Shown in pieces: positions 1 to 64,000 of a stretch of 64,000 bases of DNA; the first letter of the stretch is position 1; each line of letters begins with the position of its first letter. The notes under the pieces are model-generated. The model made no database searches. It was not told the DNA's origin and worked only from the letters and a program-made list of their open reading frames with translations. The DNA lies in the NCBI GenBank assembly GCA_015061115.1, contig SUXE01000007.1, positions 57,132 through 121,131 of the forward strand. The letters are read 5' to 3'. Origin of the DNA: Bacteroidales bacterium (GTDB lineage: Bacteria; Bacteroidota; Bacteroidia; Bacteroidales; Paludibacteraceae). The position numbers and the translations under genes are program-made.

Positions 1-459
1 GTTGATGATTGATGGTTGATGATTGATGGTTGATGATTGATGGTTGATGATTGATGGTTGATGATTGATGGTTGATGATTGATGGTTGATGGTTGATGAT
101 TGATGATTGATGGTTGATGGTTGATGGTTGATGATTGATGGTTGATGATTGATGATTGATGATTGATGGTTGATGATTGATGATTGATGATTGATGATTG
201 ATGGTTGATGGTTGATGATTGATGATTGATGATTGATGATTGATGGTTGATGATTGATGATTGATGGTTGATGGTTGATGGTTGATGATTGATGATTGAT
301 GATTGATGGTTGATGATTGATTGTTGATGGTTGATGGTTGATGATTGATGGTTGATGGTTGATGGTTGATGGTTGATGATTGATGATTGATGATTGATGG
401 TTGATGGTTGATGGTTGATGGTTGATGGTTGATGGTTGATGGTTGATGGTTGATGGTTG
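1..459. repeat. 7-bp tandem repeat array, about 65 units
   Basis: The segment is a near-perfect head-to-tail array of the heptamer RTTGATG, where R alternates irregularly between G and A. I saw only one other deviation, a unit ending in T near 325. The array begins at or before the window edge and stops at about 459. Every plus-strand frame is full of TGA stops. The complementary strand has no stops in any frame inside the array, because 7 bp cycles through all frames and would encode a heptapeptide cycle. I found no start codon with an open frame leading into it, so I call it noncoding. A short inverted match (TCAATCATCAACCAT) occurs near 1118. Confidence 0.95.
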
Positions 460-1230
460 ACAACGCCAGCGGCCACGGTAGCTTCGTCCTCGCTACGCTT
501 CGTCCGAATCAACCATGGCCTGGTGTAAAGCAACCGTTCCACGGTTGGAGAATGATTCCTTTCTCGTAGAATTTATTTGTTGGTAGACGTATTGCTTTTA
601 TTATATGGAGGATTAGTAATTGAAATATTGTTGTTTTCTTTATGTTTTAACGTTTGTGCCTTATTTTTGCTCAGTTTGACAAAAGTAAACTAAAATGTAA
701 TCTGACAAACCAGTATGCTAAAACTAATGGTATCGCAAAGGTATATAATGATTAGAGGTAGAAGGAAGATTGAGTTCTAGACATGGCGGTGTAGCAAGGT
801 GGTTGAAGTAATTATGTTTTGTGACAAATGGACCGTGGAAACGGTCAGACTAATTAATAGCCTGCTGTCTGGATTTGTCGCAAGACAAATTCATGACCGT
901 AGGGAATTAAAATGCGGAATTATGAATGCGGAATAGATGTTTACTCTTTCAGAGCTCACGATATTTGTGTTGGTGTTGCATCATCGTAGGATTTCACCCT
1001 ACGATGGGAGATGTTACGCCGTTGGCGTTGTGGATGTTATGCATGGATGATCCCCACGTCTACCCATATTGAATTCCTTCGGGATAATTTTCGTGTCTCT
1101 GTGATGAAATCCAATTCGTCAATCATCAACCATGAATCGTTTATCATACCCCCCCAAACCTCTAACCCCCAAACCCTAACCCAAATCCAACCATTTTTCA
1201 TTTTCTTTTTCGTATTTCGTATAAATTTCT
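460..1230. other. Noncoding hairpin-rich spacer upstream of valS
   Basis: No convincing gene is seen in this stretch; an 88-codon open frame that starts at 1011 overlaps the valS promoter and has no recognisable protein character. The spacer carries several very short hairpins: AACCGT-TCC-ACGGTT (532-546), GACCGT-GGAA-ACGGTC (831-846), TTTGTC-GCAA-GACAAA (874-889), ATCGTAGG...CCTACGAT (983-1005) and ACGCC-GTT-GGCGT (1016-1028). It also holds the short direct repeat AATGCGGAATTATGAATGCGGAAT-like near 911-936. The same kind of mini-hairpin recurs in other spacers of the window. Confidence 0.6.
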
Positions 1231-1239
1231 TAATTTTGC
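1208..1239 (+). promoter_or_regulatory. Putative valS promoter
   Basis: TAATTTTGC at 1231-1239 is an exact match to the Bacteroidetes -7 element TAnnTTTGC. An imperfect -33 box (TTTCG around 1208-1212) lies about 19 nt upstream. Transcription would begin near 1246, leaving a leader of about 20 nt before the valS ATG. Confidence 0.6.
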
Positions 1240-1267
1240 GCTCGTATTTTAGAATAATATTGCATAT

Positions 1268-3967
1268 ATGGAATTAGCAAGCAAATATAATCCAGCTGAC
1301 GTAGAACAGAAATGGTATCAGTATTGGATGGAGAATGGCTTCTTCAGCAGCAAGCCAGATGGAAGAGAACCTTATACAATCGTTATTCCGCCACCAAATG
1401 TGACAGGTGTGCTTCACATGGGTCACATGCTCAACAATACTATCCAGGATATCTTAGTGCGCCGTGCAAGAATGATGGGCAAGAATGCTCTTTGGGTTCC
1501 CGGCACTGACCACGCATCTATCGCTACTGAGGCTAAGGTTGTGAACAAACTTGCTAGTGAAGGTATTAAGAAGAAGGATCTTACTCGTGAGCAGTTCCTT
1601 GAGCATGCCTGGGACTGGACTAGAAAACATGGTGGTATCATCCTTGAGCAGTTGAAGAAGCTTGGTGCTTCATGTGACTGGAACCGTACAGCGTTCACAA
1701 TGGATGAGAAACGCTCTGAGTCTGTGCTTAAGGTTTTTGTTGACCTTTACGACAAAGGCTTGATCTACCGTGGACTTCGTATGGTGAACTGGGATCCTAA
1801 AGCTCAGACAGTACTTTCTACAGAGGAGGTTATCTACCGTGAGGAGAAGAGCAAACTATACTATTTAAAATACTACGTACAGGATAATGCGGCTGTAAAG
1901 CCAACAGGCGAGGAGGGTGAAGTCCTTCACAAAGATGAGAAGGGTTATTACGCCGTCGTCGCTACAACTCGTCCTGAGACTATCATGGGTGATACAGCTA
2001 TGTGTATCAATCCTAAGGATCCAAAGAACCAGTGGTTGAAGGGCCACAAGGTTATCGTTCCTTTGGTTAACAGAGTCATTCCTGTGATCGAAGATAGATA
2101 TGTGGATGTTGAGTTCGGAACAGGATGTTTGAAAGTCACTCCTGCTCACGACGTTAACGACTACGCTCTTGGTAAGACTCATAATCTTGAGACAATCGAT
2201 ATTTTCAATCCAGACGCTACAATCTCTGAGGCTGCTGGAATGTATGTTGGTCAGGACCGTTTCGTGGTTCGTAAGCAGATCGCTATCGATCTAGGAAACG
2301 CAGGTTTGCTTGAGAAAGTTGAGGATTACGACAACAAGGTCGGCTATTCTGAGCGTAATCAGGATACAGCTGTTGAGCCACGTCTTTGCAAGCAGTGGTT
2401 CCTTTCAATGCAGCATTTTGCGGATATTGCTCTTCCACCAGTTGTTAACGGTGAGTTGAAGTTCTATCCATCTAAATATGTGACAACATATAAGAACTGG
2501 TTGGAGAATATCCAGGATTGGTGTATCTCTCGTCAGCTATGGTGGGGTCATAGAATCCCAGCTTATTTCCTTCCTACAGCAGAAGGCGAAGAGGAAAAGT
2601 TCGTTGTCGCTCTTACAGTAGAGGATGCTGTGGCTAAGGCAAAGAAGATCGCAGGTTATGAAAATATCACAGCTGATCAGTTAGTTCGCGACGAGGATGC
2701 CCTAGACACATGGTTCTCATCATGGTTGTGGCCAATATCTTTGTTCGACGGAATTAATAATCCTGGCAACGAGGAGATCAAATACTACTATCCTACATCC
2801 GACCTTGTTACTGGTCCGGATATCATCTTCTTCTGGGTGGCACGTATGATCATGGCAGGTTATGAGTACGAGGGTAAGATGCCATTCAAGAATGTATATT
2901 TCACTGGTATCGTACGTGATAAGATCGGACGTAAGATGTCTAAGTCTCTTGGTAACTCACCTGATCCACTTGGATTGATAGAGAAGTTTGGTGCCGACGG
3001 AGTACGTATGGGTATGATGCTTTCTGCACCAGCTGGAAACGATATTTTGTTTGATGAGGCTCTATGTGAGCAGGGACGTAACTTCAACAACAAGATCTGG
3101 AATGCATTCCGTCTTGTACAGGGTTGGAGCGTAGACGCATCTATTGAGCAGCCAGAGAGCGCGAAGATGGCAATCAAGTGGTTCGGACACAAGTTGAACC
3201 AGACAATCGCAGAGGTTAACGATCACTTCGACAAGTACCGTATTTCTGATGCGTTGATGACTGTCTACAAACTATTCTGGGACGAGTTCTCATCTTGGTA
3301 TTTGGAGATGGTTAAGCCAGCATACCAGCAGCCAATCGACAAGGTTACACTTGACACTACATTGTCTTATTTTGAGACACTGCTTAAGCTACTTCATCCA
3401 TTCATGCCATTCATCACAGAGGAGCTTTACCAGGCACTTAAGACTCGTGATGCTAAAGACAGCATTATGGTTAGCCTTCTTCCTAAGGCAGAGGATTACT
3501 GTGAGAAGTGCTTGAAGAGAATGGAGCAGACAAAGGAGATTATTGCCGGAATCCGTAATATCCGTGCGGAGAAGGGAATCAGTCCACGTGAGGCATTCTC
3601 TCTATACTATAAAGGAGAGGAGTTTAACAGCAAGAACAACTCTATCATTGAGAAGTTGGCTAATATCGAGTCGATTGCAGAGACACCTGCGTCAGGTGTT
3701 GAAGGAGCAAGCCAGACATTCATGGTAGGTACAGTTGAGATTACAATTCCTCTTGCTGGCAATGTTAATGTTGAGGAGGAGATCAAGAAGATGGAGGATG
3801 AAATCAAATATCTTGAAGGATTCTTGATCAGCGTCAACAAGAAGTTGAGCAATGAGAAGTTTGTCGCTAACGCTAAGCCAGAGGTTGTGGCAAATGAGCG
3901 TAAGAAGCAGGCAGATGCGGAGAGCAAGATCGCTGCTTTGAAGGCAAACATCGCAAAAATGAAGTAA
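1268..3967 (+). CDS. valS: Valyl-tRNA synthetase
   Basis: Charges tRNA-Val with valine in the cytoplasm. The 899-residue protein is a class I synthetase of normal bacterial length. Its N-terminal half has the HIGH-type signature [13 protein letters not shown] (about residues 43-55). A CP1 editing region includes the [12 protein letters not shown] segment, and [10 protein letters not shown] follows it. The KMSKS loop reads [15 protein letters not shown] at about residue 556. The C-terminal 80 residues form the Lys/Glu-rich coiled coil typical of ValRS ([20 protein letters not shown]). The ATG at 1268 sits about 20 nt behind a Bacteroidetes-type promoter and a hairpin terminator follows the gene, so it is probably monocistronic. 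Confidence 0.98.
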
Positions 3968-3984
3968 ATTCAATGATTTATAGG

Positions 3985-4016
3985 GCGACGGAATGCAAAT
4001 TTCGTCGCTTTTTTTA
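3985..4016 (+). terminator. Terminator after valS
   Basis: GCGACG (3985-3990) pairs with CGTCGC (4003-4008) and is followed directly by a run of T residues. This is a standard intrinsic terminator 18 nt after the valS stop. Confidence 0.75.
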
Positions 4017-4024
4017 TGCCAATG

Positions 4025-4056
4025 CTTGAATTGTTGAAAAAAAGTGTTACTTTTGC
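4025..4056 (+). promoter_or_regulatory. Putative rpsP promoter
   Basis: TACTTTTGC at 4048-4056 matches TAnnTTTGC exactly. CTTG at 4025-4028 sits at the right spacing (19 nt) for an imperfect -33 TTTG box. Start of transcription would be near 4063, about 20 nt before the rpsP ATG. Confidence 0.65.
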
Positions 4057-4084
4057 ACAGTTAAAAATTTAAAATCATCAAAAA

Positions 4085-4624
4085 ATGGCAACTAAGATTA
4101 GATTGCAAAGACACGGACGTAAGGGGTACGCGTTTTACCACATTGTCGTAGCTGATAGCAGAGCACCACGCGATGGTAAGTTTATTGAGAAGTTGGGAAC
4201 ATACAATCCTAACACAAATCCTGCTACTATTGATTTGAATTTTGAGCAGGCTTTGAAGTGGGTTCTTAACGGAGCTCAGCCTACAGATACTGCAAGAAAC
4301 ATCTTGAGCGATAAGGGTGTTTACATGAAGAAGCACTTGCTAGGTGGTGTTGCTAAGGGAGCTTTCTCTGAGGCAGTTGCAGATCAGAAGTTCAACGAGT
4401 GGTTGAACGCAAAGAACAGCAAGCTAGAGGCAGTTAAGAACAAGATGGTAGCTGACAAGGCTGCTAGCGCTAAGACTCGTCTTGATGCAGAGCAGGCTGT
4501 TAACAAGGCAAAAGCTGAGGCTGTTGCTAAGAAGAAGGCAGAGGCACTTGCTGCAAAGCAGGAGGCTGAGGCTGCTGCAAACGCAGAGGCTGCTGCTGAG
4601 AATTCTGAGGACGCTCAGGGTTAA
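4085..4624 (+). CDS. rpsP: 30S ribosomal protein bS16 with C-terminal extension
   Basis: Structural protein of the small ribosomal subunit. The first 80 or so residues are the conserved S16 fold ([20 protein letters not shown], then [20 protein letters not shown]). At 179 residues it is about twice the length of the E. coli protein. The extra part, from about residue 110, is a highly charged Ala/Lys/Glu helix ([18 protein letters not shown]) ending in a short acidic tail. Long S16 tails of this sort are usual in Bacteroidetes. The gene has its own promoter and terminator. In many bacteria rpsP clusters with rimM and trmD; here it stands alone. Confidence 0.97.
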
Positions 4625-4648
4625 TAAATCCTTTGTTCAGAAACGTAT

Positions 4649-4681
4649 GAGTGCATTTCAATTTGAAGTGCACTCTTTTTA
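4649..4681 (+). terminator. Terminator after rpsP
   Basis: GAGTGCA (4649-4655) pairs with TGCACTC (4669-4675), followed by five or more T residues. Confidence 0.75.
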
Positions 4682-4735
4682 TTAAAATCAATCACGTCCG
4701 TCCTTTATTTTTCTGATGATTAAAACAACGAACTT

Positions 4736-6442
4736 ATGTATCTAAAACAATTATCTTTATCTATTTTATTCTTTTCGTGTTCATCTCTTTCGATCGCACA
4801 ACGTAACTATGTCAAGCCTCTTGAAGAGGTTAACACATTGAGTGGTAGTTATTTGGAGTTGAGACGCAACCATTTCCATGGTGGACTCGATTTCCGTACG
4901 AACAGTGATGTGAACAAGAAGATTTTTGCTGTTGAGAGTGGATGGGTCTCACGTATTACGCTTGAGCCTCGCAGCTATGGAAAGAGAATTGAGATCACTC
5001 ATGCTGATGGTCGTGTCTCTTTGTATGCCCATTGCAACGGTTTCCTTAATGCTATCGGCAAACGTGTGCGTGAGGAGCAGGAAAAGAACCAGTCGTTTGA
5101 GGTCGATATTTTCCCTGCTAAAAATGAGATAAAGGTAGAGAGAGGTGAGCAGATCGCTTGGTCAGGAAACACTGGCTCAAGTGGCGGACCTCATTTGCAT
5201 TTTGAATTCCGTTCACCGGAAGGTGTACTAGAAAATCCATTCGACCATAATGATGTTTGGGGATTGCAGGATAACCGTCGTCCTCAGATCAACGCTACTA
5301 AAATCTATGCGATGGATAATAATAGTGGCGTGAATGGAAAGTCTTCTGTAAAATATAATACTCGTGTTGTTGCAGGTGGAGAGAGAAGATTGAACGGAGT
5401 CTCTACTATTAATGCATGGGGAAATATTGCTTTCGCATTGAAATCATACGATTTTATGTCAGGAACAGGCTTCCACCACACTCCTCGTACGCTTCTGATG
5501 TATGTTGATGGAAATCTATATAGCAAGGTGGATATCCGTAATGTGAAATTTTCGGATTCACGTGCGCTAAACAGCTTCATAGACTACCGTCAACAGCAAC
5601 GAACAGGAGAATTTTTCATGAAGATGTTCCCTCAGAAAAATACACCGTTGAAAATTTTCCATAATCTGAAAAACAATGGTGTTTTGAACATCAATGAAGA
5701 GCGTAACTATGAGGTGAAGTTTGAGGCGATCGACGATTTTGGAAACAAAGATGTGCTGGTTGTCAATGTGATGGGAAAGAAGACGGCAATGCATGCTTCA
5801 GAAGAAAAACCTGTTGGTGAAAAACTGACAGCTGGTGTGGCAACGTCGTTTGATAAGGGCGACGTCGCTCTTATTCTTCCGGAAAACGCTTTGTATGATG
5901 ATGAACCTGTAAACTTTCAGACAATTCCGTCTAATGTCTATTATTCAAATATTTACAGTATTGGAGATCCTTTGACTCCTGTACATACATTTATGGATCT
6001 TTCCATCAAGGTTTCCAGAGATGAGTTGCAGGATAAAGATAAATATGTCGTTGTGTCGTTGAATAGCAAGAACCTTATACATAAAGTGTATGCTTGTAAG
6101 TTCATCGACGGATATGCGGTCGCTAAAGTGAGAGAACTAGGCCGATTCGCCGTTTTCAAAGATGTAACAGCTCCGTATGTCGGCCCGCTACAGACAAAAA
6201 ATCTTCGTCAGACTAATAGAATAGTCATGAAGATGGGAGACGGATTGTCTGGAATCAAATCGTATAAGGGTTACATCGACGACAAATGGGTACTTTTCGA
6301 GTATGACCAGAAGACAGGAACTGCATTCTGTAATCTGTCTGTGGAAAATGTGGAGAAGGACAATACATTTAAGACATTCAAGTTTGTTGTTACAGACAAT
6401 TGCAATAACGAACGCGTTTATGAAAAGAAAATTTTATATTAA
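4736..6442 (+). CDS. Exported M23 (LytM) family metallopeptidase
   Basis: Predicted cell-wall endopeptidase or envelope regulator of the LytM/M23 family. A signal peptide of about 21 residues (YLKQLSLSILFFSCSSLSIA, cut before Q) opens the 568-residue protein. The peptidase domain is N-terminal: HFHGGLDFRT supplies the HxxxD metal site (about residues 47-54) and HLHFEFRSPEG (about 155) the second HxH site, with GNTGSSGGPHLHFE in between, all intact. The remaining 380 residues are beta-rich and probably Ig-like, with no domain I can name. The stop codon directly abuts the ATG of the C69 gene, so the two are translated from one transcript and both act outside the cytoplasm. Confidence 0.9.
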   Translation: MYLKQLSLSILFFSCSSLSIAQRNYVKPLEEVNTLSGSYLELRRNHFHGGLDFRTNSDVNKKIFAVESGWVSRITLEPRSYGKRIEITHADGRVSLYAHCNGFLNAIGKRVREEQEKNQSFEVDIFPAKNEIKVERGEQIAWSGNTGSSGGPHLHFEFRSPEGVLENPFDHNDVWGLQDNRRPQINATKIYAMDNNSGVNGKSSVKYNTRVVAGGERRLNGVSTINAWGNIAFALKSYDFMSGTGFHHTPRTLLMYVDGNLYSKVDIRNVKFSDSRALNSFIDYRQQQRTGEFFMKMFPQKNTPLKIFHNLKNNGVLNINEERNYEVKFEAIDDFGNKDVLVVNVMGKKTAMHASEEKPVGEKLTAGVATSFDKGDVALILPENALYDDEPVNFQTIPSNVYYSNIYSIGDPLTPVHTFMDLSIKVSRDELQDKDKYVVVSLNSKNLIHKVYACKFIDGYAVAKVRELGRFAVFKDVTAPYVGPLQTKNLRQTNRIVMKMGDGLSGIKSYKGYIDDKWVLFEYDQKTGTAFCNLSVENVEKDNTFKTFKFVVTDNCNNERVYEKKILY

Positions 6443-8074
6443 ATGAAGAGGGTTGTTTCTATAGTTTCTGCATTGTTGGGTGCTTTCACTGCGTTTGCAG
6501 GAACGAATATTTTGGTTGGCAAACAATGTTCTACTGATGGATCCACACTCTGTACATATTCGGCGGATTCGTACTATTTGTATGGAGAGTTGACTCATTA
6601 TCCTAAGGCCCAACACTCTAAATATGAGAAGATTGACATCTACGGATGGGATACTCACGGATATCAGGGCAAGGTGGAGCAGGTGCCATTCACCAATGAG
6701 GTGCTTGGAAATATGAATGAGCATCAGGTTTGTATCACAGAATCCACTTGGGGAGGCCGACCAGAATTGGTTGACACAAGTGGAGTGCTCGACTATGGTA
6801 ACCTGATCACACTGACATTGCAGCGATGCAAGTCGGCGACGGATGCCATCCAGATCATGACAGATTTGGTGAATGAGTATGGCTATCGCAGTTCTGGAGA
6901 AACATTCACAATCGCAGATCCTAAGGAACTGTGGATCATGGAGATGATTGGAAAAGGTCCGGATATAAAGGGAGCTGTTTGGGTGGCTATGCGTCTGCCA
7001 GATGATTGTGTTAGCGCTCATGCCAACCATTCAAGAATCACAACATTCCCATTGAACGACCGTGCCAATTGCAGATATTCAAAGGATGTCATTTCATTTG
7101 CAAGAGAGAAAGGTTATTTTGAGGGAAAGAATAAAGAGTTCAGTTTTTCTGATGCTTACGATCCAATGAGTTTCTCAGCAAGACGTTTCTGTGATTCTCG
7201 TGTGTGGTCCGTCTTTACTAAACTTTCTCCAAAAATGGTTAAGTATCAGGATTATATACTTGGAAAAAGTGATGAGAGACTGCCTCTTTGGATAAAGCCG
7301 GAGAAGAAGATATCGTTGAAGGAGTTGAAAAACCTGATGCGTGATCATTTCGAGGGCACACCGCTTGCGATAGATTCAGGAGTGGGAAGTGAACCGTTTG
7401 GCGCGTCATACCGTTATGCTCCGCGTGAGTGGGAAGTGGATGGCACAAAGTATTTCAATGAGAATCCTATTGCCGGTCCACACAATGCATTCAGCTTCAT
7501 CGCCCAGATGCGAAGCTGGTTGCCAAACATGGTAGGAGGAGTGTTATGGTATGGAGTAGACGACGCTACATTCACCGTCTACATACCTATATATATTGCC
7601 ACGACAGAAGTGCCAGAATGTTTCAGAAAAGGCAATGGCAGTCTGTTGGAGTTCTCATGGACATCCGCATATTGGATTTTCAACTGGGTTGCAAATCTGA
7701 CATATTCGCGTTATAAATACATGTCGAAAGATGTGTTGAAGATACAGGATGAGTTGGAACGCAAGTTTGAGGATAATCTAGAAGTAGTGGAGGAGGCCGC
7801 AAAGTCTCTTTATACCAAGAGCCCGGATTTTGCGGCACGATTCTTGACGGAATATTCTCAAAACCAGTCTTATATCACAATGGAGAGATGGAAGAAGTTG
7901 GGAGAATTCCTGATGGTCAAGTATTGTGACGGAAACATCAAGCGAGAGCGAGGCGGAGTGTTTATCGACAACGGATGGGGAGTGCCGGCAGGAATCTCTT
8001 CACCTGGATATTCAGATTGGTTCTACAAACAGATTATAGAGACAACAGGAGATAAATATAAGTTGCCGCAGTGA
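6443..8074 (+). CDS. C69-family dipeptidase-like protein lacking the nucleophile Cys
   Basis: The 543-residue exported protein has the overall signature of C69 dipeptidases (PepD type), N-terminal-nucleophile hydrolases that cleave dipeptides. Matching segments include GRPELVDTSGVLDYG, GETFTIADPKELWIMEMIGK and CVSAHANHSRITTFPLNDR. In active family members the signal or propeptide ends just before a Cys in the pattern C-T-N/S-x-[LI]-V-G-K. Here the matching string reads A-G-T-N-I-L-V-G-K, so Gly20 (codon GGA) takes the place of the nucleophile. A Cys nine residues later (Cys29) is not in the expected position. The protein is therefore either inactive as a peptidase or unusual. It is immediately downstream of, and probably cotranscribed with, the M23 peptidase. 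Confidence 0.85.
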   Translation: MKRVVSIVSALLGAFTAFAGTNILVGKQCSTDGSTLCTYSADSYYLYGELTHYPKAQHSKYEKIDIYGWDTHGYQGKVEQVPFTNEVLGNMNEHQVCITESTWGGRPELVDTSGVLDYGNLITLTLQRCKSATDAIQIMTDLVNEYGYRSSGETFTIADPKELWIMEMIGKGPDIKGAVWVAMRLPDDCVSAHANHSRITTFPLNDRANCRYSKDVISFAREKGYFEGKNKEFSFSDAYDPMSFSARRFCDSRVWSVFTKLSPKMVKYQDYILGKSDERLPLWIKPEKKISLKELKNLMRDHFEGTPLAIDSGVGSEPFGASYRYAPREWEVDGTKYFNENPIAGPHNAFSFIAQMRSWLPNMVGGVLWYGVDDATFTVYIPIYIATTEVPECFRKGNGSLLEFSWTSAYWIFNWVANLTYSRYKYMSKDVLKIQDELERKFEDNLEVVEEAAKSLYTKSPDFAARFLTEYSQNQSYITMERWKKLGEFLMVKYCDGNIKRERGGVFIDNGWGVPAGISSPGYSDWFYKQIIETTGDKYKLPQ

Positions 8075-8132
8075 TTTCGTAATGCGTAATTGTTGGAAAA
8101 TACGACTGTGGATTAACATTGTTCATTCTTTG

Positions 8133-8166
8133 TAGAGACGCGGCATTACCACGTCTCTATTTTTAT
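8133..8166 (+). terminator. Terminator after the peptidase operon (AGACG-type hairpin)
   Basis: TAGAGACG (8133-8140) pairs with CGTCTCTA (8152-8159) and is followed by TTTTTATTT. The stem core is shared with two other terminators in this window, at 42607-42633 and 52849-52873. Confidence 0.75.
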
Positions 8167-8217
8167 TTGAAACTACTGCTGTCCGTTATTAAATACTAAA
8201 TATGGTAGAATCGGTTG

Positions 8218-8301
8218 TCATAATCGAGGATTCCAAAGATCGGAACGTCATTGCCCCTCCTAAACCGCTCGTCAGTAGGACGAGTGGCTTAACGATTATG
8301 A
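8218..8301. repeat. Nested inverted repeat in spacer 8075-8473
   Basis: TCATAATCG (8218-8226) is perfectly complementary to CGATTATGA (8293-8301). Inside lie a hairpin of 9 bp with one G-T pair (8265-8273 with 8279-8287) and a weaker TTCC/GGAA pair (8231-8245). The remainder of the 400-bp spacer holds the upstream terminator and the downstream promoter, and I see no gene in it. Confidence 0.6.
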
Positions 8302-8384
8302 GATTGGTGATGGATTATATTGGACATTTTATTGTGTATGATGACAATTCAAACAATAAATTTGATCTATTCGTTTAAAGAATG

Positions 8385-8417
8385 TTTGCTTATGAAAACT
8401 TTACTGCGTAATTTTGC
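8385..8417 (+). promoter_or_regulatory. Promoter of the tandem exported-protein genes
   Basis: TTTG (8385-8388), 20 nt, then TAATTTTGC (8409-8417) gives a full match to the Bacteroidetes promoter. The position rules out the ATG at 8414 as a start, because it would lie inside the -7 box, and supports ATG 8474. Confidence 0.75.
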
Positions 8418-8473
8418 AGTGGTTTTGTTATTTGTTTGATATGATTGAATTTGAAAATTATAACGGGAAATTT

Positions 8474-9184
8474 ATGAAAAGAATTTACTTGATTATCCTT
8501 CTTTTTATGGGGATTTCATACAATTGTTTCGCACAATCTGAACATCGTATAGCAATTGGATTCGGAGCGTTTAGTCATGGGTATAATTATGCTTTATCAA
8601 AAATGTTAGAGGAAGTGGAAGATTGTCAACGAACACCACTAGATATTAATGATACAGATGAGCGTACAGAAGAACATGAGTTGGTTTTGCCTGTAAATAT
8701 CAATTTGCATTATGAATATTCTTCGAATAATTATTTGAGCATAGGTATTTGTTTAGGGTATGACAAATTAAGAATGAATCAAATGTCATGGTCGTATGTC
8801 GCTGTAGTGGATGAGGATCAGAATGGAAATGAATATTTGGGATGGAACATATCTTCAGAAGACAACGGATATCTTCATAGACACATAATTTTTGTTATGC
8901 CAGAGATGTCAATTTATTGGTTCAAAAAAGAACGATGTTCTATGTACAGTAAATTTGCGGCAGGTGTGAGATTTAATTTTGAAAAAAGAGAATTCTTTAA
9001 CTCACGTTCAGATATAACAGGATTCAAGGAATGTCATATTTATTTTCAAGGATCCCCAGTATGTTTTGAAGTAGGAAGGAAAAACTTACGTTTCTTTGGC
9101 GAGTTAGGATATGGTGCGCAAGGTATTGGACAATTTGGAGTGAAATATACTATCAGTAAGAAAGATGATAGTGTAGATAAATGA
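8474..9184 (+). CDS. Exported protein, probable outer-membrane beta-barrel (paralogue 1)
   Basis: I start it at ATG 8474 because MKRIYLIILLFMGISYNCFA is a clean signal peptide and an upstream ATG at 8414 overlaps the promoter. The mature protein of about 215 residues starts QSEHRIAIGFGAFSHGYNY. It has alternating hydrophobic/aromatic strands (NINLHYEYSSNNYLSIGICL, GELGYGAQGIGQFGVKYTI), as in small outer-membrane beta-barrels of Bacteroidetes. It aligns along its length with the next gene: CFAQxEHRI near the start, then MPExxIYWFKK and GxGAQ/VQGI near the end. No enzymatic motif is seen. Function is unknown. Confidence 0.7.
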   Translation: MKRIYLIILLFMGISYNCFAQSEHRIAIGFGAFSHGYNYALSKMLEEVEDCQRTPLDINDTDERTEEHELVLPVNINLHYEYSSNNYLSIGICLGYDKLRMNQMSWSYVAVVDEDQNGNEYLGWNISSEDNGYLHRHIIFVMPEMSIYWFKKERCSMYSKFAAGVRFNFEKREFFNSRSDITGFKECHIYFQGSPVCFEVGRKNLRFFGELGYGAQGIGQFGVKYTISKKDDSVDK

Positions 9185-9242
9185 TTTAAGTTTGGTGATT
9201 TTGAAAATATTGAATTTATTTATAGCTGATAATTATTGCTTT

Positions 9243-9974
9243 ATGTGTAACATCTTACATTCACGTTTTCTTGAAACAATATGTTTAGTTTTAATTCTAA
9301 GCCTAGGTTCAATGTCTAGTTGCTTCGCACAACCTGAACATCGAATTTCGTTTGGTTTGGGATGGTTCGGCCATGATTATGTCAAGGAAATGAGAAATGA
9401 GATAGCAGATGTCGAATTTGATTTTCCAGAACCATTTGATCAAGGATCTTATGAGTTTGTTGAAAATGATATGAGAACATTACCTATCAATGTGAACTTT
9501 CATTATGAATGCAGTCTAAATCATCGTTTTGGCGTAGGTTTGGGGTTTGGTTATGATCGCTTGAGATACCATCAAGAATCAGAATGTATAAAGTCTGTCG
9601 GGGAGCGGACAAGTCCGCACGGGATAACATATACATTATGGGACAGCCATCATACTTATGGCAAATTGTATAGAAATATTCTTCATTTGATGCCAGAGTT
9701 GACAATCTACTGGTTTAAGAAGAAACATATTTCCACGTATAGTAAAGTTGGAACAGGTGTTGGTTGGGAAATTCAGAAAAGAGTGATAACGTATCCAGAG
9801 TCGGTGAAAACTGTGGAAGGTGAGACCAAATTTTATTTTCAAGTTTCACCAGTTTGTATGGAGGCAGGCGGACGACGTTGGCGTGGATTTGTGGAGTTTG
9901 GCTATGGAGTGCAGGGAATATTGCAGTATGGAGGCAAATATATACTGAATGGAACGAAAAAGATAGTTGAATGA
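9243..9974 (+). CDS. Exported protein, probable outer-membrane beta-barrel (paralogue 2)
   Basis: Start taken at ATG 9243, giving a signal peptide that ends SMSSCFA before QPEHRISFGLGWFGHDY; an upstream TTG at 9192 would add residues in front of the signal sequence. About 243 residues. It shares the framework of the preceding gene (CFAQPEHRI, LPINVNFHYECS, NILHLMPELTIYWFKKK, YGVQGILQYGGKY), so the two arose by tandem duplication. They have diverged strongly between those anchors. The stop overlaps the next start (ATGA), so the three genes 8474-10432 form an operon. Function is unknown; surface exposure is an inference. Confidence 0.7.
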   Translation: MCNILHSRFLETICLVLILSLGSMSSCFAQPEHRISFGLGWFGHDYVKEMRNEIADVEFDFPEPFDQGSYEFVENDMRTLPINVNFHYECSLNHRFGVGLGFGYDRLRYHQESECIKSVGERTSPHGITYTLWDSHHTYGKLYRNILHLMPELTIYWFKKKHISTYSKVGTGVGWEIQKRVITYPESVKTVEGETKFYFQVSPVCMEAGGRRWRGFVEFGYGVQGILQYGGKYILNGTKKIVE

Positions 9975-10432
9975 CAATTGATATTATGATAAACAAGAAA
10001 AATCTATTTGGAAGAATTGTGCTGTCTGTTGTCGCAGTTTTAGCACTGGTCGGTTGTGAGTCTACTTACGTCGACATTTATATAAAGAACTCTACTTCAC
10101 AAACGATTATATTTATGGGAGAAGGGGCGTGTTGGGATGGTTATGATGGGTCCTTCCATACTATAAAAGATTCCATAAACTTGAAAAGTGGAGAAAAAGC
10201 TTTGATTTTACAATATGAAGATTATTATGGATTCAGCAGAGTGTATGATATGGCAGGATTAATGACGTGTGCATATCCCAAACAAATAATAATAAGATTT
10301 GAAGATGGCGAAACATTTACATATTCACCAGATTCTTTAGAGACGCAATTCAATTCACCTTATGATTACAACTCCTTCTTTTACCACGAGATGGACAATG
10401 ATAAAGAAGCGACGTATATGGTGTTGTATTGA
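9971..10432 (+). CDS. Small lipoprotein
   Basis: A 153-residue protein with a lipoprotein signal: hydrophobic stretch VLSVVAVLALVGC with Cys at about residue 28 as the lipidation site. The chosen ATG overlaps the previous stop in an ATGA junction, which favours coupled translation; ATG 9986 is an alternative that keeps the signal. After the Cys comes a beta-rich domain (TYVDIYIKNSTSQTIIFMGE) with no motif I recognise. It is the third gene of the surface-protein operon and may associate with the two barrel-like products. Confidence 0.7.
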   Translation: MTIDIMINKKNLFGRIVLSVVAVLALVGCESTYVDIYIKNSTSQTIIFMGEGACWDGYDGSFHTIKDSINLKSGEKALILQYEDYYGFSRVYDMAGLMTCAYPKQIIIRFEDGETFTYSPDSLETQFNSPYDYNSFFYHEMDNDKEATYMVLY

Positions 10433-10501
10433 TTTTCATGTGAATTGCATATTTCGGTCATATTATTTTCTTTATGATTGTGAATTGTCAAAAAAAATAT
10501 G

Positions 10502-10510
10502 TATATTCGC
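10502..10510 (+). promoter_or_regulatory. Putative -7 box of the zapB-like gene
   Basis: TATATTCGC differs from TAnnTTTGC at one base, with ATTG at 10477-10480 as an imperfect -33 box 21 nt upstream. It makes the ATG at 10499 unlikely and points to ATG 10526 as the start, with a very short leader. Confidence 0.45.
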
Positions 10511-10525
10511 AACAATTTTGGTGTT

Positions 10526-10816
10526 ATGACGGAGAATCAGCAAGATAAATTTGTATCCTTGGAGGCCAAAGTGAGAGTCTTGATTGAAAAATTCGAGGCG
10601 GAGGTCGAGAAAAACAAGGAATTGAATGCAAAAATTAGCGAAGTCGAAATGAAATTGCATGATTTGACTGTTGAAAAAGACAAGTTACAGTCGGAATACG
10701 ACAGCTTGAAATTGGTCAAATCCTTGAATCTCAACGAAGAACAAGCTAAAGCTGAAAGAGATCGTTTAAGGCTAATGGTAAAAAAAATAGATAAATGTAT
10801 TTCCTTGATTAAGTAA
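10526..10816 (+). CDS. Small coiled-coil protein, ZapB-like
   Basis: A 96-residue protein that is almost entirely a heptad-type coiled coil (KVRVLIEKFEAEVEKNKELN, then KDKLQSEYDSLKL). I chose ATG 10526 because the earlier ATG at 10499 falls on the putative promoter. Size, composition and position directly before zapA (TAATG overlap) resemble ZapB, the coiled-coil partner of ZapA at the FtsZ ring. ZapB proteins share little sequence, so the name rests on context and is an inference. Confidence 0.7.
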   Translation: MTENQQDKFVSLEAKVRVLIEKFEAEVEKNKELNAKISEVEMKLHDLTVEKDKLQSEYDSLKLVKSLNLNEEQAKAERDRLRLMVKKIDKCISLIK

Positions 10817-11100
10817 TGGCTGTACGAAAAATTACTTTGTGGGTCGCTAACGAACGTATTGAACTTAAAATTGATACTGAGAAAGAGAGATATTTTCGTG
10901 AAGCGGAGGAGGAAATAGAAAAAAAATTGCTTGCATATCAGTCACAAAGAAAAAATATGTCTATTGAGACTGCTATGAGAGTTGCTTTGATAGATGCTAC
11001 TGTGTCGAAATTAATGAAGATTGGCAAAGATAGCGAGTTAGAGGATAATTTGGATAAACTCCACTCTGATTTAGATGATGTGTTATTGAAACACAGCTAA
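10816..11100 (+). CDS. zapA: Cell division protein ZapA
   Basis: A 94-residue protein with the ZapA layout: an N-terminal beta segment (RKITLWVANERIELKIDTEK) that contacts FtsZ, then one long helix for dimerisation (REAEEEIEKKLLAYQSQRKN and the rest). ZapA cross-links FtsZ filaments at the division site. The ATG overlaps the previous stop by one base, so it is coupled to the ZapB-like gene. The 79-nt gap before rny is too short for the 6S RNA that often follows zapA in other phyla. Confidence 0.85.
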   Translation: MAVRKITLWVANERIELKIDTEKERYFREAEEEIEKKLLAYQSQRKNMSIETAMRVALIDATVSKLMKIGKDSELEDNLDKLHSDLDDVLLKHS

Positions 11101-11179
11101 TTACCAAACCCTTAAAGATCATTTCGTCGCGACTCAAAATGTGAATTTTGGTTTAGAGAAATGAATTTAATTTAGAATA

Positions 11180-12745
11180 ATGGATAATATATTGATTATT
11201 GTAATTGTGGCGATTGTGGCTTTGGCAATAGGTGCTGCCATAGCATTTTTGATAAACAATTCGCTTTTGAAATCCCGTACAGACGGAATTATTAATCAGG
11301 CCCATAATGATGCTAAGAAAATCACAGACGAGGCTAATGTAAAGGCTGAAAAAACAGCTTTAGAGGGTCGTGAAAAGTACAACAAGTACAAGACAGAGTT
11401 CGAAACTCAGGTAAATCAGCGCAATCAGAAATTAATGCAGGCTGAGCAGCGTGCAAAACAGCGTGAGGAGCAGTTGGCTCGTCAGCAGAGTGAATTGCAG
11501 CGTGCAAAGCAGAGTGCAGAGCAGTCTCGTGAGGCTCTTGACAAGCAGAAGGAGGCTCTTGAGGAGCAGCGTCATGAGTTGGATAAGGTGATCCTACGTC
11601 AGCAGGAGCAGTTGGAGACTATCTCTGGCTTGTCTGCAGCAGAGGCTAAGGAGCAACTTATCAATTCGTTGAAGGATGAGGCTCGTACAAATGCGATGAG
11701 CTACGTCAACGACATCATGGAAGAGGCTAAGATGAATGCCAACAAGGAGGCTAAGAAGATTGTTATCCAGACAATCCAGAGAGTGGCTTCTGAGGCTGCG
11801 ATCGAAAACTCTGTGACTGTTTTCAATATTGACAGTGATGAGGTAAAGGGTAGAATCATCGGACGTGAGGGTAGAAATATCCGTGCTTTGGAGGCTGCCA
11901 CAGGAGTTGAAATCATCGTTGATGATACTCCAGAGGCAATTGTCCTTTCTTCTTTTGATCCGGTTAGACGTGAGATCGCTCGTCTAGCGTTGCATCAGTT
12001 GGTGACTGACGGACGTATCCACCCAGCTCGTATCGAGGAGGTTGTTGCCAAAGTTAAGAAGCAGGTTGAGGAGGAAATCGTTGAGACAGGTCGTCGTACT
12101 ACAATCGACCTTGGTGTACATGGTCTACATGCTGATTTGATCCGTTTGATCGGTAAGATGAAATACCGTTCATCATATGGACAGAATTTGTTGCAGCACG
12201 CACGTGAGACAGCTAACCTATGTGCTGTGATGGCATCTGAACTTGGTTTGAATTCTAAGAAAGCAAAACGTGCAGGTTTGCTTCACGATATCGGTAAGGT
12301 TTCTGATGAGGAGCCAGAATTGCCACACGCAATCCTTGGTATGAAGATAGCAGAGAAGTACAAGGAAAAACCAGAAATCTGCAATGCTATCGGTGCTCAC
12401 CACGATGAGATCGAGATGGAGACATTGCTTGCTCCAATCGTACAGGCGTGTGACGCTATCAGTGGCGCGCGTCCAGGAGCTCGTCGTGAGATTGTAGAGG
12501 CATACATCAAGAGATTGAACGATTTGGAGAAACTTCCATTGTCTTACCCCGGCGTTATCAAAACATACGCTATCCAGGCTGGACGTGAGTTGCGTGTTAT
12601 CGTAGGTGCAGATAAGATCGACGACAAGCAGACTGAAACATTGTCGGCAGAAATCGCTAAGAAGATCCAGGATGAGATGACTTATCCAGGTCAGGTTAAG
12701 ATCACTGTCATCAGAGAGACTCGTGCAGTAAGTTTTGCTAAATAA
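11180..12745 (+). CDS. rny: Ribonuclease Y
   Basis: Membrane-anchored endoribonuclease that starts mRNA decay. The 521-residue protein shows the full family order. First is an N-terminal membrane helix ([20 protein letters not shown]). A long coiled coil follows (about residues 35-165, rich in [16 protein letters not shown]). Then come the KH domain, with [19 protein letters not shown], and an HD domain with metal-binding HD in [10 protein letters not shown] and AHHDEIE. It is in the core block after zapA, with ffh starting 42 nt downstream. Codon use matches its housekeeping neighbours. Confidence 0.97.
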
Positions 12746-12787
12746 TCAAGTCAAACTGAATTCAAGTAAACTGATTGTATATATATT

Positions 12788-14101
12788 ATGTTCGAAAGTT
12801 TAGGAGAAAGACTCGAAAGGTCATTTAAGATATTAAAGGGTGAAGGCAAGATCACCGAGATTAATGTTGCAGAAACTCTAAAGGATGTCCGCAAGGCATT
12901 GTTGGAGGCCGATGTAAACTATAAGATTGCAAAGACATTCACTGATACAGTGAAGGAGAAGGCTCTTGGCCAGAACGTGCTTACAGCAGTTAAGCCGGGA
13001 GAGATGATGGTCAAGATCGTCCACGACGAATTGGTTGAGTTGATGGGTAGCGTCGCTACTGATATCAATATCAAGGGATCTCCTGCGATTATCTTGATGT
13101 CTGGTTTGCAAGGTTCTGGTAAGACAACATTCTCTGGAAAACTTGCCAACATGCTAAAGAAAGAGAAGAACAAACGTCCTCTTCTTGCAGCATGTGATAT
13201 ATATCGTCCTGCCGCTATCGATCAGTTGAAAGTTCTTGGTGAGCAGATCGGTGTGCCAGTTTACAGTGAGCCTGATAATAAGAATGCTGTTGAGATCGCT
13301 TTGCATGCTGTCGCAGAGGCAAAAGCAAACAGCTGTGATGTTGTCATCGTCGATACTGCCGGTCGTTTGGCTATTGACGAGCAGATGATGACAGAGATCG
13401 CCGCTATAAAGGATGCGATCAAACCACAGGAGACATTGTTTGTTGTCGACTCGATGACAGGTCAGGATGCTGTCAACACAGCTAAAGAGTTCAACGACCG
13501 TTTGGATTTCGACGGAGTTGTTCTTACAAAGTTGGATGGTGATACTCGTGGTGGTGCCGCATTGTCAATCCGTCAGGTTGTCGACAAACCGATCAAGTTT
13601 ATCGGTACAGGTGAAAAACTTGACGCTATTGATGTGTTCCATCCAAACCGTATGGCTGGACGTATCTTGGGTATGGGAGATATCGTTTCCCTTGTCGACA
13701 GAGCACAGAAGGCTATTGATGAGAAGGAGGCACTCAAACTTCAGGAGAAGATCAAGAAGAACAATTTTGACTTCAACGATTTCTTGAGCCAGATCAACCA
13801 GATCAAGAAGATGGGTAACTTGAAGGAGTTGGCATCGATGATCCCAGGAGTCGGCAAAGCAATCAAGGATATCGATATCAAGGATGACGCATTCAAGGGC
13901 ATTGAGGCGATCATCTATTCAATGACTCCAAAAGAGCGTTCTAACCCAAGCATTATCGACGGCTCACGTCGACAGAGAATAGCAAAGGGTAGTGGTTCGT
14001 CTTTGCAGGATGTCAACAGATTGCTAAAGCAGTTTGAGGATACAAAGAAGATGATGAGAATGGTGACTCAGCATAAGGGTAAATTGCCATTCGGAAGATA
14101 A
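12788..14101 (+). CDS. ffh: Signal recognition particle protein Ffh
   Basis: GTPase that binds signal sequences of nascent membrane proteins together with SRP RNA and delivers ribosomes to FtsY. The 437 residues contain the N domain, the G domain with P-loop GLQGSGKTTFSGKLA (about 105-119), DTAGR, and TKLDGDTRGGAAL. The C-terminal M domain has the RNA-binding SRRQRIAKGSG motif. Length is normal, though the methionine-rich tail is short. The gene lies between rny and folD in the same direction. The SRP RNA itself is not seen in this window. Confidence 0.97.
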   Translation: MFESLGERLERSFKILKGEGKITEINVAETLKDVRKALLEADVNYKIAKTFTDTVKEKALGQNVLTAVKPGEMMVKIVHDELVELMGSVATDINIKGSPAIILMSGLQGSGKTTFSGKLANMLKKEKNKRPLLAACDIYRPAAIDQLKVLGEQIGVPVYSEPDNKNAVEIALHAVAEAKANSCDVVIVDTAGRLAIDEQMMTEIAAIKDAIKPQETLFVVDSMTGQDAVNTAKEFNDRLDFDGVVLTKLDGDTRGGAALSIRQVVDKPIKFIGTGEKLDAIDVFHPNRMAGRILGMGDIVSLVDRAQKAIDEKEALKLQEKIKKNNFDFNDFLSQINQIKKMGNLKELASMIPGVGKAIKDIDIKDDAFKGIEAIIYSMTPKERSNPSIIDGSRRQRIAKGSGSSLQDVNRLLKQFEDTKKMMRMVTQHKGKLPFGR

Positions 14102-14129
14102 TTTTGTAGATAATTAGACACATAATACT

Positions 14130-15011
14130 ATGCAGTTAATTGACGGAAAAGCAGTCGCTGACCAGATCAAGCAAGAGATTGCAGCTGAGGTCGCAGAGAT
14201 CAAGAAGAATGGAGGTAAAACACCTCATTTGGCTGTGATTATTGTTGGTCACGACGGTGGTAGTGAGACTTATGTTGCAAGCAAGGTAAAAGCTTGTGAG
14301 CAGTGTGGTTTCAAGTCTACAAGACTAAGTTTTGAAAGTGATATCACAGAGGAGCAGCTTCTTGACCAGATCAAGATGCTTAACGAGGATCCTGATGTGG
14401 ACGGATTCATTGTGCAGCTTCCATTGCCAAAGCACATCTCAGAGCAGAAGGTGATTGAGGCTATCGACTATCATAAGGATGTGGATGGATTCCACCCAAT
14501 CAATGTTGGTCGTACAAGCATCGGTTTGCCTGCATTCGTTTCTGCTACACCAGCAGGAATCATGGAGCTTTTGAAACGCTACAATATCGAGACAAGCGGA
14601 AAGCATTGTGTTGTGATCGGACGTAGTAATATCGTAGGTAAGCCAGTGGCATCTTTGATGATGCAGAAGGCATTCCCTGGCGACGCTACAGTGACAGTTT
14701 GCCACAGCCGTACTAAGAATCTAAAGGAGATCACACTTCAGGCAGATATCATCATCGCAGCGTTGGGTTCACCAAAGTTCTTGACTGCTGATATGGTAAA
14801 AGACGGTGCTGTGATTATCGACGTCGGCACAACTCGTGTACCTAGCACACAGACGAAGTCGGGATTCAAGTTGACAGGAGATGTTGACTTTGAAAACGTC
14901 GCACCTAAGTGCAGCTTCATCACTCCAGTGCCAGGTGGTGTCGGACCAATGACTATCTGCTCATTGATGAAGAACACTCTTCTTGCAGGTAAGAAGGCTA
15001 TTTACAAGTAA
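14130..15011 (+). CDS. folD: Methylenetetrahydrofolate dehydrogenase/cyclohydrolase FolD
   Basis: Bifunctional enzyme of one-carbon metabolism that oxidises 5,10-methylene-THF to methenyl-THF and hydrolyses it to 10-formyl-THF. The 293-residue protein has the expected landmarks. [14 protein letters not shown] carries the catalytic Lys of the YxxxK motif. QLPLPKHI follows, and the nucleotide-binding [15 protein letters not shown] precedes the C-terminal [11 protein letters not shown]. It is 28 nt behind ffh and 22 nt before rsmE, so probably cotranscribed with them. Confidence 0.97.
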
Positions 15012-15033
15012 TTGTAATTAATTCATAACATCT

Positions 15034-15744
15034 ATGGCTTTATTTTACGCACCCGATATTCTGTCAACACATAAGCTTGATGAGGAGGAATCCAATCACG
15101 CTATCAAAGTGTTGAGAATGAAAGCTGGAGACTCTCTACAGATTGTCGACGGCAGGGGAGGGTATTATGAAGCGAAAATTTCTGATCCCAACCACAAGCG
15201 TTGTGGAGTGGAGATAGTGGAGGCTGTTTCTGAATTTGAAAAGCGTCCCTACCATCTTCATATAGCGATCGCACCAACCAAGAACATCGAAAGATTGGAA
15301 TGGTTTGTGGAGAAGGCTACAGAGATAGGCATAGATGAGATAACACCGATTATATGCGAGCATTCTGAACGAAAAGTAGTGAAGAAGGATCGCTTGGATA
15401 AGATCGCTGTTTCAGCGATGAAACAATCTAAAAAAGCATACTTGCCGGTCGTCAACGAACCGGTGAGTATGCTTTCTTTTGTCTCTAAATGCAAGGAGAC
15501 GCAGAAATTCATAGCTCATTGTATGTCTGATTCAGAAAGAACGGATTTGTCTTCGTCGTACAAACCTGGTTCCGATGTTGTTGTGCTGATCGGACCAGAA
15601 GGAGATTTCAGTCCAGCTGAGCTGAAAGAATCATTGAAATATGGATTTGAGCCAGTGTTGATGGGGCAGAGCAGACTTCGCACAGAGACTGCAGGTGTTG
15701 TTGCAGTGCACACCGTCGTCTTATTAAACGATATGGCTAAATAA
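15034..15744 (+). CDS. rsmE: 16S rRNA m3U1498 methyltransferase RsmE
   Basis: SPOUT-class methyltransferase that N3-methylates U1498 of 16S rRNA with S-adenosylmethionine. The 236-residue protein starts with the PUA-like RNA-binding part (LDEEESNHAIKVLRMKAGD). It continues with the trefoil-knot domain: KNIERLEWFVEKATEIGIDE, then LIGPEGDFSPAE, and at the end LGxxRLRTETA as MGQSRLRTETAGVVAVH. All conserved knot segments are present. It is the last gene of the core block. Confidence 0.95.
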   Translation: MALFYAPDILSTHKLDEEESNHAIKVLRMKAGDSLQIVDGRGGYYEAKISDPNHKRCGVEIVEAVSEFEKRPYHLHIAIAPTKNIERLEWFVEKATEIGIDEITPIICEHSERKVVKKDRLDKIAVSAMKQSKKAYLPVVNEPVSMLSFVSKCKETQKFIAHCMSDSERTDLSSSYKPGSDVVVLIGPEGDFSPAELKESLKYGFEPVLMGQSRLRTETAGVVAVHTVVLLNDMAK

Positions 15745-15752
15745 ATCATATA

Positions 15753-15900
15753 TAGAAACTGTAAAAATATATTTGAGGATTGTTAAGGACGGAACGTCCT
15801 AACCCCATTATCTTCTGCAAGTTCGTATGAACGAGCATTATAAATTAAGTTCTCTTAGTTTTGATTATTAAATTTAGAGAACAAAATCAAACAGTTTCTA
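15753..15900 (+). other. Candidate structured RNA or operator upstream of the TetR gene
   Basis: A 10-bp perfect inverted repeat closes the segment: TAGAAACTGT (15753-15762) with ACAGTTTCTA (15891-15900). Between the arms are three separate hairpins. The first is AGGACG-GAA-CGTCCT (15786-15800). The second is TGC/GCA with GTTC-GTAT-GAAC inside (15816-15836). The third is GTTCTCT with AGAGAAC (15849-15882). Drawn together this is a four-way junction. It begins just after the rsmE stop and ends 33 nt before the TetR start. Its parts resemble mini-hairpins seen in other spacers, so a repeat mosaic is the alternative. Confidence 0.35.
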
Positions 15901-15933
15901 GGAATTGAAATACTAACTACTAATCAGAGGGAA

Positions 15934-16512
15934 ATGGTTTTGGATACTAAGGATGTATTGATAGATGTGGCTCGTACGTTGTTTGCGACCAAAGGTTATG
16001 CAAACACATCGATGAACGACATTGCCAATGCGGCGAACAAAGGTCGTCGTACACTTTACACTTATTTCAAGAATAAGGACGAGGTGTTCTACGCTGTGAT
16101 CCGTGCCGAGACCCTTGCCCTACGTGATTATTTGAAGCAATTGCTGACAAATCCTGCGAAATCGCCGATGGAGAGACTGACGGATTATATCTACGTCCGT
16201 CTGGATGCAGTGCGGGATATTGTGATTAGAAATGGAGGCCTGACTGCAGAGTTTTTCCAGAATCAGAATTTGGTGGAGCGAGTGAGAAGACGTTTGGATT
16301 TCAGTGAGCGAAACTATCTACGATTGTTGTTGGAGGAGGGAAAGGCAGCCGGGACGATGGACGTGCCAGACCCTGCATTTGCGGCATTGGTGTTGCAAAG
16401 TGCGTTGAAAGGAATGGAATTGCCATATATCCGAGGAGAATTCGCATTGGAGATAGCGAAAAAGAAAAATCTGCTTTTGGATTTCCTTAGAAAAGGGTTT
16501 GAGAGCAAATGA
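15934..16512 (+). CDS. TetR/AcrR family transcriptional regulator
   Basis: A 192-residue DNA-binding repressor. The N-terminal helix-turn-helix is typical: LIDVARTLFATKGYANTSMNDIANAANKGRRTLYTYFKNKDEVF, read in parts (residues about 9-52). The C-terminal ligand-binding half has no specific match I can name. No transporter or enzyme gene is adjacent in the same direction, so its target cannot be read from context; autoregulation through the inverted repeats at 15753-15900 is possible. A strong terminator follows at once. Confidence 0.9.
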   Translation: MVLDTKDVLIDVARTLFATKGYANTSMNDIANAANKGRRTLYTYFKNKDEVFYAVIRAETLALRDYLKQLLTNPAKSPMERLTDYIYVRLDAVRDIVIRNGGLTAEFFQNQNLVERVRRRLDFSERNYLRLLLEEGKAAGTMDVPDPAFAALVLQSALKGMELPYIRGEFALEIAKKKNLLLDFLRKGFESK

Positions 16513-16545
16513 AATTGATAAAAGATTAAAATCTATTGATAATGA

Positions 16546-16573
16546 AAAAGACGGAGACATCTCCGTCTTTTTT
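16546..16573 (+). terminator. Terminator after the TetR gene
   Basis: AAAGACGGAG pairs with CTCCGTCTTT across a short loop, followed by T residues. A strong intrinsic terminator about 35 nt after the stop. Confidence 0.85.
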
Positions 16574-17000
16574 GCTTTAATGGGATTTCGAAGATCAATG
16601 ATGAAACCCCAATTACGCCGTTAGGCGTTTTATATCGGTAGAGGCGTTTTATATCGGTAGATATAATGACGGGACGGATATTCCCCGTTAGGGGATATAT
16701 AGTAATATTCAAATCATCGAATTGACGTTAAATAGATAGTTCATTCAATTTCATGATTGTCGGGGCAGGTTTCTAACCTGCCCGCAATAGTATTATATTA
16801 ATCAAAGTAGAATTTATGAGATTATCAGATATTTCAATTTATTATTTATCAGCTGTATCATGGTGACATTTGTCAGTTTTGTTTATCTTTGTAATCGACT
16901 AACATACAACTGATGATGAAAATGACCGTATCCTCATTTCGTGATTTTTTTGAAGTGAATGAGAACGACGGTTTTTTGAATACCATAAAACCCTTCGCCT
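16574..17000. other. Noncoding spacer with mini-hairpins before hsdR
   Basis: No gene is supported here; a 64-codon frame at 16913 overlaps the hsdR start and lacks protein character. The spacer holds ACGCC-GTTA-GGCGT (16615-16628), a tandem copy of the string GGCGTTTTATATCGGTAG (twice between 16624 and 16661), TCCCC-GTTA-GGGGA (16682-16695) and GGGCAGGTT-TCT-AACCTGCCC (16763-16783). A TATCTTTG box at 16884-16891 could be the -7 element of the hsdR operon; I see no -33 box at the right distance. Confidence 0.55.
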
Positions 17001-19322
17001 ATGAGTATAGCGAACAAAAAGGATTTAAAAGAGCAAGAAATACGAACACTATACATTTCTCCAGCATTAAAAAACAAGGGCTGGGAAACTGGACAGAACA
17101 TGCGTGAGGAATACTACTTCACGGATGGTCGTGTTGTTATTGCTGGTAGCCAACATTCCACTGCGGAAGGTAAAAAGGCTGATTATTTGCTTTATCATAA
17201 CAATAGGCCTATCGCTGTTGTTGAGGCGAAAGATAATAAGCATTCGGTAGGTGCTGGAATACAACAGGCTATCGACTATGCTCTGATTCTTGATCTTCAA
17301 TTCGCATATTCTTCAAATGGTGACGCTTTTTTGGAACACGATTTCACTACTGGTAAGGAACGTGAACTTAAATTGGATGAGTTCCCAACTGAAGAAGAAC
17401 TTTACAACAGATACCTCACTTTTAAAAACTATACTCCTGAAGAGCAGAAGATTGTAGAGACTCCATTCTATTACGATGCATATAGCCATGAGCCTCGATA
17501 CTACCAACGTATTGCTGTAGACCGTACTGTTGAGGCTATTGCAAAAGGCCAACAACGTGTGCTTGTGGTGATGGCAACAGGAACAGGAAAAACATTCACC
17601 GCATTCCAAATTATTCACAGACTTCGCCAGAGTGGTGCCAAGAGAAAGATTCTTTATCTCGCGGATCGAAACATTCTAATCGATCAGACAATGGCTCAGG
17701 ATTTCAAACCTTTTAAGAAGGTGATGACAAAAGTAAAGAGCGTAGGAGAAGGGGTGGATAAGATTGATTCTTCCTATGAAATCTATATGGCTCTATACCA
17801 TCAACTGGTAGGAAAAGAAGGTGAGCCTGATCCATTTCTTGAAGTAAAACCTGATTTCTTCGACCTTATCATTGTGGATGAGTGTCATAGAGGAAGTGCA
17901 AAAGAGGATTCTGCGTGGAGAAAAATCCTTGAATATTTTGAGAGCGCAACACAGATTGGACTGACAGCTACACCAAAAGTCGACAGTGATGCTAATAATC
18001 TCGAATACTTTGGTGAACCTGTCTACACTTATTCTCTATTACAAGGAATCAACGATGGTTTCTTGGCTCCGTATAGAGTGACCAACGATTTCATTAATGT
18101 CGACTTGCAAGGTTGGGCTCCTGAGGAGGGAGAGGTGGATTTGTTTGGTAAAGAGATTACTCAGAAACTTTTCCAACGTCAAAACTTTGGAAGAGACTTG
18201 GCTATCAAACTACGTAGGCAAGTCGTGGCAAGACGAATTACTAAGATGCTTTGCGATATAGGCAGGATGACAAAGACAATTGTGTTTTGCTCTGATATTG
18301 AGGAGGCTGCAGAAATGCGTTCGTTGCTTGTCGACTTGAATGCAGACATGTGTAAGAAGAATCCTTACTATGTGACTCGCATTGTGGGAGAAGATAAAGA
18401 GGGGAAGAAACAGTTGGATAATTTTATCAGTGTGGATGAGCCATATCCGGTTGTCGTCACCACTTCTGAAATGTTGTCGACTGGAGTCGATTGCAAAACT
18501 TGCGGTCTCATCGTCATTGATAAGGAGATCGGATCGATGACGGAGTTTAAGCAGATTATCGGCCGTGGCACACGTCTTCGAAAAGATAAGGGCAAATGGC
18601 ATTTGGAGATTCTTGATTTCCGTAATGCGACATCTAAATTCAAGGATCCTGAATTTGACGGAGATCCAGAACCTCCTATGAAACGCGACTGTAAAGAATA
18701 CAAATTTCATGATGATTCGGATGATGAGCCAAGTATGGTGAGGGAAGAGAAAATAAAATATCTCGTCGAAGGAAAAGAGATAAATATCGAGCATGAGTTT
18801 GTAAGCGTGCTTGGAGAGGATGGCAAGACGATGAAGACGGAATCCGTCAGAACTTTTGCCAGAAACAAATTGAGAGGTCGATTTGAAAACTTGGATTCTT
18901 TCATCAAAATATGGTCTGAGGCTGAACGCAAGCAGGCAGTGCTTGACGAGTTGAAAGAGTATGCCATACTTATTGATGCGGTAAGGGAGAAGAATGAGGC
19001 GTTGAAGGATGCAGATATTTTTGATATCATCTGCCATGTGGCGTTCGATCAGAAACCACTCACTCGCAAAGAGAGAGCCAACAACGTAAAGAAAAGAAAC
19101 TATTTCGGCAAGTATGAGGGCAAAGCAAGAGAAGTGCTTGAATCTCTTCTTGACAAGTATGCTCAGAATGGAATCCTCGACTTTGAAAGAGCGGATATCC
19201 TTGAGATTCCTCCTTTCAACGAGATTGGTAAGCCGACGAAAATCGTCAAACTGTTTGGCGGTCCGGCAGGATTCGAGAAAGCAATTAAAGAATTGGAGGA
19301 ACAAATTTATACAACAGCATAA
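17001..19322 (+). CDS. hsdR: Type I restriction enzyme, R subunit
   Basis: Motor and nuclease subunit of a type I restriction-modification complex. It translocates DNA using ATP and cuts unmethylated foreign DNA. The 773-residue protein has an N-terminal PD-(D/E)xK nuclease site (Asp61, then VVEAK with Glu75 and Lys77). The superfamily 2 helicase part has ATGTGKT at about 190-197 and DECH at about 292-295. It also has LTATPKV and the QIIGRGTRLRKDKG motif VI. The stop codon abuts the hsdM ATG. All motifs are intact, so the enzyme is probably active. Its size and layout suit the EcoEI/EcoR124-like branch with separate M and S subunits. Confidence 0.96.
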   Translation: MSIANKKDLKEQEIRTLYISPALKNKGWETGQNMREEYYFTDGRVVIAGSQHSTAEGKKADYLLYHNNRPIAVVEAKDNKHSVGAGIQQAIDYALILDLQFAYSSNGDAFLEHDFTTGKERELKLDEFPTEEELYNRYLTFKNYTPEEQKIVETPFYYDAYSHEPRYYQRIAVDRTVEAIAKGQQRVLVVMATGTGKTFTAFQIIHRLRQSGAKRKILYLADRNILIDQTMAQDFKPFKKVMTKVKSVGEGVDKIDSSYEIYMALYHQLVGKEGEPDPFLEVKPDFFDLIIVDECHRGSAKEDSAWRKILEYFESATQIGLTATPKVDSDANNLEYFGEPVYTYSLLQGINDGFLAPYRVTNDFINVDLQGWAPEEGEVDLFGKEITQKLFQRQNFGRDLAIKLRRQVVARRITKMLCDIGRMTKTIVFCSDIEEAAEMRSLLVDLNADMCKKNPYYVTRIVGEDKEGKKQLDNFISVDEPYPVVVTTSEMLSTGVDCKTCGLIVIDKEIGSMTEFKQIIGRGTRLRKDKGKWHLEILDFRNATSKFKDPEFDGDPEPPMKRDCKEYKFHDDSDDEPSMVREEKIKYLVEGKEINIEHEFVSVLGEDGKTMKTESVRTFARNKLRGRFENLDSFIKIWSEAERKQAVLDELKEYAILIDAVREKNEALKDADIFDIICHVAFDQKPLTRKERANNVKKRNYFGKYEGKAREVLESLLDKYAQNGILDFERADILEIPPFNEIGKPTKIVKLFGGPAGFEKAIKELEEQIYTTA

Positions 19323-20870
19323 ATGGCAGTAAACAATATAATCAAACGTATTCAGAATATAATGCGTTCGGATGCTGGTATCAATGGTGATGCTCAGCGT
19401 ATCGAGCAGATGACGTGGATGTTCTTCTTGAAAGTGTACGACACTCAGGAAGAGACATGGGAATATAAGGCATACAAGGAAAAGAAGGAGTATGTCTCGA
19501 TTATTCCTGAACCTCTACGTTGGAGAAACTGGGCTATCGACGAGAAGGATGGTAAGGCGATGACTGGCGATGAACTTTTGAACTTCGTCAATAATGCTCT
19601 TTTTCCTGTTTTGAAAGGCAGTGATGTTGTTTACAATGGAGATCCGATTAAGGGTATCTTTGTCAATGCTGACACTCCACGCTCCAAATCTGTTGTGGTG
19701 GAGACGTTTGCTGATTTGAACCAGTATATGAAAGATGGCACTCTGTTGCGACAGGTGATAAACATCATCAATGAGATTGAGTTTGACGACGCTGATGACC
19801 GCCATACTTTCGGCGATATATACGAGGGAATTTTGAAGGATCTTCAGTCGGCAGGCAATGCAGGAGAGTTTTACACTCCAAGAGCTCTGACCGATTTCAT
19901 AGTCAAAATGCTTGATCCTAAGTTGGGTGAGACGTTTGGTGATTTCACGTCAGGAACGGGTGGATTCCTCACGTCGGCACTAAACTATATGGCTCCACAA
20001 GTGAAGTCTGTGGCTGATAATGAAAAGATTCAGAATGCCGTTGTCGGACAGGAATGGAAACCATTGCCATATCTGTTGAGTATCACTAATTTGCTTTTGC
20101 ACGATATCGAGTCGCCAAATATCCGTCATTGTGATTCATTGGGCACGAATGTGAGTGATTTCAAGGAGAGCGATAAAGTAGACGTGATCGGTATGAATCC
20201 TCCATACGGAGGAAGCACAGGAACGTCGGTGCAGAGCAATTTCCCAAGTGCCTACCGATCAAGCGAGACAGCCGACCTTTTCATCGCTCTTATCATGTAT
20301 CGTTTGAAAGCAGGAGGACGTTGCGGTGTGATTATTCCGGATGGATTCCTTTTCGGAACGGATGGAGCGAAGAAAGCAATCAAGGAGAATCTGCTTCGTA
20401 AGTTTAATCTTCATACTATCATCCGTCTGCCAGGGTCGATCTTTGCACCGTATACAAGCATCAACACTAATATCTTGTTTTTCAATAATGAGAAAGCAGA
20501 GGGTGCGACGGAAGGATTCAAGACAAAAGAGACGTGGTTCTACCGTTTGGATATGCCAGAAGGCTACAAGCACTTCAGCAAGACAAAGCCGATGAAATTG
20601 GATCATACTCAGCCAATTCAGGATTGGTGGACAGATCGCAAGGAAATCATTGGCGACGAGATAGGAGAGAAGTCTAAAGTGTTTACAGCCCAGCAGTTGC
20701 TTGATTTGGACTGCAATTTCGACCAGTGTAAATTCCCTAAGGAAGAGGAAGAGATTCTTCATCCTGCAGAGTTGCTACGTCAGTATCACGAGAAAAGAAA
20801 TGCACTTGATGCAAAGATAGATAAGACGCTTTCCAAGATTCAGGATTTGCTTGGTATAACTCTTGATTAA
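19323..20870 (+). CDS. hsdM: Type I restriction-modification, N6-adenine methyltransferase (M subunit)
   Basis: Methylates adenine in the target sequence with S-adenosylmethionine and forms the core of the restriction complex. The 515-residue protein has the HsdM N-terminal helical domain (IIKRIQNIMRSDAGINGDAQ). It then has AdoMet motif I (FGDFTSGTGGFL) after the GEFYTPRAL signature, and catalytic motif IV NPPYGG at about residues 291-296. Start at ATG 19323, directly after the hsdR stop. hsdS follows after 14 nt, so R, M and S are cotranscribed. Confidence 0.97.
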   Translation: MAVNNIIKRIQNIMRSDAGINGDAQRIEQMTWMFFLKVYDTQEETWEYKAYKEKKEYVSIIPEPLRWRNWAIDEKDGKAMTGDELLNFVNNALFPVLKGSDVVYNGDPIKGIFVNADTPRSKSVVVETFADLNQYMKDGTLLRQVINIINEIEFDDADDRHTFGDIYEGILKDLQSAGNAGEFYTPRALTDFIVKMLDPKLGETFGDFTSGTGGFLTSALNYMAPQVKSVADNEKIQNAVVGQEWKPLPYLLSITNLLLHDIESPNIRHCDSLGTNVSDFKESDKVDVIGMNPPYGGSTGTSVQSNFPSAYRSSETADLFIALIMYRLKAGGRCGVIIPDGFLFGTDGAKKAIKENLLRKFNLHTIIRLPGSIFAPYTSINTNILFFNNEKAEGATEGFKTKETWFYRLDMPEGYKHFSKTKPMKLDHTQPIQDWWTDRKEIIGDEIGEKSKVFTAQQLLDLDCNFDQCKFPKEEEEILHPAELLRQYHEKRNALDAKIDKTLSKIQDLLGITLD

Positions 20871-20884
20871 TAAAGGATTAGCGT

Positions 20885-22339
20885 ATGACAGGACAGCAAC
20901 TAAAAAACTCAATACTACAGCTTGCGATACAAGGCAAACTTGTTCCGCAGATTGAATCGGAAGGTACAGCAGAGGATCTTCTGAAGGAGATTCGTGCTGA
21001 GAAAGAAAAGTTGGTGAAAGAAGGCAAACTGAAAAAGAAAGATTTGGAAGTTAAGCCGATAGAAGATGATGAATTTCCATTTGAAATTCCAAGTGGATGG
21101 AGATGGTGCAGGCTGATTCAAACTGGAATCACACAGACTGGGGCTACACCTTCAAAAACTAATCCAAATTATTTTGGAAATTTTATACCATTTGTTTCTC
21201 CAGGGGATATTCAAAATGGAAAAATAAACTATAGAGAAGAAGGCTTATCTAAAGAAGGTTATAATGTATCGAGACCAGCACCAAAGGGTACAATTTTGCA
21301 AGTGTGTATAGGTGGTTCAATTGGAAAACTTGCGATAACAGATAAGGAAGTGACTTTCAATCAACAAATTAATTCTGTTACTCCTATATTTATTTTATCA
21401 CAATTTTTGTATGCTGTACTTGGATCGTCTTATTTTTATTTAGAAATCACTAAAAATGTTGCTGGTTCTGCGACTCCAATAATTAATAAATCTGCTTGGG
21501 AAACCAAAGTAATCCCTCTTCCCCCCCTTTCAGAGCAGAAACGAATAGTATCGAAGATAGAGGAGTTGATGCCCTTAGTGGAGGAGTATGGGAAAGCCCA
21601 GGAGCGATTAGAGGCATTAAATAGAGAATTGCCAGAGAAACTAAAGAAGAGTGTGCTTCAAGAGGCAATCATGGGCAAGTTGGTGCCACAGGATCCGAAG
21701 GAAGGAACAGCGGAGGAACTGTTGGCAGAAATCCGTAAGGAGAAGGAAAAACTTGTGAAAGAGGGCAAACTGAAGAAGAAGGATTTGGAGATCAAACCTA
21801 TTGAAGAGGATGAAATTCCGTTTGAGATACCGGAGAGTTGGAAGTGGTGTAGGCTGGGGGAGATAGGAAGTTGGGGATCAGGTGCCACTCCAGCAAAGGG
21901 TAAGCCTGAGTATTATACAAATGGTAACATTCCTTGGTTAAGGACAGGAGAATTAAATAATGATTATGTTTATGACTCTGAAATAAAAGTAACACAAGCT
22001 GCTCTTGATGAGTGTTCTTTGCGAATGTGTAGAAAGGGAGATGTGTTAATTGCAATGTATGGAGCAACAATAGGGAAGGTCGCAATTGCTGGTATAGAAT
22101 TGACTACGAATCAGGCATGTTGTGCATGTACTCCATTACTTATTTACAATAAATATTTAATGTGGTATTTAATGGCTAGTAAACAGGCATTTATAGATTT
22201 AGGCGAAGGTGGTGCACAACCTAATATATCAAGAGAAAAAATTGTTGCATTTCCTTTTGCTCTTCCTCCTCTTCCGGAGCAGAAGAGGATAGTAGCGAAG
22301 TTGGAGGAAGTGATGGAGATGATAGAGGGAATGAAGTAA
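20885..22339 (+). CDS. hsdS: Type I restriction-modification specificity subunit
   Basis: Recognises the bipartite DNA target for both restriction and methylation. The 484-residue protein has two target-recognition domains (about residues 75-205 and 320-460). Each is followed by a conserved spacer helix ending PLPPLSEQKRIVSKIEEL or ALPPLPEQKRIVAKLEEV. A nearly repeated block precedes each domain: KEKLVKEGKLKKKDLEVKPI near 38 and KEKLVKEGKLKKKDLEIKPI near 285. At DNA level the duplicated blocks lie at about 20963-21100 and 21706-21840. Homologous blocks flanking each recognition domain are what allows domain swapping in type I systems. Both domains look intact. Confidence 0.95.
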   Translation: MTGQQLKNSILQLAIQGKLVPQIESEGTAEDLLKEIRAEKEKLVKEGKLKKKDLEVKPIEDDEFPFEIPSGWRWCRLIQTGITQTGATPSKTNPNYFGNFIPFVSPGDIQNGKINYREEGLSKEGYNVSRPAPKGTILQVCIGGSIGKLAITDKEVTFNQQINSVTPIFILSQFLYAVLGSSYFYLEITKNVAGSATPIINKSAWETKVIPLPPLSEQKRIVSKIEELMPLVEEYGKAQERLEALNRELPEKLKKSVLQEAIMGKLVPQDPKEGTAEELLAEIRKEKEKLVKEGKLKKKDLEIKPIEEDEIPFEIPESWKWCRLGEIGSWGSGATPAKGKPEYYTNGNIPWLRTGELNNDYVYDSEIKVTQAALDECSLRMCRKGDVLIAMYGATIGKVAIAGIELTTNQACCACTPLLIYNKYLMWYLMASKQAFIDLGEGGAQPNISREKIVAFPFALPPLPEQKRIVAKLEEVMEMIEGMK

Positions 22340-22358
22340 AATAGAAAAGAGTAAGGTA

Positions 22359-23282
22359 ATGGAAATTGTAAATTGGATCAAAAATAACAAATTTTTTACG
22401 TTTGTAATTATTGCTGTATTCTTGATGCCAGTGATTTTTACATCATTTGGAATAGAATCTATATTGTTTTTTAACTTTGATTTTACAGAAACAGGTCAAA
22501 TAGGTGACACTATTGGTGGTATCACTACGCCATTGTTGACAGCAATTGCTGCTGTGTATGCGTATAAAACTTACAGTGTTCAGCAAGAAGAATTGTCTTT
22601 GCAACGGGACGAAATGAAAAACCAAACATCTGAGTTTGAAAAAGAGAATGAAACAATCAAATTGGAAGTTTTTGAAAATAGATTATTCAAAATGATTGAT
22701 CAACAACAAAAACTAACGGATGCTGTTATTAAAGAACGTTCTTTTGAAAATAGATATCTTGATTTGTGCGAGATCTATAATTATTTCACAAATCGTTTTA
22801 AGAATAATTCTGATTTTATTATTACATTTAGATCTGTTAGTCCAAATATATCAAGATTAGTATATGATATTTATTATTATGGAATAGATAGTCTAAAAAA
22901 AAGATTCCCTAATAATTCACAAGGTAATGATTATGATGATCAGGTTCATCAAATATATTGTATTTCAAAAAAACTTGTTAGTAAAGGTATGCCGCTTCTA
23001 AGTAATTATTTCATGACTTCAAGAAATGAAACATTAGGGGTATATTACAGAAATCTTTTTTTATGTATAAATTATATAGATAAGTCATCAAATCTTACTG
23101 ATGCTCAAAAACAGGAATATGTTAATATAGTATGTTGTCAATTATCGGATTATGCTCGATTGATGTTATATTATTACACTCTATCATCAGAGGGAAAACT
23201 GTGGTTAGAAGATAATTATCTGGAAAAATACAAGATTCTTAGTGCTTGCACTGATAAAATTGAATTTGTAATTAAATTTTAA
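22359..23282 (+). CDS. putAbiC-like membrane protein, putative phage defense
   Basis: A 307-residue protein that I match by eye to the putAbiC (putative phage abortive infection) family. It has one or two N-terminal membrane helices (FFTFVIIAVFLMPVIFTSFG, about residues 13-32). The family-like block GQIGDTIGGITTPLLTAIAA precedes a helix and the TYSVQQEELSLQRDEMKNQ coiled segment. After that comes FENRLFKMIDQQQKL and a long helical domain. It lies 19 nt after hsdS on the same strand and is AT-rich compared with hsdRMS, so it looks like a cargo gene added to the restriction operon. The defense role is inferred from family and context. Confidence 0.75.
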   Translation: MEIVNWIKNNKFFTFVIIAVFLMPVIFTSFGIESILFFNFDFTETGQIGDTIGGITTPLLTAIAAVYAYKTYSVQQEELSLQRDEMKNQTSEFEKENETIKLEVFENRLFKMIDQQQKLTDAVIKERSFENRYLDLCEIYNYFTNRFKNNSDFIITFRSVSPNISRLVYDIYYYGIDSLKKRFPNNSQGNDYDDQVHQIYCISKKLVSKGMPLLSNYFMTSRNETLGVYYRNLFLCINYIDKSSNLTDAQKQEYVNIVCCQLSDYARLMLYYYTLSSEGKLWLEDNYLEKYKILSACTDKIEFVIKF

Positions 23283-23322
23283 TATGTTTATCTCTTCTGT
23301 CCTTTATACGGTTTATAAATAC

Positions 23323-23655
23323 GGGCAGGTTTGAAACCTGCCCCTACGACGACCCCATACCTACACCACAAATTAATATTGACCGTTTTGAATTTCCTTA
23401 CAAAACTCCGTCTGAAAGACGTTACCGAGCAAAGCGAGAGAAACCCGTGACGAAGTCTCGGGAATCATGATATATACAAAAGACTTTGTCTGGAAGACAA
23501 TATCCCTAGTACTGCCCTACAGGCAGAGCTTCTTATGCTTGCATTTCCTCCGGACACTTCGTGCCCGGTTACACTCGTTTCACTCGGTATTGCCTTACAG
23601 GCATAAAATATTGATGGAATCATTGGGCAGGTTTGGAACCTGCTCATACGATGGA
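23323..23655. repeat. Mini-hairpin mosaic, left copy bracketing the AbiF gene
   Basis: A chain of small hairpins: GGGCAGGTT-TGA-AACCTGCCC (23323-23343), CGTCT-GAA-AGACG (23409-23421), TTGTCT-GGA-AGACAA (23486-23500), CTGCC...GGCAG (23512-23526), TGCCT-TAC-AGGCA (23591-23603) and a degenerate GGGCAGGTTTGGAACCTGCTC (from 23624). The part from 23406 to 23462 matches 24761-24817 at 54 of 57 positions in the same orientation, and the part around 23556-23606 matches 24872-24922. No gene is supported here, although several short frames are open. Confidence 0.75.
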
Positions 23656-23664
23656 ATCTTTCAA

Positions 23665-24588
23665 TCATTTAATCCAAACTGGCAATTTTTCCCAATTGTT
23701 AGGAAATCCCATTTCTTTAAGTGAAAGTAATTTGTTATGTTGTGCTAGTAATTTGAATAAATTTGGTTTGAATGAATTGTTTGGACTGATTATGTCTACA
23801 ATATATTTTATTGCAGACAATAAAGCAAACATCTTGTTGTCGCGTATTTTCTTGATTTCTTTACGTGGAATAAAAGGAGACGTTGTATTGTATGGCAATT
23901 TAAGGTGGATAAGAAATCGTCTGTTCCAAATACGACTATGATGAGCACAGCAGTTTCGAAGATTACAAAATGCGTGTAACCAATTAGCGAATATATCTTC
24001 ATTATGAATGCCGAACAGTTCTGCTATTTTACGTTTTTCGCTATAGCTGGAGTCTAAATTCTTATATAATCTACTTAATGTGCCAAAAGAAACAACTTCT
24101 AATGTCATCCATGATGGTGGCATGGATGGTGTGTCGTACTTTTGCTTGTAATGTTTTATAAAATCTTCATTGCTTCTGTCAATGTCTGATTTTATATCGT
24201 CTAATATTTTTTGAATATGTGCTTTATGATTATATATTTTTTCATTTTCATACCATAACGCATTCTTAGTAGATAGCGAGTATAGAAGTGATAGTTTTGT
24301 TCGTACTGCTATTTCAATTTTTTCTATCTCATTAAAAACTAAAGAACGTAATCGTTTGTCAAATACGTATAAATCAATAATGTCCATGAAATCAATATCG
24401 TCTCTTATGAATTCATGATTGGCATCTTCTCTGTTGTCTTGATATGGATAAGTAAAAGCTCGAAGTCGATAGTAGCTGATGTTTTGTAAATATTGAGCAG
24501 CCTGTTTTTTGTTGGAGAATATTAATCCACGATTTTCGAGTTTTGATATTTGCTCATCGATGCTTAATGGCTTTTTTTTGTACTGCAT
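23665..24588 (-). CDS. AbiD/AbiF-like (Abi_2 family) HEPN abortive infection protein
   Basis: The sequence matches the Abi_2 family (AbiD/AbiF), which protects cells from phage and carries a HEPN-type RNase fold. The opening KKPLSIDEQISKLENRGLIF and the segment YLQNISYYRLRAFTYPYQD are characteristic. The catalytic HEPN motif RxxxxH is present in LRNCCAHHSRIWNRRF (Arg211 and His216 from the chosen start). I use ATG 24588, about 307 residues, because the frame further upstream (to 24642) runs into a leader hairpin that lies right after a strong promoter. The gene is AT-rich, points towards the restriction operon and is bracketed by mini-hairpin repeats. RNase activity is known for relatives but not shown here. 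Confidence 0.88.
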   Translation of the reverse strand: MQYKKKPLSIDEQISKLENRGLIFSNKKQAAQYLQNISYYRLRAFTYPYQDNREDANHEFIRDDIDFMDIIDLYVFDKRLRSLVFNEIEKIEIAVRTKLSLLYSLSTKNALWYENEKIYNHKAHIQKILDDIKSDIDRSNEDFIKHYKQKYDTPSMPPSWMTLEVVSFGTLSRLYKNLDSSYSEKRKIAELFGIHNEDIFANWLHAFCNLRNCCAHHSRIWNRRFLIHLKLPYNTTSPFIPRKEIKKIRDNKMFALLSAIKYIVDIISPNNSFKPNLFKLLAQHNKLLSLKEMGFPNNWEKLPVWIK

Positions 24589-24618
24589 ATATTGTAAACA
24601 ATTTGTTATAATACTCGA

Positions 24619-24659
24619 AGACCGCTCTGGTGCGCTGTTCAATGGGAAGCGTGAGCGGT
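24619..24659 (-). promoter_or_regulatory. Leader hairpin of the AbiF-like gene
   Basis: GACCGCTC (24619-24626) is perfectly complementary to GAGCGGTC (24652-24659), and the interior adds a CGCT/AGCG pairing. With the promoter at 24670-24701 the hairpin would be at the very 5' end of the transcript, about 30 nt before the ATG at 24588. Confidence 0.55.
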
Positions 24660-24669
24660 CATATCGATT

Positions 24670-24701
24670 GCAAAAATAATTGCTTTTTTATTTATGACAA
24701 A
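24670..24701 (-). promoter_or_regulatory. Consensus promoter of the AbiF-like gene
   Basis: Reading the minus strand, TTTG (complement of 24698-24701), exactly 19 nt, then TATTTTTGC (complement of 24670-24678). This is a full match to the Bacteroidetes consensus and the best promoter in the defense island. Confidence 0.8.
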
Positions 24702-24760
24702 GAAATGGTGGATTTTTTTGTTGAGAGTCATTATTTTCCATCGTAAATCTCTCTACAATT

Positions 24761-24952
24761 CTCCGTCTGAAAGACGTTAGCGAGCAAAGCGAGAGAACCC
24801 CGTGACGGAGTCTCGGGGTGATAAGTACTGCCTTCTAGGCAGAAATGCTCACGATCGCGTATACGCCGAACACATCGTGCCCGGTTACGCTCGTTTAACT
24901 CGGTATTGCCTTCCAGGCATAATTGTACAGGTTTGAAACCTGCCTCTACGAA
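24761..24952. repeat. Mini-hairpin mosaic, right copy bracketing the AbiF gene
   Basis: Direct-orientation partner of the repeat at 23406-23655. It has the same module order: CGTCT-GAA-AGACG, the CGAGCAAAGCGAGAG string, GTCTCGGG, a CTGCC...GGCAG hairpin, CGTGCCCGGTTAC, TGCCT...AGGCA, and CAGGTT-TGA-AACCTG. The modules drift in between, so this is a family resemblance and not an exact duplication. Together with the AbiF leader it fills the spacer 24589-25101, which has no other gene. Confidence 0.75.
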
Positions 24953-24962
24953 TATCCTCTTT

Positions 24963-25011
24963 AAAAACAAAAAGCCCGACCTATTTAAGCATTACTAAGA
25001 GGCTCGGTCGG
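24963..25011 (-). terminator. Terminator of the AsmA/gldF/PPTase/ATP-grasp operon
   Basis: On the minus strand CCGACC (25006-25011 complement) pairs with GGTCGG (24976-24981 complement), followed by GGCTTTTTGTTTTT. It lies about 90 nt after the stop of the ATP-grasp gene. Confidence 0.6.
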
Positions 25012-25101
25012 AACTAACGATGCGAAGATAGGGATGATTTTTGATTTGACCAAAGAAAATAGTGAAAAAATGATGTTGATTCGAAAAAAATATTTCCCCC
25101 T

Positions 25102-26265
25102 TCATTCCACCACCACATACGCTTCAAACACAGTGTTCTTTTCTATTGGTGTTAGGGCTATGAATCCTTTGGAGATTTTGCCGTTTGATATAGTAGACGG
25201 GAATGCTTGTGTCTGCTCTGCATTCCATTTCCTCAACTCGTCTGCGTTGCTCAGTCGGATGATCGCATAATAGCCTGTTTTGCCTGGCTCAATATACTTG
25301 TCATAGAGTCTTCTGGCTACGATTCCCATCGTATGTCTGACGTTGATCTCCACACATGGATGGATACGTTTGTTGCCAGCCATCATGTCTACTCCGATTA
25401 TCTTATTGCCACGTAGTTCTTCGTCTCTTTCTTGGAAATATCCACAGTAGAATTCCACTATCTTGTCGAGCTTTTCTGCATCCGCATGTTTGCAGATTTC
25501 TGCTTTCAGGAATTCGTCGGATGCCAGGACGTTCTGCTTGTAGGCTCCGTGCTCGTCTGTGGAGAATAGGGAATAGCCCGCAAAATGCCATTTCCCGTCG
25601 GTGTTTTCAAATTCAAGGGCGAAATCAATCTCTTTTTCAAAGAACGATTCTGCCATCACAAAACCTTGGCTTTCTATGATTTTTCCTATTCGTCTTGCCT
25701 CTTTGTCGTCAAGATTATCAATGAACAGCACTCCTCTGCCTGAACTTGACCATGGCACTTTCACTACTATTCTGCCAAACTCTTCGTTGATTTTGCGTAA
25801 CTCTTCAATGGAGTCGACTTTGCGTGAAACAAATCCGTCAAACAGTCCGTTTTCTTTAAGTCGTGTGAGCGCGTCTTGTGTCTGCTCCCTGCTTGAAAAG
25901 ATTTTTGTGCGGTTTACTACTTCTGCCACATCCTCGCCGTCGATTTGTGTTGTGTTTGTGAGTTTGCAGACGGTGTTGTCTATTCCCCAAGGCATCAGCC
26001 TTTTTTCGGCGTTGAAATGCTTGTAGTCGTCTGTCGACGTGATTCTGTCCTTCAGGTTTGGGATTATATTGTCGACGGAATTGATCCAGGCTTGATCGTC
26101 AAGTTGGGATACAATTACTTTGTCTTCTTCGTCGGAATACCACAATGGCAATGTGCTGAGATCTTTAGCAAACTGCTGGATCTGTGGCTTTGGTGTGTAG
26201 ATTCCACTTTCTAAAGCGAGTGCGGAATCATGCTCGGGATTGAATATGTGGAATTTAGTTGTCAT
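25102..26265 (-). CDS. ATP-grasp-like protein of unknown substrate
   Basis: A 387-residue protein that opens MTTKFHIFNPEHDSALALES. The central part looks like an ATP-grasp ligase: RIVVKVPWSSSGRGVLFIDN resembles the glycine/serine-rich nucleotide loop, and HPCVEINVRHTMG the metal-binding E-x-N strand near the end. ATP-grasp enzymes join a carboxylate to an amine or thiol through an acyl phosphate; the substrates here cannot be read. Its ATG overlaps the end of the phosphopantetheinyl transferase gene by 11 nt, so the two are translationally coupled, which hints at related jobs. No signal peptide is present. Confidence 0.7.
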   Translation of the reverse strand: MTTKFHIFNPEHDSALALESGIYTPKPQIQQFAKDLSTLPLWYSDEEDKVIVSQLDDQAWINSVDNIIPNLKDRITSTDDYKHFNAEKRLMPWGIDNTVCKLTNTTQIDGEDVAEVVNRTKIFSSREQTQDALTRLKENGLFDGFVSRKVDSIEELRKINEEFGRIVVKVPWSSSGRGVLFIDNLDDKEARRIGKIIESQGFVMAESFFEKEIDFALEFENTDGKWHFAGYSLFSTDEHGAYKQNVLASDEFLKAEICKHADAEKLDKIVEFYCGYFQERDEELRGNKIIGVDMMAGNKRIHPCVEINVRHTMGIVARRLYDKYIEPGKTGYYAIIRLSNADELRKWNAEQTQAFPSTISNGKISKGFIALTPIEKNTVFEAYVVVE

Positions 26266-26899
26266 CAGCTATCGCCCAAACCATTACGAAGTCGTCGAAC
26301 ACTTTGTATTGCATCTTTATATTCCTTACTGTGTTGTCTTTGATGATGTTGCAGTGCATGATTCCGTTTTTATCCAACTGGAATGGCAACACAAAGAAAT
26401 GCTCCTCGAAGTAGATTCCTTTCTCATCAAGAAGTTTGTAGGCGGTCTCTTTTGCCGACCATATGAGATGTAGCTGCAGTGAACGGATGTCGGCATCTTC
26501 CGACAGGTAGTCCAGCTCCTGCTTGGTGCAGAACCTGTTTTTCACTTTCTCCACCGTCTTCCCGAACACTTCAATATCGATAGCCACACGCTTATCGTCG
26601 TCGGCAATGACAGCGACGTAATCTTTTGTATGTGAGATGCTGATCTCCTTTTTACAGTCGGTCAGATATGGTCTGCCGCTCTCCAGATACTCAACGTGTT
26701 GGCCTTCTCCTGCGATGATGTCTATGAGCAGACGCGCGCACAGATACTCTTTGCGACGTTTCTCATATTTGATCGATTCCAGCCTCTCTCTGTGTATCTC
26801 CTGTATTCCAGGGGCAAAGAAAAGGAGTGTCTCATCAACACTCTCTTCCGTCTTCCATATGAGGATTTCAACTTCGTCGTCGAGTCGCCAGAATATCAT
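26255..26899 (-). CDS. 4'-phosphopantetheinyl transferase superfamily protein
   Basis: Transfers phosphopantetheine from coenzyme A to a Ser of an acyl or peptidyl carrier protein. The 214-residue length and layout fit the Sfp/Gsp type. The motifs seen are SGRPYLT, ISISHTKDYVAVIAD, AIDIE with the metal-binding acidic pair, and WSAKETAYKLL (the WxxKEA-type motif with its Glu and Lys). The start overlaps the gldF-like stop in a TAATG junction. No polyketide or nonribosomal peptide gene is in the window, so its target may be the fatty acid carrier protein encoded elsewhere. Confidence 0.9.
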   Translation of the reverse strand: MIFWRLDDEVEILIWKTEESVDETLLFFAPGIQEIHRERLESIKYEKRRKEYLCARLLIDIIAGEGQHVEYLESGRPYLTDCKKEISISHTKDYVAVIADDDKRVAIDIEVFGKTVEKVKNRFCTKQELDYLSEDADIRSLQLHLIWSAKETAYKLLDEKGIYFEEHFFVLPFQLDKNGIMHCNIIKDNTVRNIKMQYKVFDDFVMVWAIADDN

Positions 26900-27633
26900 T
26901 ACTTCTTCTTGCTAAGAATTAATTTTGTGAGGTAGACGAATGCTGCGTCCACCAATATGAAGTATAAAAGGTCACGGCTGTCGATCACTCCACGGCTCAT
27001 TCCGTCGTAGTGCGAACTGATTCCGAGTGAACTGACAAACGTCTGCTCCTCGCCGCTGATAAGCAGTGAAGAGATGAGGTCGAAACCGTAAAAGAATGCG
27101 AACGATAATAATGCGGCACAGATGAACGCGACGATCTGATTGTCTGTCAGTGATGATGTGAACAGACCGATTGCCACGTAGATGGTAGCCAGGAAGAACA
27201 ATCCGATGAATGATCCCCAGATACCTCCCGTGTCAATGTTTCCGATTGGGTCCGCCAATGCCCATACTGAGAAGAAATATACCAGTGTGGGCACAAGCGA
27301 GAATAATACTAGCAATATGCCAGCAAAATATTTTGACAATACGATTTCAAGTTTACTTACCGGATGTGTCATCAGCAACTCGATTGTCCCTGTACGTTTC
27401 TCGTCTGAAAACAGACGCATCGTTACCGCTGGGACGAGGAACAAGTAGAGCCATGGCGCCATCACGAACAAACCGTCGATGTTGGCATATCCACTGTCGA
27501 GCACATTGTATTCTCCCGGAAATACCCACAAGAACAATCCCGTCATCAGCAAGAACACTCCGACTACGATATAGCCTGTCGCTGATGCGAAAAAGCAAGA
27601 AAACTCTTTCTTTAATAATACCGATATTGCCAT
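26899..27633 (-). CDS. gldF: GldF-like ABC transporter permease
   Basis: A 244-residue integral membrane protein with about six helices, resembling GldF, the permease of the gliding-associated ABC transporter of Bacteroidetes. The conserved segment is VPAVTMRLFSDEKRTGTIELLMTHPVS, read as two parts at residues about 67-93. It starts just 3 nt after the AsmA-like gene and overlaps the PPTase start. The usual neighbour gldG and an ATP-binding subunit are not beside it; the ATPase must be encoded elsewhere. Many non-gliding Bacteroidales retain this transporter, so the name does not imply gliding. Confidence 0.85.
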   Translation of the reverse strand: MAISVLLKKEFSCFFASATGYIVVGVFLLMTGLFLWVFPGEYNVLDSGYANIDGLFVMAPWLYLFLVPAVTMRLFSDEKRTGTIELLMTHPVSKLEIVLSKYFAGILLVLFSLVPTLVYFFSVWALADPIGNIDTGGIWGSFIGLFFLATIYVAIGLFTSSLTDNQIVAFICAALLSFAFFYGFDLISSLLISGEEQTFVSSLGISSHYDGMSRGVIDSRDLLYFILVDAAFVYLTKLILSKKK

Positions 27634-27636
27634 TAT

Positions 27637-30489
27637 TTATTTGTTGTTGGTATCAAGTTTAGCTGCCTGAGCCTTGGCATTGTTAACGATCTTGTCTCCG
27701 TTTGCAGTAGCCTCCTGCACAAGTTGAGCCGACTTCTCTTTTGCTTTCTTCACCAATACATCGCCTGATTTCTTGGCTGCGGCTTTCTGTATAGGATTCT
27801 TAGCATCTTTCTGCAATTTAGCTGACTGCTCTTCAGCCTCCTGCACCAATTTGTCTCCGCTCTTCTGAGCTGTCTCAATCAGTTTAGCACGCTGGCTCTC
27901 TGCCTCAGCGATAAGTTTTGCCTTCTGCTTCTCAATCTCCTCGTTGACCTTAGCCTTAGCTTCCTCAACCTTCTCTGTCACTTTCTCTTTGACTTTCTCT
28001 TTCACGTCTCCAATCATGCTGGCTGCAGAAATCTTAACTTCTGGCTGTTCGAATGTTCCGCCGACATTCACGTCGAAACCAACTTTGTCGATCACCTTGC
28101 CTGCCTTGCCTGGCACTTCCTGAGGAAGGACAATTTTTGCGACATAACCTAATGTTCTGTCCAAACCAGACCATCCAGAAACGTTCAATGTGGCATTGTT
28201 GATGAATGTCTCAAATGGGTCAATCTCAAGTTTGCCATCTTTGATCACAAATGATATGTTCAAATCCTTCACCTGTGGATTCTTCAAAGCTGAAAGACCG
28301 ACTTTGTCAGCCACTTTTGTGAATGCTGGCACATTTGTCAATCCCATGTTGGCAGTCTTGAATGAACCCTTCGCGTTGATTGTCTGCATGATAGGAGAAA
28401 GGTCTTTTCCATTGATAGCGGATGAGAATTTTCCAGACATGCTGAATTTTCCAGATGCGTCAGAGAATAGAGGAACAAGACGGTGGGCTGTTCTTACTTT
28501 TGTGAACACCTCGCTCAGATTCATTTCCTTCACGTTCACATCAGCTGCTGCGAATGGCTTCAATGAGTCTCTTCCGTCAAATTCTCCGCTTGCAGTGAAT
28601 GATCCACCCATTGTGTTAGCCGACAAAGAATTCAGTTTTGCCACTGCATTCTTCAAAGAGATGTTTCCTTTGAAGTTGTCGATCTCAATCTTATCGTAGA
28701 TGATCTTGTTCATTCCCACATTCATCTTGAAGTCGATATTGTTAGGAATCTCAAGTGGACTTTCTGATTCTGTTACAGGAGCCTCTTCAAGTTCCTTCTC
28801 TTCAGGAGCACCCATAAGCTCATTTATATTCATGTAAGACGAGTTGACTGCCAACTCACCCTGGATTTCTTCGTTGCGAAGCACATACTGTAGGAAGTGT
28901 GTTAGTTTACCAGTCACAGCCAAATCACTCTTTCCAAGTTTCAAATTGGCGTCAAGTCCAACATTCTGAGTTGTGAAGTCAAGGTTCGCCTTGCCGATCT
29001 CAACATTGTATTCCAAATCCTTCATTGTCAAGACGAAATCGCTTAGTCCAAGTGAACCGTCTACTTTGAATTTGTCAAACTGCTCTTTCTCCACGTATGA
29101 CATCAAACCGGCTGCATCCAAGTCGGCAGAAAGTTTACCCTGAAGTTTTGCATCGTCGATATGCACCACCTCGCTGATTTTCTGGAAATCGATCAATCCC
29201 TTTGCAGAGAATGCGAAATCAGGATCAGAGATAAGTTTCTTTAGTTTTGCAGTCACATTGAATGGGTTGCCTGCAAGATTGAATCCGAATTTGTTGATGT
29301 CGACGATGATGTTGTCGGCTGTTCCACCGTCGTTCTTAGCGTTGATAGCCACATTGATATCCTTTAGTGCGCTTGGCAGATCAGGATATTTGAACATCGC
29401 CTCAGAGATTCCCAAATTGACGTCGAAGGCAGGCAACACGTCGCCATACATCTTACCCTTTGCTTCCGCATTTAGATTTACTTTTCCAGAAGTCTGGATG
29501 CTTTCGAAATCTTTTGCGTAGATAGCAGGGATAAGAGAAAGGATATGTTTGAACTCGATATTAGGAGTCGCAAGTTTGATATCCATGTCAATAACAGTGT
29601 CTATCAACTGTACGAAACCATCAAATGAGGCACTGATTTCGTTGAGAGAGATGTTGTTCTGTCCGAATGTGTATTTGTTGTTGTCAAGGTCAGCCTCGAC
29701 GTTGATGTCTGCTTTAATCTTAGCCTCAGACAAGTATGGGATTCCGCTCTGACGGACAGAAAGTTTTTCGATTCCAAGATCAGATTTGATTTTTGAAATG
29801 GCATCGCTTAGCTTTCCACTCATCTCGATATTGAAGTTCTCCACATTCGCACCAAGATTAGAAGAGTCAGAATAAGCTACTTTTCCAACGTTCAAACTTA
29901 AAGCATCGATGTTGGCAAGGGTAGTGAGACTAAGGTCAAGATCACCTTTCATGTTCAAATCTACCTTTTCAAGAGCTGCCACCATACGAGAAGGCATATC
30001 GTTGTATTTCACGTTCAAATTCTCGACAGAGATTTTTTCAAGAGCAAGCTTTACAGCTGATGCTGAAGTGTCTTCAGCAGCTGCCTCAGTTGAGTCGGAT
30101 GCCATGATGTCCCAGTTGGCATGGCCAAGAGTGTCGACTACAGCGTTGAGATAGGCATCTTTTATCTGCACCTTGTTGATCTGATAACTGTCGGATAGCA
30201 AACTTGAAAGGTTTACCACCACAGTGAATTCACCTACGTCGGCTAAAGTGTCTCCAGCGAAATTGTCTTTTCCGATGATTCCGAATTTCTCTGCGGTCAC
30301 ACTCGCGTTAGGGAAATTCTTAAAGAAACTGATTGAAACATCATTGAGATAAACTTCCGCATTCAACATTCCATTGATGCTTTCCAAAGCTATGTCTTTC
30401 GCTTTGTCTTTCAATAAAATAGGAGATACAAGCATAAGACCTACCAATGCCGCTACAACTCCTCCGAAAATTTTTAGTGCCTTCTTCAT
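27637..30489 (-). CDS. AsmA-family envelope protein with charged C-terminal tail
   Basis: A 950-residue protein anchored by an N-terminal helix (KIFGGVVAALVGLMLVSPIL). A long repetitive beta-strand region typical of AsmA/YhdP-like lipid-transfer or envelope-assembly proteins follows. The segments EVYLNDVSISFFKNFPNASV near the start and LNVSGWSGLDRTLGYVAKIV near residue 760 fit the AsmA N- and C-terminal regions. After about residue 800 comes a tail of some 130 residues made of Lys/Glu/Ala-rich helix (KEKVKEKVTEKVEEAKAKV and on). It is the first gene of the operon that continues with gldF, PPTase and ATP-grasp genes. Confidence 0.9.
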   Translation of the reverse strand: MKKALKIFGGVVAALVGLMLVSPILLKDKAKDIALESINGMLNAEVYLNDVSISFFKNFPNASVTAEKFGIIGKDNFAGDTLADVGEFTVVVNLSSLLSDSYQINKVQIKDAYLNAVVDTLGHANWDIMASDSTEAAAEDTSASAVKLALEKISVENLNVKYNDMPSRMVAALEKVDLNMKGDLDLSLTTLANIDALSLNVGKVAYSDSSNLGANVENFNIEMSGKLSDAISKIKSDLGIEKLSVRQSGIPYLSEAKIKADINVEADLDNNKYTFGQNNISLNEISASFDGFVQLIDTVIDMDIKLATPNIEFKHILSLIPAIYAKDFESIQTSGKVNLNAEAKGKMYGDVLPAFDVNLGISEAMFKYPDLPSALKDINVAINAKNDGGTADNIIVDINKFGFNLAGNPFNVTAKLKKLISDPDFAFSAKGLIDFQKISEVVHIDDAKLQGKLSADLDAAGLMSYVEKEQFDKFKVDGSLGLSDFVLTMKDLEYNVEIGKANLDFTTQNVGLDANLKLGKSDLAVTGKLTHFLQYVLRNEEIQGELAVNSSYMNINELMGAPEEKELEEAPVTESESPLEIPNNIDFKMNVGMNKIIYDKIEIDNFKGNISLKNAVAKLNSLSANTMGGSFTASGEFDGRDSLKPFAAADVNVKEMNLSEVFTKVRTAHRLVPLFSDASGKFSMSGKFSSAINGKDLSPIMQTINAKGSFKTANMGLTNVPAFTKVADKVGLSALKNPQVKDLNISFVIKDGKLEIDPFETFINNATLNVSGWSGLDRTLGYVAKIVLPQEVPGKAGKVIDKVGFDVNVGGTFEQPEVKISAASMIGDVKEKVKEKVTEKVEEAKAKVNEEIEKQKAKLIAEAESQRAKLIETAQKSGDKLVQEAEEQSAKLQKDAKNPIQKAAAKKSGDVLVKKAKEKSAQLVQEATANGDKIVNNAKAQAAKLDTNNK

Positions 30490-30509
30490 TGCTTTTGATT
30501 TTTATCTGT

Positions 30510-30518
30510 GCAAAAATA
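30510..30518 (-). promoter_or_regulatory. Putative -7 box of the AsmA operon
   Basis: The minus strand reads TATTTTTGC, an exact -7 match 21 nt upstream of the AsmA ATG. No clear -33 TTTG is seen at the usual distance. Confidence 0.5.
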
Positions 30519-30737
30519 ATAAATTTTTGGTTTATAGCTCTTTCTTGGAGAGGAATAATATGTATGATATAATAGAGATGTGGAGTGATTTATATCAATT
30601 TCGATTTTTATGACATTTTGAGTGTCCTTTATGTCATTTCTCAAGGAAAATGGGATGAGCGAAATACCCATCCCATCATTGATTTTATCTAAAAATTAAG
30701 AAAACTGACTTTCGCATAAGTTAAATCATCAATTGGT

Positions 30738-33700
30738 TTATCTGATGATTGCTTTTGTGCCACCTGCAATATAGATTCCAGATTGCAATCCTGATACAGT
30801 AGTCAAACCTTCGTCGTAAATGACGCTCTCAATTGATTTTCCGTTGACGTCATAGATTGTGATGTGACCTTTTTGAGTAGACTGGATAAATAGGTCTTTT
30901 CCGTCAGAATAGATGGTCAATGAGTTTGGTTGAGGCTGCATTACGTCGGATGATTTCGACAAATCTCCCTTCTTAAATTTAGGATAACCGTCGTTAGGAT
31001 CTTTCTCCCAATTTGCGTAAACGATTTCCGACTGAGCGGCATTCATCGAGTCAACCCATTGGTTCATCTCTTTCAAGAAAGCTTCTGATTTGATATAATC
31101 AGTGGAAGTGCCGACGACGGGATCCTTGACTATGACAGCTGGCGACAATACGGTGTCCACAAAGCAATGAGATATGTTGGCGATATCCTCACTGCAGAAT
31201 AGGATAGGGAATTCCTTTTTTGTGTTGTTGGAAGACATGATTGAATATCCATTCTTAACAGATGTCGTGTTTCCTTTTTTGTTGTCGACACCTCTGACAA
31301 ATGCATAATTAGGGAATTCTCTTCTGTTATCCGTTATATTTCCGATATTATAGCAGTTTTCAATTTTACAATTCCATGCAGAAGCACATATAGCGGCTAT
31401 ATTCGTTTTAGTTAAAGCTACAAAATCAGCCTCTGTTCCACAGTTGACGATGGTTGAGTTTTCTGCATGACCAATCATAGCCGTCTCTTTTTCAGATCCG
31501 AGAAGTGAATTCTTCAACACCAGATTTTTAATAGTGGCGTTCTTTATAGAAAGGAACAACACTGCGTTTTTATAGTAACATGGAATAGTGCTTCCAAATA
31601 AATTGCTGATTTTATGACCAGTGCCATCAAAGATTCCCTCATAAGATGAAGTGTCTTTGAAAACCATGTCGTCTTCATGATGAACGAAATAATTAGAGTA
31701 TGAACCGATAGGGATCCAGTTATTGTCGCCATTTAATTCATATTCCAAATCAATGTCATTTGTCATACGGACATTAAGTTTGGTTGCTCCATTGTTGACT
31801 GCATCACGGAAATAACATAGGTCTGCCTTATTGTTGATGAGGTATACGCCGTCTGTGTCTTGTGTGAGTGCAAAAGCATCGTTTATTGCGACAGATACTC
31901 GGACTGTTGTGTCTGATTTGATATTTTTACCGTCAAAACCGTTCTCCATTACATAATCCAATCCTTCGAATGTAGATTTTGGCAATTCAATTGTGCCGTC
32001 TTGAGAAATCTCGTTAGCGATGTATGCTCCGACAAAACGTACAATATATCCAGGTGTTGGCTTAAGTTTCACATTTTTGAAACGAGGAAAACCATCCTCA
32101 TCTTGTTCCCATGAGAGTAACTTTATCTCAACTGTTTTATGAGTGTTTGATTCGATATTGTTATACTCAAATCCCTTAATAGATACGTATTTGTTTAATG
32201 TGTCGGTTACTGTTCCACTTGTGAAAGAAGATGAGTCCAAATTCATTATCAGATTATCTTTGTAAATGTCTCCATCTCTTTTTAGATTGTAGCAGTTATG
32301 CACTGAATTTTGTTTATATGTATCCTCTTCTCCTACAAATACATTGATAGAATCTTTCAGTAGGCCTGCATTATAGAAATTATTGCCATCCACTTCAGAA
32401 TGAAATTTGCAGACAGAAGAAACTCCATTTGAAATGATTTTTCCTCGGTTGTAGCAATTGGTCATGTCATAGGATTTCCATCCCAAAGCATTGCTTTTAG
32501 CTACGCACAGACCATAATTACTGCAATTGATGATGTTTTCGCTATTTAAGGTTAAAGCTGCTACTTCATTATTTCCAATTACGATACCTTCGAAATTACA
32601 ATCATGCATGATTCTGCAATTGATTGCAAATCCTGCTAAATTTTGATATCCTTTTATATAGGCATTTGTCAATGTTAGATTTTTAATAGATTGTATATCA
32701 GAAAAAAGAGCTTCCTTAAATCCACATTCTGAGGAAATAAATAGATTAGAGATTGTGTGACCAGCACCGTCAAAAATTTGTTCTGGCGCATTGATAGGTT
32801 CCCAATTAATTGTGTCTCCATTGATGATGCCACATACGGAGCTGAGGTCAATGTCTGCGGAAAGACGGCCATTTATTGGGAATTTCATATTTGAACTCAG
32901 ATAATAATTATAGCTATTTCGTCTTTTCTCCACTATGTTTTTATAAATCACCAAATCTTCAGCAGTATTTATTAGAAAGAATTTGTCGGTGTCTTGCTTT
33001 AGTTTGCTGATTATAGATACATAAACGGTTGTGTCATTTGATATTTTATCATTTTCCAAATGACCGAAATCATATTCATATAATGTTGGAGCATCTGATT
33101 TCGGTAATGAGACAGTTTTGTTTTTGACTAATTCAAACCCTATGTATGCGCCTTCGAATTTTACAATTGTATCATTAGTAGGTTGTAAATCAACATGCTC
33201 AAAACGAGGAAATCCATCTTCACCTTGAACCCATGAAAGAAGTTTGCAGCTGTCGTTTGAATTTTGTTTTACATATTTATTAAGGGAATCAGTCACAGTG
33301 CCATCTTTGAACTTTGAATAGGGGAGAATGTGACAATCTATTTTATCATTTGGTTCGTCGTTAGGAGTGGATACATTGTCTAAGACATACCCAGATGACA
33401 ATTCGCTGTCATATGAATCCAATAATCCATGGCTTTTGATGTTGGCATCTGTTTTTCCGGCGTTGTAGAGATTACCTTGTTTGCAGTCTGATGTGCCATT
33501 GAACGCTGCTACAAAGCCAGTGCCGTAAAGTTTACCTCTGTTGTAGCTGTTTTCAACATGATTTCGTACAACCATTCCATAAACATAAAGGTTACCCAAA
33601 CAGCATCCATAATTACTGCTGTTTATTAGAGTGTCGCATTCCATGACGTAGGTCTTATCGCCTCCCATCACAATTCCTTCAAAATGACAATTGTTGATCT

Positions 33701-34118
33701 TTGTGGCCTTGGCAAATCCAATAGCTTCACCATAAGTAGTCTTGACATAGGCGTTCTTCAGAGTCAGATTGTCAACATGATTTAATCCGGTTATAAATCC
33801 AACATTATTGTATTTGGATGAATTGATATACAAGTTTGAAATGGTATGTCCTGCACCGTCTAATGAGCATTTGTAGGAATAAATAGGGTTCCAACTGATT
33901 GTGTCTCCGTTGATGATTCCACACACTGAGCTAAGGTCAATATCGGCAGCTAGACGTCCGTTTACGACTTCTCTTTTTTCACAGGCTTCTCTGTATTGGA
34001 CAAGTTCATCAGCATTGTGAATCAAATAATAGCCGTCTTTGTCACGCTCCAAAGCGGAAAGTGTAAAAGGCAGTGTTAAACACATCATTGCTAATGATGT
34101 AAGTAATCCAGGTCTCAT
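30738..34118 (-). CDS. Large secreted GLUG-repeat surface protein with T9SS sorting domain
   Basis: A 1126-residue exported protein. The N-terminus has a signal-like segment (LLTSLAMMCLTLPFTLSA). The body is three successive modules, near residues 25-380, 380-760 and 765-1050. Each starts with a YLIHNADELVQYR-like block and contains the GLUG-type signature DGAGHTISNLYI or DGTGHKISNLF, followed by right-handed beta-helix-like repeats. The last 70 residues (HITIYDVNGKSIESVIYD, SGLQSGIYIAGGTKAIIR) match type IX secretion type A sorting domains. It should therefore be exported through the outer membrane and cell-attached. Ligand is unknown; adhesion is a guess. Confidence 0.9.
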   Translation of the reverse strand: MRPGLLTSLAMMCLTLPFTLSALERDKDGYYLIHNADELVQYREACEKREVVNGRLAADIDLSSVCGIINGDTISWNPIYSYKCSLDGAGHTISNLYINSSKYNNVGFITGLNHVDNLTLKNAYVKTTYGEAIGFAKATKINNCHFEGIVMGGDKTYVMECDTLINSSNYGCCLGNLYVYGMVVRNHVENSYNRGKLYGTGFVAAFNGTSDCKQGNLYNAGKTDANIKSHGLLDSYDSELSSGYVLDNVSTPNDEPNDKIDCHILPYSKFKDGTVTDSLNKYVKQNSNDSCKLLSWVQGEDGFPRFEHVDLQPTNDTIVKFEGAYIGFELVKNKTVSLPKSDAPTLYEYDFGHLENDKISNDTTVYVSIISKLKQDTDKFFLINTAEDLVIYKNIVEKRRNSYNYYLSSNMKFPINGRLSADIDLSSVCGIINGDTINWEPINAPEQIFDGAGHTISNLFISSECGFKEALFSDIQSIKNLTLTNAYIKGYQNLAGFAINCRIMHDCNFEGIVIGNNEVAALTLNSENIINCSNYGLCVAKSNALGWKSYDMTNCYNRGKIISNGVSSVCKFHSEVDGNNFYNAGLLKDSINVFVGEEDTYKQNSVHNCYNLKRDGDIYKDNLIMNLDSSSFTSGTVTDTLNKYVSIKGFEYNNIESNTHKTVEIKLLSWEQDEDGFPRFKNVKLKPTPGYIVRFVGAYIANEISQDGTIELPKSTFEGLDYVMENGFDGKNIKSDTTVRVSVAINDAFALTQDTDGVYLINNKADLCYFRDAVNNGATKLNVRMTNDIDLEYELNGDNNWIPIGSYSNYFVHHEDDMVFKDTSSYEGIFDGTGHKISNLFGSTIPCYYKNAVLFLSIKNATIKNLVLKNSLLGSEKETAMIGHAENSTIVNCGTEADFVALTKTNIAAICASAWNCKIENCYNIGNITDNRREFPNYAFVRGVDNKKGNTTSVKNGYSIMSSNNTKKEFPILFCSEDIANISHCFVDTVLSPAVIVKDPVVGTSTDYIKSEAFLKEMNQWVDSMNAAQSEIVYANWEKDPNDGYPKFKKGDLSKSSDVMQPQPNSLTIYSDGKDLFIQSTQKGHITIYDVNGKSIESVIYDEGLTTVSGLQSGIYIAGGTKAIIR

Positions 34119-34532
34119 GATGTATAATGTATTAGTTATTAGTGTTTTTATAAATAAATATCCGCATTTCGCATATCAGCAGGTATTTGTTCGCAATAAT
34201 TTAAATGTGTTTTTGCATGTATTCGTATATGAAAAACATGCAAAATCCACAATGTTTTGCAAAAGTATTGTTTTATTCTTTAAAATGAAAATATCTGTTG
34301 TGAAATATTACATGTGCTGTTGTATCCGTTTTTTATAAAGGTTAAGTGAGCAATGTATATAAATGAATAAATTCCGCGATTTGTATGAGATATTGGCCTC
34401 GATTTGTTAGTTCAAAACAAATTAACGGTGCACTATTGGCTGAAATAGTAAATAAATGATTATCTTTGTGTTTTAAAGTTGGAAAAACGTGGTTAAAACG
34501 AAAATAAAAATAAATAGATATATAAATCAGTA
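34119..34532. promoter_or_regulatory. Divergent promoter region between the GLUG protein and iorA
   Basis: The 414-bp spacer has no gene. On the minus strand TACTTTTGC (34259-34267 complement) is an exact -7 match that would give the surface-protein gene a leader of about 135 nt. On the plus strand TATCTTTG (34461-34468), with TTGG at 34436-34439 as an imperfect -33 box, fits a promoter for iorA with a leader of about 60 nt. No clear operator is seen. Confidence 0.5.
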
Positions 34533-36164
34533 ATGGAAAAAAAACTTTTACTTGGTGATGAAGCCGTTGCGTTGGGTGCGATACATGCGGGGTTAAGTGG
34601 CGTATATGCCTATCCTGGTACTCCATCCACCGAAATTACGGAGTTTATTCAAACAAATAAGGAGGCTATTGAACGAGGTGTCAGAAGTCGTTGGTGTACT
34701 AATGAGAAGACTGCGATGGAAGCAGCTTTGGGTATGAGCTATTGCGGTAAGAGAGCGTTGGTATGCATGAAACATGTAGGAATGAACGTATGTGCTGATG
34801 CATTTGTTAATAGTGCTATTACTGGTGTCAATGGAGGCGTGGTCGTTCTTGCGGCTGACGATCCGTCGATGCATTCCAGCCAAAATGAGCAAGATAGCCG
34901 TTTCTATGGTAAGTTTGCGATGATTCCTATCTTCGAGCCAAGTAACCAGCAGGAGGCTTACGATATGATGAGCAGCGCTTTTGAGCTTTCTGAGAGACTT
35001 AAAGAGCCTGTTTTGCTTCGTGTAGTTACTCGTTTGGCACACAGCCGTGCTGCTGTTGAGATTGGCAAGACTGCTGATCAGAACAAATTGAATCCTGCTA
35101 CTGACAATGCACACTGGGTGCTTTTGCCTGGTAACGCTCGTCGCAACTATTTGGATTTGATCGACAAGCAGAACGATATGATGAAGGCAAGTTGTGAGTC
35201 TTCTACAAACGACATTATTACTATTAATAATAGTGATAAGGGAAAATGGATCGGTATCGTTGCCTGTGGAATCGGTTACAATTATGTCCGTGAGGCTTTG
35301 AATGGTATCAAGGACAATGAGGATAACTATATGATCATGAAGCTTACTCAGTATCCTATGCCTGTTGAGGGTATCAAGCAGATGGCTGAGGTATGCTCTG
35401 AGATTTTGGTTGTAGAAGATGGTCAGCCAGTTGTTGAGGAGGAAGTAAAGAAGTTGGTTGACACTACATATAAGGTTGAGGGCCGTTTGACTGGTCGTCT
35501 TCCTCGTACAGGAGAGTTGAATCCTGATAATGTTTCTTTAGGATTAGGTAAGGAGAACAATCCTTTGTTCAAGCCTGCAAAGAATTTGGCTGGTCGTCCA
35601 CCTCAGTTGTGTCAGGGTTGTGGACACCGTGATGTCTATACAGCTTTGGGTGAAGTTGTTAAGGAGTATGAGAATGCACGTGTATTCGGTGATATCGGTT
35701 GCTATACATTGGGTGCATTGCCTCCATTCAAGGCTTTGGCAAGTTGCGTCGACATGGGTGCCAGCATCACAATGGCTAAGGGTGCTGCTGATGCAGGACT
35801 TTGGCCAGCAATCGCTGTGATTGGCGACTCTACTTTCACACATAGCGGTATGACGGGATTGTTGGATGCTGTGAACGACAACAGCAACGTCACTATTATC
35901 ATCAGCGACAATTTGACAACAGGTATGACAGGAGGACAGGATAGCGCCGGCTTGAACAAGTATGAGGCTATCTGTCTTGGTTTGGGTGTCGATCCGGATC
36001 ATGTCCGTGTGGTTGTTCCATTGCCAAAGAATATGCCAGAGATCACACAGATTTTGCGTGAGGAGATCAATTATAAGGGAGTGAGTGTCATTATCCCACG
36101 TCGTGAATGTATTCAGGTGGCAGCACGCCATGCCCGTGAACGTGCTAAGCAAAATAATAAATAA
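34533..36164 (+). CDS. iorA: Indolepyruvate:ferredoxin oxidoreductase, alpha subunit
   Basis: Catalytic thiamine-diphosphate subunit that converts aryl-pyruvates and CoA to aryl-acetyl-CoA, CO2 and reduced ferredoxin, or the reverse. The 543 residues contain the pyruvate-binding N-terminal part (LLGDEAVALGAIHAGLSGVY, YPGTPSTEITEF). The TPP-binding half has CQGCGHRDVYTALGE, GDIGCYTLGALPP, and the metal loop GDSTFTHSGMTG. Classical IorA proteins carry a two-cluster ferredoxin domain at the C-terminus; this one ends without any CxxCxxC motif, so electrons must leave by another route. First gene of the iorA-iorB-paaK-aminotransferase-thioesterase unit. Confidence 0.93.
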   Translation: MEKKLLLGDEAVALGAIHAGLSGVYAYPGTPSTEITEFIQTNKEAIERGVRSRWCTNEKTAMEAALGMSYCGKRALVCMKHVGMNVCADAFVNSAITGVNGGVVVLAADDPSMHSSQNEQDSRFYGKFAMIPIFEPSNQQEAYDMMSSAFELSERLKEPVLLRVVTRLAHSRAAVEIGKTADQNKLNPATDNAHWVLLPGNARRNYLDLIDKQNDMMKASCESSTNDIITINNSDKGKWIGIVACGIGYNYVREALNGIKDNEDNYMIMKLTQYPMPVEGIKQMAEVCSEILVVEDGQPVVEEEVKKLVDTTYKVEGRLTGRLPRTGELNPDNVSLGLGKENNPLFKPAKNLAGRPPQLCQGCGHRDVYTALGEVVKEYENARVFGDIGCYTLGALPPFKALASCVDMGASITMAKGAADAGLWPAIAVIGDSTFTHSGMTGLLDAVNDNSNVTIIISDNLTTGMTGGQDSAGLNKYEAICLGLGVDPDHVRVVVPLPKNMPEITQILREEINYKGVSVIIPRRECIQVAARHARERAKQNNK

Positions 36165-36173
36165 GAGTAAGAA

Positions 36174-36749
36174 ATGAAAAAGGATATTATACTTTGCGGA
36201 GTAGGAGGTCAGGGAATCCTTTCTATCGCAACTATCATAGGTGAGGCTGCTACTGAGGCTGGTATCAATTTGAAGCAGGCTGAGGTTCACGGAATGAGCC
36301 AACGAGGAGGAGATGTTCAGAGTAATCTTAGATTGTCTACAGAGCCAATCTGGAGCGACCAGATTCCTACAGGTGAGGCTGACGTCATCATCAGCATGGA
36401 GCCAATGGAGGCACTTCGTTATATCACTTATCTAAGACCAGATGGAATGATCGTGACAAGCAACAAGTCTTTTGTCAACATTCCTAACTATCCTGATGAA
36501 GAAGCTTTGAAGAGTGAGTTGAATTCGTTGCCAAACGTTCAGCTTGATATCGAGGCTATCGCTGCGGAGTTGAAGAGCGCAAAGAGTGCCAACATGGTGC
36601 TTTTGGGAATGGCTGCTCCTTATATCGAGGTGTTGAGTATTGAGCAGTTGCGTAAGGCTGTCAGTGTGATATTCGCTCGTAAGGGTGAGGCTGTTGTTGA
36701 AGCTAACTTGAGAGCTTTCGACCGTGGTGTTGAAGCGTCGAAAAAATAA
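36174..36749 (+). CDS. iorB: Indolepyruvate:ferredoxin oxidoreductase, beta subunit
   Basis: Gamma-type domain of the 2-oxoacid:ferredoxin oxidoreductase family, 191 residues. The Rossmann-like N-terminus reads DIILCGVGGQGILSIATIIG and is followed by AEVHGMSQRGGDVQSNLR, both typical of IorB. It pairs with IorA to form the active enzyme and starts 9 nt after it. The C-terminal AVSVIFARKGEAVVEANLRAF segment is usual for the family. Confidence 0.95.
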   Translation: MKKDIILCGVGGQGILSIATIIGEAATEAGINLKQAEVHGMSQRGGDVQSNLRLSTEPIWSDQIPTGEADVIISMEPMEALRYITYLRPDGMIVTSNKSFVNIPNYPDEEALKSELNSLPNVQLDIEAIAAELKSAKSANMVLLGMAAPYIEVLSIEQLRKAVSVIFARKGEAVVEANLRAFDRGVEASKK

Positions 36750-36775
36750 AATCTAATATTCATTAAATCACAAAA

Positions 36776-38083
36776 ATGATACATAATCCGGAAATAGAGT
36801 GCATGAGTCGTGAGGACATGCGCAAATTACAGAGTGAGCGTCTTATCAAAACAGTGAAGACTTGTTATGATAAGGTTCCGTTCTACAGAAGAAAAATGGA
36901 TGAACTTGGAGTTAAGCCAGAGGACATCAAAAGCATTGACGATATTAATAAATTGCCTTTCACTACAAAGCATGATCTTCGTGATGAGTATCCTTTTGGA
37001 TTGCAGGCAGTGCCAATGACAGATGTGCGCCGTATCCATGCCTCTTCCGGTACAACAGGAAAACCTGTGGTTGATACTTACACTGACAATGATATCGCAA
37101 ATTGGTCAGAAGGTGTCGCTCGTGTGTTGGCTGCTGGTAATGTCGGTCATGGTGACATTGTTCAGGTGGCTTACGGTTACGGTCTGTTCACAGGTGGTTT
37201 GGGTGCTCATGATGGAGCAAACAAGCGTGGAGCTGTTCAGTTGCCTATCTCTGCCGGTAATTCAGAGAAGCAGATCATGTTGATGAAGGATTTCGGTACT
37301 TCAGTTCTTTGCTGTACTCCTTCATACGCTTTGCATTTGGCTGAGTGTATTGAGAAGAGTGATAAGGTTAACATTGAGGATTTGAAACTTCGTGTCGGTT
37401 TCTTCGGTGCTGAGCCTTGGACAGAGGGAATGCGTAAGGAGTTGGAGGATAAACTTCGTATCAAAGCAATCGATATCTATGGTTTGACTGAGATGTCAGG
37501 ACCTGGAGTCGGTGGTGAGTGTGAGTGCCAGAACGGTACACACCTTTGGGAGGATATGTTCTTCCCTGAAATCATCAATCCAGACACATTGGAGCCTGTC
37601 GCTCCAGGTGAGTTTGGTGAGTTGGTTTTCACATCTTTGTGCAAGGAGGCTATGCCTATCCTTCGTTACCGTACTCGTGATTTGACTCGTTTGATCTACG
37701 AGCCATGTAAGTGTGGTCGTACAGCTGTTCGTATGGACCGTATTTTGGGCCGTTCAGATGATATGATGATCATCCGTGGTGTGAATGTGTTCCCATCTCA
37801 GATCGAAACAGTTTTGACTGAGTTCCCTACTTACACTCCATACTACTTCATCACTGTTGATCGTAAGAACAACGAGGATACATTCGATTTGGATGTTGAG
37901 CTTCGTGAGGAGTTCTATTCTCCTAACCCAGCTAAGCAGATGCCATTTATCAAGCCTCTTTACGACCGTATCGTGAGTCTTGTCGGTATCAAGCCTAATA
38001 TCCATATTTTGCCTCCAGGAAGTATTGAACGTTCTACAGGTAAGGCAAAGCATGTTAACGACAAACGTGTGTTTAAGAATTAA
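36776..38083 (+). CDS. paaK: Phenylacetate-CoA ligase
   Basis: AMP-forming acyl-CoA ligase that links an aryl acetate to coenzyme A. The 435 residues have the family features: ASSGTTGKPVV (about 89-99, ATP-binding), DIYGLTEMSGPGVGGECE, and RTRDLTRLIYEPCKCGRT with a Cys pair. GRSDDMMIIRGVNVFPSQIE precedes the C-terminal cap ending RSTGKAKHV. It follows iorB after 26 nt. With IorAB it can couple aryl-pyruvate decarboxylation to ATP use or, if reversed, assimilate exogenous aryl acetates into aromatic amino acids. Confidence 0.95.
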   Translation: MIHNPEIECMSREDMRKLQSERLIKTVKTCYDKVPFYRRKMDELGVKPEDIKSIDDINKLPFTTKHDLRDEYPFGLQAVPMTDVRRIHASSGTTGKPVVDTYTDNDIANWSEGVARVLAAGNVGHGDIVQVAYGYGLFTGGLGAHDGANKRGAVQLPISAGNSEKQIMLMKDFGTSVLCCTPSYALHLAECIEKSDKVNIEDLKLRVGFFGAEPWTEGMRKELEDKLRIKAIDIYGLTEMSGPGVGGECECQNGTHLWEDMFFPEIINPDTLEPVAPGEFGELVFTSLCKEAMPILRYRTRDLTRLIYEPCKCGRTAVRMDRILGRSDDMMIIRGVNVFPSQIETVLTEFPTYTPYYFITVDRKNNEDTFDLDVELREEFYSPNPAKQMPFIKPLYDRIVSLVGIKPNIHILPPGSIERSTGKAKHVNDKRVFKN

Positions 38084-38096
38084 TAATTGAAAAGTT

Positions 38097-38117
38097 GGGG
38101 GAGCAGTTTTGCTCCCC
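38097..38117 (+). terminator. Hairpin between paaK and the aminotransferase gene
   Basis: GGGGAGCA (38098-38105) and TGCTCCCC (38110-38117) form a perfect 8-bp stem with a 4-nt loop. No T-run follows, so it may act as an mRNA stability or attenuation element and not a full terminator. Confidence 0.45.
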
Positions 38118-38143
38118 TAATTAATAACTAAAAATCAAAGGTT

Positions 38144-39454
38144 TTGAATACACCATTAGATTATCAAATAGTGACAGATGCCATTAATTCGATGGCATTG
38201 GGTGATTTCTCACATGCGACAATTCGTGATATTCAAGCGTTGTCGCGTTTGTTGGAGGAGAAGACAGGACAGCAGATCATTCATCTTGAGATGGGTGTCC
38301 CTGGTTTGAAACCATCAGAGATTGCATTGAAGGCAGAGCAGGAGGCGTTGGCAAATGGTTGTGCGACAATTTATCCTCCTAATGGTGGTATACCACGTAT
38401 CAAGAATGCTGCGTCTCAGTTTGTTAAGGCATTCATAGGCGTTGATATCGATCCTCTTTGTTGTATCCCTACTACAGGTAGTATGCAGGGTACATTCGCG
38501 TCTTTTATGGCAATTCACCATGCTTGTGCTGGCACAAAGAAAGATACAGTTCTGTTCATACAGCCTGGATTCCCAGTTCAGACTACACAGTGTGATGTCA
38601 TTGGATTGAATCATATCGGTTTGGATATCCATGATTTCCGTGGCGACGCGTTGATCAAGAAGCTTGAGGAGATCCTTTCTGCAGGAAACATCAACTCGAT
38701 TGTCTATTCAAACCCTAATAATCCATCATGGGTTTGCTTCACAGAGGAGGAATTGAAAGGAATCGCTGGTTTGGCAGATAAGTATGATGTGATTGTTTTG
38801 GAGGATTTGGCTTATTTTGCGATGGATTTCCGTCGTGATTTGTCTCATCCTTACGAGGCTCCTTATCAGGCTACTGTGGCTAAATATACAGACAACTATG
38901 TTTTGTGGATTTCTGGTTCGAAGGCATTCTCTTATGCCGGACAGAGAATCGGTGTCACTTGTATCAGCAATAAACTGTATAAGCGTGTCTACAAGCCATT
39001 GGCAGACAAGTTTGGAGTGGGAGAGTTCGGTAACTTCTTCTGCAACCGTTTGATGTACACATTGTCAAGTGGAACTACACACAGTGTACAGCATGCGATG
39101 TCTGCTTTGATGGAGGCTGCTTGTGAAGGACGTTACAACTTCTTGGATGATGTTAAGGAGTATGGACGTCGTGCAAAATTCATGAAGGATGTGCTTCTTT
39201 CAAATGGATTCTATTTGGTTTACGACAACGATATGGGTGCTCCATTGGCTGATGGTTTCTACTTCACAGTCCAATATCCTAACATGAATGATTTGGAGTT
39301 GACTCGTGAATTGATGTACTACGGAATCGCTGTGTTCCCATTGGATACTATGGGATCTAATGAGCAGGGTGTACGTATCTGCACATCGTTCTTCAAGAAG
39401 GAGCAGGAGCCTTTGTTCAAGGAGCGAATTGAATCATTTAAAAAGAATCATTAA
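38144..39454 (+). CDS. PLP-dependent aminotransferase, class I/II (probably aromatic)
   Basis: Transfers an amino group between an amino acid and a 2-oxoacid using pyridoxal phosphate. The 436-residue fold type I protein has SNPNNPSW (the NPNNP loop), VIVLEDLAYFAMDFRRDL and the Schiff-base lysine in ISGSKAFSYAGQRIGV. The start is TTG; no ATG close by keeps the N-terminal part. The context (iorAB and paaK upstream, thioesterase overlapping downstream) suggests aromatic amino acids as substrates. That is an inference; the sequence alone does not give specificity. Confidence 0.9.
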   Translation: MNTPLDYQIVTDAINSMALGDFSHATIRDIQALSRLLEEKTGQQIIHLEMGVPGLKPSEIALKAEQEALANGCATIYPPNGGIPRIKNAASQFVKAFIGVDIDPLCCIPTTGSMQGTFASFMAIHHACAGTKKDTVLFIQPGFPVQTTQCDVIGLNHIGLDIHDFRGDALIKKLEEILSAGNINSIVYSNPNNPSWVCFTEEELKGIAGLADKYDVIVLEDLAYFAMDFRRDLSHPYEAPYQATVAKYTDNYVLWISGSKAFSYAGQRIGVTCISNKLYKRVYKPLADKFGVGEFGNFFCNRLMYTLSSGTTHSVQHAMSALMEAACEGRYNFLDDVKEYGRRAKFMKDVLLSNGFYLVYDNDMGAPLADGFYFTVQYPNMNDLELTRELMYYGIAVFPLDTMGSNEQGVRICTSFFKKEQEPLFKERIESFKKNH

Positions 39455-39870
39455 TGGCGACGTTGCTTGAACGACTAAACAGTAGCGACAAGTTTGCTCA
39501 GAATATAGGTGCTCAACTGACGGAAGTTCGTGAAGGTTATGCATGTGCAGAGCTGATAGTGAAAGAATGTCATTTGAACGCTGCAGGAGTTTGTCAGGGT
39601 GGGGTGATGTATACTTTGGCTGACCTTGCGTTTGCGGCTGTCGCCAATTGTCATGGCATATTGTCGTTGGGTATTTCCAATACCATCACGTTTGTCAAAT
39701 CCGCACAGTTGGGAGACCACCTTTATGCAGAGTGTGCGGAGGTGGTGAACCATTATAAATTGCCATATTGTGATATTAAAGTGAAGAATCAGAATGATGA
39801 GGTTCTTGCAGTTGTCACAGGTTTGGCATACCGATCTAAAAAGGATTACGAATTTGATTCGTTTATGTGA
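39454..39870 (+). CDS. PaaI-like hotdog thioesterase
   Basis: A 138-residue acyl-CoA thioesterase of the hotdog fold. The central helix region is NAAGVCQGGVMYTLADLAFA; in PaaI-type enzymes this block usually reads HGG with a catalytic Asp/Glu in the following helix, and here His is replaced by Gln while the LADLA acidic residue stays. It would hydrolyse the aryl-acetyl-CoA made by IorAB, giving free aryl acetate. The ATG overlaps the aminotransferase stop (TAATG), and a strong terminator follows, so it closes the operon. Confidence 0.88.
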   Translation: MATLLERLNSSDKFAQNIGAQLTEVREGYACAELIVKECHLNAAGVCQGGVMYTLADLAFAAVANCHGILSLGISNTITFVKSAQLGDHLYAECAEVVNHYKLPYCDIKVKNQNDEVLAVVTGLAYRSKKDYEFDSFM

Positions 39871-39906
39871 TTACGTTTTCCTCTTTTGGAAATGACTATA
39901 AAAGAT

Positions 39907-39943
39907 GAGTGTCCATCGTTTGACGGTGGACACTCGTTTTTTT
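39907..39943 (+). terminator. Terminator after the iorA-thioesterase operon
   Basis: GAGTGTCCATCG (39907-39918) pairs with CGGTGGACACTC (39924-39935), a 12-bp stem with one G-T pair, followed by eight T residues. It also separates the operon from the convergent oxidoreductase gene. Confidence 0.9.
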
Positions 39944-40896
39944 TATTTCTGTGTTATCATATCTAATACCTTTGCACAGTTGATTGTCAAAGAATGTGGG
40001 ACGATGTCGCTTTGAAGTTTTCCTTCCTGCACACATTTGATTGTCTCTTGTATTTCTCCGACAAAACCGTTTTTCGTCTCATTGTCGCTGAAAACAACTT
40101 TTATGCCGTCTGTGCTTTCGTAAATACACTCGTCGGCCCATTGGGAATGTGGCAGTATGATTTTTCCGTTCTCTCCGTAGACGATAAGGTTCTCGTCTAT
40201 CTTTGTTTCTATTGTCGCTGTGATGTCTATCAGACAGTCGCCTGCACGCATGGATATATGGTCTGTTGTGTCGACGCCTGTGTATGAATATCTTGCCTGG
40301 CAATTGACATCTTTCACATCCTCACCTACAAGGAAAGTGGTGATCTGATATCCGTATACTCCAAGGTCGAGTGCGGCTCCTCCACCTAACTCTTTGCTGA
40401 AGAAACGGTTGTCGGCCGCAAACTGGTATCTGTTGCCAATCTGGAGCTGAGCCATCACAGGTTTGCCAATCTTACCTTCCGCAATCCACTCTTTAGCTTT
40501 CTTTACAGCTGGAAGGAATCGGCTCCACATAGCCTCCATGAGAAAAGTCTTCTTCTCTTTTGCTAGTGAGCAAACCTCCTCTGCCTCTTTCGCGTTCATA
40601 CACATTGTCTTCTCGCATATCACGGGAATGTTTTTGCCAATACAAAGTTTGATCAGCTTGGCATGTGTATTGTGTGTTGTCGCGATATAGGCGGCGTCCG
40701 GATGGATTGTGTCCAACATCTCTTCATAGTTGCCGAAAGATGCTTCTATATTGAATTTCTTCGCGAAAGCCTCTGCTCTTTCCGCACTTCTGCTTCCTAT
40801 AGCCGCAACTTCACAATCATTGATAAGGCTGACTGCATCAGCGAATTTCTCGGCAATGTTTCCTGCTCCGAGAATGACGAATCTGAACTTTTTCAT
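39943..40896 (-). CDS. Gfo/Idh/MocA-family NAD(P)-dependent oxidoreductase
   Basis: A 317-residue dehydrogenase with an N-terminal Rossmann domain (FRFVILGAGNIAEKFADAVS). The family signature ICEKTMCMNAKEAEEVCSLA is present in the EKP region, with Thr replacing Pro. The C-terminal catalytic domain includes GGGAALDLGVYGYQITTFLVG. Substrates in this family are usually sugars or cyclitols, but nothing here identifies one. It lies 4 nt after the AlkD-like gene on the minus strand. Confidence 0.9.
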   Translation of the reverse strand: MKKFRFVILGAGNIAEKFADAVSLINDCEVAAIGSRSAERAEAFAKKFNIEASFGNYEEMLDTIHPDAAYIATTHNTHAKLIKLCIGKNIPVICEKTMCMNAKEAEEVCSLAKEKKTFLMEAMWSRFLPAVKKAKEWIAEGKIGKPVMAQLQIGNRYQFAADNRFFSKELGGGAALDLGVYGYQITTFLVGEDVKDVNCQARYSYTGVDTTDHISMRAGDCLIDITATIETKIDENLIVYGENGKIILPHSQWADECIYESTDGIKVVFSDNETKNGFVGEIQETIKCVQEGKLQSDIVPHSLTINCAKVLDMITQK

Positions 40897-40900
40897 TCCT

Positions 40901-41584
40901 TTATGATTTTAGTGTCCGTAGATATTCTTTTTCTTCTTTTGAAGTGCGGAGCGACTCGCATATTTTTTGAATAGCCCTGTTCTGCACCTCTTTTGCCAAA
41001 ATATTCTTTTCTAAGATCGCTTTTGTCTTTTCTGGGAATTTGGAGTAGCATCCTTGGATAGCCCACGCTATTCCCATTTCAGCGTAATAACCTGTCGGCG
41101 ACATGGTTGAGAGTCTTTCCAACACTCTGTCGATATATTCCTCGTCGACGAAATGGCTGAGCATCATCACTGCTGCGAAACGACGGTTCCATACATCAGC
41201 GTCTTTAACGTAAAAGTCAAGGAAATCCCATGTCTTCTCTTTTTCTTTCCGCACGAATTTGAATGTTGCGACGGTGGTGTCGCATACACTCCATACTTTG
41301 ATCTTCTTGACAAACGTCTCGACACATTTGATTAATGTGTTGTAGTCGCTTTTTGCAAAACCGATGATGTAGCCTTGGATCATCAGCTCTTCGATGCTGT
41401 CGTCTTTTGCCTCCATCAGCGTCGACTTCCAATCTCCTTTGCATACATCTTTCGCTATCTGCTTGAGAATTGGCAATCTCACACCATACATGGCTGTCAC
41501 ACCGGGACTCAGTTTGATTGAGAAATCTCGGTAATCATTATCTGCGTTTGCCTGCAGTAAAACTATGACGTCATTCCAATTCAT
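40901..41584 (-). CDS. DNA alkylation repair protein (AlkD-like)
   Basis: A 227-residue all-helical protein matching the AlkD/AlkC family of HEAT-like repeat glycosylases that remove alkylated purines. Recognisable segments are MYGVRLPILKQIAKDVCKGD, then CDTTVATFKFVRK and NRRFAAVMMLSHFVDEEYID. AlkD uses an Asp with aromatic residues at its site; a conserved W-x-x-C-D segment (VWSVCDT) is in the right region. It is cotranscribed with the oxidoreductase downstream. Confidence 0.88.
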   Translation of the reverse strand: MNWNDVIVLLQANADNDYRDFSIKLSPGVTAMYGVRLPILKQIAKDVCKGDWKSTLMEAKDDSIEELMIQGYIIGFAKSDYNTLIKCVETFVKKIKVWSVCDTTVATFKFVRKEKEKTWDFLDFYVKDADVWNRRFAAVMMLSHFVDEEYIDRVLERLSTMSPTGYYAEMGIAWAIQGCYSKFPEKTKAILEKNILAKEVQNRAIQKICESLRTSKEEKEYLRTLKS

Positions 41585-41624
41585 ATTCTGTCAATTTCAG
41601 AGAATTTATCCGTTTGTGTCCGAC

Positions 41625-42398
41625 TTATTTTTCCCACCTCAACCTATAAATATAGCCTGGCTCTGGATTGGTCTTTGTATGATAGTATAGTTTATGATCT
41701 TTGTCAAATTCCACGGATTCAATGAACTCGAAATCTCCATCTATTTGAGACACGATCTTTTTCCTTTCGAAATATGCGGGCTTTGCGTATTCATTGCTTT
41801 TGTAAGACAATAAAACTCTAAAACCGAGCACTTCAATAGGTGTGTCGAGTCTTGAACTTATCCATGGCTTGGCTGTGTTGTCAGTGTCTTCATTGGTTGT
41901 TTTTATACTGATTACTGTACAATCATTGTATTTTAATGGGTGATTGAATGTTATTTTCGCCGTATCCCATTCATTTTTGTTTTCGTTGTGGATCAGAGGA
42001 CTAATCTTTTGTGATACTGATTCGATTTTAGGTGGAATCGCACCTGTCCATTTGAAATTATATGGTATTTCTGTGAGAAACAACCTTTTGCATTGTATTG
42101 TGCGGTAAACTTCAAATGTGGATTTCACTCCATCGTTGGATTTGAAGATTAGAAAAGTGGATATTCGCTTATAATCTTCAGAGGAATTCTCATCAATAAA
42201 CTTGTTGATTACTCTTATTATCTGAAAAACAATGATGAGTAGACATAAAATAACAATCGTTAACGCAATTATTATAGCTGTTTTGTTGTTACTAAAACAC
42301 ATTACTAATCCTGCAATAGAACATATTGATCCTGTAGTACCCAAACAACTACCTAAATATATTCTAGTGAAGTTGAATACTTTTTTGATATTATGCAT
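41625..42398 (-). CDS. Two-TM, beta-rich membrane protein of unknown function
   Basis: A 257-residue protein with two N-terminal membrane helices (YLGSCLGTTGSICSIAGLVM and TAIIIALTIVILCLLIIVFQ). After them comes a cytoplasmic or periplasmic beta-rich domain, ending KLYYHTKTNPEPGYIYRLRW. I do not recognise the domain with certainty. The layout (two helices plus a beta-rich domain) resembles the S-2TMbeta/Cap15-type effector proteins of CBASS defense, but no cyclic nucleotide synthase is next to it. It has an exact -7 box (42451-42459 complement). Base composition is more AT-rich than its neighbours, which suggests transfer. Confidence 0.6.
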   Translation of the reverse strand: MHNIKKVFNFTRIYLGSCLGTTGSICSIAGLVMCFSNNKTAIIIALTIVILCLLIIVFQIIRVINKFIDENSSEDYKRISTFLIFKSNDGVKSTFEVYRTIQCKRLFLTEIPYNFKWTGAIPPKIESVSQKISPLIHNENKNEWDTAKITFNHPLKYNDCTVISIKTTNEDTDNTAKPWISSRLDTPIEVLGFRVLLSYKSNEYAKPAYFERKKIVSQIDGDFEFIESVEFDKDHKLYYHTKTNPEPGYIYRLRWEK

Positions 42399-42450
42399 CT
42401 GTTCCCATATTTTATTAAATTTTTGTGTTAATTATTCCCTTTATTTGTTT

Positions 42451-42459
42451 GCAAAATTA
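42451..42459 (-). promoter_or_regulatory. Putative -7 box of the 2TM protein gene
   Basis: The minus strand reads TAATTTTGC, an exact -7 match about 50 nt before the ATG at 42398. No -33 box is seen. Confidence 0.45.
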
Positions 42460-42598
42460 TTAAAAATTTTGGGCTTTTCATATTTCTCCCCCAAAAAATC
42501 ATATAATTTTTGTTAAAATGTGTGTTTCTTCAATTTTAACACTCAATCTTTAATATTTGTCCCAACTATAATGGATGGTGTTGGAAATGAATGAGTTT

Positions 42599-42633
42599 AA
42601 AAAATAGAGACGTGGAAATGCGCCCCACGTCTC
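42599..42633 (-). terminator. Terminator after purM (AGACGTGG-type hairpin)
   Basis: GAGACGTGG (42607-42615) pairs with CCACGTCTC (42625-42633). On the minus strand the hairpin is followed by TATTTTTTAAA, as expected for a terminator of the purM gene that ends at 42646. Confidence 0.75.
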
Positions 42634-42645
42634 CACTATGCTTTA

Positions 42646-43812
42646 TTAGTAACGGAATTCTCCGAACTCACTCTTGATAATCAACTCTTTCTTTGAAGAC
42701 TCCTCACAGTGTCCGATGATCTTCGCGTCGATGCCGAACGACTTAGAAATCTCAATCACCTTGTCTGCATTCTTCTTGTCGAGATAGATCTCCATACGGT
42801 GTCCCATGTTGAATACCTTGTACATCTCAGCCCAATCAGTGTTGCTCTGCTGCTGTATTGTCTTGAACAATGGCGGAACATCAAACATGTTGTCTTTTAC
42901 TACCCTCAGATTGTCTATGAAGTGAAGGATCTTAGTCTGGGCACCACCAGAGCAGTGTACCATTCCGTGGATCTCGCTACGCAATTCGTCTAACACTTTC
43001 TTGATGACTGGAGCGTATGTACGTGTTGGAGACAAAACCAACTTTCCTGCGTCGATAGGGGATCCCTCAACTTTATCTGTAAGCTTCAATCCGCCTGAGT
43101 AAACCAACTCTTCTGGAACGGCTTTGTCGTAGCTTTCTGGATATTTCTCAGCCAAATATTTTGAGAAGACGTCGTGGCGTGCGGAAGTCAAACCGTTGCT
43201 TCCCATACCTCCGTTGTATCCCTTCTCGTATGTTGCCTGGCCGTAGCTTGCCAAACCGACGATCACGTCACCTGGTCTGATGTTGGCGTTGTTGACAACG
43301 TCGCTGCGTTTCATACGGCAAGTGACTGTGCTGTCGACGATGATTGTGCGTACCAAATCACCTACATCCGCTGTCTCTCCACCTGTGGCGTATACACCTA
43401 CACCCATCTCACGTAGCTCTGCAAGTAGCTCATCTGTACCGTTGATGATGGCGCTGATCACCTCACCTGGAACCAATAGCTTGTTTCTTCCAATTGTAGA
43501 TGACACCAAGATGTTGTCTGTCGCACCTACGCAAAGAAGATCATCGATGTTCATGATCAATGCGTCCTGCGCAATGCCTTTCCACACTGACAAATCTCCC
43601 GTCTCCTTCCAATACATATAAGCTAACGATGACTTCGTTCCTGCACCGTCGGCGTGCATAATGTTGCAATATTCCGCGTCTCCTCCTAAGATATCTGGGA
43701 TGATTTTGCAGAATGCTTTAGGGAAAATACCTTTGTCGATGTTCTTGATTGCGTTGTGTACGTCTTCCTTTCCAGCCGACACTCCACGCATAGCATATCT
43801 CTTGTCGCTCAT
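42646..43812 (-). CDS. purM: Phosphoribosylformylglycinamidine cyclo-ligase-like (AIR synthase)
   Basis: Fifth step of purine synthesis: ATP-dependent ring closure of FGAM to AIR. The 388-residue protein has the PurM ATP-binding N-terminus (EYCNIMHADGAGTKSSLAYM, Asp-Gly-Ala-Gly-Thr-Lys) and the GGETADVGDLVRT segment. The C-terminal AIRS half has VHCSGGAQTKILHFID. It is longer than the E. coli enzyme (345 residues), as usual for this Bacteroidetes type. I use ATG 43812 because an upstream ATG at 43836 overlaps the -7 box TAATTTTGC (43833-43841 complement). Confidence 0.9.
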   Translation of the reverse strand: MSDKRYAMRGVSAGKEDVHNAIKNIDKGIFPKAFCKIIPDILGGDAEYCNIMHADGAGTKSSLAYMYWKETGDLSVWKGIAQDALIMNIDDLLCVGATDNILVSSTIGRNKLLVPGEVISAIINGTDELLAELREMGVGVYATGGETADVGDLVRTIIVDSTVTCRMKRSDVVNNANIRPGDVIVGLASYGQATYEKGYNGGMGSNGLTSARHDVFSKYLAEKYPESYDKAVPEELVYSGGLKLTDKVEGSPIDAGKLVLSPTRTYAPVIKKVLDELRSEIHGMVHCSGGAQTKILHFIDNLRVVKDNMFDVPPLFKTIQQQSNTDWAEMYKVFNMGHRMEIYLDKKNADKVIEISKSFGIDAKIIGHCEESSKKELIIKSEFGEFRY

Positions 43813-43832
43813 CTTTAATTGTTTTATTTTCT

Positions 43833-43841
43833 GCAAAATTA
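43833..43841 (-). promoter_or_regulatory. Putative -7 box of purM
   Basis: Minus strand TAATTTTGC, an exact match to TAnnTTTGC, 20 nt before the chosen purM ATG. It decides the start against ATG 43836. Confidence 0.55.
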
Positions 43842-43880
43842 CTTATTTTTTTGTTTATACGGGTTAAAAACCTCCAATTT

Positions 43881-45167
43881 TTACAACGCTATGATCAGAA
43901 GCAGGATGTTGAACGCGCAAATGACTCCGAATCCTATGCAAAGATCCTTCAACAGTTTTTTGCCTGAGAAGAATATTCCATACAGCATTTTGACGACGTT
44001 GTTGCTTATGATCGCCTGGAATGTGGCAAGGATCAGAAGTGCGTCAGACACGTTGTGCTGGGTCTGGAACAGGTTGATGATGAACGGATTGATGTCCGTC
44101 ACACCAACTATGATTGAAAGTATGCGTAATCCGCTGTCGCCGAAATAAACCAAAGCGTAAGTTGTCACCAACGTGAATGCTATGAATAGGATAGCGAAAA
44201 GAATGGCGACTTTGAATTCCAACGGATTCTTCTCCTCCTCTTCCTCAATTTTTGTGTCTGAGCCATTCTTTCCTGCCTTTGGCTTCTGACGATAGAAGAA
44301 GTATGCTACAACGGCAGATACCACGATCATGATGGCAAACAGATACCAGTATTTGAGCATCAGATTATAGTTGAAGATTCCTAAAAGGATAAATATCTTG
44401 AAATACATCATTGTGATGGCGCAGAAGATAGCCGCGATGTATTCCTTCAAATCACCTGAATGATCCTTCGCTTTCTTCGACAATATGATGCATGTGGCTG
44501 TGCTGCTGTATATTCCGCCAAGAATACCTGTGATGATGACGCCTCCGTTGGGAAACAGATATTTCTTCACCAGATAGCTGATATATGAAATTCCTGAGAT
44601 GACGACGGTGGCAAGCCATATTGTGTATGGTGTCAGACCAGTTCCCTCAATCAACTCATTGTTAGGAAGGATAGGAAGGATGACGCCTGCGATGATAAGG
44701 AATTTGGCAAGGTTGATAAACTCCTCATCGTTCATCTTCTTTGTAAACTCGGTGAATTTGTCTTTCATTTCCGCCAAGACAAGCACAGTGACGACCACGA
44801 GGATAGCCAGCGTGATGGACGACACATATATAATCGGAGCGATGCAATAGGTGATCAAGGCGATCATGATCGACGTGATTCCTGTACGCTGACGTATTAA
44901 TAGTTTGTGGGCATACGCGATGCTGAGGAGCAAAGACAATGTTGCTCCGCCATATAGGAAAGGAGTGAGACTTCCGTTTCCTATCACATAAAGCACATAA
45001 CCAAGTATTCCAATCAGAGTGAAAGTTCTGTCCGAACCGAAAGTGTGCAATATATCGCTGTTTTTTTCATATAGTTTTCTCTGTGATAACCCGATCACCA
45101 GTGACATCAGAGCAACAACAGCAAAATTGATGATGTCAGTTGAGAATATATTTGTAATCGATTCCAT
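43881..45167 (-). CDS. MgtC/DUF4010-family inner-membrane protein
   Basis: A 428-residue polytopic membrane protein with about twelve predicted helices. The N-terminal third resembles the MgtC/SapB fold (VALMSLVIGLSQRKLYEKNS, RTFTLIGILGYVLYVIGNG). The C-terminal two thirds correspond to DUF4010 (GGVIITGILGGIYSSTATCI and FIINLFQTQHNVSDALLILA). A charged linker of acidic residues (TKIEEEEEKNP) separates them. Role unknown; some relatives are linked to magnesium stress or membrane transport. No strong operon partner. Confidence 0.85.
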   Translation of the reverse strand: MESITNIFSTDIINFAVVALMSLVIGLSQRKLYEKNSDILHTFGSDRTFTLIGILGYVLYVIGNGSLTPFLYGGATLSLLLSIAYAHKLLIRQRTGITSIMIALITYCIAPIIYVSSITLAILVVVTVLVLAEMKDKFTEFTKKMNDEEFINLAKFLIIAGVILPILPNNELIEGTGLTPYTIWLATVVISGISYISYLVKKYLFPNGGVIITGILGGIYSSTATCIILSKKAKDHSGDLKEYIAAIFCAITMMYFKIFILLGIFNYNLMLKYWYLFAIMIVVSAVVAYFFYRQKPKAGKNGSDTKIEEEEEKNPLEFKVAILFAILFIAFTLVTTYALVYFGDSGLRILSIIVGVTDINPFIINLFQTQHNVSDALLILATFQAIISNNVVKMLYGIFFSGKKLLKDLCIGFGVICAFNILLLIIAL

Positions 45168-45473
45168 ATCCGTATGAATTATAAATGTTCTTGAATCCTT
45201 CTAAACAAATATAGCGGATATTTCTCTTAATGCCAAGGAAAGCGTCGAAAAAGTGGGGCGACGGGAGGAATGTTATATTAATGGATTTTGGGAAAAATCA
45301 CAACTCTTGCCACACGAAAATGAAGAATTCAAATTCGTGTGATACTTTTTTCTGGGCATGCTATTCTATATTAAAATGACTTCTTTTGAATTTCATGTGG
45401 AATTTAAAACAATAAATCGTATATTTACATGATTTAAGGTATTGGCTACGGCATAAGAAAAAGAGAAAGGTTT
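45168..45473. other. Spacer before the Fic gene, with hairpin repeat copy 1
   Basis: No gene. The notable content is the 34-bp hairpin repeat at 45311-45344 and a weak -7-like TATATTTAC near 45420, which differs from the consensus at one base. Confidence 0.5.
45311..45344. repeat. 34-bp hairpin repeat, copy 1 (left of Fic)
   Basis: CACACGAA...TTCGTGTG with a 15-nt middle containing GAAGAATTC. It matches the copy at 46549-46582 in 32 of 34 positions, same orientation. Confidence 0.85.
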
Positions 45474-46538
45474 ATGACGCAACAAGACAAAGAGACACTG
45501 ATTACATTGCTGAATCAATATAGGGATTTGGGCATTTCGGAACAGATAGATTTTCAAAAATTCTATCTCTATTCCATTATTGCTCATTCCACAGCCATTG
45601 AAGGCAGTACAGTGACAGAGGTGGAAGCTCAACTCCTTTTCGACGAGGGTATCACCAGCAGCAAACGTACAATACAGGAGCAGATGATGAACCTCGACCT
45701 CAAGACCGCATACGAATATGGAATGAAATGGGTCCAACGACACGATCCAATAACTGTGGATTGGCTTATATCGTTGGCTGCTAAAGTAATGGAACATACT
45801 GGAAGCGAATACAACACAATGACAGGCAGTTTTTCATCGGCACGAGGTGAGTTACGCAAATTGAATGTGAGTGCTGGGCTTGGAGGCCCGTCGTATATGT
45901 CATACCTGAAAGTGCCGTCACGCCTAGCCGCTTTTTGCGATGAACTTAATAACCGTCGTATATTGGTCGACAAGACAGACCCTTGTGCTCTCTACGAACT
46001 CAGTTTTTGGGCTCACTACGAATTGGTGACCATTCATCCATGGGCAGATGGCAATGGACGTACCAGTCGTTTGCTGATGAATTTGTTGCAAATGGAATAC
46101 GACCTTTTGCCAGTGAGAGTGCTCAAAGAGGATAAAATATCTTATATCCAGGCACTTGTCGACACAAGAAATAATGAAGATATCAGCATCTTTGTCGATA
46201 GCATGACGCAGTTGCATATTGAGCACTTGCGTAATGACATAGACATATTTCTTAAATCGACTGAAGAGGGAAATATTGACGAGAGAAAAGAAACTACCCT
46301 GAAAAATGTCGTAGAAAGTTCGCAGAAAAGTGTGGAGAAAAGTGTGGAGAAAAGTGTGGAGAAAATAATTAAACAGATAGCGGAAAATCCGAAAGTGACT
46401 GTAAAAGAACTTACTACAATTGTTGGCTTGTCTCGTCGCGGTGTGGAGAAAAATATAAAGAAGCTACAGGAATGTGGCATCATCCGCCGTGTTGGTCCAG
46501 ATAAAGGCGGCCATTGGGAAATTATAAAACATGAGTAA
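45474..46538 (+). CDS. Fic-domain protein with C-terminal winged helix
   Basis: Fic proteins attach AMP or another nucleotide moiety to target proteins. The 354-residue protein has the intact active-site motif HPWADGNGRTSRLL (about residues 185-198; His, Asn and Arg present). Its N-terminal segment STAIEGS fits the class II inhibitory pattern [S/T]xxxE[G/N], suggesting self-inhibition. A linker contains SVEK three times, from the 12-bp tandem repeat at 46325-46360. The final 65 residues form a winged helix (PKVTVKELTTIVGLSRRGVE), which may allow autoregulation. The gene is bracketed by two 34-bp hairpin repeats. Confidence 0.92.
   Translation: MTQQDKETLITLLNQYRDLGISEQIDFQKFYLYSIIAHSTAIEGSTVTEVEAQLLFDEGITSSKRTIQEQMMNLDLKTAYEYGMKWVQRHDPITVDWLISLAAKVMEHTGSEYNTMTGSFSSARGELRKLNVSAGLGGPSYMSYLKVPSRLAAFCDELNNRRILVDKTDPCALYELSFWAHYELVTIHPWADGNGRTSRLLMNLLQMEYDLLPVRVLKEDKISYIQALVDTRNNEDISIFVDSMTQLHIEHLRNDIDIFLKSTEEGNIDERKETTLKNVVESSQKSVEKSVEKSVEKIIKQIAENPKVTVKELTTIVGLSRRGVEKNIKKLQECGIIRRVGPDKGGHWEIIKHE
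46325..46360 (+). repeat. 12-bp tandem repeat in the Fic gene
   Basis: Three perfect units of GAAAAGTGTGGA, in frame, encoding the repeated SVEK linker. Gain or loss of units keeps the frame and changes linker length. Confidence 0.9.
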
Positions 46539-46548
46539 GAATTCCTAT

Positions 46549-46582
46549 CACACGGAAATGAAGATTTCAAATTCGTGTGATA
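46549..46582. repeat. 34-bp hairpin repeat, copy 2 (right of Fic)
   Basis: CACACGGAAATGAAGATTTC followed by AAATTCGTGTGATA. It begins 10 nt after the Fic stop; the palindromic arms could also act as a terminator, though no T-run follows. Confidence 0.85.
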
Positions 46583-46602
46583 GGGGAGTGTGATGGATGT
46601 TT

Positions 46603-47154
46603 TTAATCTAGGGATTCAGGCTCTTCCTCATCTTGACTTTCTGGTGTTGAGGCATCGAAAGTTAGAAAGATCTCTAGAAAAGCAGTTTCTCTGAAGAAAT
46701 AGTTTGGATCGTCAATTAGTTTGTCTTCCATAAAATGGAAACCCCAATTGGCGTATTCTTCCATGGTTTGCATGAGCATATCTACCGCTTTGCGTGATGT
46801 TATTTCTCCTTTTTCCAATGCGATGAAGTCGATATCAGTACGTGCTATCAATGCGGTGAAAATAAATTCTCTAAGTTTGGGGTAGGCTTTTCTTCCTTTG
46901 ACGGAGTTTAAATTTCCCCAAAATTGTATAGGTTGACCGAATGTTTTGCGTTTTTGTGCATCCTCATTCAGTTTGCGTCTTTGATTGGAATATAGTCCGA
47001 TGAAAAATGCAACAATGAAAATTTCATAACCACCTCCATATATTTTGCCACGATCTTCACGAAGATTTGTTGCACCACGACCATAGTCGCAAAAATTTTT
47101 TATGATGTTATCTTCGTATCTTTTTTCCCATTGAGGGTTACGTGTAGCCCACAT
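46603..47154 (-). CDS. Uncharacterised 183-residue protein, small partner of a two-gene unit
   Basis: I do not recognise this family. The protein opens with an Arg/Trp-rich segment (MWATRNPQWEKRYEDNIIKN). A conserved-looking core follows (GKIYGGGYEIFIVAFFIGLY, then QRRKL and FGQPIQFWGN). After that comes a helical part, and an acidic tail (PESQDEEEPESLD). The core helix EIFIVAFFIGLYS is hydrophobic but short and flanked by charges, so a soluble protein is more likely than a membrane one. It lies 58 nt downstream of the 682-residue gene on the same strand and is AT-rich in the same way, so the two form a unit. Confidence 0.75.
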   Translation of the reverse strand: MWATRNPQWEKRYEDNIIKNFCDYGRGATNLREDRGKIYGGGYEIFIVAFFIGLYSNQRRKLNEDAQKRKTFGQPIQFWGNLNSVKGRKAYPKLREFIFTALIARTDIDFIALEKGEITSRKAVDMLMQTMEEYANWGFHFMEDKLIDDPNYFFRETAFLEIFLTFDASTPESQDEEEPESLD

Positions 47155-47212
47155 GTCATTATATTTTGAATCTTAGAAAATAGGATGTCACAAATTAGTA
47201 TATCTATATAAA

Positions 47213-49261
47213 TCATAAACTACTATAATCATCTGTTAATTTTTTTAACTTAATAATATCAACTTCATATTCATCATACAATTTCTTTTCATATCTTTCC
47301 TTGTACCAAACGCTAATTAACTTTTGGGGGTTCCATGCATTAAATCCCAAACCAAAGACAAAATATGGAGCACATGCTATAAGTGCTGCTATTATCCATG
47401 TATACGGTTCCATTTTATCCCATCCATACAGACAGATGCATCCGATTATTATAATTAGTACTATAAACATTATTGTGAATGGTACCCACTTTAATTTTTT
47501 TATTCTATTTCCTACTTTTTTATCTGCTTTATTTTTTCTTTTGTTTATATCATCTATTTGATCTTTGATTCTATTTTTTTCTTTTAATTTAGATTCATTT
47601 AATAGATTTGACAATTGATTTTTTTCAAATTCTTTTTGTTTAATCTGATCGTTTTTTTTTGTTTCTAAATCTGTTTTTTCTTGATTTTTCTTCTCTACTT
47701 CTTTTTGTAATCTTTCATTTTCTTCTTTTTGTTCTTCTGCTTTTCGACGTTCCATTTCTCTTTCTCGAAGATATCGTTCTGTGTCGGCCATAGTAATAGT
47801 TTCTAGCGTCTCATCAATGTTTAAATCCGAAACTTCTTCTGGTTTTCTCACTTTTGTCCTCAGTTCTGCTAATTCTGCAATAATAATCTCTTCGGATTTT
47901 GCTTTTTCTGCAATTTCTTGTTTTATTTTTTCATATTCTTGAGATACAGAACCGACGATTTGCGTTGATAAAACAATTTGAGCTTTGGTGACAATATTAA
48001 ATGATTTTGGATATTTATCTCCACCAAAACCTTTATTTAATTTAAACCATAATTTATTAGTGATATAATCTAATGTTGTCGCTAAAGGAACGTTTCCATT
48101 CTGCTTTATCCCAGGATGAAATGCTACAGCCATAGTTGTTGAATTACCAGTTAGTAAAATGCACTTTGATTTTTCAAATCCTGATACGTTATCTTTTCTA
48201 ATCATACTTACATAATTCAACAATTTTAAGCTCCAGTCAATATTTCGTTGAGGTAAATCGTTAGAAAGATTATTCAGATTTTCATCATAATAGATGTTGT
48301 AATTAGAATTTGTCTTAAAAAGATTATCTCCATTTTCTTCAAATATAGAATTTTTTTTCAATAAGTTATAAAATGCTACTTTTTTTGAGATTACATCTGT
48401 TTTATGTTCGCATCCTTGTACTATGAATGTCATTGCGATATTTGAGTAATCTAAGTTGTCTTTACCGTCAACAATTCTTTCTGCGATATTAAAGAATTTA
48501 TCAATTTCGTACTTTACCAAATCAAAATACATGATTTTTATTAGTTGTTTGTGTGCTTTTTGGTTTATTTCTTTAACTAACTCGAAGAAATCGTTAAATA
48601 ATTGTTGATATAATTCTCCATTGTATCCAGCCATATGAAACAATATTTCCTGCTCAACAAAAACTATAAATTCATCATTCCAACTTCCTATTTCATTTAG
48701 ATTGTCATTATACTGAATACCAGTGTATAAGACAACACCTTCCTTTATCGTTTTTAAGAGTGCAGACAATTTGGGATCGTTTTGCGTTTCAATAATAAAA
48801 GAACTAATATAATTGCCGTATTTAACATCATTTTCATCTATAAGGAACCCACAAAATGATTGAAATAGATTTTCTTTGTCTTCATTTGTTAATTTATTTG
48901 ATGTTTTTTTTTCTACATAAGAGACCAATTCTAAAAAAACAACTTCATGGCTAGTCTCTATTTTTTTAATTTCTTGATCATTCACCTTTTGAAGCGTATT
49001 GTCTTCTTTTGGGTAATATTTATAATTATCTTTTCGACAAATTTTTTTCAAGATGGTTTCCACTACATATTCTGGTATTTTGAATTCAAATTCGTCCTTC
49101 AAAATATTTTTTATTTGTGTTGGGGTACAAACTGTTAGATGATTATTATATATTATGCTTTTGGCAAATTCGCATAAGATTGTCATGACATCACTACGAC
49201 CTTCATTGTAAAGGTTTCTGAATAGAGCTAATGATGCAATTCTTCTTTTGTTATTGTCCAT
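47213..49261 (-). CDS. Uncharacterised 682-residue protein: possible degenerate PIN-like core, coiled coil, two C-terminal TM helices
   Basis: No family recognised with confidence. Residues 1-85 look like a winged-helix or small helical domain (NLYNEGRSDVMTILCEFAKS). Residues about 195-385 contain FIVFVEQEILFHMAGYNGEL and later KCILLTGNSTTMAVAFHP. These are spaced like the first and last strands of large PIN-like nucleases, but the usual first Asp is replaced (VEQE in place of LDTN-type), so activity is doubtful. Residues about 440-590 are a Lys/Glu/Gln coiled coil (REREMERRKAEEQKEENE). Two membrane helices follow (about 592-613 and 620-641) and a charged 40-residue tail. The gene is very AT-rich against its neighbours, a sign of transfer. 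Confidence 0.8.
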   Translation of the reverse strand: MDNNKRRIASLALFRNLYNEGRSDVMTILCEFAKSIIYNNHLTVCTPTQIKNILKDEFEFKIPEYVVETILKKICRKDNYKYYPKEDNTLQKVNDQEIKKIETSHEVVFLELVSYVEKKTSNKLTNEDKENLFQSFCGFLIDENDVKYGNYISSFIIETQNDPKLSALLKTIKEGVVLYTGIQYNDNLNEIGSWNDEFIVFVEQEILFHMAGYNGELYQQLFNDFFELVKEINQKAHKQLIKIMYFDLVKYEIDKFFNIAERIVDGKDNLDYSNIAMTFIVQGCEHKTDVISKKVAFYNLLKKNSIFEENGDNLFKTNSNYNIYYDENLNNLSNDLPQRNIDWSLKLLNYVSMIRKDNVSGFEKSKCILLTGNSTTMAVAFHPGIKQNGNVPLATTLDYITNKLWFKLNKGFGGDKYPKSFNIVTKAQIVLSTQIVGSVSQEYEKIKQEIAEKAKSEEIIIAELAELRTKVRKPEEVSDLNIDETLETITMADTERYLREREMERRKAEEQKEENERLQKEVEKKNQEKTDLETKKNDQIKQKEFEKNQLSNLLNESKLKEKNRIKDQIDDINKRKNKADKKVGNRIKKLKWVPFTIMFIVLIIIIGCICLYGWDKMEPYTWIIAALIACAPYFVFGLGFNAWNPQKLISVWYKERYEKKLYDEYEVDIIKLKKLTDDYSSL

Positions 49262-49670
49262 AATTTTTGTCTGTTGAAATTAATTTCTATTTGTTGATTG
49301 AATTTGTTTTCTAGATATGCATTTCTTTTAATCGCATGGATAAATATTTTTGTTTTTAGATATGCATACTTATACTATGCAAATTTCATATAATTTTTCG
49401 AATTTCACAAGCAAATTTTTAGAGAATCAAATAAATGAGATGCGGTGTAATTTGCTCAGAACTCTTCAAATTTGAATTTAGCTGAATTATCTATTATTGC
49501 GGATGCTTTCTGCTTAGAAAGAGAATTTAAACGTTTTTCACTATTCCTTCTCTGCTATTTTATATTTAATTAACAATTCCTCTCAAAAAAATAATTGGTT
49601 TTGTTTGGATTTAAAAATATTTTGTGTAATTTTGACACGAAGTTAAAAAGAAACCAAAAATCGAAGAGTT
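49262..49670. other. AT-rich spacer between the two-gene unit and pncB
   Basis: No gene seen. It contains an 11-bp direct repeat TAGATATGCAT at 49312-49322 and 49357-49367, start to start 45 bp. The second copy runs into TGCATACTTATACTATGCA, an imperfect palindrome (49363-49381). Their place upstream of the minus-strand unit fits an operator. The right end carries the pncB promoter. Confidence 0.5.
49604..49634 (+). promoter_or_regulatory. Consensus promoter of pncB
   Basis: TTTG (49604-49607), exactly 19 nt, TAATTTTG (49627-49634). Full match to the Bacteroidetes consensus; start near 49641, leader about 30 nt. Confidence 0.8.
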
Positions 49671-50918
49671 ATGAATACAATAATTACATCTCTACTGGAG
49701 ACAGATCTTTACAAGTTCTCTATGGGTCAGGCTATTTTCCACCAGTTCCCAGGATATAAGACTACCTGGACTTTCAAATGCCGTAACAAGGATGTGAAAT
49801 TCACTCCTGAAATGGTGGAGGAAATCAAACGTCAGTTGCAGGCTTACTGTAATCTCCGCTTCACTGAGAGTGAATTGGAGTACTTGAGATGCATCGGCGC
49901 AAGAAAGGATGAAAATGGTAATATCGTCAAGAAGGGCTGGATTAAAGGTTCTTATGTTGACTTCTTACGTATATGGCGTCCAAGATTCGAGGATTTCATA
50001 ATCAACGACCAGGCTGAATGTGGATTGAATATTGAGGCGTGTGGCACTTGGCTTAACACTAGTATGTATGAGATTCCTACTCTTGCTATCGTCAATGAGG
50101 TATATTTCCGCATGGCTTACGACTATGAGGAACTTAAAAAACAATTCTGTCGCAAGCTTGATGAGAAAGTGAATCTTTTGGAGCAGGATATATATGAACT
50201 TGGAGCATTCTCTGAATTTGGCCTCCGTCGCAGATTGTCTGCCGAGTGCCAGGAGATGGCTGTGATGGCTTTGAAAAATGCGAAGATGAACAACAAATCT
50301 ATCTTCGTGGGTACAAGCAACGTCTACCTAGCTCGCAAATATAATCTTATCCCTGTGGGTACTATGGCTCACGAGTGGATCATGTGCGTAGGTCAGGGCA
50401 ATAGAGCTGTCAATCCTGCTTATTCAAATCTTTACGCTCTACGCTCTTGGGTGACTGAATATAAGGTGCAGAACGGAACGGCTCTTACTGATGCGATCAC
50501 AACTGATTGTTTCTTGCGTGATTTCGATGAGGAGTTCGCTACTGTGTTCAGCGGTGTTCGTCACGATTCTGGTGATCCGTTCGCATGGGGCGACAAGATG
50601 ATCGCTCACTATCAGAAGCTTGGCATCGACCCTACTACAAAGACTCTTCTCTTTAGCGACAGCTTGAATTTTGAGAAGGCTACAAAGCTAAAGAAGTATT
50701 TCGAGGGCAGGGCAAAGACTGCTTTCGGTATCGGTACATTCATTGCCAATGACACTGATGTGCCACCGCTAAATATCGTGATGAAGACTACTTTATGTAA
50801 TGGTGGCGACGTTGCAAAGATTTCTGACACTCCTGGTAAGGGTATGTGCAAGAATCCTGACTATGTCGACTATTTGCAAAGAGCCATCGACTGGAGAATG
50901 AACCACGCTGAAATGTGA
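49671..50918 (+). CDS. pncB: Nicotinate phosphoribosyltransferase
   Basis: First step of the Preiss-Handler pathway: nicotinate plus PRPP gives nicotinate mononucleotide. The 415-residue protein has the family opening LLETDLYKFSMGQAIFHQFP. Other landmarks are EFGLRRRLSAECQEMAVMAL, GTSNVYLARKYNLIPVGTMAHEW read in parts (the active-site His region), and FSGVRHDSGDPFAWGDKMI. All conserved blocks are intact. It begins an NAD salvage cluster with the NUDIX gene 25 nt downstream and the NadE-PncA fusion after it. Confidence 0.96.
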   Translation: MNTIITSLLETDLYKFSMGQAIFHQFPGYKTTWTFKCRNKDVKFTPEMVEEIKRQLQAYCNLRFTESELEYLRCIGARKDENGNIVKKGWIKGSYVDFLRIWRPRFEDFIINDQAECGLNIEACGTWLNTSMYEIPTLAIVNEVYFRMAYDYEELKKQFCRKLDEKVNLLEQDIYELGAFSEFGLRRRLSAECQEMAVMALKNAKMNNKSIFVGTSNVYLARKYNLIPVGTMAHEWIMCVGQGNRAVNPAYSNLYALRSWVTEYKVQNGTALTDAITTDCFLRDFDEEFATVFSGVRHDSGDPFAWGDKMIAHYQKLGIDPTTKTLLFSDSLNFEKATKLKKYFEGRAKTAFGIGTFIANDTDVPPLNIVMKTTLCNGGDVAKISDTPGKGMCKNPDYVDYLQRAIDWRMNHAEM

Positions 50919-50943
50919 TTGATAACCAATTAATTTGAATGGT

Positions 50944-51486
50944 ATGAACAATTGGCAGATAAAAGAGAGGGAAGTGGTGATGAAAACACCAATCGGAAGC
51001 TTTGTGACAACAAAGAAGATTGATCCGAGTGGTGTGGAACGCAAATATATATCTATGAATTGCCCCGACTGGGTATGTGCTGTGGTCCAGCTTGGAGCTG
51101 GTTCTGATGATTTCATGATGGTCAAGCAATTCCGTCACGGCATCAACAGAGAAATCACAGAGTTCCCTTCTGGCATGGTAGACGGTGGTGAGAAGGCGAT
51201 CGACGCTCTCTATCGTGAGCTGGATGAGGAGTTGGGTATCAAGAAAGAGAATGTCGTCAAACTGGAGCAACTTTATACTGGTAGCCCTAATCCTGCTTTC
51301 ATGGAGAATAGGATGACTTGCTACTATGTGGTGGTGGATGGCTACGGCAAAAACAATCCTGACGATGATGAGTTTCTTGAAACTGAGATCGTGAAGAGGG
51401 CAGACATGGATGCGATTGTCAGACAGGATGATTTTGGTTTGATGATGAGGCTTGCTTGGGAGATGTTCGAAAAAATTAAGAGTTAA
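50944..51486 (+). CDS. NUDIX hydrolase, ADP-ribose pyrophosphatase-like
   Basis: Hydrolyses nucleoside diphosphate derivatives, with ADP-ribose the likely substrate given its NAD-salvage neighbours. The 180-residue protein has an intact Nudix box beginning GMVDGGEKAIDALYREL and continuing DEELGI (GX5EX7REUXEEXGU pattern with Arg-Glu and Glu-Glu). Start taken at ATG 50944; a TTG three codons earlier is less likely. A downstream GSPNPAFMENRM is typical of the ADP-ribose branch. It may clear ADP-ribose released by NAD turnover. Confidence 0.88.
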   Translation: MNNWQIKEREVVMKTPIGSFVTTKKIDPSGVERKYISMNCPDWVCAVVQLGAGSDDFMMVKQFRHGINREITEFPSGMVDGGEKAIDALYRELDEELGIKKENVVKLEQLYTGSPNPAFMENRMTCYYVVVDGYGKNNPDDDEFLETEIVKRADMDAIVRQDDFGLMMRLAWEMFEKIKS

Positions 51487-51547
51487 GAATTAAGAGTTAA
51501 GAATGACTGTACTCTAATAGGAACCAGTAAATTAGGAGGAAAAGATT

Positions 51548-52798
51548 ATGAGAACACTTAAAGAACAGATGGTAGCCTGGATCAAGGACTACTTCGCAAA
51601 GAATGGTGACGAGAATACAAAAGCACTTATAGGTATCAGTGGAGGAAAGGACAGTACTGTAGTGGCTGCGGCATGTGTTGCTGCTTTGGGTAAGGATCGT
51701 GTGGTAGGTGTGATGATGCCTAACGGTGTTCAGACGGATATCAATGATTCTAAACGAGTTTGTGAGTTTTTGGGTATTAAAAACTATGAGGTGAATATCA
51801 AGGGTGCTTACGATGCTCTTGCTCAGGAGATAACTGCAAAAACGGCTGGTGAGGCTACTCCTCAATTCAAGACAAACACTCCTTCTCGTTTGAGAATGGC
51901 CACTTTATATGGTGTGGCAGCGATTATTGGTAATTGCAGAATCAGTAATAATGGCAATAAGAGCGAGCGTCTCATGGGATATTTCACTATCTGGGGCGAC
52001 GGTGCTGGTGATTTTGCTCCGTTGGCTAATCTGTATGTCAGCGACGTGGTGAGATTGGGAATTGAGTTGGGCTTGCCTGAGGATTTGGTGAAGAAAGCTC
52101 CTAGTGATGGAATGTGTGGTATGACTGATGAGGATAACCTTGGTTTCACATACGCTGAGGTGGAGAAGGTTGCAAGAGGTTTCTACGACGACGTGAATCC
52201 AGAGACAGCTAAGAAGATACAGAACAAGATCAATGGTATGAGCTGGAAATGCAAACTTCTTAATCTTCCATGTTTTGTGCCTGATCAGAAAGTTTTGGCA
52301 ATTATCGACGCGCAAAAAGACTTCATCGATGGTAGTTTAGGTGTCGGCCTCGACAAGTGGGAAAAGGCTAAAGCTGCCATAATCGAGTTGATGAAGAAAG
52401 AAAAATACGACAGCATCGTCTACACTAAGGACTGGCATCCAGCAAACCACTGCTCTTTCAAAGCCCAGGGTGGACCATGGCCTGACCACTGTGTGGCTGG
52501 AGGAAAAGGTGCGGACGTTGATCCTGATCTGCTTGCCATTCAGATTCCAAGCGTCACATTGAACAAGGGCTGCAATCCGAATGTTGAGGAGTATGGAATA
52601 GATGTGTTGCCAAACGTCGACAATGTGAAAGAACTTCATTTGGTAGGCCTATGCTACGACTATTGCGTACAAAGTTGTGCGAAGGAGACAGCCAAGACTC
52701 ATCCGAATACAAAGATCGTGGTTAAGAAAGCAGGAACTGTCGCTATCGACGAGAATGCAAAGATCGATTGGGAAGGTTTGACAATAAGTGTGGAATGA
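51548..52798 (+). CDS. Fused NAD synthetase / nicotinamidase
   Basis: One 416-residue chain carries two NAD-salvage enzymes. Residues 1-240 are ammonia-dependent NAD synthetase (NadE): PP-loop SGGKDS at 31-36, MMPNGVQTDINDS, and GDFAPLANLYVSDVVRLG. Residues about 247-416 are a nicotinamidase (PncA) of the isochorismatase fold. The triad is Asp254 (IIDAQKDF), Lys340 (LNKG) and Cys373 (YDYCV). The metal ligands are Asp295, His297 and His314 (DWHP...PDHC). Both halves look complete. With pncB it covers nicotinamide to NAD except for NadD. The reading frame runs straight through the joint, so this is a real fusion and not a frameshift artefact. Confidence 0.9.
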   Translation: MRTLKEQMVAWIKDYFAKNGDENTKALIGISGGKDSTVVAAACVAALGKDRVVGVMMPNGVQTDINDSKRVCEFLGIKNYEVNIKGAYDALAQEITAKTAGEATPQFKTNTPSRLRMATLYGVAAIIGNCRISNNGNKSERLMGYFTIWGDGAGDFAPLANLYVSDVVRLGIELGLPEDLVKKAPSDGMCGMTDEDNLGFTYAEVEKVARGFYDDVNPETAKKIQNKINGMSWKCKLLNLPCFVPDQKVLAIIDAQKDFIDGSLGVGLDKWEKAKAAIIELMKKEKYDSIVYTKDWHPANHCSFKAQGGPWPDHCVAGGKGADVDPDLLAIQIPSVTLNKGCNPNVEEYGIDVLPNVDNVKELHLVGLCYDYCVQSCAKETAKTHPNTKIVVKKAGTVAIDENAKIDWEGLTISVE

Positions 52799-52848
52799 TA
52801 AAAGTATGGGCAAACATAAGGATTTGCCTTTACGGATGTTAATATTAG

Positions 52849-52879
52849 AGACGTGGAAATTTGCTCCACGTCTTTTTTA
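52849..52879 (+). terminator. Terminator after the NAD salvage cluster (AGACGTGG-type hairpin)
   Basis: AGACGTGGA (52849-52857) pairs with TCCACGTCT (52865-52873), followed by TTTTTT. Same stem core as the terminators at 8133 and 42607. Confidence 0.85.
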
Positions 52880-53020
52880 TTTTGGAAAATAGAATTGTTC
52901 GCTCCTACGTCTTATGAATAAACTTAATGCAAAAATCAGATCAATGCCGATTGAACAGTTTTTTCTGCTCGTGATTATATTTATTTCCAACAAAAATGCA
53001 ATTTGTTGGATTCTATTTCC

Positions 53021-53028
53021 TATTTTTG
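53021..53028 (+). promoter_or_regulatory. Putative -7 box of the OmpA lipoprotein gene
   Basis: TATTTTTG is an exact match to the -7 core, about 40 nt before the start codons. A TTTG at 53002 is too close (15 nt) to count as a good -33 box. Confidence 0.5.
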
Positions 53029-53066
53029 TAGCAACAAAGAATTAGAAGAACTTAATAATTACAATG

Positions 53067-53996
53067 ATGAGAAAAATTTTGTATTTTTTTCTATCCGCTT
53101 CTCTTTTTTGCTCATGTGTGCCAAAGAAGAAGTTCGTTGAACTAAGCGAAGAACTTGATGATTGCTATAAGGCAAAACAGGCAGGTGTTAAGACAATGGC
53201 TGAGAACAAGCAGACTATTGCTGATCTTGAATCCAATAAAAAGTATTTGCAGGATGCAATCGACGCTTTGGCTAAAGATACTTTGGCTAAGGGTAAATTG
53301 TTGTCGCAGAACAAGACTGATCTTGAAAGCCTAAGAAATCTTAATAAGAAACTTGCTGATCAGCTTAAGAATTCTCGTAGTGAGAGTGAGGTTAAGGCTT
53401 TGTTGAACCAGCTTCAGACTATGCAGAACAAACTTGCTTCTCGTGAAGACAGCCTTTCTGCTAAAGAGAAGGAGATGCAGAAACTTACAGCTATGATCAA
53501 CCGTCAGGACTCTTTGATGAAGAGTTTGAAGAAGAAAGTGAGCGACGCGTTGACTAACTTCGAAGGTAAGGGATTGTCTGTTGTAAACAAGAATGGACGT
53601 GTCTATGTCTCTATGGATGAGAAGTTGCTATTCAAGTCTGGTAGCTATGACGTTGATTCTAAGGGTATTCAGGCTCTTAACAGCATCGGTGACTTCCTTG
53701 TAGAGAATAAGGATATCCATGTTGTGATAGAGGGCCACACAGATAACGTGCCATACACAGGTAACGGATATTTGCTAGACAACTGGGATTTGTCTGTTAA
53801 GCGTGCCACTGCTATCGTGCGTGCTCTAATCGGCAACAAGAATATCGATCCTGCACGTATCACTGCCAGCGGTCGTGCTGAGTATGTTCCTCTTGATCCA
53901 GCCGACACTAAGGAGGCTCGTCAGAAGAACCGTCGTACAGAGATCATCTTGAGTCCAAACATGGATGAGTTGATGAAAGCTCTTTCTGGTGAATAA
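53067..53996 (+). CDS. OmpA-family peptidoglycan-binding lipoprotein
   Basis: Links the outer membrane to peptidoglycan. The lipoprotein signal ends LFCSC with the modified Cys at about residue 17. A long coiled coil follows (about residues 30-165, with LNQLQTMQNKLASREDSLSA). The C-terminal OmpA domain is VVIEGHTDNVPYTGNGYLLD, LSVKRATAIVRALI and GRAEYVPLDPADTKEARQKN, with the NRRTEI end that binds diaminopimelate. ATG 53064 directly precedes ATG 53067; either may serve. The strong terminator at 54021-54053 closes it. Confidence 0.93.
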   Translation: MRKILYFFLSASLFCSCVPKKKFVELSEELDDCYKAKQAGVKTMAENKQTIADLESNKKYLQDAIDALAKDTLAKGKLLSQNKTDLESLRNLNKKLADQLKNSRSESEVKALLNQLQTMQNKLASREDSLSAKEKEMQKLTAMINRQDSLMKSLKKKVSDALTNFEGKGLSVVNKNGRVYVSMDEKLLFKSGSYDVDSKGIQALNSIGDFLVENKDIHVVIEGHTDNVPYTGNGYLLDNWDLSVKRATAIVRALIGNKNIDPARITASGRAEYVPLDPADTKEARQKNRRTEIILSPNMDELMKALSGE

Positions 53997-54020
53997 AATT
54001 GATATATTTATTTTATGATA

Positions 54021-54053
54021 GCAGGGAGTGACTTTTGCTCCCTGCATTTTTTG
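54021..54053 (+). terminator. Terminator after the OmpA lipoprotein gene
   Basis: GCAGGGAG (54021-54028) pairs with CTCCCTGC (54038-54045), followed by ATTTTTTG. An ATG at 54035 lies inside this hairpin, which argues for the next ATG (54059) as the start of the GSCFA gene. Confidence 0.85.
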
Positions 54054-54058
54054 CATAT

Positions 54059-55051
54059 ATGGATTTTCGTACTTTGATGAATATCAAGCCGTTTGCTAAA
54101 AAGATGACCTATGACAGTAAGGTTGTCTCTCTCGGTTCTTGTTTCTCCACAGAGATGGGCAATCGTCTGCTTGATCGCAAATACGATGTGTTGCTTAATC
54201 CCCTTGGCATTGCGTTCAATCCGCTTTCGATAGCTATGCAGATTGAGAAATCACTCGATCTTGATTATTTCAATGAGGATGATTTCTTCTGTCGCGACGG
54301 AATATGGCGCAGCTTTCTCCTTCACAGTGATTTTTCAGGAGAATTGCAGAAGACAATTCTTAATGCCAACAACGCACTCCGTGATGCAAACGAATATTTG
54401 AAGACTGCTGATTTCATTCTTCTCACGTTTGGCTCCGCTTTCGTTTATCGCCATAAGGAACAGAACTTCGTGGTGGCAAACTGCCACAAGGAAGACGCTG
54501 GTGTTTTCAAGCGTGAGTTGTTGACTGTGGATGAGATCACTTCCGTCTACAAAAAACTTATTGATAGGATTGCAGATACAAATCCTGATGCCAGTATTGT
54601 GATGACGGTGAGCCCGATCAGACATTTGCGTGATGGGTTGGATGAAAATAGTCTGAGCAAGGCGACGTTGCGTCTGGCTATCAATGAACTTGTGAAACAG
54701 TACAAAGAGAGGGTTGAGTATTTTCCGTCATACGAAATCATGATGGATGATTTGCGTGATTATCGTTTCTATGCAGAGGATATGCTTCATCCGTCGTCTG
54801 TGGCGGTGGATTATATATTTGAGAAATTCTCTGAGACGACGATGTCTGCAGATCAGATTGCTTTGATGAGACGTGTGGAAAAGATAATGGATGGAGTCAA
54901 CCATCGTATGTCTGATCCCCAAAGTGCGAACTCCAAACAGTTCGCCGCCAAACTGATTATGAATATGAATGAGTTGACTGGCAAATATCACGTCGACTTC
55001 AAGAGAGAGAAATTGGATTTAATTAACAGATGTGGACTTGAAATGGTATGA
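54059..55051 (+). CDS. GSCFA-domain protein
   Basis: A 330-residue protein of the GSCFA family, named after its N-terminal motif, here VVSLGSCFSTEMGNRL. GSCFA proteins are related to SGNH/GDSL esterases. The catalytic-type Ser is in GSCFS, and the late block YFAEDMLHPSSVAV (read here as YRFYAEDMLHPSSVAVDY) supplies the Asp/His pair. Substrate unknown. I use ATG 54059 since the first in-frame ATG lies inside the preceding terminator. The stop overlaps the next start as ATGA. Confidence 0.88.
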   Translation: MDFRTLMNIKPFAKKMTYDSKVVSLGSCFSTEMGNRLLDRKYDVLLNPLGIAFNPLSIAMQIEKSLDLDYFNEDDFFCRDGIWRSFLLHSDFSGELQKTILNANNALRDANEYLKTADFILLTFGSAFVYRHKEQNFVVANCHKEDAGVFKRELLTVDEITSVYKKLIDRIADTNPDASIVMTVSPIRHLRDGLDENSLSKATLRLAINELVKQYKERVEYFPSYEIMMDDLRDYRFYAEDMLHPSSVAVDYIFEKFSETTMSADQIALMRRVEKIMDGVNHRMSDPQSANSKQFAAKLIMNMNELTGKYHVDFKREKLDLINRCGLEMV

Positions 55052-55650
55052 AAATGAATTTTGAATCAATTAAGAATAAATATGTCGCACTCTACCATGA
55101 GTGTTACGATTTCATTATTGATCCCAACAGCGTATGGGAAAAAGTGGTGAACGAGCAACGTACGTGGACAGACACACAGACTCGATTGCTTTACCCTTTG
55201 CTTGCGCTTATCTGTCTGCTTGGGTTGGTGAGAGTGCTTGTACAAAACTTCTATATTTCTGGCTACAACTTGCTTGAAGAGACATTGATCGCATTGTCTT
55301 GGCCTGTGATCCTTGCTATTTCACTGCTGATAGCAGCTTTTGTCGGACGATTTTATCTAAAGTTTCTGACAAAAAAACAGGTTGATTTCGAGCGTATGGT
55401 TGTATTCATGACGTATGCGGAGATACTGGTTTTTATATCATTCGCTATATTGTCGGTATTGCCGTTCATGTTTCCGGTGCTGATATTTATAAATTTTTAC
55501 TCCGCATATATTATAATGTCGGGATATAATGTTTATTTTGTCGACATTATCGGAGAGGATAGGAAATATCATTTTCCTTCAACTCTTATTACATTTATCA
55601 TTATTTATGCTCTTACGTATATGGCGTGGGGAGCATTGGCTAAAATTTAG
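55048..55650 (+). CDS. Yip1-family membrane protein
   Basis: A 200-residue protein with about five membrane helices after a 45-residue soluble segment. The start (ESIKNKYVALYHECYDFIID, PNSVWEKVVNE) and the helix pattern match the Yip1-domain proteins of Bacteroidetes, whose role is unclear. The ATG overlaps the GSCFA stop by 4 nt (ATGA), so these two are coupled; smpB follows within about 50 nt. Confidence 0.8.
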   Translation: MKMNFESIKNKYVALYHECYDFIIDPNSVWEKVVNEQRTWTDTQTRLLYPLLALICLLGLVRVLVQNFYISGYNLLEETLIALSWPVILAISLLIAAFVGRFYLKFLTKKQVDFERMVVFMTYAEILVFISFAILSVLPFMFPVLIFINFYSAYIIMSGYNVYFVDIIGEDRKYHFPSTLITFIIIYALTYMAWGALAKI

Positions 55651-55699
55651 ACTGAAAGGTTTTACATAGAATATGGGAAACAATAAATTAGGAAAGTTG

Positions 55700-56152
55700 A
55701 TGAAAAAAGATGTGCTTATAAAGAATAAGCGCGCGACTTTCGATTATGAACTGGTTGATAAATTCACTGCTGGAATTGTGCTTGTGGGCACGGAGATAAA
55801 ATCGATCCGTTTGGGCAAGGCAAGTCTGGTGGATACTTTCTGTTTCTTTGCTGGCAACAATGAGCTATGGGTGAAGAACATGAACATTTCAGAATATTCG
55901 TTTGGATCATACAACAACCATCTGCCACGTCGTGACAGAAAACTTCTTCTTAATCGCAAGGAACTTATCAAGTTGCAGAGAGAAGTGAAGGATAATGGTA
56001 TGACTATTGTGCCTACAAAGCTGTTTATCAACGAAAAAGGTCTTTGCAAGTTGGAGATCGCATTGGCACGTGGTAAGAAGGAGTACGACAAACGTGAGAG
56101 CATCAAGGAGAAGGATGCTAAGAGGGATATCGATCGTTACATGAAGAGATAA
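55700..56152 (+). CDS. smpB: SsrA-binding protein SmpB
   Basis: Binds tmRNA and carries it to stalled ribosomes for trans-translation. At about 150 residues it has the family pattern: [40 protein letters not shown], then the C-terminal basic tail [21 protein letters not shown] take ATG 55700, preceded by the AGGAAAG purine run, as the start since known family members begin here; an ATG nine codons upstream (55673) is possible. The tmRNA gene itself is not seen in the window. Confidence 0.93.
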
Positions 56153-56153
56153 A

Positions 56154-57644
56154 ATGGATTTTGTACTAAGAATGAAGGATGTCGCTCCTCGTATCTGGGG
56201 AGTCGAGTTTCCTGATAACATAAATTTTGAGGTCAAACCTGGCGAGGTTTGGTGTATTCTTGGAGAGAATGGTTCCGGCAAAACAATGCTTTTGGATCTG
56301 ATCTCAGGTAAAAGCGGTATTCGTGGTGGTGAGTTGAAATACGGATTCTTTGATCCAAACAATCGTCCGGAGGGAATCAAGTATGCTAGCGACATGATCC
56401 GCACAATGTGTTTTGAGAGCGCGTACAAACTTGCCGACTACAACAACATGTATTATCAGCAGCGTTTCAACTCGCAGGATAATGAGTTGGCTCCTACGGT
56501 TGGTGAACTGTTGAAGATGAGTGTCGAGAAGAAGAAGGGAAACCGTATGCTTGATGATGATTTGTTAAAGTCGTTGATGGAGAAAATGAAAATCAACGAT
56601 ATCATCAATAAGCATATCATAATGTTGAGCAGTGGAGAATTGCGTCGTTTCCTTATTGCTGAATCACTGATTTCTGCGCCTCAATTGCTCCTCGTCGACA
56701 ATCCTTTTATCGGACTTGATCCTGCTATGATGAAGGAACTCAATGATTTCTTCACATTGCTTGCACAAAATGGTCAGATGATGATTTTCTCATGTCCGAG
56801 TGAGGAGGAGATCCCTGATTGTGCCACACATATCCTTCCTGTTAAAGATAAAAGATATCTTCCTGGAATTGAAAAGGATAAATATCTTGCCGATTCGGCT
56901 CTTAGGTCGACGGTGTTCGCTCCACGTAAGTTCAAAACAGATGAGCTACAGGCTACTGTGTTGTCGAAACCAGATTTTGATGAGGTGTTCTGTATGACCA
57001 ATGTGAACGTTTCTTATCCAGGCAGAACATTGTTCAAGGATCTAAACTGGCGTATTATGAAGGGTGAGAAATGGAGTTTGTCCGGACAAAACGGTTCTGG
57101 CAAAAGTACTCTTCTTTCACTTTTGTCTGCAGACAATCCGAAAGCTTATTCGTTGGATATCAGATTGTTTGGACGTCAGCGTGGAACAGGAGAAAGTATT
57201 TGGGACATCAAGCGTCATATAGGATATATATCAAGTGAGATGCATCTTTATTTCCGTCAAGACCAGCCATGCAAGAAGATTGTGGCATCAGGATTCTTTG
57301 ACACGATCGGATTGTTCCGTACTCCTACGGATGCTCAATATGAGTTGGCATTGCAATGGATGAAACTTTTAGGTATAGATCATCTAGCAGAGCAGTCATT
57401 CTTGAAAGTGTCTGGTGGAGAGCAGCGTCTTGTGCTAATCTGCAGAACGATGGTAAAAAATCCGGATCTGCTTATCCTCGACGAGCCACTTCATGGATTA
57501 GACATTGCCAATAAGCGTCGTGTGCGTGAGATTGTGGAGAAATATGCGGCTCAGGATGAGAAAACATTGATTTACGTCACACACCGTAAATTGGAGATTC
57601 CGTCTTGTGTCACAAAACATTTTGAGATTCAGAAATTAGGTTAA
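56154..57644 (+). CDS. ABC-type ATPase with two nucleotide-binding domains
   Basis: A 496-residue protein with two tandem ATP-binding cassettes and no membrane helix, in the layout of ModF-like or ABC-F-like ATPases. The first domain has Walker A GENGSGKTML and signature LSSGELRRF, but Walker B LLLVDNPF has Asn in place of the catalytic Glu. The second has GQNGSGKSTLL, signature VSGGEQRLV and an intact LLILDEPLHG. This asymmetry suggests one catalytic and one regulatory site. No permease is adjacent. It starts one base after the smpB stop. Confidence 0.88.
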   Translation: MDFVLRMKDVAPRIWGVEFPDNINFEVKPGEVWCILGENGSGKTMLLDLISGKSGIRGGELKYGFFDPNNRPEGIKYASDMIRTMCFESAYKLADYNNMYYQQRFNSQDNELAPTVGELLKMSVEKKKGNRMLDDDLLKSLMEKMKINDIINKHIIMLSSGELRRFLIAESLISAPQLLLVDNPFIGLDPAMMKELNDFFTLLAQNGQMMIFSCPSEEEIPDCATHILPVKDKRYLPGIEKDKYLADSALRSTVFAPRKFKTDELQATVLSKPDFDEVFCMTNVNVSYPGRTLFKDLNWRIMKGEKWSLSGQNGSGKSTLLSLLSADNPKAYSLDIRLFGRQRGTGESIWDIKRHIGYISSEMHLYFRQDQPCKKIVASGFFDTIGLFRTPTDAQYELALQWMKLLGIDHLAEQSFLKVSGGEQRLVLICRTMVKNPDLLILDEPLHGLDIANKRRVREIVEKYAAQDEKTLIYVTHRKLEIPSCVTKHFEIQKLG

Positions 57645-57726
57645 CTCAAAGTTTTTCACTTAATTGGCGGAACTTTTCCGTTTGACAAGTATTTGTGAAT
57701 GGGTTACAACTTAATTTGATTGTTGC

Positions 57727-59745
57727 ATGAAGAAACTGTTGTATTTCATAATTGCGATATTTGTGCTGATTGCGTTGGCAGTCGGTGCGGTTTTCATTTT
57801 CTCCGACACCATCATGAAGAAGGTGTTGGATAAAGAGCTTGGAGATGTCCGTGATAAATACGGAGTTCAGGTCAGGTATGAAGGATTGAAATTCAATGAT
57901 TTTTCTTCAATGACGTTCAATGGAATCTCCTTGTATAAAGTAGACGCGGATAAAAACATCACTGATACTATCGCTACCGTCGACAGCCTCACTGCGACAG
58001 CCCAGCTACGCAGTTTGATGAAGAAAAAACTCAAATTGGTGAGCTTGAGAATTGCTGGAGTTGATGTTGTGTATAAGATGAAATCGCACAGAAGTGATGC
58101 GGATAGTGTGGAGGTTGAGGCTGAGAATGTGGAGCAGGACAGTAAGAAAAACATTTACGAAAAATTCAATCAAGCTACAGGTCTGTTTTTCAGAATGATG
58201 CCAGAACGCTTCTCACTTACAGATTTTAATTTGTCGGTCGAGTCAGACTCTTTCTATGCGAAGATTGCCGTTCCAAGATTCCAGATTAAGGATGATAAGT
58301 TTGAGTCTGATGTCATTTGTCAGGAGATGACGCATGAGATCCAGAACCTGTCTCTTACCGGAACGTATCAGCGTAATGATCAGACAATTACTGCGGATAT
58401 CCAATCCAATAGTGATACAGCAAGAGTTATAGTTCCATTTATAGAATATAAGTACGGAGCCAAGATAGCCGCGAATATCTTTTTCGTAAAGGTGTCAGTA
58501 GACGCTGATGAAAGTGCCGGACTGTTTAAGATTAGAGGCAACGCGTCGGCAGAGTATCTATCCATCTATCATGAGCGACTATCCGCACAGACATTGAATT
58601 GCGGTTCTCCATCATCGGATTTCCTTTTGAATATCGACAAGAATAGTATTGAATTAGATAGCTCGACGGTGGTGCGTCTGGAAAAACTTGAGTTTTCTCC
58701 ATACGTGAAACTCGACAAAGGAGACAATTTCGGTTTGACAATCAAACTTAATAAAGACAGATTTCCAGCCGATAATTTGTTCTCTTCTATTCCACGAGGT
58801 TTGATGCCAAGTTTGGAGGGAATAAAAGTAGAAGGAGATATAGATTATCATTTATTGTTCAGTTTTGATATGGACAATATTGATTCTTTGCAGTTCGCAT
58901 CTTCAATGAAAAAGTATCCAGGATTCAAGATCACTAAGTTCGGCAACGTCGATCTAAGAAAGATGCAGGACACATTCACCTATTTAGCCTATGATCAGAA
59001 CGTGCTGCAACGCAAGATATTGGTGAGTGAGGCGAATCCAAACTACCGTAAGTTGGATGATATTTCCGTCTACTTGAGAAATGCGGTGCTATTTAGCGAG
59101 GATCCAAGTTTCTTCCGTCATCGGGGATTTTTGGAAAGTGCGTTGAGAGAAAGCATGATCAAGAATATCAAGGAGAAGAGATTTGCGAGAGGAGGAAGTA
59201 CAATCTCGATGCAGCTTGTGAAAAATGTATTTCTAAACCGAGAGAAGAAACTTCAGCGTAAGGCGGAAGAGGCTATGATCGTGTGGCTGATTGAAAACAA
59301 CGCGCTTACATCAAAAGACAGAATGTATGAAGTCTATCTCAATGTGATAGAGTGGGGACCAAATGTGTATGGAGCGGCTGAGGCAGCTAAGTTTTATTTT
59401 GGTAAAGAACCGTCAAAACTGACTGCTGAAGAGGCAATCTACCTTGCGATGATCATCCCACGTCCGAAGAAATTCAAATGGTGTTTCGATGACGAAGGCA
59501 AACTACGTGATTCATACGAGCAGTATTTCTCTACAATATCAGGTAGAATGCTGAATGCGGAAATCATTTCGGAAAAAGAGAAAGAAAAGATTTCTTGCAA
59601 AAATGTCGAGCTTACCGGAGATGCCGCTAAGATGTTGAAGAGTGGCGCATCAGTGACCACAGAGGAAGAAGATGACGTGGAAGAGGCGGAAGAAAAACCA
59701 AGCATCTTTAAGAAACTCTTCAAGTTTAGAAAGAAGGGGAAATGA
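57727..59745 (+). CDS. Monofunctional GT51 transglycosylase with AsmA-like N-terminal region
   Basis: Polymerises lipid II into glycan strands at the inner membrane. After one N-terminal membrane helix (YFIIAIFVLIALAVGAVFIF) comes about 390 residues of beta-rich AsmA-like sequence (RYEGLKFNDFSSMTFNGISL). The GT51 domain follows: catalytic Glu near residue 458 in EDPSFFRHRG, then RGGSTISMQLVKN and YEVYLNVIEWGPNVYGAAEA. There is no transpeptidase domain, and the C-terminus is an acidic, then basic tail. The mix of an AsmA-like part with a transglycosylase is odd for a classical PBP1 but known in Bacteroidetes. Confidence 0.88.
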   Translation: MKKLLYFIIAIFVLIALAVGAVFIFSDTIMKKVLDKELGDVRDKYGVQVRYEGLKFNDFSSMTFNGISLYKVDADKNITDTIATVDSLTATAQLRSLMKKKLKLVSLRIAGVDVVYKMKSHRSDADSVEVEAENVEQDSKKNIYEKFNQATGLFFRMMPERFSLTDFNLSVESDSFYAKIAVPRFQIKDDKFESDVICQEMTHEIQNLSLTGTYQRNDQTITADIQSNSDTARVIVPFIEYKYGAKIAANIFFVKVSVDADESAGLFKIRGNASAEYLSIYHERLSAQTLNCGSPSSDFLLNIDKNSIELDSSTVVRLEKLEFSPYVKLDKGDNFGLTIKLNKDRFPADNLFSSIPRGLMPSLEGIKVEGDIDYHLLFSFDMDNIDSLQFASSMKKYPGFKITKFGNVDLRKMQDTFTYLAYDQNVLQRKILVSEANPNYRKLDDISVYLRNAVLFSEDPSFFRHRGFLESALRESMIKNIKEKRFARGGSTISMQLVKNVFLNREKKLQRKAEEAMIVWLIENNALTSKDRMYEVYLNVIEWGPNVYGAAEAAKFYFGKEPSKLTAEEAIYLAMIIPRPKKFKWCFDDEGKLRDSYEQYFSTISGRMLNAEIISEKEKEKISCKNVELTGDAAKMLKSGASVTTEEEDDVEEAEEKPSIFKKLFKFRKKGK

Positions 59746-59870
59746 TGATTGGCATGGGGGACAACAAGGGAAGACTATGAAAAGTTTGTGATAAAATAGT
59801 TTTGCAAATTTGCATATGTTGGAATATTTTGTAAAATTTGCAGAGAATTTGGTTTAGTAACATTAAAGAA

Positions 59871-60851
59871 ATGAAAAAACAAAGTTTTGTAGCGAATCCT
59901 TTATACGACAGCGTGTTTAAGTTCATGATGGAAGATGAGCAAGTAGCGCGTACGTTGTTGTCAGCATTGTTGAAGAAAGATATTGTCAGTGTTGAGATGC
60001 GTCCGAATGAGTATTCCAACGCCAACAAGGATAATGACCGTATATCAATATTTCGTATTGATTTTGGAGCTCTTGTTAGAGAGAAAGATGGCAAGGAACA
60101 TTTGATCTTGATTGAGGTACAGAAGACGTGGCGCAGCACAGAGATTTCTCGTTTCCGCCAATATCTTGGAGTTCAGTATGAGAATAAAAGGAATCTGGAT
60201 GTTAATGGTAATTCTTTGCCTATAGTGTCTATTTATATACTTGGACATAAGGTCGGCAAAATCAAGGAGCCGGTCGTTTATGTTAGTCGCAAGTATTTAG
60301 ATTATGATTCAAAAGAGATTACAGAAGGTGTGCCTGATCCATTTGTTGAGAGTCTTACTCATGACAGCATAATTGTACAGGTCCCTTATCTAAAAGGAAA
60401 AGCTCGGAATAGAGTAGAAAAATTGTTATCGGTATTCGACCAGACTTATGTTCAGGATGGAGATCCTCAATTTGTTTCTGTGTCAGACCGAGATATTTCA
60501 GAAGATAAAGATATGGAAAGAATCATCAATCGACTTGCAAAAGCAGCCACAATCTCAGATATTCGTATGACTATGAATATCGAGGATGAAATTTATTCTG
60601 AGTTGGAGAACTTAGACACAAAGATTCTTTCCCAGAAAAAAGCGTTGGCTCAGAAGGATAAGCAGTTGGCTCATCAGGAAGAGCAGTTGGCGCACCAGGA
60701 AGAGCAGTTGGCACATCAGGAAGAACAGTTGGCACATCAGAAGGATATGCTTCGATATACAATCAAGATGCTTGTGGAAAGTGGCAAAACTCTGTCGGAA
60801 ATTGCTGATAATCTACATCTTGATATCGAGAATATTAAAGGACTGATGTGA
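59871..60851 (+). CDS. Rpn-family PD-(D/E)XK nuclease/transposase-like protein
   Basis: A 326-residue protein of the Rpn/PDDEXK_2 family, recombination-promoting nucleases often listed as transposase-like. The N-terminal domain begins NPLYDSVFKFMMEDEQVART. The acidic nuclease residues are in FRIDFGALV and LILIEVQKTW (D...ExQ). ATG 59871 is chosen over the frame that extends back to 59838. Near residue 265 lies a tandem repeat of seven residues (LAHQEEQ, four copies). It is probably a variable coiled-coil linker before the short C-terminal helix. Confidence 0.88.
   Translation: MKKQSFVANPLYDSVFKFMMEDEQVARTLLSALLKKDIVSVEMRPNEYSNANKDNDRISIFRIDFGALVREKDGKEHLILIEVQKTWRSTEISRFRQYLGVQYENKRNLDVNGNSLPIVSIYILGHKVGKIKEPVVYVSRKYLDYDSKEITEGVPDPFVESLTHDSIIVQVPYLKGKARNRVEKLLSVFDQTYVQDGDPQFVSVSDRDISEDKDMERIINRLAKAATISDIRMTMNIEDEIYSELENLDTKILSQKKALAQKDKQLAHQEEQLAHQEEQLAHQEEQLAHQKDMLRYTIKMLVESGKTLSEIADNLHLDIENIKGLM
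60658..60741 (+). repeat. 21-bp tandem repeat in the Rpn-family gene
   Basis: About four imperfect 21-bp units around CAGTTGGCACATCAGGAAGA, in frame, encoding LAHQEEQ repeats. Unit number could vary between strains without breaking the frame. Confidence 0.85.
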
Positions 60852-61198
60852 GATTGTAAAGGCAAAGACTGAGACTGTGGTCATCACCGGAAAGGTTTTC
60901 AAAAAATAGAAATAAGACGGTTATTTTTGTAAGACATAAAAAAAGACAGCGACTCTCTGAGCCGCTGTTTTTTTTCATATCATTTTCATTCCGACGTTAC
61001 TTGATCTCGGAGCATTGCCATATCATACTCTGTGCGGCTCCACACATGTTGTCATGTTGGTTGATCGTCAGCTTGTCTTCCTTTCCTGTATTTGTTTATC
61101 GTCTTATTATTATTTGTTATTATTTCCTTTGCATCCATCATTTTTTCCATTGATTTTTATATTTTTGCTTTTGCGAAACGAGTTGTTTCAAATATAGT
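60852..61198 (+). other. Spacer before the hybrid sensor gene, with terminator and -7 box
   Basis: No gene seen. ACAGCG (60946-60951) pairs with CGCTGT (60963-60968) followed by eight T residues, a terminator for the Rpn gene. TATTTTTGC at 61160-61168 is an exact -7 match for the sensor gene, giving a leader of about 25 nt; no clear -33 box. Confidence 0.6.
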
Positions 61199-64000
61199 AT
61201 GCGGAACATGATTTTAAGATTACTTACAATACTTTATCTAACATTTGCATTTTGCGGCTTGACATCTGCTGTTAAGCATGTTGACTTGCGTAATAATGTC
61301 AAAGAGGTGCATTATAGCATTGCCCAATACACTACTGTCGACGGAATGGGAAGTGACAGGGTTTTTGATTTGATGCAGGATTCACATAAAAATGTATGGA
61401 TCGCCACAGATTTCTCTCTCGACCGTTTTGATGGCAAAACTTTTCATCATTATACAAAAGACAAATACACTGAATTGCAACGTAATGATTTGAGAATTGT
61501 GACTAAGTGTGTGATCAATGGAAAGGAAGAGATTTTTGTCGGCTCTTGCAATGGTCTTTGTATGAGATATGATGAGGCGTTTGATAAATTTATAGATATC
61601 AAACCATTGGAGTACGAAACCAATATTTATAAAGAGCCACATCAGTTCAAGGTTTGCAATGATGGCAACTGCTATATGTCCACCGTGGATGGCTTTTATA
61701 AATACGATGGTGAACGCTTCACTCACGAGTTTGACATGTTTGAGCCAACTCGTAAAATGTTTATTCTGGATTTCTTTGTTGATGATCGCCAACGTTTCTA
61801 TTTCGGTGATATCCAGAATTTTACTGTGATGGACAAGAGCGGAAAGATTATCAAGAAATATTCGGAATCTGATGGATGCTCTGGTTTGGTTTTTAAGTTT
61901 ATCGAACTTCCTGGCTCACGTCTTGCTGTAATCAGCAGTGGCTCTGTCATTCAGGTGCTCAACATTGGAGGTGACAGTTTGGAGATAGAATCTGTTGTCA
62001 AACTTCCGTTTCTTTCCACATACGATGTCTTCCTTGCGTCTGATGGCAAACTATATATGGCTACTGACGGAGATGGACTTTGGCGCGTCGATACTGATCT
62101 GAATGAGAAATCTGTGGTCGAGCATATCCTTTCTTATGGAGAACAACCCAAAGAGTTAAGCAAAATCTATACAATTATGCAGAGTGCCGACAATGATATT
62201 TGGCTCGGCACACAGATGGGTGGTGTGTTCCGTCTTTCTCTTGACAGGGAGAAGGGAGTGAACTATTCCACTGATTTTGGTTTGGATAACTTTGTCGTTT
62301 CTGATTTCTTGGAATTCCCTAACGGTGATATCTTTATGGCTACCGATGGACAGGGAGCTTTTATCCTCGACAATAAATTTCAGGTTAAAAAGAAAATCTC
62401 TTTGACTTCAAACAATGTCCTGCGTGCGGAATGGAACAAACGTGGCAAGATTTGGCTTTCCACTTGGGGCGATGGTATTCTTGAAATGGATCCGTTGACA
62501 TTCAATACCAAGGTCCTTGAGTTTGAATATCCTGAGATGGTGCGACCTAAATGTGTCTACTCTGTGGCTGAGACAGCATCTGGAGAGATCTATCTCTGTA
62601 CGGCAGGAATGGGTCTGTGGATCCGACGCACTAACGGAAAATGGGAGCCTGTGGATATGCGTGAAGGAGACTATACGGTAGAAGACAATTGGGTTTTCAA
62701 TGCTTTGGAGACTCCTAATCATAATGTTTGGGTAGTCACTTCAAATTCGATAGCGTTGATTAAAGATGGAGTCTTGAAGCATGCGTTGCCTTGTGTGGTG
62801 ATGGAAAAAACTCACAATCCTATCATGTTTGCGGATTCTAAGATTGATGGATACGGAAATCTTTATGTCGCAACGACTCGTGGTATAATGGTGATCATGG
62901 AGTCGACTCTGGAATACAAGATGTTGGATTATCTCCCGTCTTCTTTGGATTTCAGATCTATAGAGAAGAAGAACGACGGTACATTTGTTTGTGCAACGTC
63001 GGCTGGTATACTAAGTTTCAATCCAACTACGCAGAAATATTCGTTGATACCTACTAACTCGTTGAAATCACAGAAGAAATTTTTTACAAATTCGTCGCTG
63101 TTGATACGTAAAAGCGGACAGATTCTTGCCGGAACTTCAAGTGGATTCTATATTGTGTCTGATTCGTTGAAACAACAATCCAATAAGATTGGCGACCTGA
63201 ATTGGGGCTCTGTGTATGTCAACGGTAATCGTCTCCATCCGGATGACGTGCTGTCGATAGAGGCGTCACACAACAAAAATGTCAATGTCGAGGTGAGGGT
63301 GGCGGATTTCCGTGAGAATGTTCAGGATCGTCTGTATTATAAACTGGAAGGCAAGGATAACAACTGGAGTGAAGTGCCGGAAGACAAGATGATCAGATTC
63401 TCGTATTTGCCAAGTGGAAACTTCAAGTTGAAGGTCGCATATTTGGAAGACGCGAATAAAGTTGAGCCTACAGAATTTCTGGAGATGAAACTGGCTGTCT
63501 CACCTGAATGGTATCAGTCGTGGTGGTTCTATTTGATAATGTTGGCTTTCATTGTGTTAGGGTTCAAGGTGGTGTATGAGTACCGTCTACGCAAACACAT
63601 GATCCAGGAGAAGATTTTGAAAGAGAAAGTCGCTGAACGTACGGAGGAACTTCGTACCGCACTCGATATGAAGGAGAATATCATCTCTGTGATTGCGCAT
63701 GATCTTAAAAACTCAATGTTTGGAATAGTAGGAGCTTTGTCGCCATACAACGATGAGAATGCACCTAAGAATGCCGAGACAGAGAAACTGAAAAAGGCTT
63801 ACGAACAGGCAAGCACTTTACAGAACACTATGCTTTCACTTGTCAACTGGGCGATTGCGAAGCGAGAGACAACAAAGCCAGTTTTGGTTGAAACTGATGT
63901 TGTGGCAATCTTGGAAGAGGTTGTGAACTTGAATTGTGCGGTGATAGAGGATAAGCAGATATCTATTGTGCGTAAATTTAAGACAACAGATTATGCTTCT
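61199..64000 (+). CDS. Hybrid two-component system sensor (HTCS), 3' end cut by window
   Basis: Membrane sensor of the Bacteroidetes HTCS type, which combines periplasmic sensing, histidine kinase and usually a response regulator in one chain. Signal segment MILRLLTILYLTFAFCGLTS opens it. Two beta-propeller-type regions follow, with repeats such as VFDLMQDSHKNVWIATD and IWLGTQMGGVFRLS. A Y_Y_Y-type domain (YYKLEGKDNNWSEVP) precedes a membrane helix (WWFYLIMLAFIVLGFKVVY, about residues 774-792). The HisKA domain has phospho-accepting His834 in VIAHDLKNSM. The frame runs open to 64000, so the ATPase and any receiver or AraC-type output lie outside. HTCS genes often control neighbouring glycan-use loci. 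Confidence 0.9.
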   Translation, partial: MRNMILRLLTILYLTFAFCGLTSAVKHVDLRNNVKEVHYSIAQYTTVDGMGSDRVFDLMQDSHKNVWIATDFSLDRFDGKTFHHYTKDKYTELQRNDLRIVTKCVINGKEEIFVGSCNGLCMRYDEAFDKFIDIKPLEYETNIYKEPHQFKVCNDGNCYMSTVDGFYKYDGERFTHEFDMFEPTRKMFILDFFVDDRQRFYFGDIQNFTVMDKSGKIIKKYSESDGCSGLVFKFIELPGSRLAVISSGSVIQVLNIGGDSLEIESVVKLPFLSTYDVFLASDGKLYMATDGDGLWRVDTDLNEKSVVEHILSYGEQPKELSKIYTIMQSADNDIWLGTQMGGVFRLSLDREKGVNYSTDFGLDNFVVSDFLEFPNGDIFMATDGQGAFILDNKFQVKKKISLTSNNVLRAEWNKRGKIWLSTWGDGILEMDPLTFNTKVLEFEYPEMVRPKCVYSVAETASGEIYLCTAGMGLWIRRTNGKWEPVDMREGDYTVEDNWVFNALETPNHNVWVVTSNSIALIKDGVLKHALPCVVMEKTHNPIMFADSKIDGYGNLYVATTRGIMVIMESTLEYKMLDYLPSSLDFRSIEKKNDGTFVCATSAGILSFNPTTQKYSLIPTNSLKSQKKFFTNSSLLIRKSGQILAGTSSGFYIVSDSLKQQSNKIGDLNWGSVYVNGNRLHPDDVLSIEASHNKNVNVEVRVADFRENVQDRLYYKLEGKDNNWSEVPEDKMIRFSYLPSGNFKLKVAYLEDANKVEPTEFLEMKLAVSPEWYQSWWFYLIMLAFIVLGFKVVYEYRLRKHMIQEKILKEKVAERTEELRTALDMKENIISVIAHDLKNSMFGIVGALSPYNDENAPKNAETEKLKKAYEQASTLQNTMLSLVNWAIAKRETTKPVLVETDVVAILEEVVNLNCAVIEDKQISIVRKFKTTDYAS

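Follow-up and report, generated by a model that had tools for sequence, protein, structure and literature searches.

A candidate membrane-tethered defence gene beside a 5'-truncated pbeD in a variable chromosomal slot of a Bacteroidales bacterium

Genes and base composition of the locus

The window analysed here is a stretch of 64,000 nucleotides from a Bacteroidales bacterium of the Paludibacteraceae. A sequence-only reading of it had singled out two adjacent, AT-rich minus-strand genes without a recognised family, next to a Fic gene, and had proposed that they form a two-gene, membrane-tethered unit of the kind seen in phage defence. Both open reading frames are present exactly where that reading placed them, at 46603-47154 (183 aa) and 47213-49261 (682 aa), and the Fic neighbour at 45474-46538 on the plus strand was confirmed. 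The long helical or coiled-coil stretch of the large protein, the two motifs quoted from its core and its two C-terminal hydrophobic segments (residues 593-611 and 622-640) were found as well. Both proteins have relatives, at 29-41% identity for the large one and 49-91% for the small one, which puts the observation beyond chance. The features discussed below are, in window coordinates:

43881-45167, minus strand: left core flank of the slot, gene for a 428-aa membrane protein; present in 7 of 9 genomes of the genus and flanking the slot in sister species G001-G004
45474-46538, plus strand: Fic/Doc protein with an HTH tail (PF02661, E=1.8e-15)
46544-46584, no strand: terminator-like hairpin between the 3' ends of Fic and pbeD (inverted repeat I3, direct repeat D2)
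46603-47154, minus strand: 183-aa orphan pbeD relic, the DndE-type last gene of a Pbe operon (49 homologous loci)
46603-47167, minus strand: block of DNA homology to intact pbeD (blastn alignments ending at 47167; tblastn covering pbeD 5-191)
47168-49534, no strand: replaceable block, the large gene with its upstream region (GC 0.278; from sister comparisons)
47213-49261, minus strand: 682-aa stand-alone candidate anti-phage effector (open reading frame; alignment of 11-15 relatives)
47342-47398, minus strand: predicted TM helix 2, residues 622-640 (Kyte-Doolittle 2.04; passing the detection threshold in 13 of 15 members)
47429-47485, minus strand: predicted TM helix 1, residues 593-611 (Kyte-Doolittle 3.02; counterpart in 15 of 15 relatives)
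47492-47944, minus strand: helical/coiled-coil linker, residues ~440-590 (DSSP of the model)
48032-48679, minus strand: PIN-like core, residues ~195-410 (AlphaFold2 model, family columns, weak Foldseek PIN matches)
49671-50918, plus strand: right core flank, pncB-like nicotinate phosphoribosyltransferase (product name from sequence; present in 7 of 9 genomes of the genus)

The large gene is as AT-rich as described: its GC content is 0.282, compared with 0.405 for the whole window (z = -3.3 in the distribution of 2-kb windows). The small gene has a GC content of 0.382. The two genes share a strand and are 58 bp apart; the gap in base composition between them is a first sign that they may have separate origins. 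The replaceable block runs from the pbeD junction to the point at which homology to the sister species resumes.

A partial copy of the hairpin that separates Fic from the small gene lies beyond the opposite end of Fic, at 45302-45344. The two copies form 43-bp direct repeats (45302-45344 and 46540-46582, 86% identical) that bracket the Fic gene and are possibly terminators or traces of a Fic insertion. Within the Fic protein, QKSVEKSVEK repeats precede the HTH tail (window positions 46289-46372), and their copy number varies among sister species, being higher in G002 and lower in G003 and G004. Outside the slot, a 257-aa open reading frame on the minus strand (41625-42398) has N-terminal hydrophobic segments and belongs to no recognised family.

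Identity of the small gene

Relatives of the small protein, 49-91% identical to it, are encoded at 49 Bacteroidales loci in a scan of the genome collection. At most of these loci the homologue, usually 191 aa long, closes a conserved run that consists of a ~756-aa helicase, PbeA (PADLOC E=0), a 77-aa protein, a ~724-aa PbeC-like ATPase (8e-21) and pbeD, in the operon order pbeA-pbeB-pbeC-pbeD. Upstream of the run lie SspC and SspD, or SspD with a GIY-YIG protein and DndB, or a histidine kinase with a response regulator. PbeD has been described as the counterpart of DndE that goes with the CxC ABC-ATPase PbeC (PMC10853773), and in the archaeal system protection needed all four pbe genes (PMC6459918). 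We call the small gene pbeD on the basis of its position in these operons and of PMC10853773. The claim that neither protein has a recognised family stands for the large protein; for the small one it holds in library searches, but the operon context identifies it. Neither the small protein nor its intact homologue matches any PADLOC family, though the neighbouring PbeA and PbeC do.

Most blastn alignments to intact loci end at 47167, and the breakpoint 47167/47168 corresponds to codon 5 of pbeD. Because DNA homology to intact pbeD ends at this codon, the native start of the gene has been lost. The rest of the system is missing too: pbeB and the modification genes are absent from the window locus, a match to PbeC is absent from the organism's own genome (99.8% complete), and the search of that genome for PbeA returned a single 29% match over the helicase region and none that is close. 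With pbeA, pbeB, pbeC, the modification genes and the native pbeD start all gone, no working Pbe system is encoded. Compared with PbeABCD, the small open reading frame is homologous to the last gene of the Bacteroidales operons, but everything that precedes it there is lacking here; it is the 5'-truncated, leftover 3' gene of an Ssp/Dnd-Pbe system. Matches to the small protein were absent from plasmids. Its AlphaFold model has a pLDDT of 54 and was left out of the fold search.

In a true two-gene system the large membrane protein would have captured pbeD as a DNA-binding adaptor. The shared strand and the 58-bp spacing fit such a pairing, and the small open reading frame has stayed intact: it contains no stops and is 91% identical to its closest relative, so that expression behind the large gene is conceivable. 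Pairwise dN/dS is likewise very low (w 0.03-0.05 where computable), but synonymous sites are saturated and the ratio is therefore silent on the time since truncation and on recent constraint. The gene-neighbourhood survey argues against the pairing. pbeD stands beside none of the 14 other aligned relatives of the large gene, the large gene occurs at no other pbeD locus among those examined, and about 17 other loci carry a similar pbeC/pbeD 3' remnant, mostly behind unrelated defence genes. The proposed two-gene unit did not survive this comparison, and we regard capture of pbeD as an adaptor as highly improbable. The large and the small protein are members of two unrelated families, and the small gene is very probably a relic without function in pairing with the large one.

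The large protein and its family

Relatives of the large protein are 25-41% identical to it and occur in ~1% of sampled Bacteroidota genomes. They are also found on plasmids of the Enterobacterales Citrobacter, Pantoea and Duffyella, in four viral contigs and in one Helicobacter prophage, which is the sole prophage entry of the phage collection to encode one. Among 5,426 complete E. coli genomes, 4 carry a relative. The E. coli relative, WP_136676584.1, lies at the edge of a lambdoid prophage, adjoining ssrA, and this prophage homologue shares 87% DNA identity with the Citrobacter plasmid copy. Another relative adjoins a prophage repressor gene of the cI-like (XRE/S24) type, one plasmid relative adjoins an integrase, and one is carried by a conjugative element. 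At L123:1037-9270 a relative is found inside a Type III RM operon in the order Mod-[PDC-S02]-gene-Res, where PDC-S02 is of the PD-(D/E)XK type. Settings of this kind are typical for anti-phage genes, and also for other genes of mobile elements.

The second half of that statement has to be weighed. Many relatives lie on plasmids, on prophages or, in one instance, on a conjugative element, and this would suit a role in mobile-element biology other than defence, such as plasmid or prophage maintenance, conjugation or control of lysogeny. Against it, the family also occurs inside the Type III RM operon, the other occupants of the window's slot are Wadjet and DUF262/HEC-06, and no conserved antitoxin-like partner accompanies the gene. 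We consider a non-defence role unlikely; from its context, the large gene is probably a defence gene.

The family has no match in Pfam (PIN families included), NCBIfam, PHROGs or PADLOC 2.0.0; it may possibly be mentioned in later lists of predicted defence genes or on bioRxiv. Three candidate matches were rejected as coiled-coil/TM or chance matches that are not common to the family: a GDSL lipase in the PDB (E 0.008), the mitochondrial calcium uniporter in Pfam (1.1e-5, below the cut-off) and DUF2207_C.

One architecture is kept in the 15 aligned relatives, with a winged-helix-like N-terminus, a PIN-like core, a coiled coil and one or more C-terminal TM segments. The alignment covers residues 1-480; the coil and TM part beyond it diverges in sequence and retains its layout. 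The winged-helix assignment is read from the sequence pattern. Conservation of the C-terminal segments agrees with the membrane anchoring proposed for this protein. The parts on either side of the TM segments, and with them both termini, are probably cytoplasmic, because the loop between the segments is about ten residues long and the tail is rich in lysine.

The core had been described as spaced like a PIN nuclease with lost acidic residues. Its motif 1 is FVEQE (FLDTE in the family), motif 2 lies around Tyr245 and Glu252, and motif 3 is ILLTGN. Motif 1 is mostly LDTE among the relatives and VEQE in the window protein, and its first acidic position is Asp in 11 of 15 sequences, Glu in three (the window protein has Glu) and Ser in one. 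In motif 3 most sequences have TG or SG and then a residue that is not acidic; L067 and L075 are the two that have Asp. The three to four acidic residues of a PIN active site are thus not all retained; Glu205 and Glu252 are nonetheless invariant, and the positions invariant in the first 11 relatives also include Asn214-Gly215, Arg355 and Trp405.

An AlphaFold2 model, for which five sequences were used, has low overall confidence (pLDDT 59.5, pTM 0.40), with local pLDDT values of 75-93 over most of residues ~200-310, where the order of strands and helices is PIN-like. Foldseek against the PDB returned, among the matches listed, two with a target TM-score of at least 0.5: 2dok, the PIN domain of EST1A, and 3ix7, which we take to be a PIN/TRAM protein. 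The second match in BFVD, A0A8S5M7Q9, is annotated 'PIN like domain'. The E-values of these PIN matches, 0.39-1.3, are not significant. Searches with 11 members and the family consensus gave no significant Pfam PIN match, and HHalign against PIN_8 and PIN gave no signal above reversed controls, in a comparison of low power, whose PIN_8-PIN positive control was weak and in which some PIN rows were in the wrong frame. Relative to known PIN nucleases (PF01850, PF18476 PIN_8, EST1A), the family is alike in the order of strands and helices and in the position of motif 1 (hhhLDTE); it differs in having no significant profile match, in having mostly lost the third acidic residue, and in adding a wHTH-like N-terminus and a C-terminal coil with TM helices. 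Of the earlier PIN proposal, the plausible topology and the eroded acidic residues stand, and the fold itself is not established. On balance we lean towards a PIN-type fold.

Whether such a fold would still cut is a separate matter. A pseudo-PIN protein without nuclease activity might sense phage at the membrane and either disrupt the membrane or act as a scaffold. The missing motif 3 Asp (13 of 15 sequences), the replacement of the motif 1 Asp by Glu or Ser in four, and the conserved TM segments and long coiled coil are consistent with this reading. The invariant Glu205 and Glu252, together with an acidic motif 1 residue in 14 of 15 sequences, speak against it and indicate that an active site may persist. 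We place an active nuclease somewhat short of an even chance, and regard the inactive alternative as a real possibility that is a little weaker still.

For the large protein we infer defence function, topology, sensing and nuclease activity along the following lines. The two C-terminal helices would hold the protein in the inner membrane, with its bulk in the cytoplasm; the long coiled coil, together with the winged-helix-like domain at the N-terminus, might sense or transmit infection; and nucleic acid at the membrane would be the target of the PIN-like core, which would most likely cleave RNA or incoming phage DNA. A works-like analogy is SNIPE, a GIY-YIG nuclease bound to the membrane, which cuts the DNA of phages as it is injected (PMC13190303). 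Both are single-gene, membrane-tethered and nuclease or nuclease-like, and relatives of the 682-aa protein lie on prophages and plasmids. In SNIPE the TM helix is N-terminal and is combined with DUF4041 and a GIY-YIG domain, whereas the 682-aa protein has a PIN-like core and C-terminal TM segments and is not a member of that family.

The chromosomal slot and pbeD tails elsewhere

The genes lie in a slot between the 428-aa membrane-protein gene and pncB, and both flanks are common to sister species. In G001 the flanks are separated by a gap of ~0.4 kb, and Fic, pbeD and the large gene are all absent. Three sister species have Fic among the variable contents of the slot: G002 and G004 carry it together with a four-gene Wadjet system (JetA E=7e-193 in G004), and G003 with a DUF262/HEC-06 gene (HEC-06/Orf5 E=2e-206). 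The slot therefore has different occupants in sister species, and in relatives known defence systems of other types stand between these flanks, in line with the defence setting suggested for the locus.

The sister cassettes keep 10-35 codons of the pbeD 3' end at one edge, directly behind JetD in G002 and G004 and behind the DUF262 gene in G003; at the window locus pbeD is nearly whole. At the other edge, G003 keeps ~58 codons of a HIT-domain gene, whose last codons are matched more weakly in G002, G004 and G008. A HIT tail is not detectable at the window locus. As far as the accounts of them go, the core defence hotspots of Pseudomonas aeruginosa (cDHS, PMC10250203) and the variable defence locus of Streptococcus suis (PMC5398294) are alike in being core-flanked slots whose occupant varies and is usually a defence system. 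Unlike the hotspots as outlined in those sources, the cassettes here keep short 3' tails, of the HIT-domain gene at one edge and of pbeD at the opposite one, in several genera.

Remnants of pbeC/pbeD that lack the 5' part of the operon were found at ~18 distinct Bacteroidales loci, a count that excludes loci merely cut by a contig end and comes from a survey queried with pbeD, which is biased toward 3' remnants. Their breakpoints range from inside pbeC to the final codons of pbeD, and several remnants are only 10-60 codons long. Most of these 3' tails stand behind other defence genes. Among the genes in front of them are those for BREX (BrxL, PglZ), Wadjet, Hachiman HamAB, DUF262/HEC-06, a ThsB-like TIR protein, a PDC-S49 protein of the KAP type, a DdmD-like helicase and DNA methyltransferases, and at several loci an HNH gene and a HIT/methyltransferase gene lie on the far side. 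When PbeC was used as the query instead, in 295 genomes of the order, no locus clearly kept pbeC without pbeD. Set against the 3' remnants seen, and with small numbers, this led us to reject the explanation of 3' retention as a pure search artefact.

Several individual loci deserve mention. In the window's own genome a ~50-codon pbeD tail lies directly behind the end of a BREX operon (PglZ, BrxL) at G000:C23:27093-27251 (L115, ~12090-12260), and such a tail is likewise found behind BREX in a sister species, at G001:C32 (L116); the chromosomal place is not that of the slot. A recurrent pair on the far side of many of the cassettes consists of an HNH_4 endonuclease gene and a gene that looks like a SAM-methyltransferase/HIT-hydrolase fusion (L029:239-2166; L013, L015, L024, L045, L054, L117, L140 and L143); the pair may have a role of its own in defence or exchange. 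At L141:5769-8239 (= L003/L028), pbeD without its first codons follows genes for a Type I specificity protein, a DUF262-type protein and a 488-aa protein whose N-terminus resembles a true PIN domain (MNILLDTNIIIPLED).

The account of the locus that we judge quite likely is that the large gene is a horizontally mobile single-gene anti-phage module that now occupies the slot, and that the small gene is a Pbe leftover. An Ssp/Dnd-Pbe phosphorothioate system would once have stood in the slot, and its pbeD would have been broken off at codon 5 as the block seen today came in. More tentatively, and with considerable doubt, we suggest that the pbeD tail and the 3' end of the HIT/methyltransferase-fusion gene may serve as transferable homology arms by which whole Bacteroidales defence systems are swapped, the tails being scars of exchange and the 682-aa family a new defence type so carried. 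On this doubtful proposal the systems exchanged would comprise Pbe, Wadjet, Hachiman, DUF262, TIR/ThsB, KAP and the membrane PIN-like gene, as well as BREX with the pbeD arm alone, and homologous recombination at the tails would be the route. The idea of defence hotspots is already known; a limited literature search found no description of a pbeD/HIT tail bracket.

Conservation of the 682-aa family extends from Bacteroidota to Enterobacterales and Helicobacter; the family occurs in settings of the anti-phage type and has no PADLOC model. This breadth, these settings and the missing PADLOC match together make it a candidate defence of a new type, encoded by one gene and tethered to the membrane. 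With a close homologue already present in E. coli prophages, testing it in the laboratory would be simple. The pbeD tails can also serve as a tag in the search for more defence genes as yet unrecognised, in that the upstream neighbour of an orphan 3' end has often been a defence system.
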